Shown here: positions 1 through 60,097 of the stretch, in pieces
How the letters are laid out: every line of letters starts with the position of its first letter
Numbering within the stretch: position 1 is the stretch's first letter
Source of the DNA: Acidimicrobiaceae bacterium
GTDB lineage: Bacteria; Actinomycetota; Acidimicrobiia; Acidimicrobiales; RAAP-2
DNA length: 60,097 bases
Assembly: GCA_947372925.1 (NCBI GenBank)
Contig: CANBVQ010000007.1
Location: 1 to 60,097, forward strand
Direction: 5' to 3'
The notes under the pieces: generated by a model
Told to the model about the DNA's origin: nothing
Database searches by the model: none
The model's input: only the letters and a program-made list of their open reading frames with translations
Position numbers and translations under genes: made by a program

Positions 1-639
1 CGCGGCGTCAGCGAGCTCGCCGGCGTCCCGGGTAACGACGTCATGCTCGAAGTAAGCCACGAGGGTCGGCCCATTCGACGCCGTTACTCGGTGCGCTCCG
101 TCAACATCGAACTCGATGAAATTGTTCTCTGGATTGCCACCGGCCACCAGGGACCCGGTGCCACCCTGGCCCGCGAGGTTCAGATCGGCGACGAGCTTGA
201 TGTCGTTGGACCCCGCGGCAAGATCCCATTGGACCCCATGGCCGATTGGCACCTCTTCATCGGTGACGCCAGCAGTCTCGGTGCCTTCTACCGCATGGCC
301 GAAAGTATCGAAGAGCCCGGTCGGGCAATCTTCATTGTCGAGACGCCTCATCCCGACGACGCCGTCACGCCGAACCTGCCGGAGGGCATCGGCGCCACGG
401 GCATTTTCTTAGACCAAGATGTTTCATCGAGTGACGCCAAGGCACTACTGCACGGCCTCGCGGCCTTTGCATTCCCCCCTGACGAGGGTCACGCCTATCT
501 CTTTGGCGAGTTCAAGGCCATGAAGACAATGCGCACGGCGCTACTCGATCGAGGTCTGGCGAACGAACAGATCTCGGTGAAGGCATTCTGGCGAACCGGT
601 TCGGCCAATGCCGACCACGGCGAGCCCGACAAGTCTTAG
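1..639 (+). CDS. Siderophore-interacting FAD-binding protein, 3' part
   Basis: The reading frame is open from the first base of the window, so the 5' end lies outside it; about 212 residues are visible. The RRRYSVR stretch matches the R-x-Y-[ST] FAD-binding motif of the siderophore-interacting protein (ViuB/YqjH) branch of the ferredoxin-reductase superfamily. It is followed by GATLAREVQIGDELDVVGPRG and a second domain with FIGDASSLGAFYRMAE, which resembles the SIP C-terminal NAD(P)H-binding domain. Family members reduce ferric siderophores in the cytoplasm using a flavin. It converges on the RNase J gene and their stop codons overlap by four bases, leaving no room for a terminator between them. 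The family call is good; the siderophore is unknown. Confidence 0.8.
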   Translation, partial: RGVSELAGVPGNDVMLEVSHEGRPIRRRYSVRSVNIELDEIVLWIATGHQGPGATLAREVQIGDELDVVGPRGKIPLDPMADWHLFIGDASSLGAFYRMAESIEEPGRAIFIVETPHPDDAVTPNLPEGIGATGIFLDQDVSSSDAKALLHGLAAFAFPPDEGHAYLFGEFKAMKTMRTALLDRGLANEQISVKAFWRTGSANADHGEPDKS

Positions 640-2306
640 AAAACGACGATGGACGACATCAGCACGGGCTGGCGTCGAAACCTCTGACCGACCAGGCGGC
701 CGAGGGCGCGTCGGGCTAGGCGATTTAGTTCTTCGCTTTCACGCACATCTTTCTTAAGTGCCTCTTCGAGCACCTGGGTGACTTCCTTGACGGCGCTGGC
801 TACGAGATCCTTATCGCGCTCCCCCACAAACCAGCCACGAGGCGTCACGGTGACAGGACTCTTGATCTTGCCCGTCGAGCGCTCAATACCGGCCGAGACC
901 AGCAGGGCGCCATGTTCGGCCAACATACGACGATCGGCCAGTGGAGTGTCGTCTAAGTCACCGCCATCACCATCGATGTAGTGATAGCCCGCGGGGATAG
1001 TGCCGGCGCGGCGTACGCCCCGGTTTCTCACTTCGATAACGTCGCCGTCTTCACAGATCCAGATGGACTTGGCGTCGAGCCCCATCGAGGCCGCGAGGTC
1101 GGCGTGGTGCACCATGTGACGGTACTCACCGTGGATCGGCACGAAGTAACGGGGTCGCACCAACTGGTGCAACGTGCGCAGTTCACCTTGTCGGGCGTGA
1201 CCAGAGGCGTGGACGGCTTCGCGGCCCGAGTGAATTACTTCGGCCCCGAGGCGGTGGAGGTCGTCAATCACACGACCGACGCTCCACTCATTTCCAGGAA
1301 TCGGGTGCGAGGAGAGAATGACGGTGTCGTCGGCACCCACTTTAAAGAAGCGGTCATCGGCGCGGGCCAACTTGGACAGCGCGGCCATGGGCTCACCCTG
1401 AGAACCGGTGCAGATCACGAGGACCTCGCCGGGTGGGTAGCGATCGAGATTGGTGGTGTCGATGAAGGCGATGCCTTCGGTGTTCAGAATCTTGAGACGG
1501 CGACCCAACTTGGTGTTGGCCTCCATGCTGCGTCCAAAGAGCACAACCTTGCGGTCTTGGTCCCGGGCAATATCCAAAATCTGCTGAATACGGTGGAGGT
1601 GGCTCGCAAAACAGGCCACCACTAACCGTCGATCCGGGCGCTCAAGGAATAGGCGCCGCAGAGTGACGCCAACAGTGGACTCCGAGTCAGTAAAGCCCGG
1701 CTCCTCCGCATTAGTCGAGTCGGCCAAGAGCAGCGTCACACCGGCGTCGCCGAGCGCGGCGAGACGAGAGACGTTTGTTCGACGGCCATCAATGGGCGTG
1801 AGGTCGAGCTTGAAGTCCCCCGAATGGACGATGACGCCGACGGGAGTGTGCAAGGCAATGGCGTGAGCGCTCGGCACCGAGTGAGTCACTGGAATGAACT
1901 CAACATCGAATTCACCAATTCGGAGTCGCTCGTTGTCCTGCACCTCCACAAAGGAGCACAGCTTGTCCATCTTCGCTTCCGTCAGACGGTGACGGGCAAA
2001 ACCAATCGTGAGAGGAGCACCGTAGATGGGTGCCTGAACGTCACGTAAGAGATAGCGGAGGGCACCAGTGTGGTCTTCGTGGCCGTGCGTCAAGACAATG
2101 CCGTCGACGCGATCGGCACGCTCCTTCAGCCAGGCGAAGTCGGGCAGAATGAGATCGATTCCATACATTGATGGTTCTGGGAACATCAGACCGGCGTCAA
2201 TAATCAGCAGTCGGCCATTTTGTTCAATGACCATGCAGTTCCGGCCGATTTCGCCGAGACCGCCAAGGAAGTACACCTTGACGGCGGCCTCAGTCACGTT
2301 GGCCAA
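636..2306 (-). CDS. rnj: Ribonuclease J
   Basis: A 556-residue metallo-beta-lactamase/beta-CASP ribonuclease that processes and degrades RNA, acting as an endonuclease and 5'-3' exonuclease. The HGHEDH zinc motif lies near residue 75, with HSVPSAHA, HSGDFKLD and FASHLHR following. The late IHGEYRH motif and a C-terminal domain complete the usual architecture and length. The start is TTG at 2306, 17 bases inside the end of dapA, giving an immediate MANVTEAAVKVYFLGGLGEIG core; no other start fits the family N terminus. dapA-rnj adjacency is common in actinobacteria. With pnp (9165-11597) and the RNase E/G-type gene (51357-53000), three RNA-degradation enzymes are encoded in this window. Confidence 0.96.
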   Translation of the reverse strand: MANVTEAAVKVYFLGGLGEIGRNCMVIEQNGRLLIIDAGLMFPEPSMYGIDLILPDFAWLKERADRVDGIVLTHGHEDHTGALRYLLRDVQAPIYGAPLTIGFARHRLTEAKMDKLCSFVEVQDNERLRIGEFDVEFIPVTHSVPSAHAIALHTPVGVIVHSGDFKLDLTPIDGRRTNVSRLAALGDAGVTLLLADSTNAEEPGFTDSESTVGVTLRRLFLERPDRRLVVACFASHLHRIQQILDIARDQDRKVVLFGRSMEANTKLGRRLKILNTEGIAFIDTTNLDRYPPGEVLVICTGSQGEPMAALSKLARADDRFFKVGADDTVILSSHPIPGNEWSVGRVIDDLHRLGAEVIHSGREAVHASGHARQGELRTLHQLVRPRYFVPIHGEYRHMVHHADLAASMGLDAKSIWICEDGDVIEVRNRGVRRAGTIPAGYHYIDGDGGDLDDTPLADRRMLAEHGALLVSAGIERSTGKIKSPVTVTPRGWFVGERDKDLVASAVKEVTQVLEEALKKDVRESEELNRLARRALGRLVGQRFRRQPVLMSSIVVF

Positions 2307-3186
2307 GCAGAGAATTCACAATCGTTGTGGCTTGTTGCATTAGTTCACTATCTCCAGGACCGAGCGGCAGTCGACACGACCCCACGGCGAGACCCAATAC
2401 GGCCATGGCCGCCTTCGATGGGAGGGGGTTCGGGTAAGTCTCCGTGCCTTCAAAAGTGCAACTGGCGGCGAGCCGCTCGTTGAGCTCCAGGGCCCTGCTC
2501 AGATTGCCCAATAAAGAGGCCTGAATCATGGCGGCGAACTCCGGACCGGCCCAGTGGCTGGCCACTGACACGACACCAACGGCACCTATCGACATGAACG
2601 GCAAGACCAGTGCATCGTCACCCGAATAGAGATCGAAACCAGAGCCGAGCGTCGCCTTCACGTGTGCCGCACTGGGGATATCGCCCGAGGCGTCCTTAAG
2701 CGCCACCACGTTGGCGTGCTGTCGCGCCAGACCAATGGTGGTGGCAGCAGCAATCTTTCGTCCAGTTCGCGAGGGGATGTCGTAGACCATCACGGGAAGC
2801 TTGGTCGCTTCGGCCACTGCCCCAATGTGGGCCGCGATGCCGCTTTGACTGGGCCGCGAATAGGCGGGCGTGGTGGCCAATATCCCCTGGATACCGGTAG
2901 CGCTGGCTGCGGCGGTCAGGCTGATCGAGCGAGCCGTATCGCCGGACGTTGATCCAGCCAGGACTGGGATAGAAACCGCCTCGGCAATGCAAGCAAAAAG
3001 ATCGAGCTTCTCGTCGTCACTGAGCGAGCCACCCTCACCAGTGGATCCAGCGACCACAATGCCGTCAGAGCCGTTGTTCACCAAGAATCGAGCCACGTCA
3101 CGGGCCACGTCAAAGTTGATGGTGCCATCACCGTTGAACGGGGTCACCATTGCCGTTATTACTCGGCCAAAACGAGGTTCACTCAC
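2290..3186 (-). CDS. dapA: 4-hydroxy-tetrahydrodipicolinate synthase
   Basis: Condenses pyruvate with aspartate semialdehyde in the diaminopimelate/lysine pathway, in the cytoplasm. The 298-residue length is normal. The Schiff-base lysine is K164 in VALKDASGD and the catalytic tyrosine is Y135 in VYDIPSRTG. The GTTGE motif appears as GSTGEG (residues 47-52), a conservative Thr-to-Ser change at its first threonine. The end overlaps rnj by 17 bases, which suggests coupled translation. It is separated from dapB by the toxin/antitoxin module and the tandem TetR gene, whereas dapB and dapA are often adjacent in actinobacteria. Confidence 0.96.
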   Translation of the reverse strand: MSEPRFGRVITAMVTPFNGDGTINFDVARDVARFLVNNGSDGIVVAGSTGEGGSLSDDEKLDLFACIAEAVSIPVLAGSTSGDTARSISLTAAASATGIQGILATTPAYSRPSQSGIAAHIGAVAEATKLPVMVYDIPSRTGRKIAAATTIGLARQHANVVALKDASGDIPSAAHVKATLGSGFDLYSGDDALVLPFMSIGAVGVVSVASHWAGPEFAAMIQASLLGNLSRALELNERLAASCTFEGTETYPNPLPSKAAMAVLGLAVGSCRLPLGPGDSELMQQATTIVNSLLGQRD

Positions 3187-3274
3187 GATTTGACGCTACC
3201 AGCGTTGAGCTCTTGAGGTGATGACTGAACTCACTGGCATCCGAAATTTGCTGTGCCTCTCTTGCAAGCGTCGC

Positions 3275-3862
3275 TTATGTACAGGGTAGATACGTCAGCC
3301 AGTTCGGCCAATCGGCTCCGGTGAGCAAAGCGCTGCCTTCGTAACGGGCGACGATACGAAAGGGCGAAGCGGCCTTTGAATTGTCGTACACGACACTCCG
3401 GTCAGCCAAGGAGATTGCCTCGGAAACCAGCGGCCAGAGTCGGTGATACCGAGTACGAATCTTCTCTTCGGGCACCTCATGCCCCCCATTGCGCACCCGC
3501 TCCCGGACTCGGGCCACTGAAAGCACTTCGGGTACCGCCACAATATGAAGAGTCGTGAAGTACCCGGCACGCTTCGCGGCCGTCAGAATTTCCAGTTTCG
3601 AAGGATGAGAAAAAATGGTTTCGGAGACAAAGGACACCCGGCTCGCAATCAACTCGGCACGCCGCTGCGCCGCAACCCGAGCGGTGTCATAGGCACGTGC
3701 CTGCGTAGCTTCGGGCCACAATTGAGCGGCGATCAAATCAGCATTGACAAAGACAAAATCTTGATCTGGCTGGATCACAAATGAGAAGAGACTGGACTTC
3801 CCGGCACCATTCGGACCAACAATCAATTGAAGCCACGGTACGCGGACACTCTCGCTGGACAC
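3275..3862 (-). CDS. Zeta-toxin-like P-loop kinase
   Basis: A 195-residue P-loop protein with a Walker A motif GPNGAGKSS (residues 16-24), NAD at 40-42, an SETIFSHPSK segment at 80-89 and an ERVRNGGHEVPEEKIRTRYH segment at 121-140 that resembles the late conserved motif of zeta-toxin/AAA_33 proteins. Characterised zeta toxins phosphorylate UDP-N-acetylglucosamine and block cell-wall synthesis; whether this one does is not visible. The likely start is GTG at 3862, with only a weak ribosome site. It lies 34 bases downstream of a ParD-like antitoxin gene, the order expected for a type II module. It could instead be a harmless small-molecule kinase of the same fold. Confidence 0.75.
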   Translation of the reverse strand: MSSESVRVPWLQLIVGPNGAGKSSLFSFVIQPDQDFVFVNADLIAAQLWPEATQARAYDTARVAAQRRAELIASRVSFVSETIFSHPSKLEILTAAKRAGYFTTLHIVAVPEVLSVARVRERVRNGGHEVPEEKIRTRYHRLWPLVSEAISLADRSVVYDNSKAASPFRIVARYEGSALLTGADWPNWLTYLPCT

Positions 3863-3896
3863 TAACGAACTTTCAAAAGAAGGAATGGTCGACGCC

Positions 3897-4259
3897 CTAC
3901 TGACCGTCTTGGGCGTTACGACGCATCACCTGGCCGTCATCGTCGAACTCCACATAACTCTGATTCGCGGCCTCAAATATCGTGACGAGATTGAGTCGAG
4001 CAATCCGCCTATCTGCCAATTCTCCCCATTCCGCTCGGATGATTGCTTGTTCTTGGTATCCCACCGAGTCGTAATGGCGCTCGCCCTTGAGAACTTCGAT
4101 CACCTCACGGTGCGAGACGTTGGGACTCGCCTCCAGTTCGCGACCAATTCGGGCCCAGTGGGTCACCTGCTGAGATGCGCTGCGATTCATCACTCCACCG
4201 ACCACGCGGGCCGCTTCGAAAATGTCGTCATCGATTCTCGTTGGGGAAGTTGTCGCCAT
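3897..4259 (-). CDS. ParD-like antitoxin
   Basis: A 120-residue acidic protein beginning MATTSPTRIDDDIFEAARVV, typical of the ParD-like family (DUF3423 type) with an N-terminal ribbon-helix-helix-like segment followed by NRSASQQVTHWARIGRELE. The open frame extends upstream, but the start at 4259 is chosen because a perfect AGGAGG lies five bases before this ATG. A 17-base palindrome abuts that ribosome site (4270-4286), as expected for an autoregulated antitoxin. The zeta-like gene follows 34 bases downstream. Neutralisation of the toxin is inferred from family and gene order. Confidence 0.72.
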   Translation of the reverse strand: MATTSPTRIDDDIFEAARVVGGVMNRSASQQVTHWARIGRELEASPNVSHREVIEVLKGERHYDSVGYQEQAIIRAEWGELADRRIARLNLVTIFEAANQSYVEFDDDGQVMRRNAQDGQ

Positions 4260-4269
4260 GATTGCCTCC

Positions 4270-4286
4270 TGTTGCAGTCTGCAACA
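4270..4286. promoter_or_regulatory. Perfect palindrome, probable antitoxin operator
   Basis: TGTTGCAGTCTGCAACA is a perfect inverted repeat with 8-base arms around a central T. It touches the AGGAGG ribosome site of the antitoxin gene, so a bound antitoxin dimer could block transcription or cover the 5' end of the message. The operator role is an inference from position and symmetry. Confidence 0.55.
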
Positions 4287-4394
4287 CATGCTAACGCCGA
4301 GAACAGTTGAGCGCATAGATAGCCACGCGATATCGATGGCGAGTCGCAATCGCAATAGGGACCGCCATTCGAGCAGCGGGAGGACTCAGATCAG

Positions 4395-5576
4395 CTAGTT
4401 AGAACCATCGGCGATAGCCGTCACCCCAGCCGCCATGTGCCGACCGTAAAACTTTGCCACCGAAGCGGGGTTGGAAAGTTCAAGATACGGGGCCGGACTC
4501 GTCCAGTACGTGACAATCACGCGAATGAGCCATTCGGCCAGCCGGCTCGCCTGCTCCCATGAGAGCCAGCGTCGCAACAGCGGCTGAACCGCGAGCGAGG
4601 CCGCGCCGTAGGTGGCCGAGGCTTCATTGAAACGCAGTCGGTTATACAGGTACTCAGGGTTGGACTGCATGACCACGCGCAGCGCTTGATGCTGCTCCAG
4701 GTGATACCAGATCGTGGTGAGGCCGGCCAATACGCCGCGGTGCAGTTCACTCTCATTGGAAATAGCCGAAGTAACGGCCGAATAGATACGCGACGCTTCT
4801 CGTTCGGCACACATATCCAGGAGCGCCTGATTCCCACCGGGCACCATGCGATAAATAGTGGAGCGCGAACCCTCGACTCGATCAACAATGCGATCAATGG
4901 AGAGATCGTGATAGTGACCAGCGCCGATTTCAGCTAAAGCCGCGTCAACAATCTGGGTGCGTAGCGATTTGTCTGACACTGCCACCAAGGGCGAGACTTT
5001 GGCGGCGGCGATCTTCATCGCCGGTGTGCGAACTCCCGACAACAGCTCGACAGCAACTACCGAGCGAACATCGGCCTTCTTTTCAAAGTTCCAGCGACCC
5101 TGTGTGGCGATGTAACCCAGACCCATTCTCGCCAGGAACTCGAGGTGCTCGTCGATATCCTTCGTCACCGGCAGATACGGACGGAATATCTCTGCAATCA
5201 CTGGTTCAATCGATGTGGCCGAGGCACTCAGGGCTGGCTCGAGCACGCTGGGGTCATCTCGAAGAATTGCCTGCAATAAGAAGTGGTGTTCCACTGCCGC
5301 ATGCGCGAACATCAGCCCCTGTTCCATCACGGCTTCAATAGTTTTGAGTCGCCCAACTACGCCGTAGAGCTCATCAAAGAAGCGGCGGAATTCGTACTCC
5401 ACCATTGCATTCATGATCTCTTGCTTGGTCGAAAAGAGTCGGTAGACCGTGGATCGCGCAACGCCCGACTGCTGGGCAATCGAACTCGCCGAGGTGCCCT
5501 TCACGCCGTGCAGGGCGAGCGTGCGGCTCGCCGCTTGAAGAATCTGCTCTACGACGTCTGGTGGCGAAGTGCTCAC
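4395..5576 (-). CDS. Tandem TetR-family regulator (two HTH domains in one chain)
   Basis: A 393-residue protein, about twice the usual TetR length, containing two TetR modules. The first helix-turn-helix spans about residues 10-57 (SSIAQQSGVARSTVYRLFSTK) and the second about 204-252 (LSIDRIVDRVEGSRSTIYRM). Each is followed by a helical ligand-binding-like half. TetR proteins normally bind DNA as dimers, so this chain may act as an intramolecular pseudo-dimer. The GTG start overlaps the dapB stop as GTGA, implying translational coupling. No ligand or target is evident. The second HTH is less canonical and carries PGGNQALLDM where F-x-x-K-E-x-L is usual, so it may be degenerate. Confidence 0.85.
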   Translation of the reverse strand: MSTSPPDVVEQILQAASRTLALHGVKGTSASSIAQQSGVARSTVYRLFSTKQEIMNAMVEYEFRRFFDELYGVVGRLKTIEAVMEQGLMFAHAAVEHHFLLQAILRDDPSVLEPALSASATSIEPVIAEIFRPYLPVTKDIDEHLEFLARMGLGYIATQGRWNFEKKADVRSVVAVELLSGVRTPAMKIAAAKVSPLVAVSDKSLRTQIVDAALAEIGAGHYHDLSIDRIVDRVEGSRSTIYRMVPGGNQALLDMCAEREASRIYSAVTSAISNESELHRGVLAGLTTIWYHLEQHQALRVVMQSNPEYLYNRLRFNEASATYGAASLAVQPLLRRWLSWEQASRLAEWLIRVIVTYWTSPAPYLELSNPASVAKFYGRHMAAGVTAIADGSN

Positions 5577-6343
5577 AGCAGCGGGTCGAGACCAATCGTC
5601 AGACCAGGCTTGCTCTGTACTTTGCGAACTGCCAACACCACGCCGGCGCCGAAGCTCGAGCGATCGAATGCATCATGGCGAATAGTCAGCCCCTCACCCT
5701 CGCGGCCAAAGAGAACTTCCTGGTGGGCCACGAGGCCGGGGAGCCGAACGGCGTGAATATTGATGCCGTCCCCGTAGTCAGCGCCACGTGAGCCCGGCAG
5801 AACTTCGTGTGTCGTGGGCTCCGGCGGCGTCACGACGCCGGCCTCAGCGCGAGCCTCACGAATAACTCGGGCGGTCTCGAGTGCGGTACCGGACGGGGCA
5901 TCGACCTTCTGGTCGTGGTGGTACTCAATGAGTTCCACGCGCGTAAAGAACGGTGCAGCCAATTTGGCGAAGCGCTGGAGCAGTACGGCCCCCACTGCGA
6001 AATTGGCGGCAATGACAACGCCGGAGGCGCCTTTGATGCCCGCTTCCATCTCTTCGAGTTCTCGGGGCGTGAAGCCCGTGGTACCAACCACCGCGTGACG
6101 TTGGTTGCGGATGCACCACAAGATGGACTCTCGAGCGGTATCGAGCGTTGAGAAATCAACGACGACGTCAACACCGGAGGGGTCAAAGTCGCTTAGCGCA
6201 ACTTTGTACGCCGCGCCAAAGAGGTCGGCCGGCTCACGAACGTCAACGAGTCCAACGAGGGAGAGATCTTCAGTCTCTGCAATAGCTCGAGCAATGGTCT
6301 GTCCCATTCGCCCTGCTCCGCCAACTACCACCACGTTTGCCAT
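5573..6343 (-). CDS. dapB: 4-hydroxy-tetrahydrodipicolinate reductase
   Basis: Second dedicated step of diaminopimelate/lysine synthesis, NAD(P)H-dependent and cytoplasmic. The 256-residue length is normal. The Rossmann motif GGAGRMG is at residues 8-14, GTTG at 87-90, and the catalytic and substrate-binding ELIEYHHDQKVDAPSGTAL segment covers 137-155, with H142/H143 and K146. The preceding YfhO-type gene ends nine bases upstream and the tandem TetR gene overlaps the 3' end by four bases, so these three are probably cotranscribed. Confidence 0.97.
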   Translation of the reverse strand: MANVVVVGGAGRMGQTIARAIAETEDLSLVGLVDVREPADLFGAAYKVALSDFDPSGVDVVVDFSTLDTARESILWCIRNQRHAVVGTTGFTPRELEEMEAGIKGASGVVIAANFAVGAVLLQRFAKLAAPFFTRVELIEYHHDQKVDAPSGTALETARVIREARAEAGVVTPPEPTTHEVLPGSRGADYGDGINIHAVRLPGLVAHQEVLFGREGEGLTIRHDAFDRSSFGAGVVLAVRKVQSKPGLTIGLDPLL

Positions 6344-6352
6344 GGTGAAACC

Positions 6353-9091
6353 CTACCCTTCGGCTTGAGGCTTTCTCTGCCTCCGCAGCACCACCAAAGT
6401 GATGACGAGGAGCGCTACGCCTAACGCACTGCTGGCAAGTCCAATACCGATGAATGGGGCGTGATAGTGAAAGTGAACACGCCACGTACCCGGTGGAACC
6501 GTGACTGCCTGGACGAGGTCGTGACGCTTTACGGTGAGCGCCTTCGACTGACCTGTCGCCTCGTTCACCGCCGTGGCTCGCCAACCGGGGAGCCAGGCCG
6601 AGGAGCGCACCAGGGCAACTTCTTGACTGCCACCTTCGACGGTGACCCACTCATCGCCCCAAATCTTTTCCACCTGATTCGTTACGGGTACCTGCGGGGA
6701 AGTAGCGAACGGACCGGAAGCGGTGTTATGGAATACGGCATAACCATTGCGCGTGCCACTATAGGTAAATCCGGCATCCTGAAGTGCGATTTGATACGGC
6801 TCATCCAACTGCAGGGCTCTGTTCTCACCGTCCGTGATCTCAGTCGAAGTAACGACAAACGAACGGGTTGGCATCAAGGATCCAGCGGGTCGCCAGGTGG
6901 AGATACTTATCCCGGCCGTCTTTTTTACTCCTTGAGTCACAGAGGTCAGCACGCTCGACGGAATACGTATCTCGCCGGTCTCGTCACTGTTTACGCGGAG
7001 CGAGAAGTCGACCCGAGAAGTGGATGCCGGATTTGCGACCTCCGGTAAGACCGGAACGGAGCTCACAACAAATGTCGTCGAAGGTAGCGAAGTCTTTATT
7101 GAAAGAGACTTCAACGCCAACTCTTGTCCGAAGTAACGAGTGACGACGCCGGAAGGCCGGTTGGCCCCGGGACAGTCCTGCCTTCGGACGACTGGTGAGT
7201 CAACGGGATCGGTGAGAGAGGAGGCACTCGCGAGAATGGTCTGCAGATTGAGCTGATCGAACCTCCCACGCCCGAGCTGACAGGCATCCAGACCGAGCAG
7301 TGGGTGCGTACCCGTGGCAGTGCCGTAATACTCGCCGATGAGCGAACCGTAACCCTGGACACTCGGCTGCTTAGTGAAGACGTTGAGATTCGGCGCGCCG
7401 AGTTTGACGAAGGTCGAGAAGTCGCTCAAGCCGCTGTCGAGGATTGCTATTCGACCGGGGTGGCCACCAGGCAAAGCGGACATGACGTCCGGCGATGGCT
7501 CGATGTTGCCGTCATTGTGACTGTAGCTAAGCGATCCGAGCGCCGTGAGGAGTGCGAGGTCCACCATCATGATGGCAATCAGCCATCGACGGGGCTTCAC
7601 TCGCAGCGGCGACCGCGCAATAACGAAGAGGACACCAATTGCCAAGATGGCGTGGATGGCCATGGGCCAACGTAACGATGAACCGTTGGTTGCCGCGGTC
7701 GGGGTGGCGTCCATGAACTCGAGAATTGGGCGGTACGCGACGATCATTGCGATCGACCATGCCAGCACGGCGACAGCTGGAATCGAAGTTATAAAGCGGC
7801 GAATGCCTTCGACGGCCGCTTCACGACGACGCCCCGAAGTCATAGCGTCCATCCACCATCCGAGTAACACAGCGGCAGCGAGGTCCACGATGATGATGTT
7901 CCGACTTTGGAGTCGAGTACGGCCAAACATTGGAATCTCATGGAAGATGTGGCCGAGCGGTGTATAGCTCCCCCATGTCGCGAGCAGCCCCACAATCACC
8001 ATTACACCGAAGACCGTAAAGACACGGTGCTCCCCTACCCAGCCTCGGCGGGTTAGTTGGGCAAAGTAGGCCGCAACGCCCGTGAGCGCAACGACACCGA
8101 CGTAGCCCGAGACTTCGGCCAGGTTGTAGTGCATGAAGAAATGCGAGACCCCTAGGGCTGAGTTGCCACCAAAGCTTTCTGGAGCCAGCATCAGCACCGT
8201 CCACTTGGGCTGTAAGGAACCACTGCCAAAGAACCAGTATGAGATGTCAGCCCGTTGCGATTGACCGATAAAGGCCCATCCCGGCAACATCTGCACCAGC
8301 CCCAGTGCCACGCCCCAAGCGAGACCTGCACCATTGGCGACAAGGACTCGTAGGCGGCCCATCCACGATGCTTTGGCCGTGCCGTTATGGAGCACCATCT
8401 CAGTGCCAATGACAATCAGCGCTAGCAACTCCAATTCGGCGATTGATCGCGGCTCACCGGTAAGAAATGTCAATCCCCAAATGACACCGAGGCCCGCAAC
8501 ACTTGGCAGGGCCGGCAACCACCGCGACTTGAAGGAGGCGCCGCGAGTGGTTTGCTGTAGCACTCGAGAGAGATGCAACTGAATCAAAACCATCCACGGC
8601 AAGAGGGCAAAACCCTGGACTACAGCGAGATGGACAATCTGCCCCAGCATGGCCCCGGAGTAGGTGTAAATGATGGCTGCAAAAGAGGCGGCGCTGGGAC
8701 GAAGACGCATCCACCGCAAGAGGGCGTAGACCCCAATGGCGGCCGAGACGTAGACGGCGACCACGTTGATGGCCCACGCCAAGAGAGCGGGCAGCACGGC
8801 AAAGAGGATCGTTAGTGGATAGAGCGATCCGCTATTCATACCGCCAAGGAGTGGGGTCCCAGAGTTAGCGAGAGCATTAAATAGTGGCAAATGCAACGTA
8901 CGAAGCTGCTCCCCCGACAGCACTCGCAGCGGGAAGTTTTGAATCTGGTTGTCCTGAGTAATCGCGGGAAAGCCAAAGAGGCTCGGCAGCGCAAACATCA
9001 CAATGGGCACAATGACGAGTGCCCAGAGGGCACGCCGATCAGATTGACCTAGTGGTCGCCACCAGGCGGTGGTTGTCGGCGGAGTAGACAC
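6353..9091 (-). CDS. YfhO-family large membrane protein
   Basis: A 912-residue protein with about a dozen hydrophobic segments, concentrated in residues 20-490, a long soluble region (about 520-860) and a final transmembrane helix near 880-903 followed by a basic tail. The first outer loop, TQDNQIQNFPLRVLSGEQLRTLHLPLFNALANSGTPLLGG, matches the YfhO/GT-C pattern of an acidic residue soon after the first helix. YfhO proteins of Gram-positive bacteria are linked to glycosylation of cell-surface polymers; the substrate here is unknown. It lies upstream of dapB on the same strand. A strong hairpin separates it from pnp, so it probably has its own promoter. Confidence 0.72.
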   Translation of the reverse strand: MSTPPTTTAWWRPLGQSDRRALWALVIVPIVMFALPSLFGFPAITQDNQIQNFPLRVLSGEQLRTLHLPLFNALANSGTPLLGGMNSGSLYPLTILFAVLPALLAWAINVVAVYVSAAIGVYALLRWMRLRPSAASFAAIIYTYSGAMLGQIVHLAVVQGFALLPWMVLIQLHLSRVLQQTTRGASFKSRWLPALPSVAGLGVIWGLTFLTGEPRSIAELELLALIVIGTEMVLHNGTAKASWMGRLRVLVANGAGLAWGVALGLVQMLPGWAFIGQSQRADISYWFFGSGSLQPKWTVLMLAPESFGGNSALGVSHFFMHYNLAEVSGYVGVVALTGVAAYFAQLTRRGWVGEHRVFTVFGVMVIVGLLATWGSYTPLGHIFHEIPMFGRTRLQSRNIIIVDLAAAVLLGWWMDAMTSGRRREAAVEGIRRFITSIPAVAVLAWSIAMIVAYRPILEFMDATPTAATNGSSLRWPMAIHAILAIGVLFVIARSPLRVKPRRWLIAIMMVDLALLTALGSLSYSHNDGNIEPSPDVMSALPGGHPGRIAILDSGLSDFSTFVKLGAPNLNVFTKQPSVQGYGSLIGEYYGTATGTHPLLGLDACQLGRGRFDQLNLQTILASASSLTDPVDSPVVRRQDCPGANRPSGVVTRYFGQELALKSLSIKTSLPSTTFVVSSVPVLPEVANPASTSRVDFSLRVNSDETGEIRIPSSVLTSVTQGVKKTAGISISTWRPAGSLMPTRSFVVTSTEITDGENRALQLDEPYQIALQDAGFTYSGTRNGYAVFHNTASGPFATSPQVPVTNQVEKIWGDEWVTVEGGSQEVALVRSSAWLPGWRATAVNEATGQSKALTVKRHDLVQAVTVPPGTWRVHFHYHAPFIGIGLASSALGVALLVITLVVLRRQRKPQAEG

Positions 9092-9104
9092 AACGAGAGG
9101 CTAG

Positions 9105-9150
9105 AAGAGAAAAAGCCCTCCCCGCCGAATTGCTTCAGCGAGGAGGGCTA
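9105..9150 (-). terminator. Intrinsic terminator after pnp
   Basis: On the minus strand AGCCCTCC pairs with GGAGGGCT, extended inside by CGCTGAA/TTCGGCG (with one G-U pair) around a GCAA loop. The stem is followed by TTTTTCTCTTCT. It begins about 15 bases after the pnp stop codon and is the clearest intrinsic terminator of the first 40 kb. Confidence 0.85.
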
Positions 9151-9164
9151 ATTCCTAGTTCGAA

Positions 9165-11597
9165 TTACCGGCGACGAGGCCGACGTGGGCGGTTGTCGTC
9201 ATTCAGCGATGGGCCACCGGGACCCAAGTCGCCGAGATCGCTGGCGAGTTCCTGCTCGAAGCTGTCTTCGAAGGAAGACTTGGCACGAGGAGCACGCTCG
9301 CTGCTGCGCTCTGGGGCTGGGCGGGTTGTTTCGCCGTGTGCCTCATTGCGGTCGCTGCGACCACGACGCTCGCGGGGCTCGCGAGGGTCGTCGTTCGTCT
9401 CGGGGTACTCAACGCCAGCCAGGGAGAGGCTGACCTTGCCCTGAGGGTCGATGTCGTCAACCTTGACTTCAACGGCCTGACCCAAGCTCAAGACGTCCTC
9501 GACGGCGTTGATGCGCTTGCCGTCATTGAGGGGGCTCATCTTGGAGATGTGGAGCAGTCCATCGCGACCAGGAAGAATCGAAACGAAGGCACCGAACTTG
9601 GTTGTGTTAACAACCTTGCCCTGGTACACCGCGCCGACTTCAGCGGTCGGAGGGTCGAGGATCATCTCAATGCGACGCTTGGCCTCAGCAACGGCACGGC
9701 CGTCCTTGGCACCAATGGTCACCGTTCCAACGACACCGTCATCGTCGACGGCAATGTCCGCACCAGTCTCTTGCTGCAAGGTGTTGATGACCTTGCCCTT
9801 TGGCCCAATGACCTCACCAATCTTGTCGATTGGAATTTCGATGTTGATGATCTTCGGAGCAACGGCTGCCACTTCAGCACGGGGCTCGGGCAACGTGGAG
9901 GTGATGACGTCCAGAATCTGGAGACGGGCCACCTTGGCCTGGTGCAGCGCCTGGGCCAAAACTTCGGCGGGTAGGCCGTCAATCTTGGTGTCCAACTGCA
10001 GGGCAGTTACGGCGTCGGTCGTACCGGCCACCTTGAAGTCCATGTCTCCGAAAGCGTCTTCGGCACCGAGGATGTCAGTCAACGTGACGTACTTGCCGCC
10101 GTCGTAGACCAGACCCATGGCAATTCCGGCTACGGGAGCCTTGATTGGTACGCCCGCCGCCATGAGCGACAACGACGAACCACAGACCGAAGCCATGGAC
10201 GTTGAACCGTTAGAAGCCATAATGTCCGAGACCACGCGCAACGTGTAAGCGAATTCGCTCTCCGAAGGCAGTACGGGGATGAGGGCGCGCTCGGCGAGCA
10301 TGCCGTGACCGATTTCGCGACGCTTCGGCATACCAACGCGGCCGGTTTCACCAGTCGAGTACGGAGGGAAGTTGTAGTGGTGCATGTAGCGGCGCCACTC
10401 GTCAGGCGTAATGGTGTCGAGCTGCTGCTTCATGCGAGGCATGCCCAAGGTGGTCACGTTGATGACCTGGGTCTCGCCGCGCTGGAACAGTGCTGAACCG
10501 TGCGTCATAGGGAAGAGGTCAACTTCGGCCGAAAGCGGACGAATGTCGGCCGTACCACGACCGTCGATGCGCATACCTTCGTCAACGATGCGACGACGAA
10601 CAACCTTCTTGGTCAAGGACTTAACGGCGGCCTTGATTTCACCAACACGGTCGAGGAACTCGGGAGTCAATTCGGCGACGATTTCGGCAGTCGCGGCGCT
10701 GAGAGCCTCGGCGCGAGGAGCCTTTGAGGTCAACTTGTTGGCTTCGCCAATCTTGCTGGCGCCAACGGCCTCAACGCGAGCCATGACGTCGTCTTCGTAG
10801 TCACGGAACACGGTGTAGGGAATGGTCTCAATCGGACCACGCTCGGCGACGTACATCTTCACCATTTCGCGCTGAAGGTTGATTGACTCACGGATCCAGA
10901 GCTTGGCCTTCTCGAGACCATCAGCCAGAACGTCTTCGTCAACCTTGGGAGCACCATCGGCGTACATTTCGAAGCTGCCTTCGGTACCACCGGCCTCCAC
11001 CATCATGATGGCGATGTCGGTCTCGACCGAGTCGGACAGTGCGCGACCGGCAACCACGATTTCAAACGTTGAGGCGTCACCTTCGGCGAACGTGGGGTGT
11101 GGCATCCAGACACCGTCGGTGCTGTAGGCCAAACGAACGGCACCAATTGGGCCGTCGAAAGGGATGCCGGAGATCATCAAAGCGGCCGAGGCGGCATTGA
11201 TGGCCAGAACGTCGTGGGGGTTTTCCTGGTCGGCCGAGAAGACGGTACCGACGACCTGGACTTCATTACGGAAGCCCTTAGGGAACGAAGGACGCAGTGG
11301 ACGGTCGATCAAACGACAGATGAGTACGGCCTGGTCGGAAGGCTTGCCTTCACGACGGAAGTACGCACCAGGGATTTTTCCGGCGGCGTAGGAACGCTCT
11401 TCAATGTCCACGGTCAGTGGGAAGAAGTCGATTCCGTCGCGAACGCTGCGGTTCGCCGCAACGGTGGCCAGCAGCACCGTGTCGCCAATGCGAGCGGTAA
11501 CGGCACCGTCGGCGAGTTGCGCCAACTTTCCGGTTTCGAAGGTCAGGGTCTTGTCAGTCCCAGTTATGGGGCTAGAAACGCGCATGGCGTCGGTCAT
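9165..11597 (-). CDS. pnp: Polyribonucleotide nucleotidyltransferase (PNPase)
   Basis: A phosphorolytic 3'-5' exoribonuclease of the RNA-degradation machinery. Two RNase PH-like domains separated by a helical domain fill residues 1-540 (e.g. FPPYSTGETGRVGMPKRREIGHG). They are followed by a KH domain (IGEVIGPKGKVINTLQQETGA) near 550-610, an S1 domain (GAVYQGKVVNTTKFGAFVSI) near 620-690, and a basic/acidic disordered tail ending RPRRPRRR. The start at 11597 (MTDAMRVSS) is preferred over an in-frame ATG 30 bases upstream because AAAGGA precedes it and it matches the family N terminus; 810 residues. It is the second gene of the rpsO-pnp pair. Confidence 0.96.
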   Translation of the reverse strand: MTDAMRVSSPITGTDKTLTFETGKLAQLADGAVTARIGDTVLLATVAANRSVRDGIDFFPLTVDIEERSYAAGKIPGAYFRREGKPSDQAVLICRLIDRPLRPSFPKGFRNEVQVVGTVFSADQENPHDVLAINAASAALMISGIPFDGPIGAVRLAYSTDGVWMPHPTFAEGDASTFEIVVAGRALSDSVETDIAIMMVEAGGTEGSFEMYADGAPKVDEDVLADGLEKAKLWIRESINLQREMVKMYVAERGPIETIPYTVFRDYEDDVMARVEAVGASKIGEANKLTSKAPRAEALSAATAEIVAELTPEFLDRVGEIKAAVKSLTKKVVRRRIVDEGMRIDGRGTADIRPLSAEVDLFPMTHGSALFQRGETQVINVTTLGMPRMKQQLDTITPDEWRRYMHHYNFPPYSTGETGRVGMPKRREIGHGMLAERALIPVLPSESEFAYTLRVVSDIMASNGSTSMASVCGSSLSLMAAGVPIKAPVAGIAMGLVYDGGKYVTLTDILGAEDAFGDMDFKVAGTTDAVTALQLDTKIDGLPAEVLAQALHQAKVARLQILDVITSTLPEPRAEVAAVAPKIINIEIPIDKIGEVIGPKGKVINTLQQETGADIAVDDDGVVGTVTIGAKDGRAVAEAKRRIEMILDPPTAEVGAVYQGKVVNTTKFGAFVSILPGRDGLLHISKMSPLNDGKRINAVEDVLSLGQAVEVKVDDIDPQGKVSLSLAGVEYPETNDDPREPRERRGRSDRNEAHGETTRPAPERSSERAPRAKSSFEDSFEQELASDLGDLGPGGPSLNDDNRPRRPRRR

Positions 11598-11706
11598 GTT
11601 TTTTTCCTTTGTTTGGGGTATGAACATGCCGAACCGAACCCCAGTGGGCAGGGCTCAGAGTTAACGAAGCCATCCCCACCGGCATCCGAAGACGGCGGTG
11701 TTCACT

Positions 11707-11729
11707 CACTTGCGGTCCAACCGCAAGTG
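11707..11729 (-). other. rpsO-pnp intergenic hairpin
   Basis: CACTTGCGGT and ACCGCAAGTG form a perfect 10-base stem with a 3-base gap between rpsO and pnp. No T-run follows on the minus strand, so it is more likely an RNA-processing or stability element than a terminator. In enterobacteria the same interval carries an RNase III site used in pnp autoregulation; a parallel here is only inferred. Confidence 0.55.
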
Positions 11730-11740
11730 TTTTCGCCGGG

Positions 11741-11998
11741 TTAGCGGCGGATGCCGAGACGGGCGATCAAGGCACGGTAACGCTCAACGTCACCCTTTTG
11801 GACGTAGTCCAAAAGACGGCGGCGCTGGCCGATGAGCTTCATGAGTCCACGGCGCGAGTGGTGGTCGCCCTTGTGAATCTTGAGGTGCTCGGTGAGGTGC
11901 GCAATTCGGCCGGTGAGCAGCGCGATCTGAACTTCGGATGAGCCGGTGTCCGTCTCGTGTGCGCGGTATTCCTGAATTGTTTGCGACTTCTCAGCCAT
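11741..11998 (-). CDS. rpsO: 30S ribosomal protein S15
   Basis: An 85-residue protein, close to the family's 85-89. It carries the S15 signature [39 protein letters not shown] and the RRRLLDY segment. It binds the central domain of 16S rRNA early in 30S assembly. It precedes pnp, the standard bacterial order. The 168 bases upstream (11999-12166) hold no gene and presumably contain its promoter, although I could not identify convincing -35/-10 boxes. Confidence 0.97.
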
Positions 11999-12154
11999 GG
12001 TGTTGGTCTTACCTTTGAATCGGAGGTCCCGATGCGAACCGCCTCCATGACGACCCGCACAGTCAGCGGCGCTGACCAGAGGAAAGAATAGCAGGAATTT
12101 CAGGCATCTCCTAGTGGGAACCCCACAAAATAAGGAGGAGCGCCCTCGAATGTC

Positions 12155-12177
12155 CCAAAAAATGCCCTAGGGGGCCA
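12155..12177 (-). terminator. Possible terminator of the catabolic operon
   Basis: On the minus strand GCCC-CCTA-GGGC overlaps the stop codon of the FAH-type gene and is followed by ATTTTTT. The stem is only four base pairs, so efficiency is doubtful, but the T-run and its position at the end of the operon support the role. Confidence 0.35.
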
Positions 12178-13003
12178 CAATCGTGTTGTGGATGGTGCCA
12201 AGTTCTCCGATAGTGCTTCGAACGACGTCGCCCACCTGGAGAAAGCGTGCCGGCTGGGCGGTAATCCCTACGCCGGCCGGCGTCCCAGTGAAAATGACAT
12301 CGCCCGGCCAGAGCGGTGTTACCGCTGAAAGTTGGGCGATGAGGGAGGGAATGGAGAACACCATGTCTGTCGAAGGGGCGTCTTGGACCTTGTCCTCATT
12401 AATCCAGCACTCCAGATGGAGATTGTCCCGATCCGAGACCTCGTCCAGTGTGGTGAGCCAGGGACCCACGGGACCAAAGCCGAGATAGGACTTGCCGAGG
12501 GAAAACTGAGATCCGGCCGCAAACTGCATGGTGCGCTCCGAATAGTCCTGCCCTACTGCCAGTCCGGCGATGTAGCCCCACGCATCGGCCTCCGAAACTC
12601 GGTAGGCCTCGCGACTAATGACGGCGACGATCTCGACCTCCCAGTCAAGGGTCTCCCCCATGCGCGGCACCGGCTCGAATGGTCCACCCAGACTCGAGGG
12701 GAACTTTGTAAAGGTTGCCGGAACCTGCGGTACGGGCAGGCCGGCTTCTTCGGCGTGACCGTGATAGTTCAGACCAATCGCAAAGACTTGGCGGGGCTGA
12801 GGTGCCGGTGAGCCCAACTCGTTGGTCGAGAATGCCGTGAGTCCATCGCGTGACCAACTGGGCGCCGCGGCAACGAATGCGGCGAAGTCGTCGTAGAGCG
12901 ACTGAAGGCTCGGCCCAAACTCGCCCCCGCTGGCCTCTGCCACATCGAGAGCTTGGCCGTCGATGAGGAGGTGCGCACGTCCGCTGATGTTGGCAATCTT
13001 CAT
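12167..13003 (-). CDS. Fumarylacetoacetate hydrolase-family protein
   Basis: A 278-residue FAH-fold protein, probably a cytoplasmic metal-dependent hydrolase that cleaves a C-C bond in an acylpyruvate-like ring-cleavage product. Conserved elements are IGLNYHGHAEEAG (76-88), WEVEIVAVI with candidate metal ligands E122 and E124, GYIAGLAVGQDYSER with D153, and GDVIFTGTPAGVG near the C terminus. It is the last gene of a four-gene operon and its ATG overlaps the monooxygenase stop by four bases. FAH-fold relatives include decarboxylases and hydratases, so the exact reaction is open. Confidence 0.82.
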   Translation of the reverse strand: MKIANISGRAHLLIDGQALDVAEASGGEFGPSLQSLYDDFAAFVAAAPSWSRDGLTAFSTNELGSPAPQPRQVFAIGLNYHGHAEEAGLPVPQVPATFTKFPSSLGGPFEPVPRMGETLDWEVEIVAVISREAYRVSEADAWGYIAGLAVGQDYSERTMQFAAGSQFSLGKSYLGFGPVGPWLTTLDEVSDRDNLHLECWINEDKVQDAPSTDMVFSIPSLIAQLSAVTPLWPGDVIFTGTPAGVGITAQPARFLQVGDVVRSTIGELGTIHNTIVAP

Positions 13004-14697
13004 GATTTCACTTTCAATAGTTGTTCAAGGATTGTTGCGATGGCGGTCGAACGGTCGCTCGGGCCGCTTTGCGTCCGCCACGCGACATGCTGATCAGGTC
13101 GTAGCAATAACGCGCCATCAAACTGAATGCCACTGAGCAGTTCCCACTGCCCTGACGCATCGTCGACATCAACGCCAACGACTACACGGGTCACTGAATA
13201 TTCCTGCGGTAACTCGACGTGGGCCCAGTCGGAGTTGTTGCAAAGCAGCAGAAAGGAGCCAGCAGTTACGAGGTCCAGTGTTGAGACTGCTTCACCGGCA
13301 CGCCGCAACACTGCGTGTGGCAGCCGTGCGCCGGGGACCGTATTGGGAACATACTCTCGGACGGGATTGCTCACTACCGGTCGCGTCGTACCGTCATCGA
13401 GCACTGCGCCCGAGTCGGCGTCATAGACAAAGCCCAGTTGGACGCCCAATTGATCGAAGTGTTCGGCCTGGTGCTGTATTGCCCTCGTGACTTCGGCCCT
13501 TCCTTCTTCGGTCGCCAAGATGGCCTCCGCGCGAACTTTGGATGCCTCGAGGTCACCGTCGACACCGAGGGCCATCCACACTTCAACGAGGCGGAAGGCA
13601 TTCTCCAGGCTGACTCCAGCGTTGTACAGCGCAATCGATCGACGCTCAGTTGCATACGTGTCGAGGAGCGATTCAGGAGCCACTCCGCGCATAACCCAAG
13701 CGAGCTTCCACGCGAGGTTGTGGGCTTCCGCAACACCAGTATTGAGACCCAGCCCGCCCGTGGGCGGGAAGCGGTGGGCGGCATCGCCAACCAGAAAGGT
13801 GCGCCCTTGGCGGAATTTATTGGCCACCTGTGAAGTCATACGCCACGAACTCACGTGGCGAATAGTGACGGCGATGTCATCCGGAATTCCCCCGGCACGT
13901 CGAAAGATCGCCTCGGCACGAACAGCGTCGTAATCGGCCACTGTTTCAACAGCGGGGTTATACGTCGTCATGTACACCCATGTTGATGCCAGATCGTGAG
14001 CGATGAACGTGCCTTGAATGGTCGGATCGGTGATCCAGTAGAGCGTTGCGGGATCACTGCCCACCATGGAACGTAGGTCGGTCTCGGCGTGAATGGATAT
14101 GAAGTTCTCGAGTTCATCGGGACCTTCCATCTCAATACCGTTGTGGCGACGAACGGCACTGCTGGCTCCGTCGCAACCAATCAGGTAGCGACTAGTTATT
14201 TCGTAGGTCTCGCAACTCGCAATCGCCCGAACCGTGCTGACCACCCCGTCACTGTTTTCGACACTGGAGACCCACTGCGTTCCCGAACGAAGATCACCAA
14301 CTTCTCGATAGAGAACCGGCTCGAGGCGATGTTGCGAAAGATTGCGCAATGGTTGAGGCGACGTCTGTGCCAGGCGCTCCGGGTCATGCAAATTCTCAAA
14401 GGGAACCGCGCCCAATTCGCGTCCCGCGAGGGAGTCGACCCAACGCGCCCACGCGCCCTCGCTAGGAGTTTGTGCCAAAGATTCGATTTCGGCCATGTCT
14501 AAACCCAGCCCACGAAGAATCTCCAGTGTGCGCGCCGACACCACGTGGGCCGACGGCGCACTCTGAGGTCCGTCGCGCTGTTCAATCACGATGACGGCGA
14601 GTCCAAGTTGGCGCAGGAGCAATGTCTCAACCAGACCAACGGGTCCCCCGCCCACGACGAGGACATCACACGTGGCATTCGTGGTCGCCGTGGCCAT
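13000..14697 (-). CDS. FAD-dependent aromatic (phenolic) monooxygenase
   Basis: A 565-residue group A flavin monooxygenase of the PHBH fold. It has the N-terminal dinucleotide motif VVGGGPVG (about residues 14-21), an SAHVVSARTLEILRGLG segment typical of the TfdB/MhpA/polyketide hydroxylase branch, the DG motif as LIGCDGASSAVRR, and the FAD-ribityl motif FLVGDAAHRFPPTGGLGLN near 300. A thioredoxin-like C-terminal domain of the phenol hydroxylase type is probable. It would hydroxylate a phenolic ring using NAD(P)H and oxygen. It overlaps the SDR-like gene by one base (TGATG) and the FAH gene by four. The substrate is unknown. Confidence 0.85.
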   Translation of the reverse strand: MATATTNATCDVLVVGGGPVGLVETLLLRQLGLAVIVIEQRDGPQSAPSAHVVSARTLEILRGLGLDMAEIESLAQTPSEGAWARWVDSLAGRELGAVPFENLHDPERLAQTSPQPLRNLSQHRLEPVLYREVGDLRSGTQWVSSVENSDGVVSTVRAIASCETYEITSRYLIGCDGASSAVRRHNGIEMEGPDELENFISIHAETDLRSMVGSDPATLYWITDPTIQGTFIAHDLASTWVYMTTYNPAVETVADYDAVRAEAIFRRAGGIPDDIAVTIRHVSSWRMTSQVANKFRQGRTFLVGDAAHRFPPTGGLGLNTGVAEAHNLAWKLAWVMRGVAPESLLDTYATERRSIALYNAGVSLENAFRLVEVWMALGVDGDLEASKVRAEAILATEEGRAEVTRAIQHQAEHFDQLGVQLGFVYDADSGAVLDDGTTRPVVSNPVREYVPNTVPGARLPHAVLRRAGEAVSTLDLVTAGSFLLLCNNSDWAHVELPQEYSVTRVVVGVDVDDASGQWELLSGIQFDGALLLRPDQHVAWRTQSGPSDRSTAIATILEQLLKVKS

Positions 14698-15476
14698 CAG
14701 ATCAATCCCTCGTAACTACCACCGTCGAGGTGGAGGTTGTCGCCCGAAATGTATCCGGCCTGTGCGGACGCTAGGAAGGCACAAGCTGCGCCAACTTCGT
14801 CGGGCCGGCCGAGGCGTTTGGCGGCAATGGTCTGTTTCATTTCGTCGTACGCCTCTTCGAGGGTGATGCCTCGAAACTGGACCTGCAGTTCGGCCATCTG
14901 GCGCTGACGACCAGTATCAATGCGCTCAGGCAGGAGGTTGTTGATCGTCACGTTGTCGCTCACAACTTCCTTCGAAATGGCCTTCGTCACTCCGGTCAGC
15001 GCTGTGCGGGCCGCGATGGAGAGTGTCATAAATGGGTGGGGCGACGTCACCATGGCCGAGGTGATGTTGATGATTCGTCCGAATTTACGATCACGCATTC
15101 CCGGGATTGCCAGCTGCATCATTCCCACGGCGGAGTGAAAGTTCATATCGAAGGCCTCACTCCACTGAGTCGCTGAGTTGTCCACGAAGCTCGATGGTGA
15201 CGGTCCCGAGGCATTCGTCACCAGGATGTCGACAGTCGGACGTGCGGCGAAGAGTTGCGCTCGCCCTTCGGCGGTTGCCACATCGGCCGCAACGAAGAGC
15301 ACCTCAACCCCAAAACGTGACCGCAACTCGGTGGCGACCGCCTCGCCTTCCTTATCTGTTCGGGCGTTGAGAACAATGTTGACTCCCTCGGCGGCCAAAG
15401 CTTCGGCGCAGGCGAGACCCAGACCGCGGGTCGATCCTGACACGATGGCCCACTTGCCGGAAATACCGAGGTCCAT
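14697..15476 (-). CDS. SDR-family protein lacking the catalytic Tyr and Lys
   Basis: A 259-residue protein with the short-chain dehydrogenase fold: SGSTRGLG cofactor motif (13-20), AADV (63-66), and structural N112. The catalytic serine position is retained in INITS (S140). Thirteen residues later, where YxxxK should be, the sequence is SIAAR (153-157): Tyr is replaced by Ser and Lys by Arg, and NNAG is replaced by TNAS. An FabG-like SDR subgroup with a non-canonical active site is known, and this protein resembles it. It lies between the dioxygenase and monooxygenase genes with one-base overlaps at both ends, so it is probably part of the same pathway, as an altered-mechanism enzyme or a partner protein. 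Confidence 0.8.
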   Translation of the reverse strand: MDLGISGKWAIVSGSTRGLGLACAEALAAEGVNIVLNARTDKEGEAVATELRSRFGVEVLFVAADVATAEGRAQLFAARPTVDILVTNASGPSPSSFVDNSATQWSEAFDMNFHSAVGMMQLAIPGMRDRKFGRIINITSAMVTSPHPFMTLSIAARTALTGVTKAISKEVVSDNVTINNLLPERIDTGRQRQMAELQVQFRGITLEEAYDEMKQTIAAKRLGRPDEVGAACAFLASAQAGYISGDNLHLDGGSYEGLI

Positions 15477-16417
15477 TACAGACCAGCCCGTTCGCGGCCA
15501 GCGGCAATCACGTCGATATCAGTGGGTAGGAAAAAGTCCATTTTCGATATCCCCGATTCGTACGTGGCGATGGTGAATGGATCCCAGTCCTCACGGCGGA
15601 TTTCGTTGTCCCACAGATCATCATCGGTGATCTGGTCCATGTCAGCAAAGAACTCGAACATGCCACCGGCAGGATCGAGGAGATACCAAAAGACGTTGGA
15701 ACCCACCACGTGGCGACCCATGCCGTACACCGATGCGTCGGGACGCTCCCGCACCACTTCCACACCGCGAAGACCAATGGCGTCAAAGTCTTCAAGCTCT
15801 AACGCGTAGTGGTTCATGCAAGGCACGGGAGCCGGCAAGATCAACATGTTGTGATGATCGGTCGAGCAACGAAGAAATGTGGCCTCGACGTCCGGTAGGC
15901 GGTCAGAAATGCGAAAGCCGAGGCCATTGACGTAGTAATCGACGGACGCCTTCGTGTCAGTCGAGCCAAAGACCACGTGTCCAAATCGTCGAGGTTTCGG
16001 AGCCCATTCGCGGACGGCCGCTTCCGAACGACGATTGGGTCGGTTCAGTCGTCCCGGTCCGTTCAGTTCGCGTGGTGCGATAGGAGGCAAGGGGTTCGTC
16101 TTTGTCACTTCGATACGAATCGAATGGCCGATCACAGGATCGATACTCTCGAGCCAGCCGTCGCCCAGTTCAACCGCGGCACCCATCTTTTGAAGGGATG
16201 CTGCAATGCGGACTAGATCTTCTTGCGTCTCGGTAGCAATGCGCATTTGTGAGACGTGCCGGTAGTCCGACTCGGCGAGCCGAAGCTGCGACTCACGCTC
16301 AGGCGTTCCGAGTCGTCCCGTGCCGGTCGTCAGGAGACCGCGGCGATTCCAGAACTCTTCGAGCTCGCTGGGATTTGGGACTGCGAGTTCAATATCGATT
16401 AGGTCCGTGAGCGCCAT
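15476..16417 (-). CDS. Two-domain extradiol (VOC) ring-cleavage dioxygenase
   Basis: A 313-residue vicinal-oxygen-chelate protein. The C-terminal module carries the expected 2-His-1-Glu iron site: H147 in RFGHVVF, H203 in CMNHYALELED and E255 in GGMFEFFADMD. A DHHNMLIL segment (187-194) supplies candidate catalytic histidines, as in catechol 2,3-dioxygenases. The N-terminal module (residues 1-110) lacks these ligands, as is usual. It should cleave a catechol-type ring next to the diol. It is the first gene of the operon, opposite a divergent TetR gene, and overlaps the SDR-like gene by one base. The substrate is not predictable from sequence alone. Confidence 0.88.
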   Translation of the reverse strand: MALTDLIDIELAVPNPSELEEFWNRRGLLTTGTGRLGTPERESQLRLAESDYRHVSQMRIATETQEDLVRIAASLQKMGAAVELGDGWLESIDPVIGHSIRIEVTKTNPLPPIAPRELNGPGRLNRPNRRSEAAVREWAPKPRRFGHVVFGSTDTKASVDYYVNGLGFRISDRLPDVEATFLRCSTDHHNMLILPAPVPCMNHYALELEDFDAIGLRGVEVVRERPDASVYGMGRHVVGSNVFWYLLDPAGGMFEFFADMDQITDDDLWDNEIRREDWDPFTIATYESGISKMDFFLPTDIDVIAAGRERAGL

Positions 16418-16459
16418 TGAAAACTCCCTCTTCGTAATGTTATTTCTTAGGCATATGAC

Positions 16460-16479
16460 TAACTAATATTAGGTTTAGC
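16460..16479. promoter_or_regulatory. AT-rich dyad, candidate TetR operator
   Basis: The 120-base interval between the dioxygenase gene and the divergent TetR gene contains CTAATATTAG (16463-16472), a perfect 10-base palindrome flanked by roughly symmetric CTAA and TTTAG. It is the most AT-rich spot of the region. TetR-type control of both divergent genes through this site is inferred. Confidence 0.45.
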
Positions 16480-16537
16480 AGATGAGAACCCTTCCTGGGG
16501 GATTTGTCAGGAAGACGCCAGATAGGGAGCACGGTCG

Positions 16538-17155
16538 ATGAAAGAGCGAGGACGGCCCAAGATTGTTCAGGACGACGAGATTCTTAATGCCGCCCTGAAG
16601 GGATTCGCCGAGCTTGGCTACGAAGGAATCTCCCTGCGAACGCTCAGCACCGACCTTGGACTCAGTCACAGTGCCGTAGGCCAGCGGTATGGGACCAAGG
16701 AAAATCTCTTTCGCCACGCCGTGGCCGCCGAGTTTGATCGCTTCTTTGCGGCTATCGGGACTGCGCGCGCCGCCTGGCCCGAGGTACAAGACGACCTCCA
16801 AGAGTTGCGGGCGCTCGTTCACAGCTTCTTGACGGCCGCCGCCTCATTCCCCTCCTTAGGACAACTCATGAATCGCGAAGGCGTCGACCGCTCCGATCGA
16901 CTCGACTTCATCTTCGAAACCGCAATAGTCCCTCAAATTAGTCCGCTAATCGAACTGCTCGATCGCCTGCGTAGCGAGAAGCTCATCTACCCGATTCCCA
17001 CTCGAAGCCTGTTCTTCTTGGTCGCCCACGGCGCTGAAGCGCCATTTACCTTGCGGGGCTTCTCGGCCGAGTTTGATCCCTACGACGGCGAGTTGGACGT
17101 ACCAGCGCACATCGAGGTAATGACAGATTTAGTAATGAGAGCCATCACGCTCTAG
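16538..17155 (+). CDS. TetR-family regulator, divergent from the catabolic operon
   Basis: A 205-residue protein with a standard N-terminal TetR helix-turn-helix at about residues 12-58 (ISLRTLSTDLGLSHSAVGQRYGTKENLF) and a ligand-binding C-terminal domain. It is transcribed away from the dioxygenase-SDR-monooxygenase-FAH operon, the classic arrangement of a local repressor responding to a substrate or intermediate. It converges on icd with only nine bases between stop codons. Confidence 0.85.
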   Translation: MKERGRPKIVQDDEILNAALKGFAELGYEGISLRTLSTDLGLSHSAVGQRYGTKENLFRHAVAAEFDRFFAAIGTARAAWPEVQDDLQELRALVHSFLTAAASFPSLGQLMNREGVDRSDRLDFIFETAIVPQISPLIELLDRLRSEKLIYPIPTRSLFFLVAHGAEAPFTLRGFSAEFDPYDGELDVPAHIEVMTDLVMRAITL

Positions 17156-17172
17156 GGGCAACGCTTAGAGCG
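17148..17172. other. Hairpin spanning convergent TetR and icd stop codons
   Basis: CGCTCTA and TAGAGCG form a 7-base inverted repeat with an 11-base loop that covers both stop codons. No clear T-run follows on either strand. It may be a weak bidirectional terminator, or simply result from both genes ending in the same GCTCTA sequence. Confidence 0.3.
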
Positions 17173-19381
17173 AGGCGAGAATCTGATTGAACGTGGGCGA
17201 TGGGCGCATTGCGGCAGCTACCTTGTCGACATTAGGACGGAAGTAGCCCCCGAGGTCCACAGGACTCCCCTGTACCGCCAGCAACTCTTGAACGATCTTC
17301 TCTTCGGCATCGGCGAGCTGCGTCGCAATGACGGCAAACTTGCTGGCCAAATCGGCGTCGGCACCTTGTTGGGCTAGTTCGTCGGCCCAGTAGATAGCGA
17401 GGTAGATGTGCGAACCACGATTGTCAATCGTGCCTAGCTTGCGTCCGGGCGAGCGGTCGGCGTCGAGGAAGCGGCCAGTGGCACGGTCCAAAGTGTCAGC
17501 CAATACTTGGGCGCGGGCGTTGCCGGTGCGCTGGGCTAGGTATTCAAAACTAGAAGCCAGGGCTAAGAACTCACCGAGGCTGTCCCAGCGCAGATAGTTC
17601 TCCTGTTCAAACTGCTGAACGTGCTTTGGAGCCGAACCACCGGCACCAGTCTCAAAGAGTCCTCCGCCGTTGATCAATGGAACAATCGACAACATCTTGG
17701 CGCTGGTGCCCAGTTCCATAATGGGAAAGAGGTCCGTGAGGTAGTCACGCAGAACATTGCCCGTTACCGAAATGGTGTTGAGACCCTTACGGATACGGTC
17801 CAGGGAGATGCCGATAGCGTCGGCCGGGGCCATGATGTCAATCTGGAGATTGGTCGTGTCGTGATCGGCCAAGTAGCGACGAACCTTGGCAATCACTTGG
17901 GCGTCGTGAGCTCGATCTTCATCGAGCCAAAAAATGGCGGGGTCTCCCGTGAGGCGAGCCCGATTTACCGCAAGCTTGACCCAGTCAGCAATCGGAACAT
18001 CCTTGGTCTGGCACATCCGAAAGATGTCGTGCTGCGCAACGGGCATTGAGAAAACGGCCTCACCGGCCGCATTCGTCACCACCACGGTGCCATCGTGCGG
18101 GATTTCGAAAGTCTTGTCGTGACTGCCGTACTCTTCAGCCGCCTGGGCCATCAATCCAACGTTTGGCACCGACCCCATGGTCGCGGGATCGAAGGCGCCG
18201 AATCGGCGACAGTCATTGAGAGCGACCTGATAGATACCGGCGTAGCTGGCATCGGGCAGAACGGCCAAAGTGTCGGCCTCCTGGCCGGCAGCGTTCCACA
18301 TGTGGCCCGAGGAGCGAATCATGGCCGGCATCGAAGCGTCGACAATCACATCGTTCGGAGCGTGCAGATTGGTGATGCCCTTATCGGAGTCGACCATTGC
18401 CAGGGCCGGTCCGTCGGCCAGCTCGCTGGCGAACGAAGCCTTTATGGCCTCGCCATTGGCCAGAGCATCGAGTCCGGCGTAGATACCGGCCAGTCCGTTA
18501 TTCGGGTTGAGTCCGGCGTTCGCCATTTCGCCCCCGAACTGGGAGAACGTCTTCGGAAAGAATGCTCGAACGACGTGGCCGAACATGATGGGGTCCGAGA
18601 CCTTCATCATGGTTGCCTTGAGGTGAATTGAAAACAGCACGCCTTCGGACTTGGCGCGGGCAATTTGCTCCTGCAAAAAGGCGTCCAGAGCAGCCGCCTC
18701 CATCTTGGTGGCGTCGACAATTTCCCCGGCCAGGACCGCGAGCGGTCCGCGGAGGGGTGCACTCGATCCATCCGCGGAGATGAGGGAGATTGTGAGCGAG
18801 TCGTCGGACGGCATGACGCTCGACACCTCATTAGAGAAAAAGTCACCGTGGGTCATGTGTGCCACGTTGGTCTTGGAGTCTGGCGACCACGCACCCATTG
18901 AGTGAGGGTGCTTCTGGGCGTACTTCTTTACCGAAAGTGGCGCCCGACGGTCCGAATTACCCTCGCGCAACACGGGGTTAACGGCCGAACCAGAAACCTT
19001 CTTGTATCGAGTCTGAATGTCTCGCTCGTCGTCAGTCTCAGGACTGTCGGGGTAGTTAGGAATAGCAAAACCCTGGGACTGCAGCTCGGCAATAACGGAC
19101 TTGATCTGTGGAATCGAGGCCGAAATATTTGGCAACTTGATGATGTTGGCTTCAGGTAGCAGTACTTCCTTGCCCAGCGTGGCCAGATCGTCGGCGATGC
19201 GCTGGTCCGGGCTTAGGAATTCGGGAAAATTGGCAATAAGTCGCCCGGCGAGCGAGATGTCACTCGTCGTCACCGTGACGCCGGCCTGCGCCGCAAAGGC
19301 CGAGACGATAGGGAGAAGGGAGTACGTGGCGAGAGCGGGAGCTTCGTCCGTGTGGGTGTAGATGATGGTTGATTCGCTCAT
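17165..19381 (-). CDS. icd: NADP-dependent isocitrate dehydrogenase, monomeric type
   Basis: Oxidatively decarboxylates isocitrate to 2-oxoglutarate in the TCA cycle. The 738-residue length and [19 protein letters not shown] start are diagnostic of the large monomeric class, as are the [24 protein letters not shown] substrate-binding segment, the [11 protein letters not shown] stretch and the C-terminal [17 protein letters not shown]. This form is frequent in actinobacteria and unrelated in size to the dimeric 45-kDa enzyme. It has short flanking spacers and lies downstream of ribF on the same strand. Confidence 0.97.
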
Positions 19382-19408
19382 ACGTATTCCTTTGGTTGTG
19401 GTCTCCCC

Positions 19409-20350
19409 TTACTCATGATACGAAGCGAAGACCTCTTCAGCTTTCTTTACGTCACGGTGCATCTGTTCAACGAGATCGTCGATCGTCTCGAATTTCAGTT
19501 CGCCACGAAGGAACTCTAAGAATGAGATCGTGAGTGACTGTCCATAGAGGTCACCGGAAAAGCCACAGAGGTAGGCCTCCACCAGCAGTGAACCGTCTTC
19601 GTAGAACTGAGGACGCTTACCCACCGAAATGGCCGCGGCGTAACGACCTCCGTCAGCAAGATCGGCAAAACCGGCGTAAATACCCAGGGCCGGGCGGATT
19701 AAGCGTGGTGACGGGTCGATGTTGGCCGTCGGAAATCCGAGCTCGGCCCCGCCGCGCGCATCACCGTGAACAACTTCGACATTGCGGTAGTTAAAAGGAC
19801 GACCTAAGACCCTCTGGGCTTCAGCCACTTCACCGGCGGCGATGCGAGCTCGGGCACGGGTCGAGCTGAAGTGGGCCTCATCCCCCACCAGCGACACCGG
19901 ACTCACCGTGAAGCCACGAGTCTCACCCCACGTCCGCAGTCGCTCCACATTGCCTTGACGATTCCGGCCGAAATGAAAATCTTCGCCAACGACAACCACG
20001 CGCGCATCGCATCCCGCCACGACAACGCGATCGACGAACGCGACAGCCTCCTCATGAGAGGCCTCCTTGGAAAACCGTACGACGCGAACCTCGTCGACTC
20101 CCAGTGCCTCAAACTCCCGTAGGCGATCACTCAACGTGGCCAGCATCTTGGGAGCGCGCTCGGGGGCAAGAACCTCGGCGGGAGTGGGATCAAAGGTCAC
20201 CACGATGGCGTCAAGTTCACGCTGTCGAGCGAGGTTCACCACGTGGCGAAGCACGGCTTGATGGCCCTGATGCACCCCATCGAAGACGCCGATTGCCACG
20301 ACGGAACCCCGTAGTGTCGAACGCGCCTCATCCGCATCGTGTACCCGCAT
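19409..20350 (-). CDS. ribF: Bifunctional riboflavin kinase/FAD synthetase
   Basis: Makes FMN and FAD from riboflavin. The N-terminal nucleotidyltransferase half contains GVFDGVHQGHQAVL and the GEDFHFGRNRQGN segment; the C-terminal kinase half begins near residue 185 with GGAELGFPTANIDP and includes GIYAGFADL. The 313-residue length is standard. It follows truB by nine bases in the infB-rbfA-truB-ribF series. Confidence 0.96.
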   Translation of the reverse strand: MRVHDADEARSTLRGSVVAIGVFDGVHQGHQAVLRHVVNLARQRELDAIVVTFDPTPAEVLAPERAPKMLATLSDRLREFEALGVDEVRVVRFSKEASHEEAVAFVDRVVVAGCDARVVVVGEDFHFGRNRQGNVERLRTWGETRGFTVSPVSLVGDEAHFSSTRARARIAAGEVAEAQRVLGRPFNYRNVEVVHGDARGGAELGFPTANIDPSPRLIRPALGIYAGFADLADGGRYAAAISVGKRPQFYEDGSLLVEAYLCGFSGDLYGQSLTISFLEFLRGELKFETIDDLVEQMHRDVKKAEEVFASYHE

Positions 20351-20359
20351 ACAAAAACC

Positions 20360-21262
20360 TTACGAGTCCTTCGTGGTGGACTCGATCGCCAAGACCACAT
20401 CGGGCTGCCACCGGTCCCCCTTGGGGCGCAGAATCGCTACAAGTTCGCCGGTGCTATCGAGGGCATTGAGATACTCAACCTCCCTTGGGGCGTCAAGGGC
20501 AACCGTCTTGCCTTGTCGAATGGCAATGACCGTAGGGTCATCGACGATAACGACCGGAAACTGTTTAGTCATCTCGAGGGGTGCCGCCAGAACGGACTCA
20601 CCCTTGTTTACGGCCTCCTGCAGGGAATCGATTGAGTAGGCGGCATCGACGAGGGAGGCGCCACTCGCCGTTCGTCGAAGAGCCGTTAAGTGGCCCACGG
20701 TGCCAGCGCGAACGGCCCAATCGGCGAGCAGTACGCGAACGTACGTTCCAGGAGTCACCGTTACCTCGAACTCCCACGAGCCCGCTTGTGCCGATTCGCG
20801 AATCTCGAACTTCGTGACCACAATGTCGCGAGGTTTGCGCTCTATCTCTTTGCCTTCGCGGGCCAGTTCGTACAACTTCTTGCCGTTGACCTTGATCGCC
20901 GAGACCATCGGAGGAATCTGCTGCTGCGCACCGAGAAAACTCGTCGCAATCTCTTGTGCATCCGATGAACTCAAATCAGGGATAGGGGCTGTGGCGGTCA
21001 CCACGCCCTCGGCATCAAGGGAATCAGTGGCCTCGCCCAACTTCACTGTTCCGGTGTAGGTCTTTTCGGTCTCGGTGGCAAAACGCAGGAGCCGCGTGGC
21101 CGGCCCGACTGCAATAACCAGTAACCCCGTGGCCATGGGATCGAGGGTTCCGGCGTGACCAATACGACGCTGACGAAGAATGCCGCGCATCTTGGCGACT
21201 ACGTCGTGGCTCGTCCAACCCGCCGGTTTGTCGACGAGTACGACGCCGCTAGTTCTGCTCAT
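20360..21262 (-). CDS. truB: tRNA pseudouridine-55 synthase
   Basis: Forms the universal pseudouridine in the tRNA T-loop. The catalytic aspartate lies in GHAGTLDPMATGLLV near residue 37, with the later KLYELAREGKEIERKPRDI and TYVRVLLAD segments. The chosen ATG at 21262 (MSRTSGVVLVDKPAGW) gives 300 residues, matches the family N terminus and overlaps rbfA by 14 bases. A GTG 42 bases further upstream is possible but would add residues absent from the family. Confidence 0.95.
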   Translation of the reverse strand: MSRTSGVVLVDKPAGWTSHDVVAKMRGILRQRRIGHAGTLDPMATGLLVIAVGPATRLLRFATETEKTYTGTVKLGEATDSLDAEGVVTATAPIPDLSSSDAQEIATSFLGAQQQIPPMVSAIKVNGKKLYELAREGKEIERKPRDIVVTKFEIRESAQAGSWEFEVTVTPGTYVRVLLADWAVRAGTVGHLTALRRTASGASLVDAAYSIDSLQEAVNKGESVLAAPLEMTKQFPVVIVDDPTVIAIRQGKTVALDAPREVEYLNALDSTGELVAILRPKGDRWQPDVVLAIESTTKDS

Positions 21263-21617
21263 CCTCTGCGTGCAGTCGACGAATGATCTCTTCGACTGAT
21301 TCACCCGAACGAACCGCAGGATCGATTCGAAAGTCCAACTTCGGCGTGCGCTTCATCTTGGTCTGAGCGTTTACTTGACCCTGAATCTGCACGCGTCGAT
21401 CTTCGAGAGCGGCCTTAGCTTCGGGCGTCAGCGAGTCGAAGTAGACCGTGGCGTGGCGCAAATCGGGAGTCGTCTCGACGCCAGTGACCGTCAGGAGACC
21501 CAGGCGATCATCGAGGTCCTCAAGACGCACAACGACGTCAGATATGACCTCGCGCAGAATCTCGTTTACTCGTGCACTCCGTGGATAGGGGTGCTTGTCG
21601 GCAGACTTGTTTGACAC
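21249..21617 (-). CDS. rbfA: Ribosome-binding factor A
   Basis: A 122-residue KH-fold factor for 30S maturation, binding near helix 1 of 16S rRNA. Recognisable segments are RVNEILREVISDVVVRLEDLDDRLGLLTVTGVETTPDLRHATVYF and LDFRIDPAVRSGESVEEIIRRL. It starts with GTG three bases after the infB stop and runs into truB by 14 bases, consistent with one cotranslated unit. Confidence 0.95.
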   Translation of the reverse strand: MSNKSADKHPYPRSARVNEILREVISDVVVRLEDLDDRLGLLTVTGVETTPDLRHATVYFDSLTPEAKAALEDRRVQIQGQVNAQTKMKRTPKLDFRIDPAVRSGESVEEIIRRLHAEDEQN

Positions 21618-21620
21618 GAC

Positions 21621-24320
21621 TTACGCCGTCCGAGGAATCTCGCGCTCCTCGAAGGTTTCGATGATGTCGCCATCCTTCAAGTCCTGGTAGTCGGAAAGAC
21701 CGATACCGCACTCGAAGCCCGACTGCACTTCACGAGCGTCATCCTTGAAGCGACGCAGCGAAGTGATCGAACCCTTCCAGATAATGGCACCTTCGCGGAG
21801 GAATCGAACCTTGCTGCCTCGCGTGATAACACCTTCGCGCACGTAGCAACCGGCGATGGCGCCGAGCTTGGGGACGCGGAAGATTTCACGCACTTCGGCT
21901 TCGCCGGTAACGACTTCTTCGAATTCAGGGGCCAAGAGACCGAGCATGGCCGCTTGGATTTCCTCGATGAGCTTGTAGATGATTTCGTACGTACGAATCT
22001 GAACGCCTTCGCGCTCAGCCATTTCACGACTGCGGCGGTCCGGACGAACGTTGAATCCGATGATGGTGGCACTCGAGGCGCTCGCCAATTGAACGTCGTT
22101 CTCAGTAATTCCACCGACACCACGGTGCACGATGACGAGCTTGACATCTTCGCGCTCCAACTTACGGAGCGACTCGGTGCAGGCTTCCAACGAACCCTGC
22201 ACGTCAGACTTCAAGACCACGTTCAAGGTGGCCGTTTCGCCGCGCTGGATGGCCTCGAAGAGGTCCTCCAGGCGTGCACCCGTGCTGGCGAGTGGGATGT
22301 GTCCGGTAATACGAATCCGCTGGGCACGAGCCTCACCAAGGGTGCGGGCGTGAGCCTGGTCTTGCGCCACGCGCATCTCGTCACCGGCGTGCGGTGGTTC
22401 TGAGAATCCGAGCACCTGAACGGGAGTCGAAGGACCGGCAACCTTGATCTGACGACCCTTGTCGTCGATCATGGCCTTGACCTTGCCCCAAGCGGCTCCA
22501 GCCACAATGGCGTCGCCCAACTTCAACTGACCCTTTTGAACCATGACCGTAGCCACGGGTCCGCGACCAACTTCGAGGTTGGCTTCGAGGACCGCACCAA
22601 CGGCGGGGCCTTCGGTGCGTGCCGTGAGTTCTCCGACTTCAGCGACCAGCAACACCTGCTCCAGCAGGTCGTCGATACCGAGTCCCTGCAATGCGGAGAC
22701 CTCAACACAGATGGTGTCGCCGCCCCACTTTTCTGGAACGAGACCGTGTTCGGCGATTTGCTGCAAGACACGATCGGGGTTGGCGTCAGGGCGGTCAATC
22801 TTGTTAACCGCAACAATGATTGGCACTTCCGCAGCCTTGGCGTGATTGATGGCCTCGATGGTCTGAGGCATAACCCCGTCGTCCGCGGCGACCACCAAGA
22901 TCACAATGTCGGTGACCTTGGCGCCACGAGCACGCATGGAGGTGAAGGCTTCGTGACCTGGAGTGTCGAGGAAGGCAATGGACTTGCCCTTCCAATCCAC
23001 TTGGTAAGCACCGATGTGCTGAGTAATACCACCGGCTTCACCGGCAATCACGTTGGTGTTACGAATTCTGTCCAAGAGCGAAGTTTTGCCGTGGTCGACG
23101 TGGCCCATGACTGTCACAACGGGCGAACGGAGAACTGCGTCGTACTTCTCGTCATCTTCGTCATCGTCGAAGAACTTGGCGAGCAAGGCCGCTTCTTGTT
23201 CTTCACCCGGATCGACGAGGCGTACTTCGGCGCCGATCTCGGCGGCGTACAGCTCGATCATGTCGTCGGTCAGACCCTGTGAGGCGGTGACCATTTCTCC
23301 TTGAAGGAAGAGGAAGCGAATGATGTCGGTAGCCGTGCGGTTGACCTTGGGACCGAGGTCCTTGGCGGTCGAACGTCGCTCGACGATGATTTCGCCAGTC
23401 GGCACCGGGGCGGTGCTGGGAATGTACGAAGTGATTTGGGTGGGCTCGAAGTCCTCCACCTTGGAGCTGCGGCGAGCCTTGGACTTGCGCTGTGAACCAC
23501 GAGGTCCACCGGGTCCACGACCACCGGGACCACCGCGACCAGGACCGCCGGCGGGAGCACCGGGACGGGCTCCACCAAAACCACCACCTGCTCCACCGGG
23601 ACCACCAGGTCCACCGGGACGCGATCCACCGCCGACGGGACGACCGCCGACACTGGCACCGGGGCGAGCGCCACCGGGGCGTGGTGCGAAACCGGGGCGA
23701 CCACCAGGTCCGGCTGGACGTGCACCTGGACGAGCGCCAGGTGGTGGTGGAATCGGACGACCAGTAGAAGACATGGGTGGACGACCGCCACCGGGTGGTG
23801 GTGGGATTGGGCGTCCTGTTGCAGAAGTTGGCGCCTGACCGGGATTCGGACGGCGGGTCGGTGCGACCGTGGTCGGTCCTTCCGGTGAAACAGTCTTGGC
23901 GACGGGCTTCGGAGCGGCGGTCCGCGTGCGAATTACCTGAGGCACGTCCTCGGTCGGAATCTCGACGGCAGCTTCGGGGGCGGCGGGAGTGTGCTCTTGA
24001 GTCGGTGCCTCGACAGCGGGCTGCTCGGCGACCGGTGCGGCCGGTGTCTCTACGACTTCGGCGGTGGGCTCGGCAGTGGTCTTCGCCGGGGCCTTCTTAG
24101 CGACTGGGGCCTTCTTGGCCTTGGGATCTTCGGGCTGCTCATCACGACGAATACCTTCGTCATCGGCACGACGACGCATACGGTCGGCCTGTGCATCTTC
24201 AATTGACGACGAGGCGCTCTTGGCATCGACTCCCATGCGGGAGGCGAGATCCTGGAGCTCCTTGTTCGTGAGACCGAGCTCCTTGGCTAGCTCGTGTACT
24301 CGAATTTTCTTTGCAGCCAA
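21621..24320 (-). CDS. infB: Translation initiation factor IF-2
   Basis: An 899-residue GTPase that places initiator tRNA on the 30S subunit. An IF2-N domain is at residues 1-50 ([23 protein letters not shown]), followed by an Ala/Pro/Glu-rich linker and then a Gly/Pro/Arg-rich stretch (about 165-285) in which [10 protein letters not shown] occurs twice. The GTPase domain starts near residue 400, with G1 [16 protein letters not shown] and NKID motifs, and C-terminal domains end near IPRTA. The low-complexity linker is typical of actinobacterial IF-2. It lies 46 bases downstream of ylxR. Confidence 0.97.
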
Positions 24321-24366
24321 AACACTTCCTCAAATCGGTATCTAACGCAGTCGTTAAACACGGTTG

Positions 24367-24630
24367 CTAGTCTCGCACAACTCCACTGCTGTCTAGGTGC
24401 TCTCCGTTCAGAAGCGAAGCGATGGCCTCACTGTCTGTTGAGGAGATCGGACGCCGAAGCGCCCGAACTAGACGGCCCGCGGGGACATCTTGCCGGCATT
24501 CACCGGTTTGACACCACCACGCACCGCGGCCGTTTCCGGTACCGAGGTACCACGACCGCCCCGCATCGCATCCCACTCGCACCAACTCCCCCGAAGGTTT
24601 GGTGGCACGGCAGACGACGCAGGTCCGCAA
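24367..24630 (-). CDS. ylxR: YlxR/RnpM-family RNA-binding protein
   Basis: An 87-residue DUF448 protein between nusA and infB, its usual place. The RTCVVCRATKPSGELVRV start and the GRGAWWCQTGEC segment match the family's R-x-C-x-x-C and GRGA-[WY] motifs. The start appears to be TTG, five bases after nusA. Members bind RNA, and one has been reported to regulate RNase P; that role is not demonstrable here. Confidence 0.88.
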   Translation of the reverse strand: MRTCVVCRATKPSGELVRVGCDAGRSWYLGTGNGRGAWWCQTGECRQDVPAGRLVRALRRPISSTDSEAIASLLNGEHLDSSGVVRD

Positions 24631-24635
24631 CGGGG

Positions 24636-25739
24636 TTATTCCGTGACCTCTTCCTCATCGGTGGTCTCGACGACCACTTCTTCGGAAATCTCTTCGGCCG
24701 TCTCAACTTCGACGTCGCCGTACTCAGCCTCTTCGACCAAAGCCTCTTCGGCCTCAACGGCCTCTTCAGACTCTTCGACATCGGAACGGATGTCGATGCG
24801 CCAGCCGGTCAAACGGGCGGCGAGGCGGGCGTTCTGGCCCTCCTTACCGATAGCCAGGGAGAGCTGCTGGTCCTGCACGATGACCGTAGCGGTTCCAGTC
24901 TCTTCATCCAAAATGACCTCACGGATGCGGGCGGGCTGCAAGGCGGCAGTGATGAACTCAACTGGGTCATCACTGTAGGGGACGATGTCGACACGCTCAT
25001 TGCGAAGTTCGTTCGTAATGTTGCGCACGCGTGAGCCACGAGCACCCACACAGGCGCCCACGGGGTCAACGTCGGAGTCGTTACTGGCCACGGCCACCTT
25101 GGAGCGGTGTCCGGGTTCGCGGGCCAGCGCCTTGATTTCTACGAGGCCGCTAGCGATTTCCGGTACTTCGATCTCGAACAACTTGGCCACCAGGGCGGGG
25201 TGCGTCCGTGAAACCACGATTGACGGACCCTGGTTGGTGTTGCGAACTTCGACGATGTAGACCTTGACGCGCTGACCTTCGGTCAAGTGCTCAATGTTGA
25301 TCTGCTCGGCACGAGGCATCATCGCCTCACCCTTACCGATGTTCAGCTTGGTATACCGGTCCAGGAACTTCTCGTTAACTGGCAGAACGGTGCCCGAAAC
25401 AATGTCACCTTCGCGGTTCACGAACTCTTCGTACATGTGACGGCGGCGAATTTCGGCGATCGCGTCAAGCAGGTTCTGGCGGGCGTTGCGGGCCACGATG
25501 CGACCAAAGTCGGCTGGCGTGGCATCCCACTCGTCGGTGATGTTGCCTTCCGCGTCGAGGACAAGCCCAATGATCTTGATGGCGCCGGTCTCGGGGTTGA
25601 TTTCGACTTCGGCGTCTTCGGCCGCGTCGGGACGCTTCTTGTAGGCCTTCAGCATCGAGTTGGCGAGCGCGTTAAGCAGCTCCATTACATCAATATTTTC
25701 CTCTTGCGCCATAGCGCCGAGTGCATCACGAAAACTCAT
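24636..25739 (-). CDS. nusA: Transcription termination/antitermination protein NusA
   Basis: A 367-residue protein with the N-terminal RNA-polymerase-binding domain, an S1 domain near 140-205 (EGDIVSGTVLPVNEKFLDRY) and two KH domains (e.g. VGACVGARGSRVRNITNELRNERVDIVPYSDDP, about 225-260, and LAIGKEGQNARLAARLTGWRIDI, about 300-325). The acidic tail is rich in Glu and Val. It lacks the C-terminal acidic repeats of the E. coli protein, as is normal for actinobacteria. The gene follows rimP by two bases. Confidence 0.96.
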   Translation of the reverse strand: MSFRDALGAMAQEENIDVMELLNALANSMLKAYKKRPDAAEDAEVEINPETGAIKIIGLVLDAEGNITDEWDATPADFGRIVARNARQNLLDAIAEIRRRHMYEEFVNREGDIVSGTVLPVNEKFLDRYTKLNIGKGEAMMPRAEQINIEHLTEGQRVKVYIVEVRNTNQGPSIVVSRTHPALVAKLFEIEVPEIASGLVEIKALAREPGHRSKVAVASNDSDVDPVGACVGARGSRVRNITNELRNERVDIVPYSDDPVEFITAALQPARIREVILDEETGTATVIVQDQQLSLAIGKEGQNARLAARLTGWRIDIRSDVEESEEAVEAEEALVEEAEYGDVEVETAEEISEEVVVETTDEEEVTE

Positions 25740-25741
25740 GA

Positions 25742-26239
25742 CTACTTCCTTCCTTTAGAACTGGTTTGGGGACGACCTTTGGAGGGGGTGGGCTTGGCGG
25801 TAGCACCCCAGATAAAGACGGTGCGAGCTCGCTCCACGTTGTCGATCTCAATCGCAATCTCGCCGAGATTGTTGTCACGCAGAACAATGGAGTTGCCCGT
25901 GACGCTGACGAGTTCACCTTCCAGGCGGCGAGTGGCCTCCCCCTTGCGCATTTCGCGCAAAGTGACCGTGGTGCCAATCGCGGTGGTGAAGTGCGTTGCC
26001 GTGCGCAAACGACGCTCAAGACCAGGGCTCGAGACGTCAAGGGTGTAGCGGCCCGGGAATGGGTCGTTTTCGTCGAGCCACTCCGAAATTGTCCGATTGG
26101 CCTTAGCCAAGGAGTCGACATCGACCCCACCCTCTTTATTCACGGTGACGTTGAGACTGCCTTTCGTGAATTCAAGGTCGTAGAGATCAAGTCCCAATGG
26201 CAACAAGAGGGCAGAAATGGGCGTGGTGAGGTCAACCAT
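25742..26239 (-). CDS. rimP: Ribosome maturation factor RimP
   Basis: A 165-residue 30S assembly factor. Typical elements are LGLDLYDLEFTKGSLNVTVNKEGGVDVDSLAKANRTISEWLDENDPFPGRYTLDVSSPGLERRL in the N-terminal domain and an SH3-like C-terminal domain. An AAGGAG ribosome site lies six bases before the ATG. It opens the rimP-nusA-ylxR-infB operon and follows a structured leader (26286-26345). Confidence 0.95.
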   Translation of the reverse strand: MVDLTTPISALLLPLGLDLYDLEFTKGSLNVTVNKEGGVDVDSLAKANRTISEWLDENDPFPGRYTLDVSSPGLERRLRTATHFTTAIGTTVTLREMRKGEATRRLEGELVSVTGNSIVLRDNNLGEIAIEIDNVERARTVFIWGATAKPTPSKGRPQTSSKGRK

Positions 26240-26285
26240 TTTCTACTCCTTTCTGTTGCACGCGACCGACGACCGGCAAAGCAAA

Positions 26286-26345
26286 ACGCGGGCCCAAGGC
26301 CCGCGTGTTACGAGTCCAATCGTCCGTAGCGGACTGTTTCAGATA
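26286..26345 (-). promoter_or_regulatory. rimP leader: Structured leader of the rimP-nusA-infB operon with a terminator-like hairpin
   Basis: Reading the minus strand toward rimP, the leader contains a small hairpin (GTCCG-CTA-CGGAC, 26322-26334). An alternative partner for the same bases exists (AGTCC with GGACT, 26313-26317 and 26331-26335). Then comes a 9-base GC-rich stem with a 3-base loop (26286-26306) followed by TTTTGCTTT. The last hairpin looks like an intrinsic terminator only 47 bases before the rimP ATG, too close for a separate promoter after it. The layout suggests transcription attenuation, possibly with NusA feedback; this is inference. Confidence 0.5.
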
Positions 26346-26382
26346 TGGTAGCAGAATTACGCCATTTTTGCTCTTTAATTCT

Positions 26383-26411
26383 CCAAAACCCTTATTTTAT
26401 AAGGGTTTTGG
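26383..26411 (-). terminator. Hairpin after proS
   Basis: CCAAAACCCTTA and TAAGGGTTTTGG form a perfect 12-base stem with a 5-base loop, 17 bases after the proS stop codon. The 3' arm on the minus strand contains GGGTTTTGG but no longer T-run follows. It probably ends proS transcription and separates it from the rimP operon. Confidence 0.6.
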
Positions 26412-26428
26412 GCCATCGCTACTGGGTC

Positions 26429-27838
26429 TTAGTAGCTCTTGGCGACGATGGCCACCAGGCCGGCCTCGTCTTCGTTGTCGGGCATCGAGCCGTCGCCACG
26501 CTGCAGGCAGCGAACGGTGATGGCCTGCGTCCGTAGCGTGGCCTCACCCTCACCCTTGACGAGGTCCCAAGCCAGACGCGCAAATCCCTCATTGGCCGCC
26601 TCGGCCGCTTCGGGAATGCTGGACACATCGACCGTGCGACTCGCCAGGGCGCTGCGCGAGCCGGCCAAAATCGATTCCTGAATCTCTTCCAACATGGTCG
26701 CAATCCGAGCGGGAGCTTCCTCCAGGCGAACCTGGACCTTCTCCCCCGTGTCGCGACGAGCCAAGGTAACAAGTCCTTCGGCGAGGTCGCGAGGACCTAC
26801 CTCAACACGAATCGGCACACCCTTGATTTCCCAGTCAGTGACGCGGCGGCCAAAGCTGCCCCGTCCGTGATCGGTGCGCACACGAATACCGGCAGCCAGT
26901 AGCTGGCGAGAGATTTCTTCGGCCGCATTATTCACCGACTCTTCATCACGCACGGCGAGAACTACTGCCTGAATGGGTGCAAGACGCGGGGGTACCACCA
27001 AGCCATTGTCGTCGCCGTGGGACATGATGAGGCCACCAATGAGACGCGTCGAGGCACCCCACGATGTCGTGTAGCAGTAGGCCGAGGTCCCACTCTCATC
27101 TTGAAACTTGATGTCGAAGGCCTTCGCGAAGTTCTGCCCCAGTTCGTGACTCGTGGCCATCTGGAGCGCCTTGCCATCTCGCATGATGCCTTCGCACGTC
27201 ATCGTGTTGGTCGCACCGGCGAATCGCTCGCTCTTGGACTTAATGCCCAAGTAGACCTGTACGCCGAGCACATTTTGGATGAAGTCGTTATAGACATCGT
27301 GATGGATCTTGCGTGCGTACGCCGCGGCGTCTTCGAACGTGGCGTGAGCCGTGTGGCCCTCCTGCCAGAGAAACTCCGAGGTGCGAAGGAACATGCGGGG
27401 TCGAAGTTCCCACCGAACCACATTGGCCCACTGGTTCAAGAGGAGTGGCAGGTCCCGGTGAGACTGAACCCACTTGGCCATGAACTCCCCAATCACCGTT
27501 TCCGACGTAGGTCGTACCACGATGGGCTCACTCAGCTGTTCGCCGCCGGCATGGGTCACCACGGCCAGCTCGGGACTGAAGCCCTCCACGTGTTCGGCTT
27601 CACGGCTTAAGTAACTCTCAGGAATGAAGAGTGGGAAGTAGGCGTTCTCGGCTCCGGCGGCCTTGATCCGACGGTCAATCTCGGACTGGATGTGCTCCCA
27701 AATGGCGTAACCGTAGGGGCGAATCACCATAGTGCCACGCACTGGACCGTTGTCGGCCATTTCGGCCTTGGCCACTACGTCTTGATACCAACGGGGAAAG
27801 TCCTCATTTTGAGGGGTCAATACGCCTGGCTGTGCCAC
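26429..27838 (-). CDS. proS: Prolyl-tRNA synthetase, short (archaeal/eukaryote-like) type
   Basis: A 469-residue class II synthetase. Motif 2 lies in RWELRPRMFLRTSEFLWQEGHTAH and motif 3 near IGGLIMSHGDDNGLVVPP. It lacks the long insertion domain of the E. coli-type enzyme (about 570 residues) and ends in tyrosine (VAKSY). These traits place it in the compact group shared with archaea, eukaryotes and some bacteria, so misacylated alanyl-tRNA must be corrected elsewhere. It lies between ispG and rimP on the same strand. Confidence 0.95.
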   Translation of the reverse strand: MAQPGVLTPQNEDFPRWYQDVVAKAEMADNGPVRGTMVIRPYGYAIWEHIQSEIDRRIKAAGAENAYFPLFIPESYLSREAEHVEGFSPELAVVTHAGGEQLSEPIVVRPTSETVIGEFMAKWVQSHRDLPLLLNQWANVVRWELRPRMFLRTSEFLWQEGHTAHATFEDAAAYARKIHHDVYNDFIQNVLGVQVYLGIKSKSERFAGATNTMTCEGIMRDGKALQMATSHELGQNFAKAFDIKFQDESGTSAYCYTTSWGASTRLIGGLIMSHGDDNGLVVPPRLAPIQAVVLAVRDEESVNNAAEEISRQLLAAGIRVRTDHGRGSFGRRVTDWEIKGVPIRVEVGPRDLAEGLVTLARRDTGEKVQVRLEEAPARIATMLEEIQESILAGSRSALASRTVDVSSIPEAAEAANEGFARLAWDLVKGEGEATLRTQAITVRCLQRGDGSMPDNEDEAGLVAIVAKSY

Positions 27839-27868
27839 GGTGCTCCTTCGAAGTGAATGAAGGAAATC

Positions 27869-29107
27869 CTACTTCTCGACGTTGTTGATTCGGCGACGAA
27901 TCTCGGTGATCTTTTCATTCGCGTGATTGGCATCCGCGCCCTTGGCGTCGAGCAAGAGTGCTCGATCGGCCTCGGCCTCTTTTTCGGCATTGAGATCTCG
28001 GGCCGCCAGACGTGCTTCGACACCTTCGGCTACCAGCTTCTTCGCCTCGTCCACCAGTGCCTGCACCATCTCATCTTCGGGTACGACTCGAACGATCTGA
28101 CCCTTGATGAAGAGGTGGCCGCGCTTTTTACCGGCGGCGATTCCGAGGTCGGCGTGACGGGCTTCACCCGGTCCATTCACCACGCAGCCCATTACCGCCA
28201 CTTGAATGGGCAAGTTCAGTTCCTGAAGTGCCCGCTGTGCCTCGTTGGCGACTTTGATGACGTCTACTTCCGCTCGACCACAGCTAGGACATGCGATCAG
28301 GTCGAGACCCTTGCGCTCGCGAAGACCTAAGGATTCGAGCAACTGGCGACCGGCCTTGGCCTCTTCGACCGGATCGGCGGTCAACGAATAACGCAGCGTG
28401 TCGCCGATGCCTTCGGCGAGCAAGGTGCCAATACCCACAGAACCCTTCAGGAGCCCACCGGGCAGGGGACCGGCCTCGGTCACCCCGAGGTGCAGTGGGT
28501 AGTCAAAGGTGGCACTCGCGAGTCGGTAGGCCGCAATCATGAGCGCCACACTGGAGGCCTTCACGGAAATCTTCACGTCATCAAAATCGACCTCTTGGAA
28601 ATAACGAAGTTCAATCTGGGCCGATTCGACGAGAGCCTCGGGCGTAGCTCCGCCGTACTTGGCGTAGAGGTCCGGGTGGAGCGACCCGGCGTTCACGCCG
28701 ATGCGAATCGGCACACCACGATCTTTGGCCTCGCGGGCCACCAACTTGATCTCCTCGGGCTTGCGAAGGTTGCCGGGGTTAAGGCGAAGTCCGTGAACTC
28801 CAGCTTCGAGAGCGGCTAGGGCCATCTCGACGTGAAAGTGGATGTCGGCAATGATCGGCACGGGCGAACGGGGAACGATTTGCGCCAGACCTTCGGCCGC
28901 CTCTTGTTCGTTACAGGTACAGCGGACAAGGTCCGCACCGGCGGCGGCTAGAGCGTAGATCTGCTGCAACGTGCCATCGACATTGGCCGTCTTGGTCGTC
29001 GTCATTGACTGGATGGTGATGGGCGCATCACCTCCGACGAGCACATTACCCACCGAGATCTGACGAGTCTTACGTCGGGGCGTTAGGAGTGATGAGGTGA
29101 CTTCCAC
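27869..29107 (-). CDS. ispG: 4-hydroxy-3-methylbut-2-en-1-yl diphosphate synthase (IspG/GcpE)
   Basis: An iron-sulfur enzyme of the MEP isoprenoid pathway. Residues 1-360 hold the conserved body: SVGNVLVGGDAPITIQSMTTTKT, RLNPGNL, and the cluster cysteines in CPSCGR and MGCVVNGPGEARHADLG. About 45 extra C-terminal residues (LAARDLNAEKEAEADRALLLD and beyond) are charged and probably helical, and are not part of the catalytic core. GTG start. With dxr just upstream, two MEP-pathway genes are in the same block. Confidence 0.95.
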   Translation of the reverse strand: MEVTSSLLTPRRKTRQISVGNVLVGGDAPITIQSMTTTKTANVDGTLQQIYALAAAGADLVRCTCNEQEAAEGLAQIVPRSPVPIIADIHFHVEMALAALEAGVHGLRLNPGNLRKPEEIKLVAREAKDRGVPIRIGVNAGSLHPDLYAKYGGATPEALVESAQIELRYFQEVDFDDVKISVKASSVALMIAAYRLASATFDYPLHLGVTEAGPLPGGLLKGSVGIGTLLAEGIGDTLRYSLTADPVEEAKAGRQLLESLGLRERKGLDLIACPSCGRAEVDVIKVANEAQRALQELNLPIQVAVMGCVVNGPGEARHADLGIAAGKKRGHLFIKGQIVRVVPEDEMVQALVDEAKKLVAEGVEARLAARDLNAEKEAEADRALLLDAKGADANHANEKITEIRRRINNVEK

Positions 29108-29145
29108 AGTTCTATTCTGCCGTGTCGCTCAAGAGTTCAGACGCA

Positions 29146-30420
29146 CTACTGAAATGGGTTGTTTATGGGGTGCACAATGTCGAGATAGAGCGTGGTGAGG
29201 AAGATGAAGGCCAGAAGTCCCAAGAAGAGAAAAACAAAGGGTGCCAGGCGATTGAGATCGGCCTGGTATCGCGGCTGACCCTTACGAGTGCGAATCCGCT
29301 CGTAGGTGGCCACCAGTACCAGCCCCCCATCCAGCGGCATCATTGGAAACATGTTCAGGACACCAATGAAAATGTTGAGGGTCGCAAACAGGGCTATGAA
29401 CTCTCGGGGTCCAGCGTGCGCACTCTCAACGGCGAGGCGAACAGCGCCTACTCCCGAAACGGGCCGGTCACCGGTTTGGGCCGATTGCTGACCAACGGAG
29501 TTGTTGGTCACGTTCTGAAAGAGGTTGCCGAGCTGTGATGGCGAGAACATTTTGGGCACCGAGAGCGTGGCGTCCTTAATCATGGTTCCCACGGTGGTGG
29601 CCACAGTGGGAACGGCAGTCCAGGGGGCGACTCGCTTGTTGGGGTTCTCGAGGGAGATGCCTAGAAACCCGTGGGCCGGTTGTGATGGTGCCACAAGTTG
29701 CACGCCACCGGAGTGAAGGGTACGCCCGTCGACCGGCGTGACGGTGATGGTCCGGACCGCACCATCACGACGAATCGTTAACTCGAGCGGTTCGTTTGAG
29801 GAGACGGCCACGGCGTCAATAAGTGACGAGCCACCGTGCACAACCGTGACTCGACCAGTGGCAAGATTGGCGATGCGCTCGACCACGTCACCCCGCTGAA
29901 TCCCAGCGAGTTGGGCCGCATTTTTGGCGTGACCATCCCACGCCGTAAAACCGGCGATCTGGATTCTCGAACTGTCGGGAACGCCGAGGGCTGAATAGGA
30001 GATGATCAATAACAGTGACGCCATGATGACGTGCATGATGGAGCCGGCGGATGCGACGAGTAAGCGACGTGGGTAGCTCTGGGCGCGGTAACTACGAGGC
30101 TCGTCGCTGTCATCGAGTTGTTCCAGCGATGACATTCCAGTGATCTTGACGTAGCCGCCCAGAGGGAGAGCCTTGATGCCGTACTCGGTTTCGCCACGAC
30201 GAAAAGACCAGATGCGCGGACCAAAGCCGACAAAGAACTCGGTGGCTTTCATGCCGGTCCACTTGGCCGTTAAGAAGTGACCCAATTCGTGACCGACCAC
30301 CATGAGTAGTACGGCGGCGATAACGGCCGGCAGAAGCCAACCCCCGAGACGAATCATCAGCACGACGACCAGGAGGGCCAGTGCTACTTCTTTCCAACTG
30401 GCACGAGGCTCTGTACTCAT
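29146..30420 (-). CDS. Site-2 (RseP/M50-type) membrane zinc metalloprotease
   Basis: A 424-residue intramembrane protease. The zinc motif HELGH lies in the first helices (44-48) and the second active-site element is NMFPMMPLDGG near residue 350. A PDZ-like region occupies about residues 160-230, and the last helix is near the C terminus. In actinobacteria the equivalent (Rip1 in mycobacteria) cleaves anti-sigma factors. Its ATG overlaps the dxr stop as ATGA, a conserved dxr-rseP pairing. No anti-sigma factor is encoded in this window. Confidence 0.93.
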   Translation of the reverse strand: MSTEPRASWKEVALALLVVVLMIRLGGWLLPAVIAAVLLMVVGHELGHFLTAKWTGMKATEFFVGFGPRIWSFRRGETEYGIKALPLGGYVKITGMSSLEQLDDSDEPRSYRAQSYPRRLLVASAGSIMHVIMASLLLIISYSALGVPDSSRIQIAGFTAWDGHAKNAAQLAGIQRGDVVERIANLATGRVTVVHGGSSLIDAVAVSSNEPLELTIRRDGAVRTITVTPVDGRTLHSGGVQLVAPSQPAHGFLGISLENPNKRVAPWTAVPTVATTVGTMIKDATLSVPKMFSPSQLGNLFQNVTNNSVGQQSAQTGDRPVSGVGAVRLAVESAHAGPREFIALFATLNIFIGVLNMFPMMPLDGGLVLVATYERIRTRKGQPRYQADLNRLAPFVFLFLGLLAFIFLTTLYLDIVHPINNPFQ

Positions 30421-31583
30421 AGGGAGGAGACCATCTTGGCAGCGATTCTCCGAGAATTTCCGTCGTGCTCCCTAAGTTCTTCCACCGACGTCAGCGGTGC
30501 CCCGTCAAAGGCATCGAGCGTTCGCGTCACCACCGGAACAATGTCACTCCAGGCAATCCGGTCCTGCAGGAAGGCCTCGACGGCCACTTCGTTCGCCGCG
30601 CTCAACCAGGCCGGGGCCGCTCCCCCGCGCCGTCCCGCCTCATAGGCCAGGTCCAATGCGGGAAAGGCCTCGCGATTGGGTGGCTCAAAAGTTAAGGTCA
30701 ACGCATCGGCGAAGGAGATGGCACCCCAACTGTGGTCCAGGCGTTCGGGTAGGCCGAGGCAGTACGCAATGGGGAGACGCATGTCCGGATGTGACAGCTG
30801 CGCCAGCGTCGAACCGTCGACGTACTCCACCATGGAGTGAACGATTGATTGGGGATGCACGACCACGTCGATTCGATCGACAGGGATACCGAAGAGGGCC
30901 GCGGCCTCGAGAACTTCGAGGCCCTTGTTCATAAGCGTGGATGAGTCAATAGTTATTTTCGGTCCCATTGCCCACGTGGGGTGGTCGAGTGCATCGGCCT
31001 TGGTCACGTGCTGCAGGTCATTAACGCTCTTCGTACGAAAGGGTCCACCCGAGGCCGTCAGGAGGAGCCGCTTTACTGAGCGATATCCACCGGCTGGATC
31101 GGCACCCGCTAGGCACTGATGGATGGCACAGTGCTCAGAGTCGATGGGCACCAGATCGCACTCACGCTGGGAGCGCACTTGGTCGACCAACGGGGCGGCG
31201 GCTACCAGAGACTCCTTGTTGGCCAACGCCAATCGCTTGCCGGCATCCAACGCTGCGAGCGTGGCTGTCAGGCCGGCGAAACCAACAACGGCGTTGACCA
31301 CAACGTCAGCGCTTCGGGCTAGAACATCGAGGCCATCGTCGCCCACAACCACTTCGGCGCCCGGGAGCTCGGCGGCAACCTGTTGCGCATCGTTCTCATT
31401 CAGCACTCCGACGAGCGATACCTGAAACTCACGGGCGATGGCGATTAACTCTTGCGTCCGCGTCCCACCAGACAGCGCCACGAGCTTGAAGTGCTCCGGT
31501 GAGCGTCGAAGTACATCAAGCGTTTGAGTGCCGATGGAGCCGGTAGCTCCGAGTAACGCGACCGAGCGGACTGGTGCGGCCAC
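30417..31583 (-). CDS. dxr: 1-deoxy-D-xylulose 5-phosphate reductoisomerase
   Basis: The committed NADPH-dependent step of the MEP pathway. LLGATGSIGTQTLDVL is the N-terminal cofactor motif. The metal and substrate segments include IPIDSEHCAIHQCL-like DLVPIDSEHCAIHQ, LTASGGPFR and the GPKITIDSSTLMNKGLEVLEA stretch. Length (388) is standard. It starts two bases after cdsA and overlaps the site-2 protease gene by four bases. Confidence 0.97.
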   Translation of the reverse strand: MAAPVRSVALLGATGSIGTQTLDVLRRSPEHFKLVALSGGTRTQELIAIAREFQVSLVGVLNENDAQQVAAELPGAEVVVGDDGLDVLARSADVVVNAVVGFAGLTATLAALDAGKRLALANKESLVAAAPLVDQVRSQRECDLVPIDSEHCAIHQCLAGADPAGGYRSVKRLLLTASGGPFRTKSVNDLQHVTKADALDHPTWAMGPKITIDSSTLMNKGLEVLEAAALFGIPVDRIDVVVHPQSIVHSMVEYVDGSTLAQLSHPDMRLPIAYCLGLPERLDHSWGAISFADALTLTFEPPNREAFPALDLAYEAGRRGGAAPAWLSAANEVAVEAFLQDRIAWSDIVPVVTRTLDAFDGAPLTSVEELREHDGNSRRIAAKMVSSL

Positions 31584-31585
31584 GG

Positions 31586-32878
31586 CTAGCCGATGTTGAG
31601 AATATTGACCAAGTAATAGGTCACGGGGAGCACGAAGATCAGTCCATCGATGCGGTCGACGACCCCACCATGGCCGGGCAAGACTTCGCCCATGTCCTTA
31701 AGTCCGAGCGTGCGCTTGACGAGCGACTCAAAGAGGTCACCCAGCGGTGCCACCACGCCAACGAGAAGGCCCAGTAGTGCCGCGGCGCCAAAATTCCAAG
31801 GGTGAATCTGCGGCAAAACGACCACGGCGAAAAAGAGTCCAGTGAGGAGTCCGCCAATAGCGCCCTCGACCGTTTTGCCCGATGAGATGGTCGGCGCCAA
31901 CTTACGCTGACCGAAAATTCTTCCGATAAAGAGTGCGCCGGTGTCGTTAGCCACCGTGACGATGATGGCGCCCATCAAGAATGCCAGACCGTGACGATTG
32001 CGGAAGTTGACGGGCGAGATCAACAGCATGGCGAACGAACCCATCACGGCAATCCAGATGTAGCCGATAACGGTGACGCCCAGGCCGTCCAACATGTCGA
32101 ACTTGGTTGGCGTCGCCAGATACCAAGTGAAGACCGCGAAGATAAAGAGGAACGTAACGAGCGAGAGGGCGGCCTCACCTCGGTTGTAAGCACCGAGCGC
32201 GAGCGCGACGGTCGCTAGAACACCTAGCAATGTGGCGGGACGGGCACCGGCTGAGCGAAAGGCGGCGAAGAGTTCCGCAATCGCGGCAGCCAAAACGGCC
32301 GAGACGAGAATCACCACAGGAATAGGGCCGGCCATGAAGATCATCACGACAACCAGGGCCGCGAGAATGCCCGTAATAGTCGCCTTACGGATGTCCTTGG
32401 GCGGAGCGGTACGGGTGGCCCGATTCTTTAGAAGCTTCTGATCTGACTGACGCAGACGTTCGGCCCGTGATTGCGTTGGCCGAGGGGCCTCGACGACGGG
32501 GACTTCGACCGGTACGACTTCATCGAGCTCTACGTCCAGAGGGTCAACGGCTTCGACGTTGCCGATGATTTGACCAATCTGCTCATCGTGCACGGTGTAG
32601 TCAGTCTCGTCTTCACGCCAAACTGGGGCGGGAATCTGATCGAGTGGATCGGTGCTCACCGGCTCGTCGCGCTTGAGCACTGCCGGCATCTGACCCGTCG
32701 GCTCCTCAGTCCAGTGAGGCAACAGCGTTTCGGGGTCCACGGTCGGCGTGGGAACCGGAATACCGGCCGCCTCGGCCGCCACTTCAGCACCGGTAATCGT
32801 CACGCGAGAGTCAGCTGGCCGAATGGCTGGCATCTCCCCCGTTGGAAGATCGTTGCTGGTGGGGTCCTCAGACTTCAA
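31586..32878 (-). CDS. cdsA: Phosphatidate cytidylyltransferase with disordered N-terminal extension
   Basis: Makes CDP-diacylglycerol for phospholipid synthesis. The C-terminal 260 residues carry about eight membrane helices and the CDP-DAG synthase signature in LGDLFESLVKRTLGLKDMGEVLPGHGGVVDRID. Residues 1-160 are acidic, proline-rich and without hydrophobic stretches, and are longer than in most bacterial CdsA; long soluble N termini occur in other actinobacteria. The TTG start at 32878 overlaps frr by 11 bases. Confidence 0.93.
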   Translation of the reverse strand: MKSEDPTSNDLPTGEMPAIRPADSRVTITGAEVAAEAAGIPVPTPTVDPETLLPHWTEEPTGQMPAVLKRDEPVSTDPLDQIPAPVWREDETDYTVHDEQIGQIIGNVEAVDPLDVELDEVVPVEVPVVEAPRPTQSRAERLRQSDQKLLKNRATRTAPPKDIRKATITGILAALVVVMIFMAGPIPVVILVSAVLAAAIAELFAAFRSAGARPATLLGVLATVALALGAYNRGEAALSLVTFLFIFAVFTWYLATPTKFDMLDGLGVTVIGYIWIAVMGSFAMLLISPVNFRNRHGLAFLMGAIIVTVANDTGALFIGRIFGQRKLAPTISSGKTVEGAIGGLLTGLFFAVVVLPQIHPWNFGAAALLGLLVGVVAPLGDLFESLVKRTLGLKDMGEVLPGHGGVVDRIDGLIFVLPVTYYLVNILNIG

Positions 32879-33443
32879 GGAGTTCCTGTTCCTTATGCGC
32901 CAGCAGTGATTCGATTGCTGCGACTTCGTCCTGCGTCATCTTGTCGAGAACCTTCTCGACTCGCTCGATGTCGTCAGTGGAAATGCCGTTTTCCTTCTCT
33001 TTTTCCAGGCTCTCGAGCTCCTGGCGGGCGTGGCGTCGAACACCGCGCATAGCGACCTTGCCGTCTTCGGCCTTCCCGCGAACAATCTTGACGAAGTCCT
33101 TGCGGCGCTCTTCAGTCAGCGTGGGAAAGTTCAAGCGAATAACGATGCCGTCGTTCGAAGGGTTAAGTCCGAGGTCGGCATTGGTGATGGCCTTTTCAAT
33201 CGCCGCCATGGCACCCTTGTCGAATGGTGAGACGACGAGCAGGCGCGGCTCGGGAACTGAGAAGTTGGCGAGCTGCTTCAGTGGTGACATGACGCCGTAG
33301 TACTCAACTTCAAGGTTTTCGACGAGAGCCGAGTTGGCTCGACCGGTACGAACGGCTGCAAACTCACTCTTGACGTGATCCATGGCCTTCACCATGCGGT
33401 CGCGCGTATCGGCGAGGACGAGTTCAATAAGTTCGTGTTCCAT
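32868..33443 (-). CDS. frr: Ribosome recycling factor
   Basis: A 191-residue protein that splits post-termination ribosomes with EF-G. Recognisable segments are VRTGRANSALVENLEVEYYG and PSNDGIVIRLNFPTLTEERRKDFVKIVRGKAEDGKVAMRGVRR. It follows pyrH with a one-base overlap (TAATG), the near-universal pyrH-frr order. Confidence 0.97.
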   Translation of the reverse strand: MEHELIELVLADTRDRMVKAMDHVKSEFAAVRTGRANSALVENLEVEYYGVMSPLKQLANFSVPEPRLLVVSPFDKGAMAAIEKAITNADLGLNPSNDGIVIRLNFPTLTEERRKDFVKIVRGKAEDGKVAMRGVRRHARQELESLEKEKENGISTDDIERVEKVLDKMTQDEVAAIESLLAHKEQELLEV

Positions 33444-34156
33444 TACTTAACCAGCGTACCCACGGCTTCGCCGGCGAGGGCGCGACGCAAATTATCCGTC
33501 TTCATCAGGTCAAACACTCGAATCGGTAGACCATTGTCCTTGCAGAACGTGATGGCAGTGAGGTCCATGACGCGTAGCTCTTTTTGAATAGTCTCGTCAA
33601 AGCTGATCGTTTCGTACTTGGTGGCGTTGGGATTCTTCTTAGGGTCCTCGGAGTAGACGCCGTCAATCCCACCGTGGGTGCCCTTCAGAACAATCTCGGC
33701 CTCAATCTCGGCGGCCCGCTGGGCCGCTGGAGTATCGGTCGTGAAGTACGGGTTACCCATTCCGGCCGCGAAAATCACGATGCGGCCCTTTTCAAGGTGG
33801 CGGACTGCCCGGCGGCGAATGTAGGGTTCGGCCACCTGGTCCATGTTGATGGCCGTCATGACCCGGGCCTGACGGCCGTGGTTCTCGATGGCATCCTGGA
33901 GAGCCAGGGCGTTGATGATGGTGCCGAGCATGCCCATGATGTCCGAATTGGCACGGTTCATTCCGGCGAGTTCGCCACTGGCACCGCGCCAAATGTTTCC
34001 GCCACCAACCACAAGGGCTAGTTCGAGCTCACCAGATTCGGTGGCCTTGGCAATTTCGGAAGCGAGAAAATCGACGACTTTGGCGTCGATCGTTTGGTCG
34101 CTCGCCGACGAAGCAAGAGCCTCGCCGGAAATCTTTAGGACAACCCGGCGAGGCAT
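33443..34156 (-). CDS. pyrH: Uridylate kinase
   Basis: Phosphorylates UMP to UDP for pyrimidine nucleotide supply. The 237-residue amino-acid-kinase fold begins VVLKISGEAL and contains LVVGGGNIWRG, AINMDQVAEPYIRRRAVRHLEKGRIVIFAAGMGNPYFTTDT and a C-terminal TAITFCKDNGLPIRVF. It lies four bases after tsf. Confidence 0.97.
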   Translation of the reverse strand: MPRRVVLKISGEALASSASDQTIDAKVVDFLASEIAKATESGELELALVVGGGNIWRGASGELAGMNRANSDIMGMLGTIINALALQDAIENHGRQARVMTAINMDQVAEPYIRRRAVRHLEKGRIVIFAAGMGNPYFTTDTPAAQRAAEIEAEIVLKGTHGGIDGVYSEDPKKNPNATKYETISFDETIQKELRVMDLTAITFCKDNGLPIRVFDLMKTDNLRRALAGEAVGTLVK

Positions 34157-34160
34157 CTAC

Positions 34161-34952
34161 TTAGCCCCCGATTACAACCTGGGCGAACGCCGTGATGCTG
34201 GCGCTACCGAGAAGTTGCGTAATGGTCTGCTTTTCGTCCTTGACGTAGGCCTGCTCCAAGAGCACGCGCTCCTTGTACCAACCATTCAAGCGACCTTCAA
34301 TGATCTTGGGCAATGCCGCGTCGGGCTTGCCTTCGTTCCGTGAGATCTCTTCGATGGTGGCCCGCTCAGCGTCAACTTCGGCTGCGGGAACATCCTCGCG
34401 ACGCAAGAAGCTGGGCTTCGTGAAAGCGATGTGCACGGCGATGTCGTGAGCGAGCTCGGAAGAACCACCCTTGACAACAACGGCAACGGCGTTAACACCG
34501 CGACCGGCCTGCTGGTGCAGGTACGTCTCGATAACTTCATCGGCATCGGCGCTGAGGCGCACGACGCGACCCACTTCGATGTTTTCCTTCAACGTCGTCA
34601 GCATGGTTTCGAGCTGGTCCTTGAAGCCGGCAATGGCCTCTTCACCAGAAGCGGCTACCTGAGCGGCCATGTCGTCAACGACAGCAACAAAGGCGTCTGA
34701 CTTGGCGACAAAGTCGGTCTCACTCTTGAGCTCCACGATGGAGGCGTGTGCGCCGTCCTTCACAACAGCTACGGCACCTTCGGAGTTTTCACGATCGGTG
34801 CGCTTTGCGGCCGAGGCGAGACCCTGGACGCGCAGCCACTGGCTAGCGGCGTCAAAGTCACCGTTGTTCTCTTCGAGGGCGCGCTTCGCGTCCAGAATTC
34901 CGACGCCCGTTGCTTGACGGAGCGTTTGTACGTCTTTAGCGGTGATAGCCAC
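34161..34952 (-). CDS. tsf: Translation elongation factor Ts
   Basis: The 263-residue guanine-nucleotide exchange factor for EF-Tu. The N-terminal UBA-like domain carries VQTLRQATGVGILDAKRALEENNGDFDAASQWLR. The core carries LKSETDFVAKSDAF and the C-terminal end includes EGRLNGWYKERVLLEQAYVKDEKQTI. It follows rpsB by 32 bases, the conserved rpsB-tsf pair. Confidence 0.97.
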   Translation of the reverse strand: MAITAKDVQTLRQATGVGILDAKRALEENNGDFDAASQWLRVQGLASAAKRTDRENSEGAVAVVKDGAHASIVELKSETDFVAKSDAFVAVVDDMAAQVAASGEEAIAGFKDQLETMLTTLKENIEVGRVVRLSADADEVIETYLHQQAGRGVNAVAVVVKGGSSELAHDIAVHIAFTKPSFLRREDVPAAEVDAERATIEEISRNEGKPDAALPKIIEGRLNGWYKERVLLEQAYVKDEKQTITQLLGSASITAFAQVVIGG

Positions 34953-34984
34953 CGTTGTTCTCCTTGTTTAGAAAGTTGGTAGGA

Positions 34985-35707
34985 CTAGGCGTTGGCCGGA
35001 GCGGCAACGCGGGGACGGTTGGCCGCAATGAAGCGACCTTCTACAACGGCGTCAGCCACGAGACGGCACAGCAGTGCGCCGGCGCGGATGGCGTCGTCAT
35101 TACCGGGGATTACGAAGTCAATGACGTCGGGGTCACAGTTGGTGTCGACGACCGCAATCACGGGGATTCCGAGCTTGCGGGCCTCAGTCACGGCAATGTG
35201 CTCCTTCTTCGTGTCGATAACGAAGATGGCGTCGGGCTGACGGTCGAGGCTCGAGATACCGCCGAGGTTGTGCTCGAGCTTCTCGAGTTCACGGCGGTGA
35301 CGGAGCGCTTCGCGCTTCGGCATGTTTTCGAAGTCGCCGGCCTTGCGCATGGCGCGGAGCTCAACCATGCGCTTCACGCGACCGACAACGGTCGAGAAGT
35401 TGGTGAGCATGCCACCGAGCCAACGCTGGTTGACGTACGGCATGCCACAGGCCGTCGCGTAGTCCGCGATGGGACCCTGGGTCTGCTTCTTGGTGCCCAC
35501 GAACAAGACAATGCCGCCCTTGGCGGAAAGGTCGCGAATGAACGTGTAGCTCTCTTCAATACCCGCGAGGGTCTTACGGAGGTCGATTAGGTAGATGCCG
35601 TTGCGCTCACCCAAGATGAAACGACGCATCTTGGGGTTCCAACGACGGGTCTGGTGGCCGAAGTGAACTCCAGCGTCCAGCAATTCCTTCAAAGTGACAA
35701 GTGCCAC
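34985..35707 (-). CDS. rpsB: 30S ribosomal protein S2
   Basis: A 240-residue S2 protein with the signature [19 protein letters not shown] and the downstream [12 protein letters not shown] and [28 protein letters not shown] segments. The start is GTG with GAAAGGA nine bases upstream. It is the first gene of the rpsB-tsf-pyrH-frr run; a hairpin at 35721-35746 lies in its leader. Confidence 0.97.
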
Positions 35708-35720
35708 GGTGATTCCTTTC

Positions 35721-35746
35721 GTTCGGTTGATCCACCCCGACCGAAC
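35721..35746 (-). promoter_or_regulatory. Hairpin in the rpsB leader
   Basis: GTTCGGT and ACCGAAC pair across a 12-base loop immediately upstream of the GAAAGGA ribosome site of rpsB. S2 represses its own operon through the leader in some bacteria, so this may be an S2-responsive element. The stem is short, and that role is inferred from position only. Confidence 0.35.
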
Positions 35747-35791
35747 GTCACTCGCGTGACGACCGTACGAAAAGTCGGGTGAGACTCAGTA

Positions 35792-35808
35792 CCTTCCCTT
35801 GTGGAAGG
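35792..35808 (-). other. Small hairpin between xerC and rpsB
   Basis: CCTTCC and GGAAGG pair around a 5-base loop in the 128-base gap between xerC and rpsB. On the minus strand no T-run follows; on the plus strand CCTTTT follows but no plus-strand gene ends here. It could mark the end of xerC transcription or be incidental. Confidence 0.25.
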
Positions 35809-35835
35809 CCTTTTCATGATAGTCGGACCAGACCC

Positions 35836-36738
35836 CTACCCCCGTGGGTGGGTCGTCCGGTGCACGTTTTGCAGGCGAGATTTCGAGACGTGGGTATAAA
35901 TCTGGGTGGTCGTAAGACTTTCGTGACCCAGCAGCTCCTGGACGACCCGCAAATCGGCCCCGCCCTCGAGGAGATGGGTGGCGTAGGTGTGGCGGAGGGC
36001 GTGGGGGTGGATGTGCCCCTGGCCGATACGGCCATCCAGAATCCGACGAACGTCTCGGGGGGTCAATCGCTTGCCTCGCCCATTGAAAAACAGGGCCGCC
36101 CCGGGCGAGAGGTCCCCCATCATTGAGGCTCGACCCTGCTGGCGCCAAATGGCCAGCGAGGCGAACGCGGTGGCGTGCAGGGGGACGACTCGCTCCTTGT
36201 TGCCCTTACCCGTTACCCGAATCAGGCCGGAGGGCTCATCGATACTGTCCAGGTCGAGTCCACAGAGCTCACTGACTCGCAGCCCGGCCCCGTAGAGGAT
36301 TTCGCAGATGGCACGATCGCGAATGGCCTTAGGGTCGTCGCCCCAATCGCCATCCAGCAGTTCATCGAGCTGCTCGCGCACCACGAGCTCCGGCAGCTTC
36401 TTGGGAGGCTTGGGGGTCTTGAGCCCCGTCGCTGGGCTGGTTTCCAGGATGTTTTCGTGTACCAGCCACGCGAAGTAGTTGCGCACCGTGGCCACGCGTC
36501 GGGCCGTCGAGGTGCGCTGATCGCCCCGGCGGGTCAAGAAGCCGACGTAGTCCCGAAGCTCCTTGCGGGTGATCCGGTCGGGATTCTCATAGCCCTGCTC
36601 CAGCGACCACGAGATGAACAGTTCCAAGTCACCGAGGTAGGCCCGTACCGTTTCGGGCGATCGATTGGCGGCGTGGAGGCGGGTCGCGAAATCCTGAGCG
36701 CGCCACAGCGCTGGTAGTTCGACCCCGTTTCTAGACAC
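35836..36738 (-). CDS. xerC: Tyrosine recombinase XerC
   Basis: A 300-residue site-specific recombinase of the XerC/D type that resolves chromosome dimers. The N-terminal SAM-like domain (FATRLHAANRSPETVRAYLGDL) is followed by catalytic residues in GAGLRVSEL, HPHALRHTYATHLL and GHESLTTTQIYTHV, the last supplying the nucleophilic tyrosine. There is no phage or integron context, and xerC next to rpsB is a standard actinobacterial arrangement, so a housekeeping role is favoured over a mobile-element integrase. Confidence 0.9.
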   Translation of the reverse strand: MSRNGVELPALWRAQDFATRLHAANRSPETVRAYLGDLELFISWSLEQGYENPDRITRKELRDYVGFLTRRGDQRTSTARRVATVRNYFAWLVHENILETSPATGLKTPKPPKKLPELVVREQLDELLDGDWGDDPKAIRDRAICEILYGAGLRVSELCGLDLDSIDEPSGLIRVTGKGNKERVVPLHATAFASLAIWRQQGRASMMGDLSPGAALFFNGRGKRLTPRDVRRILDGRIGQGHIHPHALRHTYATHLLEGGADLRVVQELLGHESLTTTQIYTHVSKSRLQNVHRTTHPRG

Positions 36739-36796
36739 GTGCCAAGGCTAACGAGACCACTCGGTCACTTCTCGCCAGGCCGTAGGATTTGGCTCT

Positions 36797-37468
36797 ATGG
36801 CACGGATTCTCATTATCGAAGACGATGACCGTATCCGCACCGCGCTTCGCCTGATGTTTGAGGGAGAGGAGTTCGTGGTCGATGCTGCCGCCAGCGCCGA
36901 AGATGGCATCGCGATGTTTGATCGCCAGACGCCCGCCATCGCCATCGTCGACTTGATGTTGCCCGGGGCCAATGGTTTCGAGGCCTGCCGCCACATTCGA
37001 ACGACGTCTGACATTCCGGTCATCATCGTTTCGGCTCGCGACGACACGGCCGATGTCGTGGAAGGGCTGGAAGCCGGGGCCGACGACTACGTCAAAAAGC
37101 CCTTCGTGCCCCGCGAACTGCTTGCACGTGTCCGAGCCCACCTTCGTCGTCGCCCAACGGGTCGGGCCGCATTCACGATGGGCGATCTTCGAATTACGCC
37201 CGAAGAGGGAACTGTGCTTCGCTCCGACGGCACCGAGATTCATCTGACGGCCACGGAGTTCAAGCTGCTCACTGAACTGGCCGGTGCTAACGGTCGCGTC
37301 CTGTCCCGAGAGCATCTCCTTGAGCACGTCTGGGGCTACGACTATTTCGGCGACGGCCGACTCGTCGACGTACATATGCGACGCCTGCGCGCCAAGGTTG
37401 AGCCCGAATCGGCCACACCCACCTTCATACTCACGGTGCGTGGCCAGGGCTACAAGTTGGTCCTCTAG
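36797..37468 (+). CDS. OmpR-family response regulator (MtrA-like)
   Basis: A 223-residue two-domain regulator. The receiver has the acidic pocket EDD (8-10), phosphoacceptor D52 in IVDLMLPG, and the conserved lysine in DDYVKKPF (101). The winged-helix domain includes LTATEFKLLTELAGANGRVLSREHLLEHVWGYDYFGDGRLVDVHMRRLRAKVE and ends RGQGYKLVL. The following kinase gene overlaps its stop codon by one base. Kinase plus GerMN lipoprotein downstream suggests the MtrA-MtrB-LpqB envelope-stress/cell-division system of actinobacteria, but orthology is inferred. Confidence 0.9.
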   Translation: MARILIIEDDDRIRTALRLMFEGEEFVVDAAASAEDGIAMFDRQTPAIAIVDLMLPGANGFEACRHIRTTSDIPVIIVSARDDTADVVEGLEAGADDYVKKPFVPRELLARVRAHLRRRPTGRAAFTMGDLRITPEEGTVLRSDGTEIHLTATEFKLLTELAGANGRVLSREHLLEHVWGYDYFGDGRLVDVHMRRLRAKVEPESATPTFILTVRGQGYKLVL

Positions 37469-38850
37469 TGGCCACTCGCTCGCTGCGTGGCCGTCTGACG
37501 TGGACCTTCGCGGTGGGCGCAGCCGTCCTTAGCACCATCTTCGCCGGTCTGACATATTTCGGCGTTCGCCACATCATCGTCGTCTCCCGTCAGGCCAGCG
37601 ACCTCCAGCAGGCCTACGTGAACGCCGCCCTCGTGCGAAGTGCGCTATCGCAAGACCCGGCCTCACTCCCCTCGCTCCTCACGTCACTGGACGCGGCTAC
37701 GACGAGCTCCTCCCTGGTTCGTTTGGGCTCAACGTGGATCGAGGGCACGACCGTGGCGGACCCCGAAACCATTCCCGCCGCATTCCGCGGGTCGGGTACC
37801 GAGGTGATTCGTCAGGTGGTGATTGAGCGCAATGTGCCGGTCCTCATAATTGCGGTCCCCCTCCCGGCCGTTCGCGCCACCTACTTCCAGCGGCGCGAAC
37901 TCGCCGACTTGAACGGCACCTTGAATCGTCTCCTCGGCATCGTGGCGCTTGGCACCCTCTTCACCAGCGGCCTTGGGGCCTACGCCGGACGCCGCACAAC
38001 TCGTCGGGCGCTGGCCCCGCTGGCTGACACCGCCCAAGCAGCTCGACTCGTAGCCGAGGGCGACTTGGCCGTACGCCTGCCGAGCGATGCGCCGCACAGT
38101 GAAGTGGCAACCCTCTCCGCGGCCTTTAACGAAATGGTGGAACAACTCGTTCGTCGCCTCGATAGGGACGCACGATTCGCGAGTGACGTGAGCCACGAAC
38201 TGCGGTCCCCGCTGACCACTCTGGCAATGTCGGCCGAGGTCTTACGACTCCACGAGGCCGACCTACACCCCGACGCTCGTGAGGCCCTCTCACTCCTGAC
38301 AACCGATGTGGCCACATTTCAGGCTCTGGTCGAAGATCTCCTCGATATTGCCAAGACCGACGCTGGAACCGACGCCCTGGTTAACGAAGTACTGCCGCTG
38401 AACGAACTAGTCAGCCAGTGCGTCATGTCGGCTACACGGCGACACCAACTCCCCCCTACCACTCTTAACTCCGAGCTGCCGTGCGAGTGCTACGTCTCAG
38501 TAGACCGTCGGCGATTCGAACGGGTTATCACCAATCTCCTCGAAAATGCCTACCGCTACGGCGAAGGGCAGGTCACCGTCACCTTGCTCGCGAACGATGG
38601 TGGTGTCGAAGTAGCCGTCGATGACAACGGGCCCGGTATCGCCCCCGCCGAACGAGAGCGAGTTTTTGAGCGTTTCTACCGGGGCAGCGGGGCCTCCCGT
38701 CGCGGCAATGCCCACGGTACGGGCCTCGGTCTGGCCCTCGTGTCTGAGCACGTCAAGCGATTTGCCGGTCGAGTCACCATCACCGAGTCCCCGCTCGGCG
38801 GCTGCCGCATGGTCGTCTGGCTACCAACCGTCGAAGCTGGTTCGGAATGA
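37468..38850 (+). CDS. Sensor histidine kinase (MtrB-like)
   Basis: A 460-residue membrane kinase. Two transmembrane helices (about 12-33 and 153-172) flank an extracytoplasmic sensor of about 120 residues. A HAMP segment follows, then the H-box with H243 in SDVSHELRSPLTTL. The ATP-binding domain has the N-box NLLENAYRYG, DDNGPGI and HGTGLGLAL. The GTG start shares a base with the response-regulator stop (TAGTG). The sensor domain shows no recognisable motif. The partner regulator is the preceding gene. Confidence 0.92.
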   Translation: MATRSLRGRLTWTFAVGAAVLSTIFAGLTYFGVRHIIVVSRQASDLQQAYVNAALVRSALSQDPASLPSLLTSLDAATTSSSLVRLGSTWIEGTTVADPETIPAAFRGSGTEVIRQVVIERNVPVLIIAVPLPAVRATYFQRRELADLNGTLNRLLGIVALGTLFTSGLGAYAGRRTTRRALAPLADTAQAARLVAEGDLAVRLPSDAPHSEVATLSAAFNEMVEQLVRRLDRDARFASDVSHELRSPLTTLAMSAEVLRLHEADLHPDAREALSLLTTDVATFQALVEDLLDIAKTDAGTDALVNEVLPLNELVSQCVMSATRRHQLPPTTLNSELPCECYVSVDRRRFERVITNLLENAYRYGEGQVTVTLLANDGGVEVAVDDNGPGIAPAERERVFERFYRGSGASRRGNAHGTGLGLALVSEHVKRFAGRVTITESPLGGCRMVVWLPTVEAGSE

Positions 38851-39347
38851 GCCGTCTCCGCACGCCGGCCCTCGCGCTGCTCGCCGCCCTTCTCCTCAGC
38901 GCCTGCACCTTGGTACCGACCGATCCGTCACCCCGAACCGTTAACTCCGTGGAAGTGCCATCGGGCCTTCTCAACGGTGCCGGCACGAAACAGTCGGCAA
39001 CGGTCTCCCTGTGGTTCTACGATGCCGAACACCAGCTCGTTCGGCGAACAGCACGTATTCCCGCCCCGCTGACAATTTCGACGCTGGTCAAGCGGCTGGC
39101 GCTCAACGTTCCCTCTGGGCTCTCGACGGCCCTCTCCCCAACGATTGCAATGAGCAGGGCGGTCGTTCGTGGCAGTGAGGCCACCATCTTCATTACCGCG
39201 GGCTTTCACTCTGGGGACACTGTCAACGCCATGGCCGCGATGGAGCAACTCGTGGCGACAATGCGGGACAACTACGGGATAGAAACGCTAAACGTGACCG
39301 ATGTGGCCAATGGTCGCACTCTGACGATTGACAGTGCTGCGCCCTAG
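38847..39347 (+). CDS. Small GerMN-like lipoprotein
   Basis: A 166-residue secreted protein with a lipobox LLSAC, Cys20 being the lipidated residue, after a hydrophobic stretch. The mature part resembles a GerMN domain: LWFYDAEHQLVRRTARI, a central NVPSGLSTALSPTIAM, and ATIFITAGFHSGDTVNAMAAMEQLVATMRDNYGIETLNV. It overlaps the kinase stop by four bases (ATGA). In mycobacteria and corynebacteria the lipoprotein LpqB, which also has a GerMN domain and is near 580 residues, follows mtrA-mtrB; this protein could be a minimal counterpart. Its gene converges on rsfS and their stop codons overlap as CTAG. Confidence 0.7.
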   Translation: MSRLRTPALALLAALLLSACTLVPTDPSPRTVNSVEVPSGLLNGAGTKQSATVSLWFYDAEHQLVRRTARIPAPLTISTLVKRLALNVPSGLSTALSPTIAMSRAVVRGSEATIFITAGFHSGDTVNAMAAMEQLVATMRDNYGIETLNVTDVANGRTLTIDSAAP

Positions 39348-39697
39348 GGGCGGTAGATCGGAGCGGCGCTCCAGAGGTGCTCGAGGTCGTAGTACTCCCG
39401 AGCCTCTTCCTCAAAGACGTGCACGATGACATCGCCGTAGTCCAGAGCCACCCAGCGACCGTCGCTCCAGCCCTCTTCGCGCAGAGGCTTGCGCCCCATG
39501 AGCTGGGCGAGCCGTTCAATCTCTTCAGCAATGGCCCGGACTTGGCGGTCGTTGCGGCCGGACACGATGACCAGGGCGTCAAAAGCGTCAATCAGTTGGC
39601 CGCAGTAGAGGACGGTGGTATTCAGGCCAATCTTTTCGGCGGCACCGGCCACGGCCGCCTGGAGCAGTTCGTGGGTCGAAGCAGGAATGGGCCACAC
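39344..39697 (-). CDS. rsfS: Ribosomal silencing factor RsfS
   Basis: A RsfS/DUF143 protein that binds L14 and keeps 50S subunits from joining. The core AAEKIGLNTTVLYCGQLIDAFDALVIVSGRNDRQVRAIAEEIE and the end YGDVIVHVFEEEAREYYDLEHLW are diagnostic. The frame is open further upstream, but that extension would overlap the preceding small membrane protein gene. A GTG at 39697 gives 117 residues, the usual family size, and starts 30 bases after that gene. No good ribosome site precedes it, so the start is uncertain. Confidence 0.85.
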   Translation of the reverse strand: MWPIPASTHELLQAAVAGAAEKIGLNTTVLYCGQLIDAFDALVIVSGRNDRQVRAIAEEIERLAQLMGRKPLREEGWSDGRWVALDYGDVIVHVFEEEAREYYDLEHLWSAAPIYRP

Positions 39698-39726
39698 GGG
39701 CAGTGGGGCGGCCGACGTTTCGGGTT

Positions 39727-39903
39727 TCAGTGCGAGACCCCGAGTGACACCAACGTGACGAGGAAGGGAACAATGAGCAGACTGAGGCCCAGGATTTCCC
39801 AACGATGACGAATACGGCGCAGGTCGCGCCGGGAAACTACGGTTTCGACGACCCGTAAGGGGGGTCGATCCGTCTCCGTCAGGTCGAGAATTCGAACTGC
39901 CAT
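39727..39903 (-). CDS. Small single-helix membrane protein of unknown function
   Basis: A 58-residue product from the ATG at 39903 (MAVRILDLTETDRPPLRVVE). It has a basic middle (VSRRDLRRIRHRW) and one hydrophobic helix (EILGLSLLIVPFLVTLVSLGV). It fits between nadD and rsfS without overlap, and a basic-then-hydrophobic design argues for a membrane protein with the basic part on the cytoplasmic side. I do not recognise a family. A GTG nine bases upstream would add three residues. Confidence 0.5.
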   Translation of the reverse strand: MAVRILDLTETDRPPLRVVETVVSRRDLRRIRHRWEILGLSLLIVPFLVTLVSLGVSH

Positions 39904-39930
39904 CGTGCTCACAGGCTACCCGCGGGGGGT

Positions 39931-40491
39931 CTAGAGCAGGGGAATTACCGCTTCGGGCACCAAACCATGGGGATTTTCCCCATTTTCTAGGCGCTCACGG
40001 GTAAATGTGCTCGAGAGGTCAACGGGCTCCATCGAGGCGATAGTCCCCTGCCAGCCGGCCGGAATCTTCACCAGTTCGTCACCTCGCGGCAAGACGTAGA
40101 GCATCACCAACGAGGCGAGCGTCTCGGACTCCCGCCAACGAGCGAGCTGAGGAACGACGTCGGCGCCGATAATTAGAGTCAGCGTCACGTCGGCGGTGAG
40201 GAGCTCTCGAGCCGTATCGATTGTGTACGTCGGACCGCTCCGTCGGATCTCCATATCCGAGACACGGACCCCGGGCAGTTCGGCGAAGGCCGCTTCGGCC
40301 ATTGCCAGACGGCGGCTAGCCGGCGTTATCGCGCCCTCATTCGACTTCAGATACGGGTCACCCGCGACAGTGACCACGATTTCGTCAAAGGAGCCCGACG
40401 CCCAGGCGTCACTCAGGGCGGCTACGTGTCCGAGGTGCGGGGGGTCAAAGGTGCCCCCAAAGAGTCCGACTCGACGTAACGTCACCTTCAC
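39931..40491 (-). CDS. nadD: Nicotinate-nucleotide adenylyltransferase
   Basis: A 186-residue NAD-biosynthesis enzyme. The nucleotidyltransferase motif GGTFDPPHLGH is at about residues 12-22. The TYTIDTARELL segment matches the conserved T-x-D-T motif, and the late SSTFTRERL matches the I-S-S-T-x-[IV]-R position, with F replacing the usual isoleucine or valine. It is first in a nadD-small membrane protein-rsfS run and diverges from the DAHP synthase gene with about 50 bases between. Confidence 0.93.
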   Translation of the reverse strand: MKVTLRRVGLFGGTFDPPHLGHVAALSDAWASGSFDEIVVTVAGDPYLKSNEGAITPASRRLAMAEAAFAELPGVRVSDMEIRRSGPTYTIDTARELLTADVTLTLIIGADVVPQLARWRESETLASLVMLYVLPRGDELVKIPAGWQGTIASMEPVDLSSTFTRERLENGENPHGLVPEAVIPLL

Positions 40492-40542
40492 ACACTAGAA
40501 GGCGGACTTTCCTCGCTCGACCCGTTCCTCTACGCTAGGAAG

Positions 40543-41898
40543 ATGAATAACGGCACGTCGGACTGGAATCCCACCTCGTGGCGCTCGCATGCAGCGCTCC
40601 AGCAGCCGGCCTGGCCATCAATGGTCGAGCTCGAGGCCGCCGAGGCCGCCCTCGTCGCCCAACCCCCGCTCGTGTTCGCCGGTGAAGCCCGACGACTAAC
40701 GGCCCAACTCGGCGACGTCGCCAACGGCCAGGCATTTCTCCTCCAAGCTGGCGACTGTGCCGAGTCGTTCCACGTGGCCGGCGCCGACGCCATTCGCGAC
40801 AAGCTCAAAGTCATCTTGCAGATGGCCGTAGCCCTCACGTACGCCTCCGGCGTTCCTGTGGTCAAAGTGGGACGTATCGCCGGTCAGTTCGCCAAGCCTC
40901 GTAGTAAGGAAATTGAGACCATCGATGGCGTTTCGCTCGAAGCGTTCCGTGGTCACATTGTTAACGACGAACCCTTCACCCCAGAAGCGCGACGACCCGA
41001 CGCTGCTCGTTTAGTGCAGGCCTACCACCAGAGCGCCACCACGCTCAATCTGTTGCGGGCCTTTACCAAGGGTGGCTTCGCTGATCTCGCTCGTGTCCAC
41101 GCGTGGAATCAGGAGTTCGTCGCCGACTCGACAATGGGCCAGCGTTACGCCGTCGTCGCTGACGACATTGAACGGGCTTTGCGCTTTATGGCCGCCTGCG
41201 GCATCGACCTCGGTCGCGAAAGCCATCTCCACGAAGTTGACTTCTACGTCAGCCACGAAGCCCTCATTCTCCCCTACGAGCAAGCCTTGACTCGTCGCGA
41301 CTCGCTCACCGGCGACTGGTTCGACTGTTCGGCCCACATGCTGTGGATCGGGAATCGCACGCGCCAGCTCGACGGAGCGCACGTGGAGTTCCTCCGCGGC
41401 GTCGGCAACCCTCTCGGTATGAAGGTCGGTACTGACCTCACGCCTCAAGAGACTGTCGCACTCGTCGAGAAGTTGAACCCTGAAAACATTCCCGGCCGCA
41501 TCACGCTGATTTCCCGCATGGGCCGAGACTTGATTGAAGACAAACTGCCCGCACAGATCAGCGCCCTGAAGGATGCCGGCCTGTCGGTCGTGTGGACCTG
41601 CGACCCGATGCACGGCAACACCTTCACGACCACGGGCGACATTAAGACTCGTCGGTTCGACGACATCTTGGCCGAAGTCCGTTCCTTCTTTAACATCCAC
41701 CAATCCCTCGGGACGTGGGCCGGTGGTCTACACATCGAACTGACCGGTGACGACGTGACCGAGTGTCTCGGCGGTGGCATGGGTCTTTCCGAAAAGGATC
41801 TCGGTCTTAACTACACCTCAATGTGTGATCCACGCCTCAACGCTTCGCAGTCGTTGGACCTGGCCTTCCACGTAGCCGAGTACCTCAGCCAGCGCTAG
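40543..41898 (+). CDS. 3-deoxy-7-phosphoheptulonate synthase, class II
   Basis: Catalyses the first step of the shikimate pathway (PEP plus erythrose 4-phosphate). The 451-residue plant/actinobacterial class II type shows QAFLLQAGDCAESF, VKVGRIAGQFAKPRS, HMLWIGNRTRQLDGAHVEFLRGVGNPLGMKVG, and the C-terminal HGNTFTTTGDIKTR and GLHIELTGDDVTECLGGGMGLSE segments. It is monocistronic, between divergent nadD and a convergent phosphatase-like gene. Confidence 0.95.
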   Translation: MNNGTSDWNPTSWRSHAALQQPAWPSMVELEAAEAALVAQPPLVFAGEARRLTAQLGDVANGQAFLLQAGDCAESFHVAGADAIRDKLKVILQMAVALTYASGVPVVKVGRIAGQFAKPRSKEIETIDGVSLEAFRGHIVNDEPFTPEARRPDAARLVQAYHQSATTLNLLRAFTKGGFADLARVHAWNQEFVADSTMGQRYAVVADDIERALRFMAACGIDLGRESHLHEVDFYVSHEALILPYEQALTRRDSLTGDWFDCSAHMLWIGNRTRQLDGAHVEFLRGVGNPLGMKVGTDLTPQETVALVEKLNPENIPGRITLISRMGRDLIEDKLPAQISALKDAGLSVVWTCDPMHGNTFTTTGDIKTRRFDDILAEVRSFFNIHQSLGTWAGGLHIELTGDDVTECLGGGMGLSEKDLGLNYTSMCDPRLNASQSLDLAFHVAEYLSQR

Positions 41899-41929
41899 TT
41901 GCACCGCCGGGCCAGACTCCTGCCGCGAA

Positions 41930-42616
41930 CTAATGGTTCGGCAGTGGCGATTGATCGTTGAAGCGCAGGAGTCGTCGATACTCGCCCCGCACTTCAATCT
42001 CCGTGATGGAGCAATGTTCAATGCGGGGCTGCAGACGGCGACTGGGCTCGAGACCGAGCGACCACTTCACAGCCTGTTCAATGACGCCGCCGTGGCAGAC
42101 AATCACGACCATCTGACCGAGATGCCGTTCAGCCAATGTCGTTAGGGCCTTGGTTACACGTTCATAGAACGACAGGAGGGACTCACCGCCCGGAGCATTC
42201 TCTACGTGGGGATTGATATCCCAATCCGGTGGGTTGAAGCGCTCGGTGAATTCAGCCCAGCCGAGACCGTCGCCTTCCCCTACTCGTAGTTCATCAATAT
42301 CTTCGGCCTCAACTAGCGTGAGGGTGGGTGAGAGAGATGGGGCGATCAACTCAGCCGTCGCCCGTGCCCGCGGAAGAACCGAGGTATAGAAAGCGCTCGC
42401 CGCATCGAGCTCACCAGTCATAGTTAATCGCGTAGATAACGTTCGTGCCTGAAGTCGACCCAGCGGAGTCAGACCACCGTCGCCGACCACTCCCCCGGCC
42501 ACGCCGGCACTATTAGCAACGCTCTCCCCGTGTCGAATCAACATGAGCTGGGTTCCAGAAACAGCGGGTCCTCGCTGACGTATTCCCGCGGGTGGCAGCA
42601 CCGGATCTGAACTCAC
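41930..42616 (-). CDS. Histidine phosphatase (phosphoglycerate mutase-like) protein
   Basis: About 228 residues. LIRHGESVANS is the RHG motif with the phosphohistidine, and VVIVCHGGVIEQ supplies the second catalytic histidine. An acidic residue set around ELRVGEGDGLGW and the PGGESLLSFYERV segment complete the fold. The GTG start at 42616 overlaps the VWA-gene stop as GTGA; a more upstream start would extend 49 bases into that gene. The family acts on phosphorylated metabolites, sugars or small molecules; the substrate is not evident. Confidence 0.85.
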   Translation of the reverse strand: MSSDPVLPPAGIRQRGPAVSGTQLMLIRHGESVANSAGVAGGVVGDGGLTPLGRLQARTLSTRLTMTGELDAASAFYTSVLPRARATAELIAPSLSPTLTLVEAEDIDELRVGEGDGLGWAEFTERFNPPDWDINPHVENAPGGESLLSFYERVTKALTTLAERHLGQMVVIVCHGGVIEQAVKWSLGLEPSRRLQPRIEHCSITEIEVRGEYRRLLRFNDQSPLPNH

Positions 42617-44061
42617 GCCAGATCTCCGACGAAGGCCTCCAACTGGCGCAGACTCCGACACTCCACCACTTTGTCGCAGTATGGGGCGTACTCGCGAATC
42701 ACCGAGTCACCGCTATTCCAGTAACTCGTAGGTTCGGGGTTGAGCCAGTAGACGTTGCGGGCCCGGAACTTCAAGTCAGCCAACACTTCGGCGTGTGCCT
42801 GGTGGTAGTTGTTTCGAGCGTCACCCAAAATCAAGACAGCGGTGCGCTTATTAATTGTGCTGGCGTATTTCTCGTGGAAGACCAAGAGGGCGCGACCGTA
42901 GTCGCTGTGACCGTCGAAAGCAATCACGTCGGCCTCCGAGTTGATGCGGGCCACGGCCTCAGCCGGATCGTCGCTCTCCTCAAAGAGATGCGTCACTTCA
43001 TCTAGTCCGTCGACGAAGACGAAGCTACGCACCTTGGAGAACTGGGACGAGATGGCGTGGACCATGTGCAGCGTGAATCGAGCGAATGAGGCCACCGATC
43101 CAGAAATGTCGGCAATGACCACAATCTCCGGCTTGGCGGGGTGAGGTGGCTTAAAGCGTAGATCGATGGGCACGCCACCGGTGGAGAGACTTCGACGAAC
43201 GGTGCTGCGCAAATCAATCGGGCCACGACGACGCTTGCGTCGACGGCGCGCCAAACGGGTGGCCAGCTTACGACTGAGCGGCTTGAGCGCCCGTTCCAGC
43301 TGGGCCATTTCGTCGCGATTGGCGTGCATCACGTCAATGTCTTCGGGGAGAGGCTTGCGCACACTCTTGCCGAGCGCTTCGGCCCCGCGATCGTCAACGA
43401 GTCGTTCTCGAATTTCTGCTTCGATGGCGGCTTTGAGCGCCTCCACTTTGGCCTTGGCCTCGTCTTTGACGAGTCGCTCTTCGAGGCCGTCAGCCTCCGC
43501 CTTGGTACCGGCCGCAATCAATCGGTCCATCAGGGTGTCGAGATCGAGATTTCGCAACGTGCGGTAGAGGTAGTAGGTGCCGCCGACCGGGCGACCGGGC
43601 TCCATACCGGCGTACCGATCAACAGCCTCGCGAGCACCCGAGCGCATCGAGTTCATGTCGTTGGACTGCATGGCCTTAAAAAGCATCTCGGCCAACTCTT
43701 CGGCCGACATGGAGGAACCTCCACCGCCGCCCATGCCCCGGCTGCGACCCGAACCACGCATACCGGTGGCGTTAGGGTCGTCACCCTTGGTCTCGTCAGC
43801 GTTACTTGACTCTTCATCCATCTCGCCGAGGTCGGCCCCACTGGCGTGGCGGTTGGAGAAGTACACGTCAAAGGCCGTCGAAAAGACGGGCATGTGATCG
43901 CCATTCTTAACCAGTGTTGCGGCCAGGCAGGCCTTCACCATGTCGCGATCCGAGATATCAATGGCCGTGAGTGCCCGTGCGGCGTCGACGTGTTCAGACA
44001 TCGATACCGGTAGTCCGGCCGCTCGCAGTTCGACGATGAACTCGCCGAGAAGATTACGCAA
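42613..44061 (-). CDS. VWA-domain protein of the CoxE type
   Basis: A 482-residue protein with a C-terminal von Willebrand A domain. The metal site is VVIADISGSVASFARF, with later SFVFVDGLDEV and AVLILGDARNNYHQ. The middle is charged (RRRRKRRRGPIDLRSTVRRSLSTGG), and there is a Gly-rich stretch (GRSRGMGGGGGSS) near 105-120. The TTG start lies inside the end of the MoxR gene (8-base overlap). CoxE/MoxR pairs act as chaperone or metal-insertion systems; here no CO-dehydrogenase genes accompany them, so the client is unknown. Confidence 0.85.
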   Translation of the reverse strand: MRNLLGEFIVELRAAGLPVSMSEHVDAARALTAIDISDRDMVKACLAATLVKNGDHMPVFSTAFDVYFSNRHASGADLGEMDEESSNADETKGDDPNATGMRGSGRSRGMGGGGGSSMSAEELAEMLFKAMQSNDMNSMRSGAREAVDRYAGMEPGRPVGGTYYLYRTLRNLDLDTLMDRLIAAGTKAEADGLEERLVKDEAKAKVEALKAAIEAEIRERLVDDRGAEALGKSVRKPLPEDIDVMHANRDEMAQLERALKPLSRKLATRLARRRRKRRRGPIDLRSTVRRSLSTGGVPIDLRFKPPHPAKPEIVVIADISGSVASFARFTLHMVHAISSQFSKVRSFVFVDGLDEVTHLFEESDDPAEAVARINSEADVIAFDGHSDYGRALLVFHEKYASTINKRTAVLILGDARNNYHQAHAEVLADLKFRARNVYWLNPEPTSYWNSGDSVIREYAPYCDKVVECRSLRQLEAFVGDLA

Positions 44062-44998
44062 GAGCCTTGCCTCGGCCCACTAATTCCTTAGTGGCCTTTT
44101 CGAGGTCAGCTTGATACTTGAGCAAGATGTGCAGCGTGGCGACGGCATCGGCCTCACCAATCTCTTCGCGACCCAAGAGCACCAGGGTGCGCGCCCAGTC
44201 CAGCGTTTCTGAGACCGATGGGGCCTTCTTGAGGTCCAAGTTCCGCAACGAACGCACCACGCGGGCAATCTGCTCGGCGAGGGCCGTCGAGATACCGGGG
44301 ACCCGCGAAATGATGATGTCCCGCTCGCGCTCGACATCGGGGTAGCCGACGTAGAGGTAGAGGCAGCGGCGCTTCAACGCTTCGGAGAGTTCGCGGGTGT
44401 TGTTCGAGGTCAAAAAGACCATCGGAATCTGCTTGGCCTTGACGGTGCCGAGTTCGGGAATGGAGACTTGATACTCCGAGAGAATTTCCAAGAGCAACGC
44501 CTCGGTCTCGAGCTCGACACGGTCGATTTCGTCAATCAGCAAGACGACGGGCTCGGTCGCTGAAATCGCTTCCAGCAGAGGACGGGTGAGGAGAAACTCC
44601 TCAGCGAAGATGTCCTCTTCGAGGGCCGACCAGTCCTCAGTACTGGACTCACTACGACCAGCCTGGATGCGGAGCAACTGCTTGCGGTAGTTCCATTCGT
44701 AGAGGGCCTTGGATTCGTCGAGTCCTTCGTAGCACTGCAGTCGGATCAGGCGCGCGCCGACTGCATCGGCGACGGCCTTGGCGAGGGCCGTCTTTCCTGT
44801 TCCCGCGGGTCCTTCGACGAGGACTGGCTTGGCCAGCCGGTCGGCCAAAAACGTCACCGAGGCAATCGCCTCATCGGAGAGGTAGTCGTTTTGACGAAGC
44901 TTCTCAATAACTTCGGCGACGTTCTCGAATCGAGCCGGTGGCACTTCGGCCAGGCCCAATCGGTCGGCCAGCTCCTGACGTGGATCAATTGAACTCAT
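44054..44998 (-). CDS. MoxR/CoxD-family AAA+ ATPase
   Basis: About 314 residues from the ATG at 44998 (MSSIDPRQELADRLGLAEVP). Walker A GPAGTGKTALAKAVA, the LQCYEGLDESKALYEWNYRKQLL segment typical of the CoxD/CbbQ-like branch, Walker B VVLLIDEIDR and sensor motif FLTSNNTRELSEALKRRC are present. Its start overlaps the proA stop as ATGA. It is followed by the VWA partner, so the two probably form one remodelling complex. Confidence 0.9.
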   Translation of the reverse strand: MSSIDPRQELADRLGLAEVPPARFENVAEVIEKLRQNDYLSDEAIASVTFLADRLAKPVLVEGPAGTGKTALAKAVADAVGARLIRLQCYEGLDESKALYEWNYRKQLLRIQAGRSESSTEDWSALEEDIFAEEFLLTRPLLEAISATEPVVLLIDEIDRVELETEALLLEILSEYQVSIPELGTVKAKQIPMVFLTSNNTRELSEALKRRCLYLYVGYPDVERERDIIISRVPGISTALAEQIARVVRSLRNLDLKKAPSVSETLDWARTLVLLGREEIGEADAVATLHILLKYQADLEKATKELVGRGKALA

Positions 44999-46230
44999 CT
45001 GACATGTCCCTTTCCTACAACGACCCACTTAACGCAAGTCAACTCTTTTAAACCCATGGGCCCGCGAGCGTGGAGCTTCTGTGTTGAGATGCCCACTTCT
45101 CCGCCGAGACCTAGTTCGCCCCCGTCAATAAAACGAGTAGAGGCATTCACGACGACTGCGGCTGCGTCGACTTCGCGAATCCAACGCTGCTGGGCGACGG
45201 GGTCTCGCGAGACGATGGCCTCCGAATGACCCGTACCGAACTGCGCCACGTGAGCGATGGCCTCGTCAATCGAGCCCACTACGGCGACTGAAATAATCGG
45301 ACCAAGAAACTCCGTGGCGAAGTCTTCTGGGGTTGCCGGGGTTGCCGTCTGCAGACGGGCGCAAACCGCTTCATCGCCTCGAATCTCTACGCCGGGCAAA
45401 ATCGTCGTCAACGCGGGGATAAACGAATCTGCGATTGCGGCGTGCACCAGAAGTGATTCAGCGGCATTGCAGACACCGGGGCGAGACATTTTGGCGTTGC
45501 GAACTATCTCGGCCGCCATCGAGAGATCGGCGTCACTGTCCACGTAGACGTGACAGTTGCCATCGCCGTCGAGAACGTACGGCACCCGGGCGTGCTCTCG
45601 CATCGCCGCAATAAGACGGGGGCCACCTCGAGGAATGAGACAGTCGATGGTACCGACGAGCCCCATAAAGGCCGCGGCCGTTTCGTGTGAGGTGTCGGCG
45701 ACCAGCGAGACTGCGGCAGTCGGCAGCGCGAACTCACGCAACACTTCATGCCAGATACTCACGAGGGCGAGATTCGTTTGCTGGGCCGTTGAGGAGCCTC
45801 GCAAGAATGCGGCGTTACCAGACCGGAGGCAGAGGGCCGCCACGTCCATTGTGACATTGGGACGATTCTCGTAGATGACTCCGACGACGCCGAGTGGCAC
45901 GCGGACACGAGAGACTTCGAGACCATTGGGCCGACGACCCGATTCAACGACCTCGCCCAGCGGATCATCAAGGGTCGCAATGGCGCGTAGGGCCGAGACG
46001 ATGCCCTCAATGCGTGCCGCGGTGAGGGTGAGTCGGTCGAGACCGGCCGCTTCGCCGTCGTAGGCGGCAACTTCGGCAGCGTTGACGGCCAAGATCGCGT
46101 CGACACGCTGGGCCAGTCGATCGGCCACCATTGAGACAACATCGCGACGAACCTGATCGTCGGTAGTGGCCATAACTCTCGCGGCCGCGCGAACATCGTT
46201 CGCTTGGACGTGGAGTGATGCCAGGGTCAT
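44995..46230 (-). CDS. proA: Glutamate-5-semialdehyde dehydrogenase
   Basis: Second step of proline biosynthesis, NADPH-dependent. The 411-residue length is standard. IYENRPNVTMDVAALCLRSGNAAFLRGSS lines the cofactor site, the catalytic cysteine lies in SRPGVCNAAESLL, and the C terminus ends RGPMGLKELTCVKWVV. It follows proB by 30 bases and is coupled to the MoxR gene by an ATGA overlap. Confidence 0.96.
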   Translation of the reverse strand: MTLASLHVQANDVRAAARVMATTDDQVRRDVVSMVADRLAQRVDAILAVNAAEVAAYDGEAAGLDRLTLTAARIEGIVSALRAIATLDDPLGEVVESGRRPNGLEVSRVRVPLGVVGVIYENRPNVTMDVAALCLRSGNAAFLRGSSTAQQTNLALVSIWHEVLREFALPTAAVSLVADTSHETAAAFMGLVGTIDCLIPRGGPRLIAAMREHARVPYVLDGDGNCHVYVDSDADLSMAAEIVRNAKMSRPGVCNAAESLLVHAAIADSFIPALTTILPGVEIRGDEAVCARLQTATPATPEDFATEFLGPIISVAVVGSIDEAIAHVAQFGTGHSEAIVSRDPVAQQRWIREVDAAAVVVNASTRFIDGGELGLGGEVGISTQKLHARGPMGLKELTCVKWVVVGKGHVR

Positions 46231-46260
46231 TGTTTTAGCGTAGCCAAGGGCGGCTGCGCC

Positions 46261-48694
<2,434 letters not shown>

Positions 48695-48713
48695 CTACGA
48701 ACCTGAAGCCAAC

Positions 48714-50078
48714 TCAGGTAAAGAGGGCTCCCACCACCTCGGCAAAGACCTCGTGGTGGCGTTGCACGTCAGCCATAGTCGTCGCCGGGCACATCAGGGC
48801 CATGTTGTGGAATGGCGTCAACAGGACTCCGCGATTGACGCAGGCTAGGTGAAGGTAGTCCTCCAGTTCGGCGTCGTAGCTCTCGGCCGAGGCGCCGCCA
48901 CTGGTCGGGGCCGGGTTGGCAAACCGATACTCGCAACGAGTGCCGAGCTGCGAGACGGACCACGCCAGGTCGTACCGATCAATCGTGGCTTGGACACCGG
49001 CCGTGAATTCAGTGGCGAGATCGATCATGCCGGGAAAGACCTCATCCGTCAGGACTTCACCCAACACGGCTCTCATCGCGGCCAGCGAGAGGGCGTTGCC
49101 GGCCAAGGTGCCACCAACACCACCCACGTCGACGATGTCGGCCCCGGCCGAGACGTTGGCCTGAACTCGTCGTGCTAGCTCGGCACTCAGCCCGTAGGCG
49201 CCACAGGGCACCCCTCCACCTAAGGACTTGCCGATCGTGATGGCGTCCGGACGCAGGTTCATTGAGCGAGTAGCTCCCCCGGGGCCGGCCGAGAAGGTGT
49301 GGGTCTCGTCGATAATGAGCAGGGTGCCGGTCTCGTCACAGGCCTCCCGTACGCCCTCTAAAAATCCCGGTTCGGGCAACACAATGCCGATGTTGGTCAA
49401 GGCCGGCTCGGTCAGCACGGCCGCCACGTCGCCGTGCGCCAGTTCTCGTCGCAGACCTTCGAGGTCGTTGAATTCCACGACCCGGGTCGTGGTACTGGGG
49501 TCCACAGCTGGAGCGACATTGCCGGGTCGTGAGACGGCTTCGCCGTTAGGACCGACGACAACAAAGGTTTCGTCGACACTGCCGTGATAGGAGTAGGAGA
49601 AGACCAAGATTTTCGGGCGACCGGTGGCGAGACGCACTAATCGCAACAGCCAGCGATTGGCGTCGGTGGCCGAAAGGGTGAACGACCACTGAGGGAGTCC
49701 GAATCGACGTGTCATCTCGGCCGCCACCCATTCGGCATCCTCCGTGGGCATCATTGTGGTTACACCGCCCAACGTGGCGATCCGACGCTGCACGGCTCGA
49801 GCCAGCGGTTCGGGCGAGTGGCCCGCAAAGGCCCCCGTGTCGCCTAGGGCGAAGTCGATCAGCGTGTGACCATCCACGTCGACAACGTGTGCACCATGGG
49901 CCTCTTGCAGCGCTAGGGGAAAACCACCGGCCCATTTATTCATCCACGTCATCGGGACGCGGGCAAAGAGATGGTCGGCCGCCTCATACTGGGCCAAACT
50001 CAAGGGATTGGCGGCTCGATAGGCCGATCGCTCTACAGCGAGGAGTTCGAGAAGTCGTTGGCGAGGGGGGTTTTGCAT
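48714..50078 (-). CDS. Class III aminotransferase, glutamate-1-semialdehyde aminomutase-like
   Basis: A 454-residue PLP enzyme from the ATG at 50078 (MQNPPRQRLLELL). The PLP lysine lies in AITIGKSLGGGVPCGAYG, the acidic PLP-ring partner in LLIIDETHTFSAGPGG, and the SATDANRW and YHGSVDETF segments match the class. The open frame extends 261 bases upstream, but that part is AT-rich, aligns with no aminotransferase N terminus and covers the promoter region. It resembles HemL but lacks hem neighbours; a transaminase of unknown substrate is equally possible. Confidence 0.8.
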   Translation of the reverse strand: MQNPPRQRLLELLAVERSAYRAANPLSLAQYEAADHLFARVPMTWMNKWAGGFPLALQEAHGAHVVDVDGHTLIDFALGDTGAFAGHSPEPLARAVQRRIATLGGVTTMMPTEDAEWVAAEMTRRFGLPQWSFTLSATDANRWLLRLVRLATGRPKILVFSYSYHGSVDETFVVVGPNGEAVSRPGNVAPAVDPSTTTRVVEFNDLEGLRRELAHGDVAAVLTEPALTNIGIVLPEPGFLEGVREACDETGTLLIIDETHTFSAGPGGATRSMNLRPDAITIGKSLGGGVPCGAYGLSAELARRVQANVSAGADIVDVGGVGGTLAGNALSLAAMRAVLGEVLTDEVFPGMIDLATEFTAGVQATIDRYDLAWSVSQLGTRCEYRFANPAPTSGGASAESYDAELEDYLHLACVNRGVLLTPFHNMALMCPATTMADVQRHHEVFAEVVGALFT

Positions 50079-50205
50079 GAAATTCAGGCTACGCCACCGA
50101 TTTCTCCGATTCTGGGAACATGAGACATACCCCCTCTGACTAGGGAAAATGAAAAGTACTGAGAAAAAATCGGGAAAAACACCGGCGAAATCCACCAAAA
50201 GCCCC

Positions 50206-50226
50206 AAAATCGGGGTAAGTATTACC
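50206..50226. promoter_or_regulatory. Inverted repeat upstream of the HU gene
   Basis: The 201-base interval 50079-50279 contains GGTAAGTATTACC (50214-50226), a perfect dyad with 5-base arms. AAAATCGGG occurs twice, at 50166-50174 and 50206-50214. The A-rich plus strand here is suited to a strong promoter, but I cannot place -35 and -10 boxes with confidence. The regulatory role is inferred. Confidence 0.3.
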
Positions 50227-50279
50227 TCGGTGACTGGGATACACCCGGTCGAAAACCACGAAAAGGTAAGGAGATTGCG

Positions 50280-50567
50280 ATGGCTGGTTCTATGAATAAG
50301 ACCGAGTTCGTCGAAGCTCTCGCTGCGGCCACTGGCCAAACGAAGGCTGACACGGGTGCTTTTTTGAGCGCATTCGAAGACATCGTCACCACACAGGTGA
50401 AAAAGGGTAACAAGGTGACCTTGACTGGTTTCATCTCGTTCGAAAAGCGCGAGCGCGCTGCTCGTACCGCCCGTAACCCCCAGACGGGTGAGGCCATCCA
50501 GGTGAAGGCCGCTTCCGTACCAAAGGTTTCTGTAGGTGCCGCCTTCAAGAAGGCAATCAAGGGTTAA
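50280..50567 (+). CDS. HU-family DNA-binding protein
   Basis: A 95-residue histone-like protein that bends and compacts DNA. MNKTEFVEALAAATGQTKADTGAFLSAFEDIV forms the helical part, NKVTLTGFISFEKRERAARTARNPQTGEAI forms the DNA-binding arm, and VPKVSVGAAFKKAIKG ends the protein. The upstream ATG at 50280 is chosen because AAGGAG lies six bases before it. No Lys/Ala-rich tail is present, unlike the mycobacterial HupB. It is followed by a strong terminator. Confidence 0.95.
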   Translation: MAGSMNKTEFVEALAAATGQTKADTGAFLSAFEDIVTTQVKKGNKVTLTGFISFEKRERAARTARNPQTGEAIQVKAASVPKVSVGAAFKKAIKG

Positions 50568-50594
50568 GCACCCTCAAGGTCTCTAAACAGACTG

Positions 50595-50626
50595 AAAAAC
50601 CCCCGGGCGAAAGCCCGGGGGTTTTT
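50595..50626 (+). terminator. Intrinsic terminator of the HU gene
   Basis: A 14-base-pair stem, AAAAA plus CCCCCGGGC on the left and its complement on the right, closes on a GAAA tetraloop and ends in TTTTT followed by ACTTT. It starts 28 bases after the HU stop codon. Confidence 0.92.
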
Positions 50627-50663
50627 ACTTTCCCGATCAGCAAAGAGTGGAACCGGTACTAAT

Positions 50664-50697
50664 GCAAATCCCCCGGGCTTTCGCCCGGGGGATTTGC
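50664..50697 (-). terminator. Intrinsic terminator of rpmA, mirror of the HU terminator
   Basis: A 15-base-pair perfect stem of GCAAAT plus the same CCCCCGGGC core; read on the minus strand its loop is GAAA. It lies 40 bases after the rpmA stop. On the minus strand the sequence after the stem (ATTAG) is not T-rich, while on the plus strand TTTTCTTT follows, so it could also back up the HU terminator. The two hairpins share a core in opposite orientation. Confidence 0.75.
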
Positions 50698-50736
50698 TTT
50701 TCTTTAGGAGAAAAGTTGAACAGAGTTCAACACTGA

Positions 50737-50988
50737 TTACTCAGCAATGATGTCCACAAGCTTGCGACCGCCACGGAAGCCGAACTTGACCTTGCCGGGG
50801 GCAAGGGCAAACAAGGTGTCGTCCTTGCCAATGCCGACGTTGCGGCCTGGGTGGAACGCGGTACCACGCTGACGAATAATGATTGAGCCGGTTGTTACAG
50901 CCGTGCCGTCAAAGGCCTTGACGCCGAGGCGCTGGGCATTTGAATCGCGACCGTTTCGAGTTGAACCGCCACCTTTGGTCTTTGACAT
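50737..50988 (-). CDS. rpmA: 50S ribosomal protein L27
   Basis: An 83-residue L27 at the peptidyl-transferase centre. [23 protein letters not shown] and [27 protein letters not shown] are diagnostic. The N terminus is the direct mature type (MSKTKGGGS), without the cleavable extension seen in Firmicutes. It follows rplU by 12 bases. Confidence 0.97.
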
Positions 50989-51000
50989 GAGTCAATCCCC

Positions 51001-51309
51001 TTACTTGGTTGAGATCTTGGTGATTTCCACCGTCGAGTAGTGCTGACGGTGTCCCCAGCGCTTGCGCTGGTTGGCCTTGGCCTTGTAGGTCAAAGCGTTG
51101 ATTTTGGGTCCCTTTTCCTCGCCGAGGAGGGTGCCCGTTACCGTGGCGCCCTTCAGAGCTGGTCCGGCCAACACCTTGTCTCCGTCAACGACGAGGACAG
51201 GCTGAAACTCAATTGACGAACCCAAGGCTTCGCTGCGCAGGTCGACGCGAACGACCTGACCTTCAGCGACGCGTTCTTGAGACGTTCCGGTGCGAATTAC
51301 GGCGTACAT
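51001..51309 (-). CDS. rplU: 50S ribosomal protein L21
   Basis: A 102-residue L21 with YAVIRTGTSQERVAEGQVVRVDL at the start and the conserved KKRKRYKRKQGHRQ-like end as YKAKANQRKRWGHRQHYSTVEITKI. It is the first gene of the rplU-rpmA pair and lies 47 bases after the RNase E/G-type gene. Confidence 0.96.
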   Translation of the reverse strand: MYAVIRTGTSQERVAEGQVVRVDLRSEALGSSIEFQPVLVVDGDKVLAGPALKGATVTGTLLGEEKGPKINALTYKAKANQRKRWGHRQHYSTVEITKISTK

Positions 51310-51356
51310 AGTTCGTTTATGTTAGCCGAAATAATGGTGGTCACGTTCCAGGCCAT

Positions 51357-53000
51357 CTAGAGGCCGGCCGAAAGGACGAAACCACGACCGTCACAGACCG
51401 CACACGTACTCGAAACTGACTCCAAAAGCCCTTCGTTTACGCGCTTTCGGGTCATTTCAATCAACCCGAGCTCGGAGATGTCAAATACCTGCGTACGGGT
51501 CTTATCCCGCGAGAGGGCCTGTCGTAGCGCCGAGGCCACGGCCTCACGGTTGGCCTTGATCTCCATATCGATGAAGTCGATGACGATAATTCCGCCAATG
51601 TCGCGGAGCCGCAGCTGGCGAGCGACCTCTTCAGCGGCCTCGAGGTTGTTCCGGAAAACGGTCTCTTCCAGGTTCGTCGAGCCCACGTTTTTACCCGTGT
51701 TGACGTCCACCACAGTGAGCGCTTCGGTCCGCTCAATGATGAGCGATCCACCGGAGGGCAGGTAGACCTTGCGGTCCAGCGCGCGGTGGAGCTGTTCGTG
51801 GACGAAGTAGCGCTCAAAGAGCGGTAATTCTTCAGTCCCCTTCTCGTAGAACTCGACGCGATCGGCCAATTCGGGGTTCACGGCCATGACGTATTCACGG
51901 ACCTTTTCGAAGAGTTCCTTGTCGTCAATGAGGACGGCACGGTAGTCGTCATTGAGCTCTTCACGGAGTAGTCGAACGGCCAAATCCAAATCGCGATAGA
52001 CCAAACGGGGCTGTGGCGACTTCTTCGCCTCGGTCTCGATGGCCTCCCACTTCTCGGCGAGCGACTTGACGTCTCGGGCGAGGTCTTCGCTGGAGACGCC
52101 TTCGGCCGCGGTGCGCACAATGATGCCGTGTTGCGCTGGCTTGACCTCGTCAATGACCTTGCGGAGACGGCGGCGCTCCCCGTCCCCGAGACGCTTGGAG
52201 ATGCCAATCGTTGAGGAGTTGGGCACGAGCACGGCAAATCGACCAGGCAGTGATACATCCTGCGTCAAACGGGCACCCTTCGCGCCGATGGCGTTCTTAG
52301 TGACCTGACACAGGACTGTCTGTCCGGCCTTCAGCATGTCCTCAATCTTCGCGTCGTTCGAAGGCTTGGCCTCGACTTCATCGCTCTCGAAGGTCACGTC
52401 GTTCTTATAGAGCACGGCGTTCTTGGGAATTCCGATGTCGACGAAGGCCAACTCCATACCGGGGAGCACGTTTTGCACGCGTCCCACGTAGATATTGCCG
52501 TCAATCTGCAGCGTTTCGTCGGCCTCACGGGCGACGCGGTACTCGACGAGCGAACGGCCTTCCATGGTCGCAATGTGCGTTGCGCCGTCCACGACGTGCA
52601 CGCACATGAGGTAGCGACCCTGGGCGCGGCCCTTGCGATCGCCACCACGGCGGCGAGTGTTCTTCTTACGAGATCCCGAAGTCGAGCCCTCGGCGGCATC
52701 GGGTGCCGATGCCTCAACTGGCGCGTCCGCTGGACGGCCCTGACGGGGCTGAGGGGGGTTGGACTGGCTCGCGCCATTACCTTGACTGCCGCCTTGACCG
52801 GGACCTTTGCCCCGGCGTCGACGATTGCGATTGCGATTGGCATTCGAGGTACCCGCCGGGCGGGCCTCACCCTCAGGACGAGACTCGCCAGCCGGGGTCG
52901 CCGGTGCTGGGCGGGTGTCGCCAATCTTGGGGGCAGGACGGGTGTCGCCAATCCTGGGGGTGGGTGATTCGTTAGTCGGACGAGGGGTTTCGTCGGTCAC
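51357..53000 (-). CDS. Ribonuclease E/G family protein
   Basis: A 547-residue endoribonuclease that processes rRNA and decays mRNA. Residues 1-125 are a disordered Pro/Arg/Gly-rich region with IGDTRPAP in tandem (residues 17-24 and 26-33), then a basic patch. The S1 domain (GNIYVGRVQNVLPGMELAFVDIGIPKNAVLY), 5'-sensor region, catalytic DVNTGKNVGSTNLEETVFRNNLEAAEEVARQLRLRDIGGIIVIDFIDM and the zinc-link cysteines in CAVCDGRGF follow. It ends soon after the zinc link, so it lacks the long C-terminal scaffold of E. coli RNase E. Confidence 0.94.
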   Translation of the reverse strand: MTDETPRPTNESPTPRIGDTRPAPKIGDTRPAPATPAGESRPEGEARPAGTSNANRNRNRRRRGKGPGQGGSQGNGASQSNPPQPRQGRPADAPVEASAPDAAEGSTSGSRKKNTRRRGGDRKGRAQGRYLMCVHVVDGATHIATMEGRSLVEYRVAREADETLQIDGNIYVGRVQNVLPGMELAFVDIGIPKNAVLYKNDVTFESDEVEAKPSNDAKIEDMLKAGQTVLCQVTKNAIGAKGARLTQDVSLPGRFAVLVPNSSTIGISKRLGDGERRRLRKVIDEVKPAQHGIIVRTAAEGVSSEDLARDVKSLAEKWEAIETEAKKSPQPRLVYRDLDLAVRLLREELNDDYRAVLIDDKELFEKVREYVMAVNPELADRVEFYEKGTEELPLFERYFVHEQLHRALDRKVYLPSGGSLIIERTEALTVVDVNTGKNVGSTNLEETVFRNNLEAAEEVARQLRLRDIGGIIVIDFIDMEIKANREAVASALRQALSRDKTRTQVFDISELGLIEMTRKRVNEGLLESVSSTCAVCDGRGFVLSAGL

Positions 53001-53021
53001 GAAGGGTGCTCCTAGCGTTCA

Positions 53022-53372
53022 TTACGCGACACTTGAGGTCGCGGACTGTGCGGCCGAAAGAATCATGCTGCTCGGAAGCAGCCGGATTCCATTGCCATCA
53101 CGGTCGATTGGTTGGTGGGCCCGCGTCGCTCGGACGAGCGAGATAGCGGGTTCTACGGCTTTTGGTTGTCCCAGAGGGCGAATTCCCCGGAACTGTGTAA
53201 CAAGTTGGGCGACGATGGTGTCTACGCCTTCAACGGTGAGGGTATGGATGTTCGACTTGATGTTGTCGATCACGGCTCTTCCCTTACGTTCGCGTTCTAC
53301 GGTAAGCGACATGGCACCTACCGCACGCTGGATTCGATCTTCGAGCGCAGGTCCGATACAGCCTTGGACCAC
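53022..53372 (-). CDS. Unrecognised ORF between mrdA and the RNase E/G-type gene, possibly a nonsense-interrupted gene
   Basis: This fills the 525-base interval 53001-53525. A 116-residue frame runs from a GTG at 53372 (with GGGAG close upstream) to 53022, containing GPALEDRIQRAVGAMSLTVERERK and HTLTVEGVDTIVAQLVTQF. In the same frame the interval is open further upstream to a GTG at 53489 except for one TAA at 53412-53414; the upstream part would read VPVLTLALAPEGRIATASGL. Many of its codons end in C or G, as in the neighbours. I do not recognise a family. It may be a short gene, a pseudogene broken by one stop, or a chance frame. Confidence 0.3.
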   Translation of the reverse strand: MVQGCIGPALEDRIQRAVGAMSLTVERERKGRAVIDNIKSNIHTLTVEGVDTIVAQLVTQFRGIRPLGQPKAVEPAISLVRATRAHQPIDRDGNGIRLLPSSMILSAAQSATSSVA

Positions 53373-53525
53373 GAGCTCCCAACAGAGACAGGCTACTTCT
53401 TTCAGTGGGGATTATTCGGTACCGCCCAAAAGGCCACTAGCGGTGGCAATACGGCCCTCGGGCGCTAGTGCCAAGGTTAAAACTGGCACTTCGGCGGGTA
53501 TTTGGCGCCGGCCGACTGGCCCGAC

Positions 53526-55622
53526 TTAGCGATTCGTAGTTTTGATCGCCGGGGCAATGCGGATCGGCTTCACGGGATGCTTCACGAGGTAGTCAAAGGC
53601 CTGAGCCACGACGGGCGCTGCCGAAGATGCTCCGTACCCACCCTTGCCAATGACGCAGAGCACAACGTACTTCGGATGAGGCACTGGACCGAAGGCCACA
53701 AACCAGGCATTGGGCTCTTGTCCCGGAGAGTTCGATGCCGTACCCGTCTTGCCGGCGATCGGAAAATCACGGAGCGAGAAATGGGCGTAACGCGCGAAAG
53801 GGCTGTACGCCGTTCCGTCGGGACTACTCACTACGCCCAAGAGACCCTGCAAGATTGGACCACGGATTCGTTCGGGCAGATTGACGTGACCGAGCACCTT
53901 CGGTCCGTAGGACTGAATGACCTTTCCGCGGGCATCAACGACGGCCGAGACAACTTCGGGAGCGTACCGAGTACCCCCATTGGCAAATGTGGCAAACGCG
54001 TTGGCCATCTCGAGTGGTGTTACGGCGGTTGAGCCTTGGCCGAAGGCCATCTGGAGATTGTCGCCCGTGAACCAGTCCACATTCGGAAAGGCCTTCGGGG
54101 CTTCGGCGTGCAGCGCCTTACGCACTGTTGGTGAGTCGACGCGACCGACATTTTCATTGGGTAGGTCAATCTGCGTTGGTGAGTCGAGGCCGAATTCGGA
54201 CGCGACGTTTTGAATCGGCGTCAGTCCATACCGTCCCGTCTGGCTCCAAAAGAGATAGCCGAGTTGGTAGAAGTAGACGTCGGAACTCACCGTGAGCGCT
54301 CGGGCCAAGTTCACATAGCCGGAGCCCGCTGCTTCGTCACCGTGGAAGACGCAACCGTGATATCCCTGCAGACAGCCCGGAACCTTGTAGGTTCCCTTGT
54401 CGTTGATCACCTTGGACGCAGACTGGATTCCCGTCTGCAGCATGGCGGTGGCCGAAATCATCTTGAAGGTCGAACCTGGGGTGTACTGACCCTGAATAGC
54501 GAAGTTGTTGAAGGCCCCGTTCGACATCAGAGATTGGAAGGTCTTGTTGGAAAGTCCCGTTACGAACTGCGACAGATCGTAACTGGGATAGCTCGACATG
54601 GCCAGAACATGACCGTTGGTGGGGTCGAGCACAATCGCAGCCCCGTTTGGCGCGGGTGGGTACACACCAGATCGACCGTCGATAGTCCGACGCGCTCGCA
54701 AAATGGCCGATTCCAGATAACCATCCAGCGCTTTTTGGAGGCCGGAGTCGAGATTTAAGACGAGCGAGTTGCCAACCTGTGCCGACGAAGTCTTGACGGT
54801 GCCGAGAATGTCTCCTCGGCGGTTGACGCGAAGGACTCGCTTCCCGTCGATGCCACGGAGGTACGTCTCGTAGAACGATTCAATTCCAGCCTTACCAATC
54901 TTGGAGTCCATCTGGTACCCCATATCGGGACGAGAGGCCAACTCATCGCCGTTAATGGGGCCCACGTAGCCCAGCAGGTGTGGGGCCACCTGGCCCCCGA
55001 GCGGATACACACGGTGCGAGACGCGCGTCAAACTCACACCCGGGAATTCCGATTTGTGCAACGTCAGATACTCAATGAGATTGGCGGGGGTGTCCAGAAG
55101 GATCGGTATCGGCTGATAACGGTCGTATCGCAAGTCGCCCAAGATGCGATCAAGCTCCGCATTCGACTTTCCAGTGAGTTCGGCCAGCGCACCCTTCACG
55201 TCGGGGTGCAGCAGTGCTTCGGCGTAGGAGAGTCGCAGCTCTGTCGTCGTGACATTCCCAACGAGCGTTACACCCGTTCGATCTCGGATCTCCCCACGGG
55301 ACGCCGGTATCACGCTCGTGCGTAGAGCGTTATTGCGAGCTGCCTTCAACGAAGCTTCGTGATCGACAACTTGCAGAAAGAAGAGTCGGGTCACTAGGAG
55401 CCCGAGCATCACGGCGAAAGCGCCGCCAATAACGCGCCAACGAACATCGGGTCGGTTGCGCACTTCACCGGGAGGCGCCACGAGGTCGCGAAGCCCCACG
55501 GTCCGTCGTTCATTAATACGGCGCCCACGGCCACGGAAGGGATTGATCGTGTACCACGGCGCCCACCAGCGGCTAAACCTCGGCGCCGTCGATCGGCTAC
55601 GCCAAGGCTTGCGCTTTACCAT
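53526..55622 (-). CDS. mrdA: Penicillin-binding protein 2 (elongasome transpeptidase)
   Basis: A 698-residue membrane-anchored class B PBP that cross-links lateral-wall peptidoglycan. One transmembrane helix is at about residues 64-86. A dimerisation domain is followed by the transpeptidase with S384-x-x-K387 in GSTFK, the SSD motif at 446-448 and K625-T-G in AGKTGTAS. The ATG at 55622 is chosen because it overlaps mreD by seven bases; the longer open frame upstream lies entirely inside mreD. It follows mreB-mreC-mreD, forming the Rod complex set. The usual rodA partner does not follow it. Confidence 0.93.
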   Translation of the reverse strand: MVKRKPWRSRSTAPRFSRWWAPWYTINPFRGRGRRINERRTVGLRDLVAPPGEVRNRPDVRWRVIGGAFAVMLGLLVTRLFFLQVVDHEASLKAARNNALRTSVIPASRGEIRDRTGVTLVGNVTTTELRLSYAEALLHPDVKGALAELTGKSNAELDRILGDLRYDRYQPIPILLDTPANLIEYLTLHKSEFPGVSLTRVSHRVYPLGGQVAPHLLGYVGPINGDELASRPDMGYQMDSKIGKAGIESFYETYLRGIDGKRVLRVNRRGDILGTVKTSSAQVGNSLVLNLDSGLQKALDGYLESAILRARRTIDGRSGVYPPAPNGAAIVLDPTNGHVLAMSSYPSYDLSQFVTGLSNKTFQSLMSNGAFNNFAIQGQYTPGSTFKMISATAMLQTGIQSASKVINDKGTYKVPGCLQGYHGCVFHGDEAAGSGYVNLARALTVSSDVYFYQLGYLFWSQTGRYGLTPIQNVASEFGLDSPTQIDLPNENVGRVDSPTVRKALHAEAPKAFPNVDWFTGDNLQMAFGQGSTAVTPLEMANAFATFANGGTRYAPEVVSAVVDARGKVIQSYGPKVLGHVNLPERIRGPILQGLLGVVSSPDGTAYSPFARYAHFSLRDFPIAGKTGTASNSPGQEPNAWFVAFGPVPHPKYVVLCVIGKGGYGASSAAPVVAQAFDYLVKHPVKPIRIAPAIKTTNR

Positions 55623-56128
55623 CGGTAGCCCTCGACATCGCCGACGAGTCGACGCCCAAACATCGCCGTGAAGCGAATGGCCACCGCAAAAACGATGGCA
55701 TTGACAACCATCGTGGCGCCGAGGTCTCCACGCCAAAATTGGAAGTTTCCGGTGAGTGCCGCGGCGATAGTCAGTACGACTGGAGCGACAAAACCAACGG
55801 CGAGACCGATGGCTGAGGGCATCCACCAGGCCGCCGCCTTGAAGTCACCAATACCTTCGCGACCCAACTGCCCAGCGACGTATCCCACCAGGAGCCCGAG
55901 GGCGATGAAGAGTCCGAACGGCGTGCTGACGTGGGCGTCAAAGAGGGCGCCCGTGGTCGCCCCCGCCAGCATGGCGGGTGGTGTGCCTCCCAGGAGACCG
56001 ACGACCAGCGTCCAGAGCCAAATGCCCATGATCACTACCCCACCAATCCGAAGGCTTGAGAGGACGGACACTTGAATCGCTGTAACAACGATGCTGGACA
56101 CGATTACGCGCACGACCCAGAGGTTCAC
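55616..56128 (-). CDS. mreD: Rod shape-determining protein MreD
   Basis: A membrane protein of about 170 residues with five or six hydrophobic helices (e.g. GVVIMGIWLWTLVVGLLGG and PFGLFIALGLLVGYVAGQLG). It was assigned from its place between mreC and mrdA and its matching size and topology, because MreD sequences diverge strongly. The GTG at 56128 overlaps the mreC stop as GTGA; an in-frame GTG five codons upstream is an alternative. It would link MreC and PBP2 in the elongasome. Confidence 0.85.
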   Translation of the reverse strand: MNLWVVRVIVSSIVVTAIQVSVLSSLRIGGVVIMGIWLWTLVVGLLGGTPPAMLAGATTGALFDAHVSTPFGLFIALGLLVGYVAGQLGREGIGDFKAAAWWMPSAIGLAVGFVAPVVLTIAAALTGNFQFWRGDLGATMVVNAIVFAVAIRFTAMFGRRLVGDVEGYRW

Positions 56129-56943
56129 GTACCGGGCTCCCACGCAATCACCGTGACGTACGAAAGGTTTCGCAGGTCCGCCACCGGCTTGAGTTTGAGG
56201 TCGTACGTCGTGGCACCTGGCGTCAGTGTCACGCCCGAAACTTTGGCCACGGGCAGCCCGGCCGGAAAGAGTCCGCCCTGGAGTCCATTCGTGGCAAAGA
56301 CGGTGCCCGGCGTCAACGTGGCCTTTAAGGGAATAGCGGTCACACTGAGAGCGTGATTGAGGCCCCGGCCACTGACAATGGCGTTGACCTTGCCGTCACC
56401 GAAGGTGCAGCCGACGGAACTCGCGGCATCGGTGAGCAGCTGAATGGTGGCACCGTGCAACGTTGTCGCAACGACCCGCCCAATGAGACCGCCATTACCT
56501 ACAACCGGCATACCGACCAAGACGCCTTCATTGGTGCCCTTGGAGATTCCAATACTGGCAATGAAGTTGGTGGGTGACTGCTCATTCACCTGAGCCGTGA
56601 TGGTCGGGAGATCATTGACGTAAGGAACATCCAGCGTCGCGGAGAGCTGGCGGAGTTGACGATCTATCGCAGCGGACTCGTTCGCTTGAAGTTGCGCTTG
56701 GCCCAATTGGTATCGCAACTGTTTGTTTTGCGCCACAATCTCGGAATAGTTGAGCGCACCGGACGAAAGGTGGCCAATCGGCCGAGCTACCAGCTCAATG
56801 GCCCAAGCAAAGGGCGACACAATGACGTTGCCGGTCGAACGTAGACCACTCGTCACGCCGCCAGTGAACTGGAATGCTCCCAGCATGACAGTGACGACCG
56901 CGAGCCCGGTCAACGCATGACGCCGTCGCTTGGAAATTGCCAT
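56125..56943 (-). CDS. mreC: Rod shape-determining protein MreC
   Basis: A 272-residue protein with one N-terminal transmembrane helix (about residues 10-30), a coiled coil (about 60-100, EIVAQNKQLRYQLGQAQLQANESAAIDRQLRQL) and a two-lobed beta-rich extracytoplasmic domain (GMPVVGNGGLIGRVVATTLHGATIQLLTDAASSVG). It connects MreB filaments to PBP2 activity. It starts three bases after mreB. Confidence 0.93.
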   Translation of the reverse strand: MAISKRRRHALTGLAVVTVMLGAFQFTGGVTSGLRSTGNVIVSPFAWAIELVARPIGHLSSGALNYSEIVAQNKQLRYQLGQAQLQANESAAIDRQLRQLSATLDVPYVNDLPTITAQVNEQSPTNFIASIGISKGTNEGVLVGMPVVGNGGLIGRVVATTLHGATIQLLTDAASSVGCTFGDGKVNAIVSGRGLNHALSVTAIPLKATLTPGTVFATNGLQGGLFPAGLPVAKVSGVTLTPGATTYDLKLKPVADLRNLSYVTVIAWEPGT

Positions 56944-56946
56944 GGA

Positions 56947-57978
56947 CTATCGAGACTGCGTTGTCTTCAACATCTGGTTGAAGTAGTCAATCTCCTCGAG
57001 ACAACGACCACTACCGATGGCCACACAGTTCAATGGGTCTGGCGCGATCACAATCGGCATGTTGGTCTCGGACTGTAAACGGGCATCGAGACCGTGCAGC
57101 AGGGCGCCACCACCGGTAAGAACGATTCCCCGCTCCATGAGGTCGGCGGCCAGTTCTGGTGGCGTGCGGTCCAGGGTGACCTTTACGGCGTCCACGATGG
57201 CCTGTACGGGTTCGCTGATGGCCTCACGAATCTGTTCGGTTGAAATAGAAACCGTCTTCGGCAGACCAGTGACGAGATCTCGACCGCGAATTTCAGCGCG
57301 AAGCTCTTCTTGCAACGGGAAGGCGGATCCCAATTGAATCTTCAGCTCTTCGGCCGTACGTTCACCGAGGGCGAGGCGGAACGTCTTCTTGACGTAGTCC
57401 ACGATGGCCTCATCAAGCTCGTCACCACCCACGCGAATGGACTGACTGGTCACGATGCCGCCGAGAGAGATAACGGCCACTTCAGTCGTACCACCACCAA
57501 TGTCCACGACCATGTTTCCAGTCGGTTCGCTGATAGGCAGTCCGGCACCGATGGCCGCGGCCATCGGTTCTTCAATGATGTAGGCCTTACGAGCACCGGC
57601 GTATTCAGCCGCTTCCGTAACTGCGCGCTTCTCAACGCCGGTAATACCAGAAGGAACGCAGATAACCATGCGCGGCTTGGCGAAGCGGCGCTGGTGTACG
57701 CGATGAATGAAGTAGCGCAACATCGTTTCGCAGATATCGAAGTCGGCGATAACGCCGTCCTTAAGTGGCCGAATGGCCTGAATGTTGCTCGGCGTACGAC
57801 CAATCATGCGCTTCGCTTCTGCGCCTACCGCCAGAGGCTTGCCCGTGAGGACATTGACAGCCACTACCGAAGGCTCGTTGAGAACAATGCCGCGGCCCTT
57901 GACGTACACCAAGGTGTTCGCCGTACCGAGGTCCACAGCCATATCGCGCCCGAGGAGATTAAACCGACTTTCGCCCAT
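56947..57978 (-). CDS. mreB: Rod shape-determining protein MreB
   Basis: A 343-residue actin-like ATPase that orients lateral-wall synthesis. [29 protein letters not shown] forms the phosphate-1 region, [19 protein letters not shown] the phosphate-2 region, and [13 protein letters not shown] the adenosine motif. Presence of the full mreBCD-mrdA set predicts a rod-shaped cell with lateral growth rather than the purely polar growth of mycobacteria and corynebacteria. It lies 86 bases downstream of ndk. Confidence 0.96.
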
Positions 57979-58064
57979 GAATTAAACCTTGTCTGAAGGC
58001 GCGAAGATGCGCCTAAGTACCACTAAGGCTAGGCGAAACTCAAGGAATTTGGTAGTAGTACCAA

Positions 58065-58475
58065 TTACGCGAGATTTGGGAAGAACAGGGCAATTTCTCG
58101 GGCAGCAGCCTCGGGTGAGTCTGAGCCGTGAATAAGGTTCTCCCCCATCTCAATCGCGAGATCACCGCGAATGGTGCCGGGAGCGGAATCCTTGGGGTTC
58201 GTGGCACCCATGAGGTTGCGAACAACCTTGAAGGTCTCACCCGGCCCCTCGATAACGAGGAGCAGTGCTGGACTCCGGGTAATGAACGCGACCAGGTCGT
58301 TAAAGAATGGCTTTCCGGCGTGTTCGCCGTAGTGCTGCTCGGCCGTAGCACGGTCGATGGTGCGGAGTTCGGCCGCTACGACGCTGAGCTGCTTGCGCTC
58401 CAGGCGAGCGACGATCTCTCCGATGAGACGGCGTTCAACGCCGTCAGGCTTAACGATGACAAAAGTGCGATCCAC
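58065..58475 (-). CDS. ndk: Nucleoside diphosphate kinase
   Basis: A 136-residue enzyme that equilibrates nucleoside triphosphates. The N-terminal RTFVIVKPDGVERRLIGEI and the catalytic histidine in ENLIHGSDSPEAA (about residue 116) are diagnostic. It lies 24 bases after folC and upstream of mreB, a placement typical of actinobacteria. Confidence 0.96.
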   Translation of the reverse strand: MDRTFVIVKPDGVERRLIGEIVARLERKQLSVVAAELRTIDRATAEQHYGEHAGKPFFNDLVAFITRSPALLLVIEGPGETFKVVRNLMGATNPKDSAPGTIRGDLAIEMGENLIHGSDSPEAAAREIALFFPNLA

Positions 58476-58499
58476 GAATGAAAATCTAACAGAGGTTGA

Positions 58500-59825
58500 C
58501 TACCGGTGTTGATGGGGCAGCGCCAGAAGGCCGGCTCGAACATCTCCAACCAAATAGAGACTCCCCGCCACAATGACTTGATCATCCTCACCGGAGAGTT
58601 CGCGGGCGTGCCGCACGGCTTCGCGAGGATCGAGAACCACGGTCGCGTGGGCCCCTCGGCTCACGATGTACTCCGCAATGATGTCAGCCTTTTGTGTTCG
58701 CGGTGACAGCGGTTCACAGACAATGAATTCATCAACCCCAATGGCCAACAGCGGCTCAATCATGTCGGCAATCTCTCGACCCGTCAACATACCCAGGACC
58801 ACGCGTCGCTGTCCCGCGAGATGGAAGGCCTCTTCCAACGTCTCGGCCAGAGAGATGACGCCAGCGGGATTATGCGCTCCATCGATCAAGATGAGCGGGT
58901 AATGCTCCAGCACTTCCATCCGACCGGCCATGGAGGCCAGTCCGAACACGGCTTCCACGACATCTTCCGTTATGGCGCGACCCAAGAAGGTCTCCGTGGC
59001 GACAAGGGCGGTGAGGGCATTCATACCTTGATGGATACCGTGAAGTGTCAAGAGCACTTGGTGGTACTCCCCCATGGGCGTGTGCATGTCGAGCATGCGT
59101 CCACCGACAGCCAAATCGTTACGTTCGAGGGCAAAGTCTCGACCTAGGCGAATAAGGGGCGAACCCAGTTCGGCCACCCGGGCTTCGGCAATCTCCACCA
59201 CGGTCTCATTAATCGTGCCGAGGACGGCAATGCCACTCGAGCGAAAGATTCCAACCTTGTCGGACGCGATTTCGGCGACCGAGTTGCCGAGTACGGCCGT
59301 GTGATCAAGTGACACATTGGTCAGCACCGATACGTCGGCATCAATCACGTTGGTCGAGTCCCAGGTGCCACCCATGCCTACTTCAATGACCGCAACGTCA
59401 ACACCCATATCGGAGAAGTGCAGGAAAGCGGCCACGGTGAGGAGTTCAAATCGAGTGAGAACAATTCCGGTAGCTGTCTCCACGTCGGCGAGTCGCGAAA
59501 TCAACATCGTGAACTGCTCGTCACGAACCGGCTCCCCGTTGAGAAGGATCCGCTCATTGACACGGTGCAAGTCGGGTGAGACGAAGGTGCCAACGCTTAA
59601 TCCCCACTCGTGCAGCAGATTGCTAATGAGCGTGGTAGTCGTTCCCTTGCCGTTGGTTCCCGTGACGTGAATCTTGGGGTAGTCGTGATGGGGATCGGCG
59701 AGAGCGGCCAACGTATCGTGAATCGGCTGCAGCGTCGGCACATCGGACCGGTTAGGGGCAACCTTTTCGAAGTCGATATGACTTTCCAACCAAGCGTTCG
59801 CCTGAGCGAGTCGAGTAAACCGCAC
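58500..59825 (-). CDS. folC: Dihydrofolate/folylpolyglutamate synthase
   Basis: A 441-residue Mur-ligase-fold enzyme that adds glutamates to folates. The ATP-binding HVTGTNGKGTTTTLI motif is at about residues 53-67, SPDLHRVNERI follows near 80, and FLHFSDMGVDVAVIEVGMGGTWDSTNVIDADVSVLTNVSLDHTAVLG near 130-180. The C-terminal part includes LILIDGAHNPAGVISLAETL. It lies four bases after clpX. Confidence 0.95.
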   Translation of the reverse strand: MRFTRLAQANAWLESHIDFEKVAPNRSDVPTLQPIHDTLAALADPHHDYPKIHVTGTNGKGTTTTLISNLLHEWGLSVGTFVSPDLHRVNERILLNGEPVRDEQFTMLISRLADVETATGIVLTRFELLTVAAFLHFSDMGVDVAVIEVGMGGTWDSTNVIDADVSVLTNVSLDHTAVLGNSVAEIASDKVGIFRSSGIAVLGTINETVVEIAEARVAELGSPLIRLGRDFALERNDLAVGGRMLDMHTPMGEYHQVLLTLHGIHQGMNALTALVATETFLGRAITEDVVEAVFGLASMAGRMEVLEHYPLILIDGAHNPAGVISLAETLEEAFHLAGQRRVVLGMLTGREIADMIEPLLAIGVDEFIVCEPLSPRTQKADIIAEYIVSRGAHATVVLDPREAVRHARELSGEDDQVIVAGSLYLVGDVRAGLLALPHQHR

Positions 59826-59829
59826 GGGG

Positions 59830-60097
59830 TTAGCTGGCGCGACGGGCGCGCGTCGCCTTGCGCATCGTCAAGACGGGTGGCTCTTCCTTGCGGACTGCCG
59901 CGGCCGTCACGGTGCATCGCACGACATCCTTGCGACCGGGGAGGTCAAACATGGTGTCCAGCAGGACGTCTTCCAAGATGGACCGCAGTCCACGGGCGCC
60001 AGTTCCCCGAGTGAGGGCTAGGGCCGCGACCGCGTCAAGCGCCTCGGGTTCGAACTCGAGTTCGACGCCGTCCATTTCAAAGACCCTCTGATACTGC
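59830..60097 (-). CDS. clpX: ATP-dependent Clp protease ATP-binding subunit ClpX, C-terminal part
   Basis: The last 88 or so residues of ClpX; the 5' part lies beyond the window. [24 protein letters not shown] and [26 protein letters not shown] match the small AAA+ domain that completes the ClpX nucleotide site. After it comes a basic tail ending [12 protein letters not shown]. It precedes folC on the same strand. Confidence 0.93.

Follow-up and report, generated by a model that had tools for sequence, protein, structure and literature searches.

The SDR of the ring-cleavage operon lacks the catalytic Tyr and Lys

The window analyzed here, a DNA stretch of 60,097 nucleotides, contains a ring-cleavage operon with a gene for an SDR-fold protein that has no YxxxK motif, which raises the question of what such a protein does and whether the loss of the motif is connected with the pathway. 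The gene order is TetR, VOC dioxygenase, SDR, FAD monooxygenase (FMO), and FAH hydrolase (Table 1); the SDR reading frame runs from 15476 to 14697, the initial annotation having given no strand. The one-base overlaps of the SDR gene with the dioxygenase gene (TAATG) and the monooxygenase gene (TGATG) reported there were found again, and the FMO and FAH genes overlap by 4 bases (ATGA); the VOC, SDR, FMO, and FAH genes are translationally coupled. The three residues listed for the VOC protein align with the 2-His-1-Glu iron ligands of 3b59, as in type I extradiol dioxygenases. The best PDB matches of the FAD hydroxylase are 2,4-dichlorophenol 6-monooxygenase and 2-hydroxybiphenyl 3-monooxygenase. 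A homologue of this FMO with 38% identity in a genus mate (G006:C53:5196-6968) contains one in-frame TAG.

Table 1. Features of the SDR locus and their positions in the window
Feature	Position	Strand	Characteristics
Fumarylacetoacetate-hydrolase (FAH) family C-C hydrolase/decarboxylase	12167..13003	minus	Best PDB match 6v77 (putative HpcE)
Group A FAD aromatic hydroxylase (FMO)	13000..14697	minus	FAD_binding_3 and Rng_hyd_C
SDR-fold protein, 259 aa	14697..15476	minus	N112/S140/S153/R157; PE (183-184), not PG; R17 and R39
VOC/type I extradiol dioxygenase	15476..16417	minus	Pfam PF00903; closest PDB entry 3b59; H147, H203, E255
TetR-family regulator	16538..17155	plus	Divergent from the operon; arrangement repeated in genus mate L158
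Isocitrate dehydrogenase gene (IDH)	17165-19381		Identified from sequence by eye

Of the catalytic tetrad N-S-Y-K of classical SDRs, the protein retains N112 and S140, but the Tyr and Lys positions are occupied by S153 and R157, as originally read. That this is a genuine substitution and no misalignment is confirmed by the ungapped alignment with 5va8, in which S153 and R157 fall in the Tyr/Lys columns. There is no Tyr between S140 and N179 (all Tyr residues are at 210, 242, and 255), and the closest Lys residues, Lys165 and Lys169, lie 8 and 12 residues beyond the Lys position, so that no alternative register rescues YxxxK; the enoyl-reductase spacing YxxxxxxK is ruled out by the same lack of Tyr from 140 to 179. 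In place of the PG motif that follows β6 in classical SDRs, the protein has P183-E184. The cofactor motif had been called intact, which holds for the complete GxxxGxG but not for its usual leading T, which is S (SGSTRGLG). R17 and R39 are NADP(H)-type features. Cofactor binding appears likely, since the protein retains GxxxGxG, N88, and R39 and since NADP(H) is present in structures of relatives, NADP according to the descriptions of 5idy and 5va8 and NADPH according to that of 5vps. NCBIfam profiles gave only sub-threshold generic SDR matches to the protein. A second, very divergent SDR is encoded in the same genome (L082, G000:C6:47114-47863); it has K112/A140/T153/R157 and likewise no YxxxK.

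Tyr/Lys replacement is a trait of a broad SDR family

The AlphaFold model of the protein has a mean pLDDT of 94.3, and the PDB structures closest to it are 5idy and 5va8 (rmsd 1.0 to 1.1 Å). These belong to a set of Burkholderia SDRs (5idx/5idy, 5va8, and 5vps) that resemble the window SDR in overall sequence (45 to 46% identity), in fold (TM 0.97 to 0.98), in S140/S153/R157, and in the N-terminus MDLGI, but differ from it in having the PG motif (G184) followed by I/L185 instead of E184-R185. APE0912 of Aeropyrum pernix (2z1n) also has Ser and Arg at the Tyr/Lys positions (LSNIMR); it is only about 32% identical to the window SDR and has S184 instead of E184. For APE0912 we know of no function, and the literature searched yielded no reported function for the Burkholderia proteins. 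Literature searches on 5idx/5va8/5vps/2z1n/cd05344 or on the VOC-SDR-FMO-FAH cluster returned nothing relevant.

The homologue set comprised 107 rows, of which 100 have both S153 and R157, the two residues by which family rows were selected. These 100 rows form one family, containing every close homologue found, and the window SDR, besides carrying S140, S153, and R157, is similar over its full length to members of the 5idy/5va8/2z1n kind (phmmer E 3e-65, residues 1-257). SxxxR was nearly universal among the homologues collected from genome contigs and relatives; the exceptions, all in genus mates, are YxxxK SDRs of an evidently separate kind (L102-L105, L107, and L108), with 32 to 35% identity, and no YxxxK SDR occurred in an equivalent operon context among the homologues collected. 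A comparison of positions 140, 153, and 157 across homologues, as proposed in the initial annotation, showed all three to be invariant in a 42-sequence alignment, along with P183 and R190, and N112 to be nearly so. A substitution specific to the window operon is ruled out. Judged from these alignments, Tyr/Lys replacement is the hallmark of a broad, known, functionally uncharacterized SDR family, presumably CDD cd05344 ("BKR_like_SDR_like").

The invariance of S140, S153, R157, P183, and R190 argues for a working catalytic site. A structural subunit had been considered in the initial annotation, and a pseudoenzyme or a structural or regulatory subunit of the dioxygenase or monooxygenase would agree with the missing Tyr/Lys and with the tight translational coupling to both genes. 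The pocket residues are, however, invariant across Actinomycetota and Pseudomonadota, and the SDR is also found without the other genes, which makes such a noncatalytic role most improbable. The other early suggestion, a different reaction, is borne out by the comparison to the extent that different chemistry is probable. A ketoreductase or alcohol dehydrogenase of the classical type acting on a side chain, with Ser153 and Arg157 standing in for Tyr and Lys, appears quite unlikely: the SDR fold and the retained N112 and S140 speak for it and the hydride transfer geometry is plausible, but the general acid Tyr is missing from the entire active-site stretch, and its family-wide loss suggests other chemistry.

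A clade marked by E184 usually accompanies ring-cleavage genes

In the tree of the 107 sequences, 28 including the window SDR form one clade (SH-aLRT 93). The glycine of the PG motif is replaced by E184 in 28/28 clade rows versus 0/72 other SxxxR rows, and M142 (28/28), K165 (28/28), Q191 (27/28), and mostly R185 (24/28) are further residues of the clade; the window SDR carries the signature E184, M142, and Q191. Neighboring genes were detected by HMM searches on six-frame translations of the loci. Among 80 loci from the initial search, 17/22 E184 members versus 1/58 others had strong VOC, FMO, or FAH matches in the flanks retrieved; this tally excludes the window and any locus whose flanks were short, and it does not count as strong the weak fragments matched at L060 and L073. 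The Fisher p of 4e-12 is descriptive and not an independent-sample probability, because the loci are phylogenetically related. The window operon holds all three neighbor types.

A check on data outside those that had revealed the pattern, namely 397 Actinomycetota genomes, returned the genome of the window and four others, and all four new loci combine S153, R157, and E184 with VOC, FMO, or FAH neighbors. In genus mate G290 (L158), TetR and VOC-SDR-FMO are repeated, with identities of 69/74/56% for VOC/SDR/FMO; a heliorhodopsin gene (L158, 3756-4511) lies two genes past the TetR gene of this cassette. At L161, VOC-SDR is followed by an acyl-CoA-dehydrogenase-type protein, a gene order implying that the hydroxylase type may vary while VOC-SDR, the most constant gene pair across the actinobacterial E184 loci, stays. 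A plasmid of Rhodococcus erythropolis BG43 carries SDR-VOC-FAH-FMO-FAH, and plasmid records of Bradyrhizobium, Caballeronia, and Thioclava add further clusters. Loci L005 (Pseudomonas), L013 (Actinomadura), and L114 (Caballeronia) have a similar cluster of VOC, a gene at the amidohydrolase position, the E184 SDR, and FAH, as annotated in L114 and deduced from HMM matches and ORF positions in L005 and L013. The E184 SDR of SAR86 REDSEA (L065, 6001-6760) aligns with the query only piecewise, over residues 1-66 and 80-259, and may be frameshifted or misassembled. No ring-cleavage neighbors occurred in the flanks examined of E184 members L002, L003, and L007; the association of E184 with ring cleavage is usual, not absolute.

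The loss of Tyr/Lys had been presented as a specialty of this operon, a view contradicted by the family-wide occurrence of the loss and by the single non-E184 member with strong ring-cleavage neighbors. The initial annotation had also proposed testing whether the substitution travels with the dioxygenase and monooxygenase genes: S153/R157 does not, whereas E184/M142/Q191, which the initial annotation did not name, does. As far as residues and gene neighborhoods tell, ring cleavage is tracked by E184, together with M142 and Q191, and not by the loss of Tyr/Lys, and the window SDR is placed by its residues both in the SxxxR family and in an E184 clade specialized for extradiol ring-cleavage pathways. 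What is new is this E184 clade linked to ring cleavage; the Tyr/Lys-less SDR family was already known.

The locus fits a lateral gain

Between ribF and rpsO-pnp, the window carries the four genes of the operon together with those for TetR and isocitrate dehydrogenase (12167-19381); rpsO is immediately upstream of pnp. ribF and pnp are neighbors in 18 genus mates, separated only by about 400 to 500 bp, a gap that fits rpsO. At a cutoff of E 1e-30, 36 other genomes of the genus yielded no SxxxR homologue; the further genus mate G290 has one, located elsewhere. The insertion and the lack of homologues in the 36 genomes fit a lateral gain of the locus. The GC content of the operon, 59%, is no different from that of the window.

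Possible functions of the SDR

The explanation that we tentatively favor is that the window SDR uses NADPH to reduce a C=C bond in the ring-cleavage product or its precursor, as an ene reductase that works without Tyr. The nearest characterized SDRs with neither Tyr nor Lys at positions 153 and 157 are AerF (6jh7/6jha/6jhb) and YwfH/BacG (3u49/3u4c/3u4d), which share the SDR fold and are NADPH dependent. AerF is a double bond reductase according to the title of a 2020 work cited in PMC10143770, and the titles of its structures name bound NADPH and 4-hydroxyphenylpyruvate; BacG reduces (epoxy-)H2HPP, a dienone acid, to H4HPP (PMC9147277). AerF has S153 and N157, YwfH/BacG has N at both positions, and both have G140, whereas the window SDR has S140, S153, and R157 and thus shares neither N157 nor G140. 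Both enzymes are biosynthetic, not catabolic, and their chemistry may not carry over, given 28 to 31% identity and the absence of S140 from both.

Among catabolic systems, the hcdABC(E) operon for umbelliferone in Pseudomonas mandelii 7HK4 combines FMO, extradiol dioxygenase, and FAH with a separate C=C reductase, HcdE (PMC6222606, PMC7913881). Its likeness to the window operon, drawn from gene content, lies in the FMO, extradiol dioxygenase, and FAH set; HcdE is a zinc-type alcohol dehydrogenase, unlike the SDR. In the fde (naringenin) and ifc (isoflavone) clusters, the A ring is cleaved by FMO and a VOC-type dioxygenase, as described in PMC11069340, which mentions no SDR; it is by this description that we liken them to the window operon.

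C=C reduction is favored by the AerF and YwfH/BacG reductases together with an hcd-like gene set that needs a separate C=C reductase. It is supported by the finding that an SDR can be turned from keto- to ene-reduction, or back, by exchange of Tyr and Glu (PMC4988501); in isopiperitenone reductase of Mentha, replacement of the catalytic Tyr by Glu accompanies C=C reduction (PMC4988501), although this is a plant enzyme with its Glu at the Tyr position, whereas that of the window SDR is at the PG motif. The constancy of the VOC-SDR pair while the hydroxylase type changes also supports it. Against it, an hcd-type pathway demands no C=C reduction after ring cleavage, L002, L003, and L007 occur without ring-cleavage neighbors in the flanks examined, and neither a substrate nor an activity came to light for members of the E184 clade or the SxxxR family.

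As an ene reductase, the protein would bind NADPH, as suggested by relatives crystallized with NADP or NADPH and by R17/R39, and would transfer hydride from it, independently of Tyr, in a conjugate manner to the C=C of an enone or dienol-keto acid. S140/S153/R157 might hold the carboxylate or enolate and relay a proton, together with R190 and with E184, which would lie close to the nicotinamide. The substrate would most likely be the ring-fission product of the adjacent dioxygenase or else, in the parent phenol, an unsaturated side chain or a lactone, reduction of which would parallel HcdE in the hcd coumarin pathway. FAH would afterwards cleave the resulting acylpyruvate-type product.

Two other activities on the ring-fission product were considered. 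Since the SDR adjoins the dioxygenase, it could be a carbonyl/hemiacetal dehydrogenase that converts the semialdehyde or hemiacetal formed there to a lactone or acid, in analogy to LigC of protocatechuate 4,5-cleavage, with Ser153/Glu184 as base. The amidohydrolases LigI and LigJ belong to the lig pathway, and amidohydrolase-family genes lie nearby in L114 and L111, with Amidohydro_2 recurring in a Pfam tally of neighbors made for the E184 loci only. The window operon, however, has neither amidohydrolase nor aldolase, the cofactor features and family structures are of the NADP(H) type, and the nearest characterized Tyr-less relatives are reductases; we rate this dehydrogenase as unlikely. Halohydrin dehalogenases, with Ser-Tyr-Arg on the SDR fold, set a precedent for a non-redox enzyme on this scaffold. 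Such an enzyme, be it a tautomerase, isomerase, hydratase, or C-C hydrolase, would have the ring-fission dienol as its substrate, and any nucleotide would serve a structural role. It would suit the loss of Tyr and Lys from an otherwise invariant pocket, the charged residues E184 and R185/R190 in the ring-cleavage clade, and the common need of ring-fission products for tautomerization. It is nevertheless unlikely in view of the retained GxxxGxG, N88, and R39 and of the NADP(H) bound by relatives.

Returning to the ene-reductase proposal, a wider and rather doubtful extension is that the E184 clade constitutes a new functional class of SDR-fold, Tyr/Lys-less ene-reductases (or tautomerases) for meta-cleavage products, in which Glu at the PG glycine takes over acid/base duty. 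Pipelines annotate such proteins as "SDR family oxidoreductase," implying alcohol or ketone chemistry that the active site cannot perform in the usual way. Loss of YxxxK is by itself no marker of ring-cleavage function; the residues singled out by the comparison are S153, R157, E184, and R190, and the clade signature of PE for PG with M142 and Q191, usually beside extradiol dioxygenases, suggests that aromatic degradation includes a step not yet assigned. If the wider proposal is true, the E184 clade would represent a recurrent, unrecognized step in bacterial aromatic ring cleavage in both Actinomycetota and Pseudomonadota.
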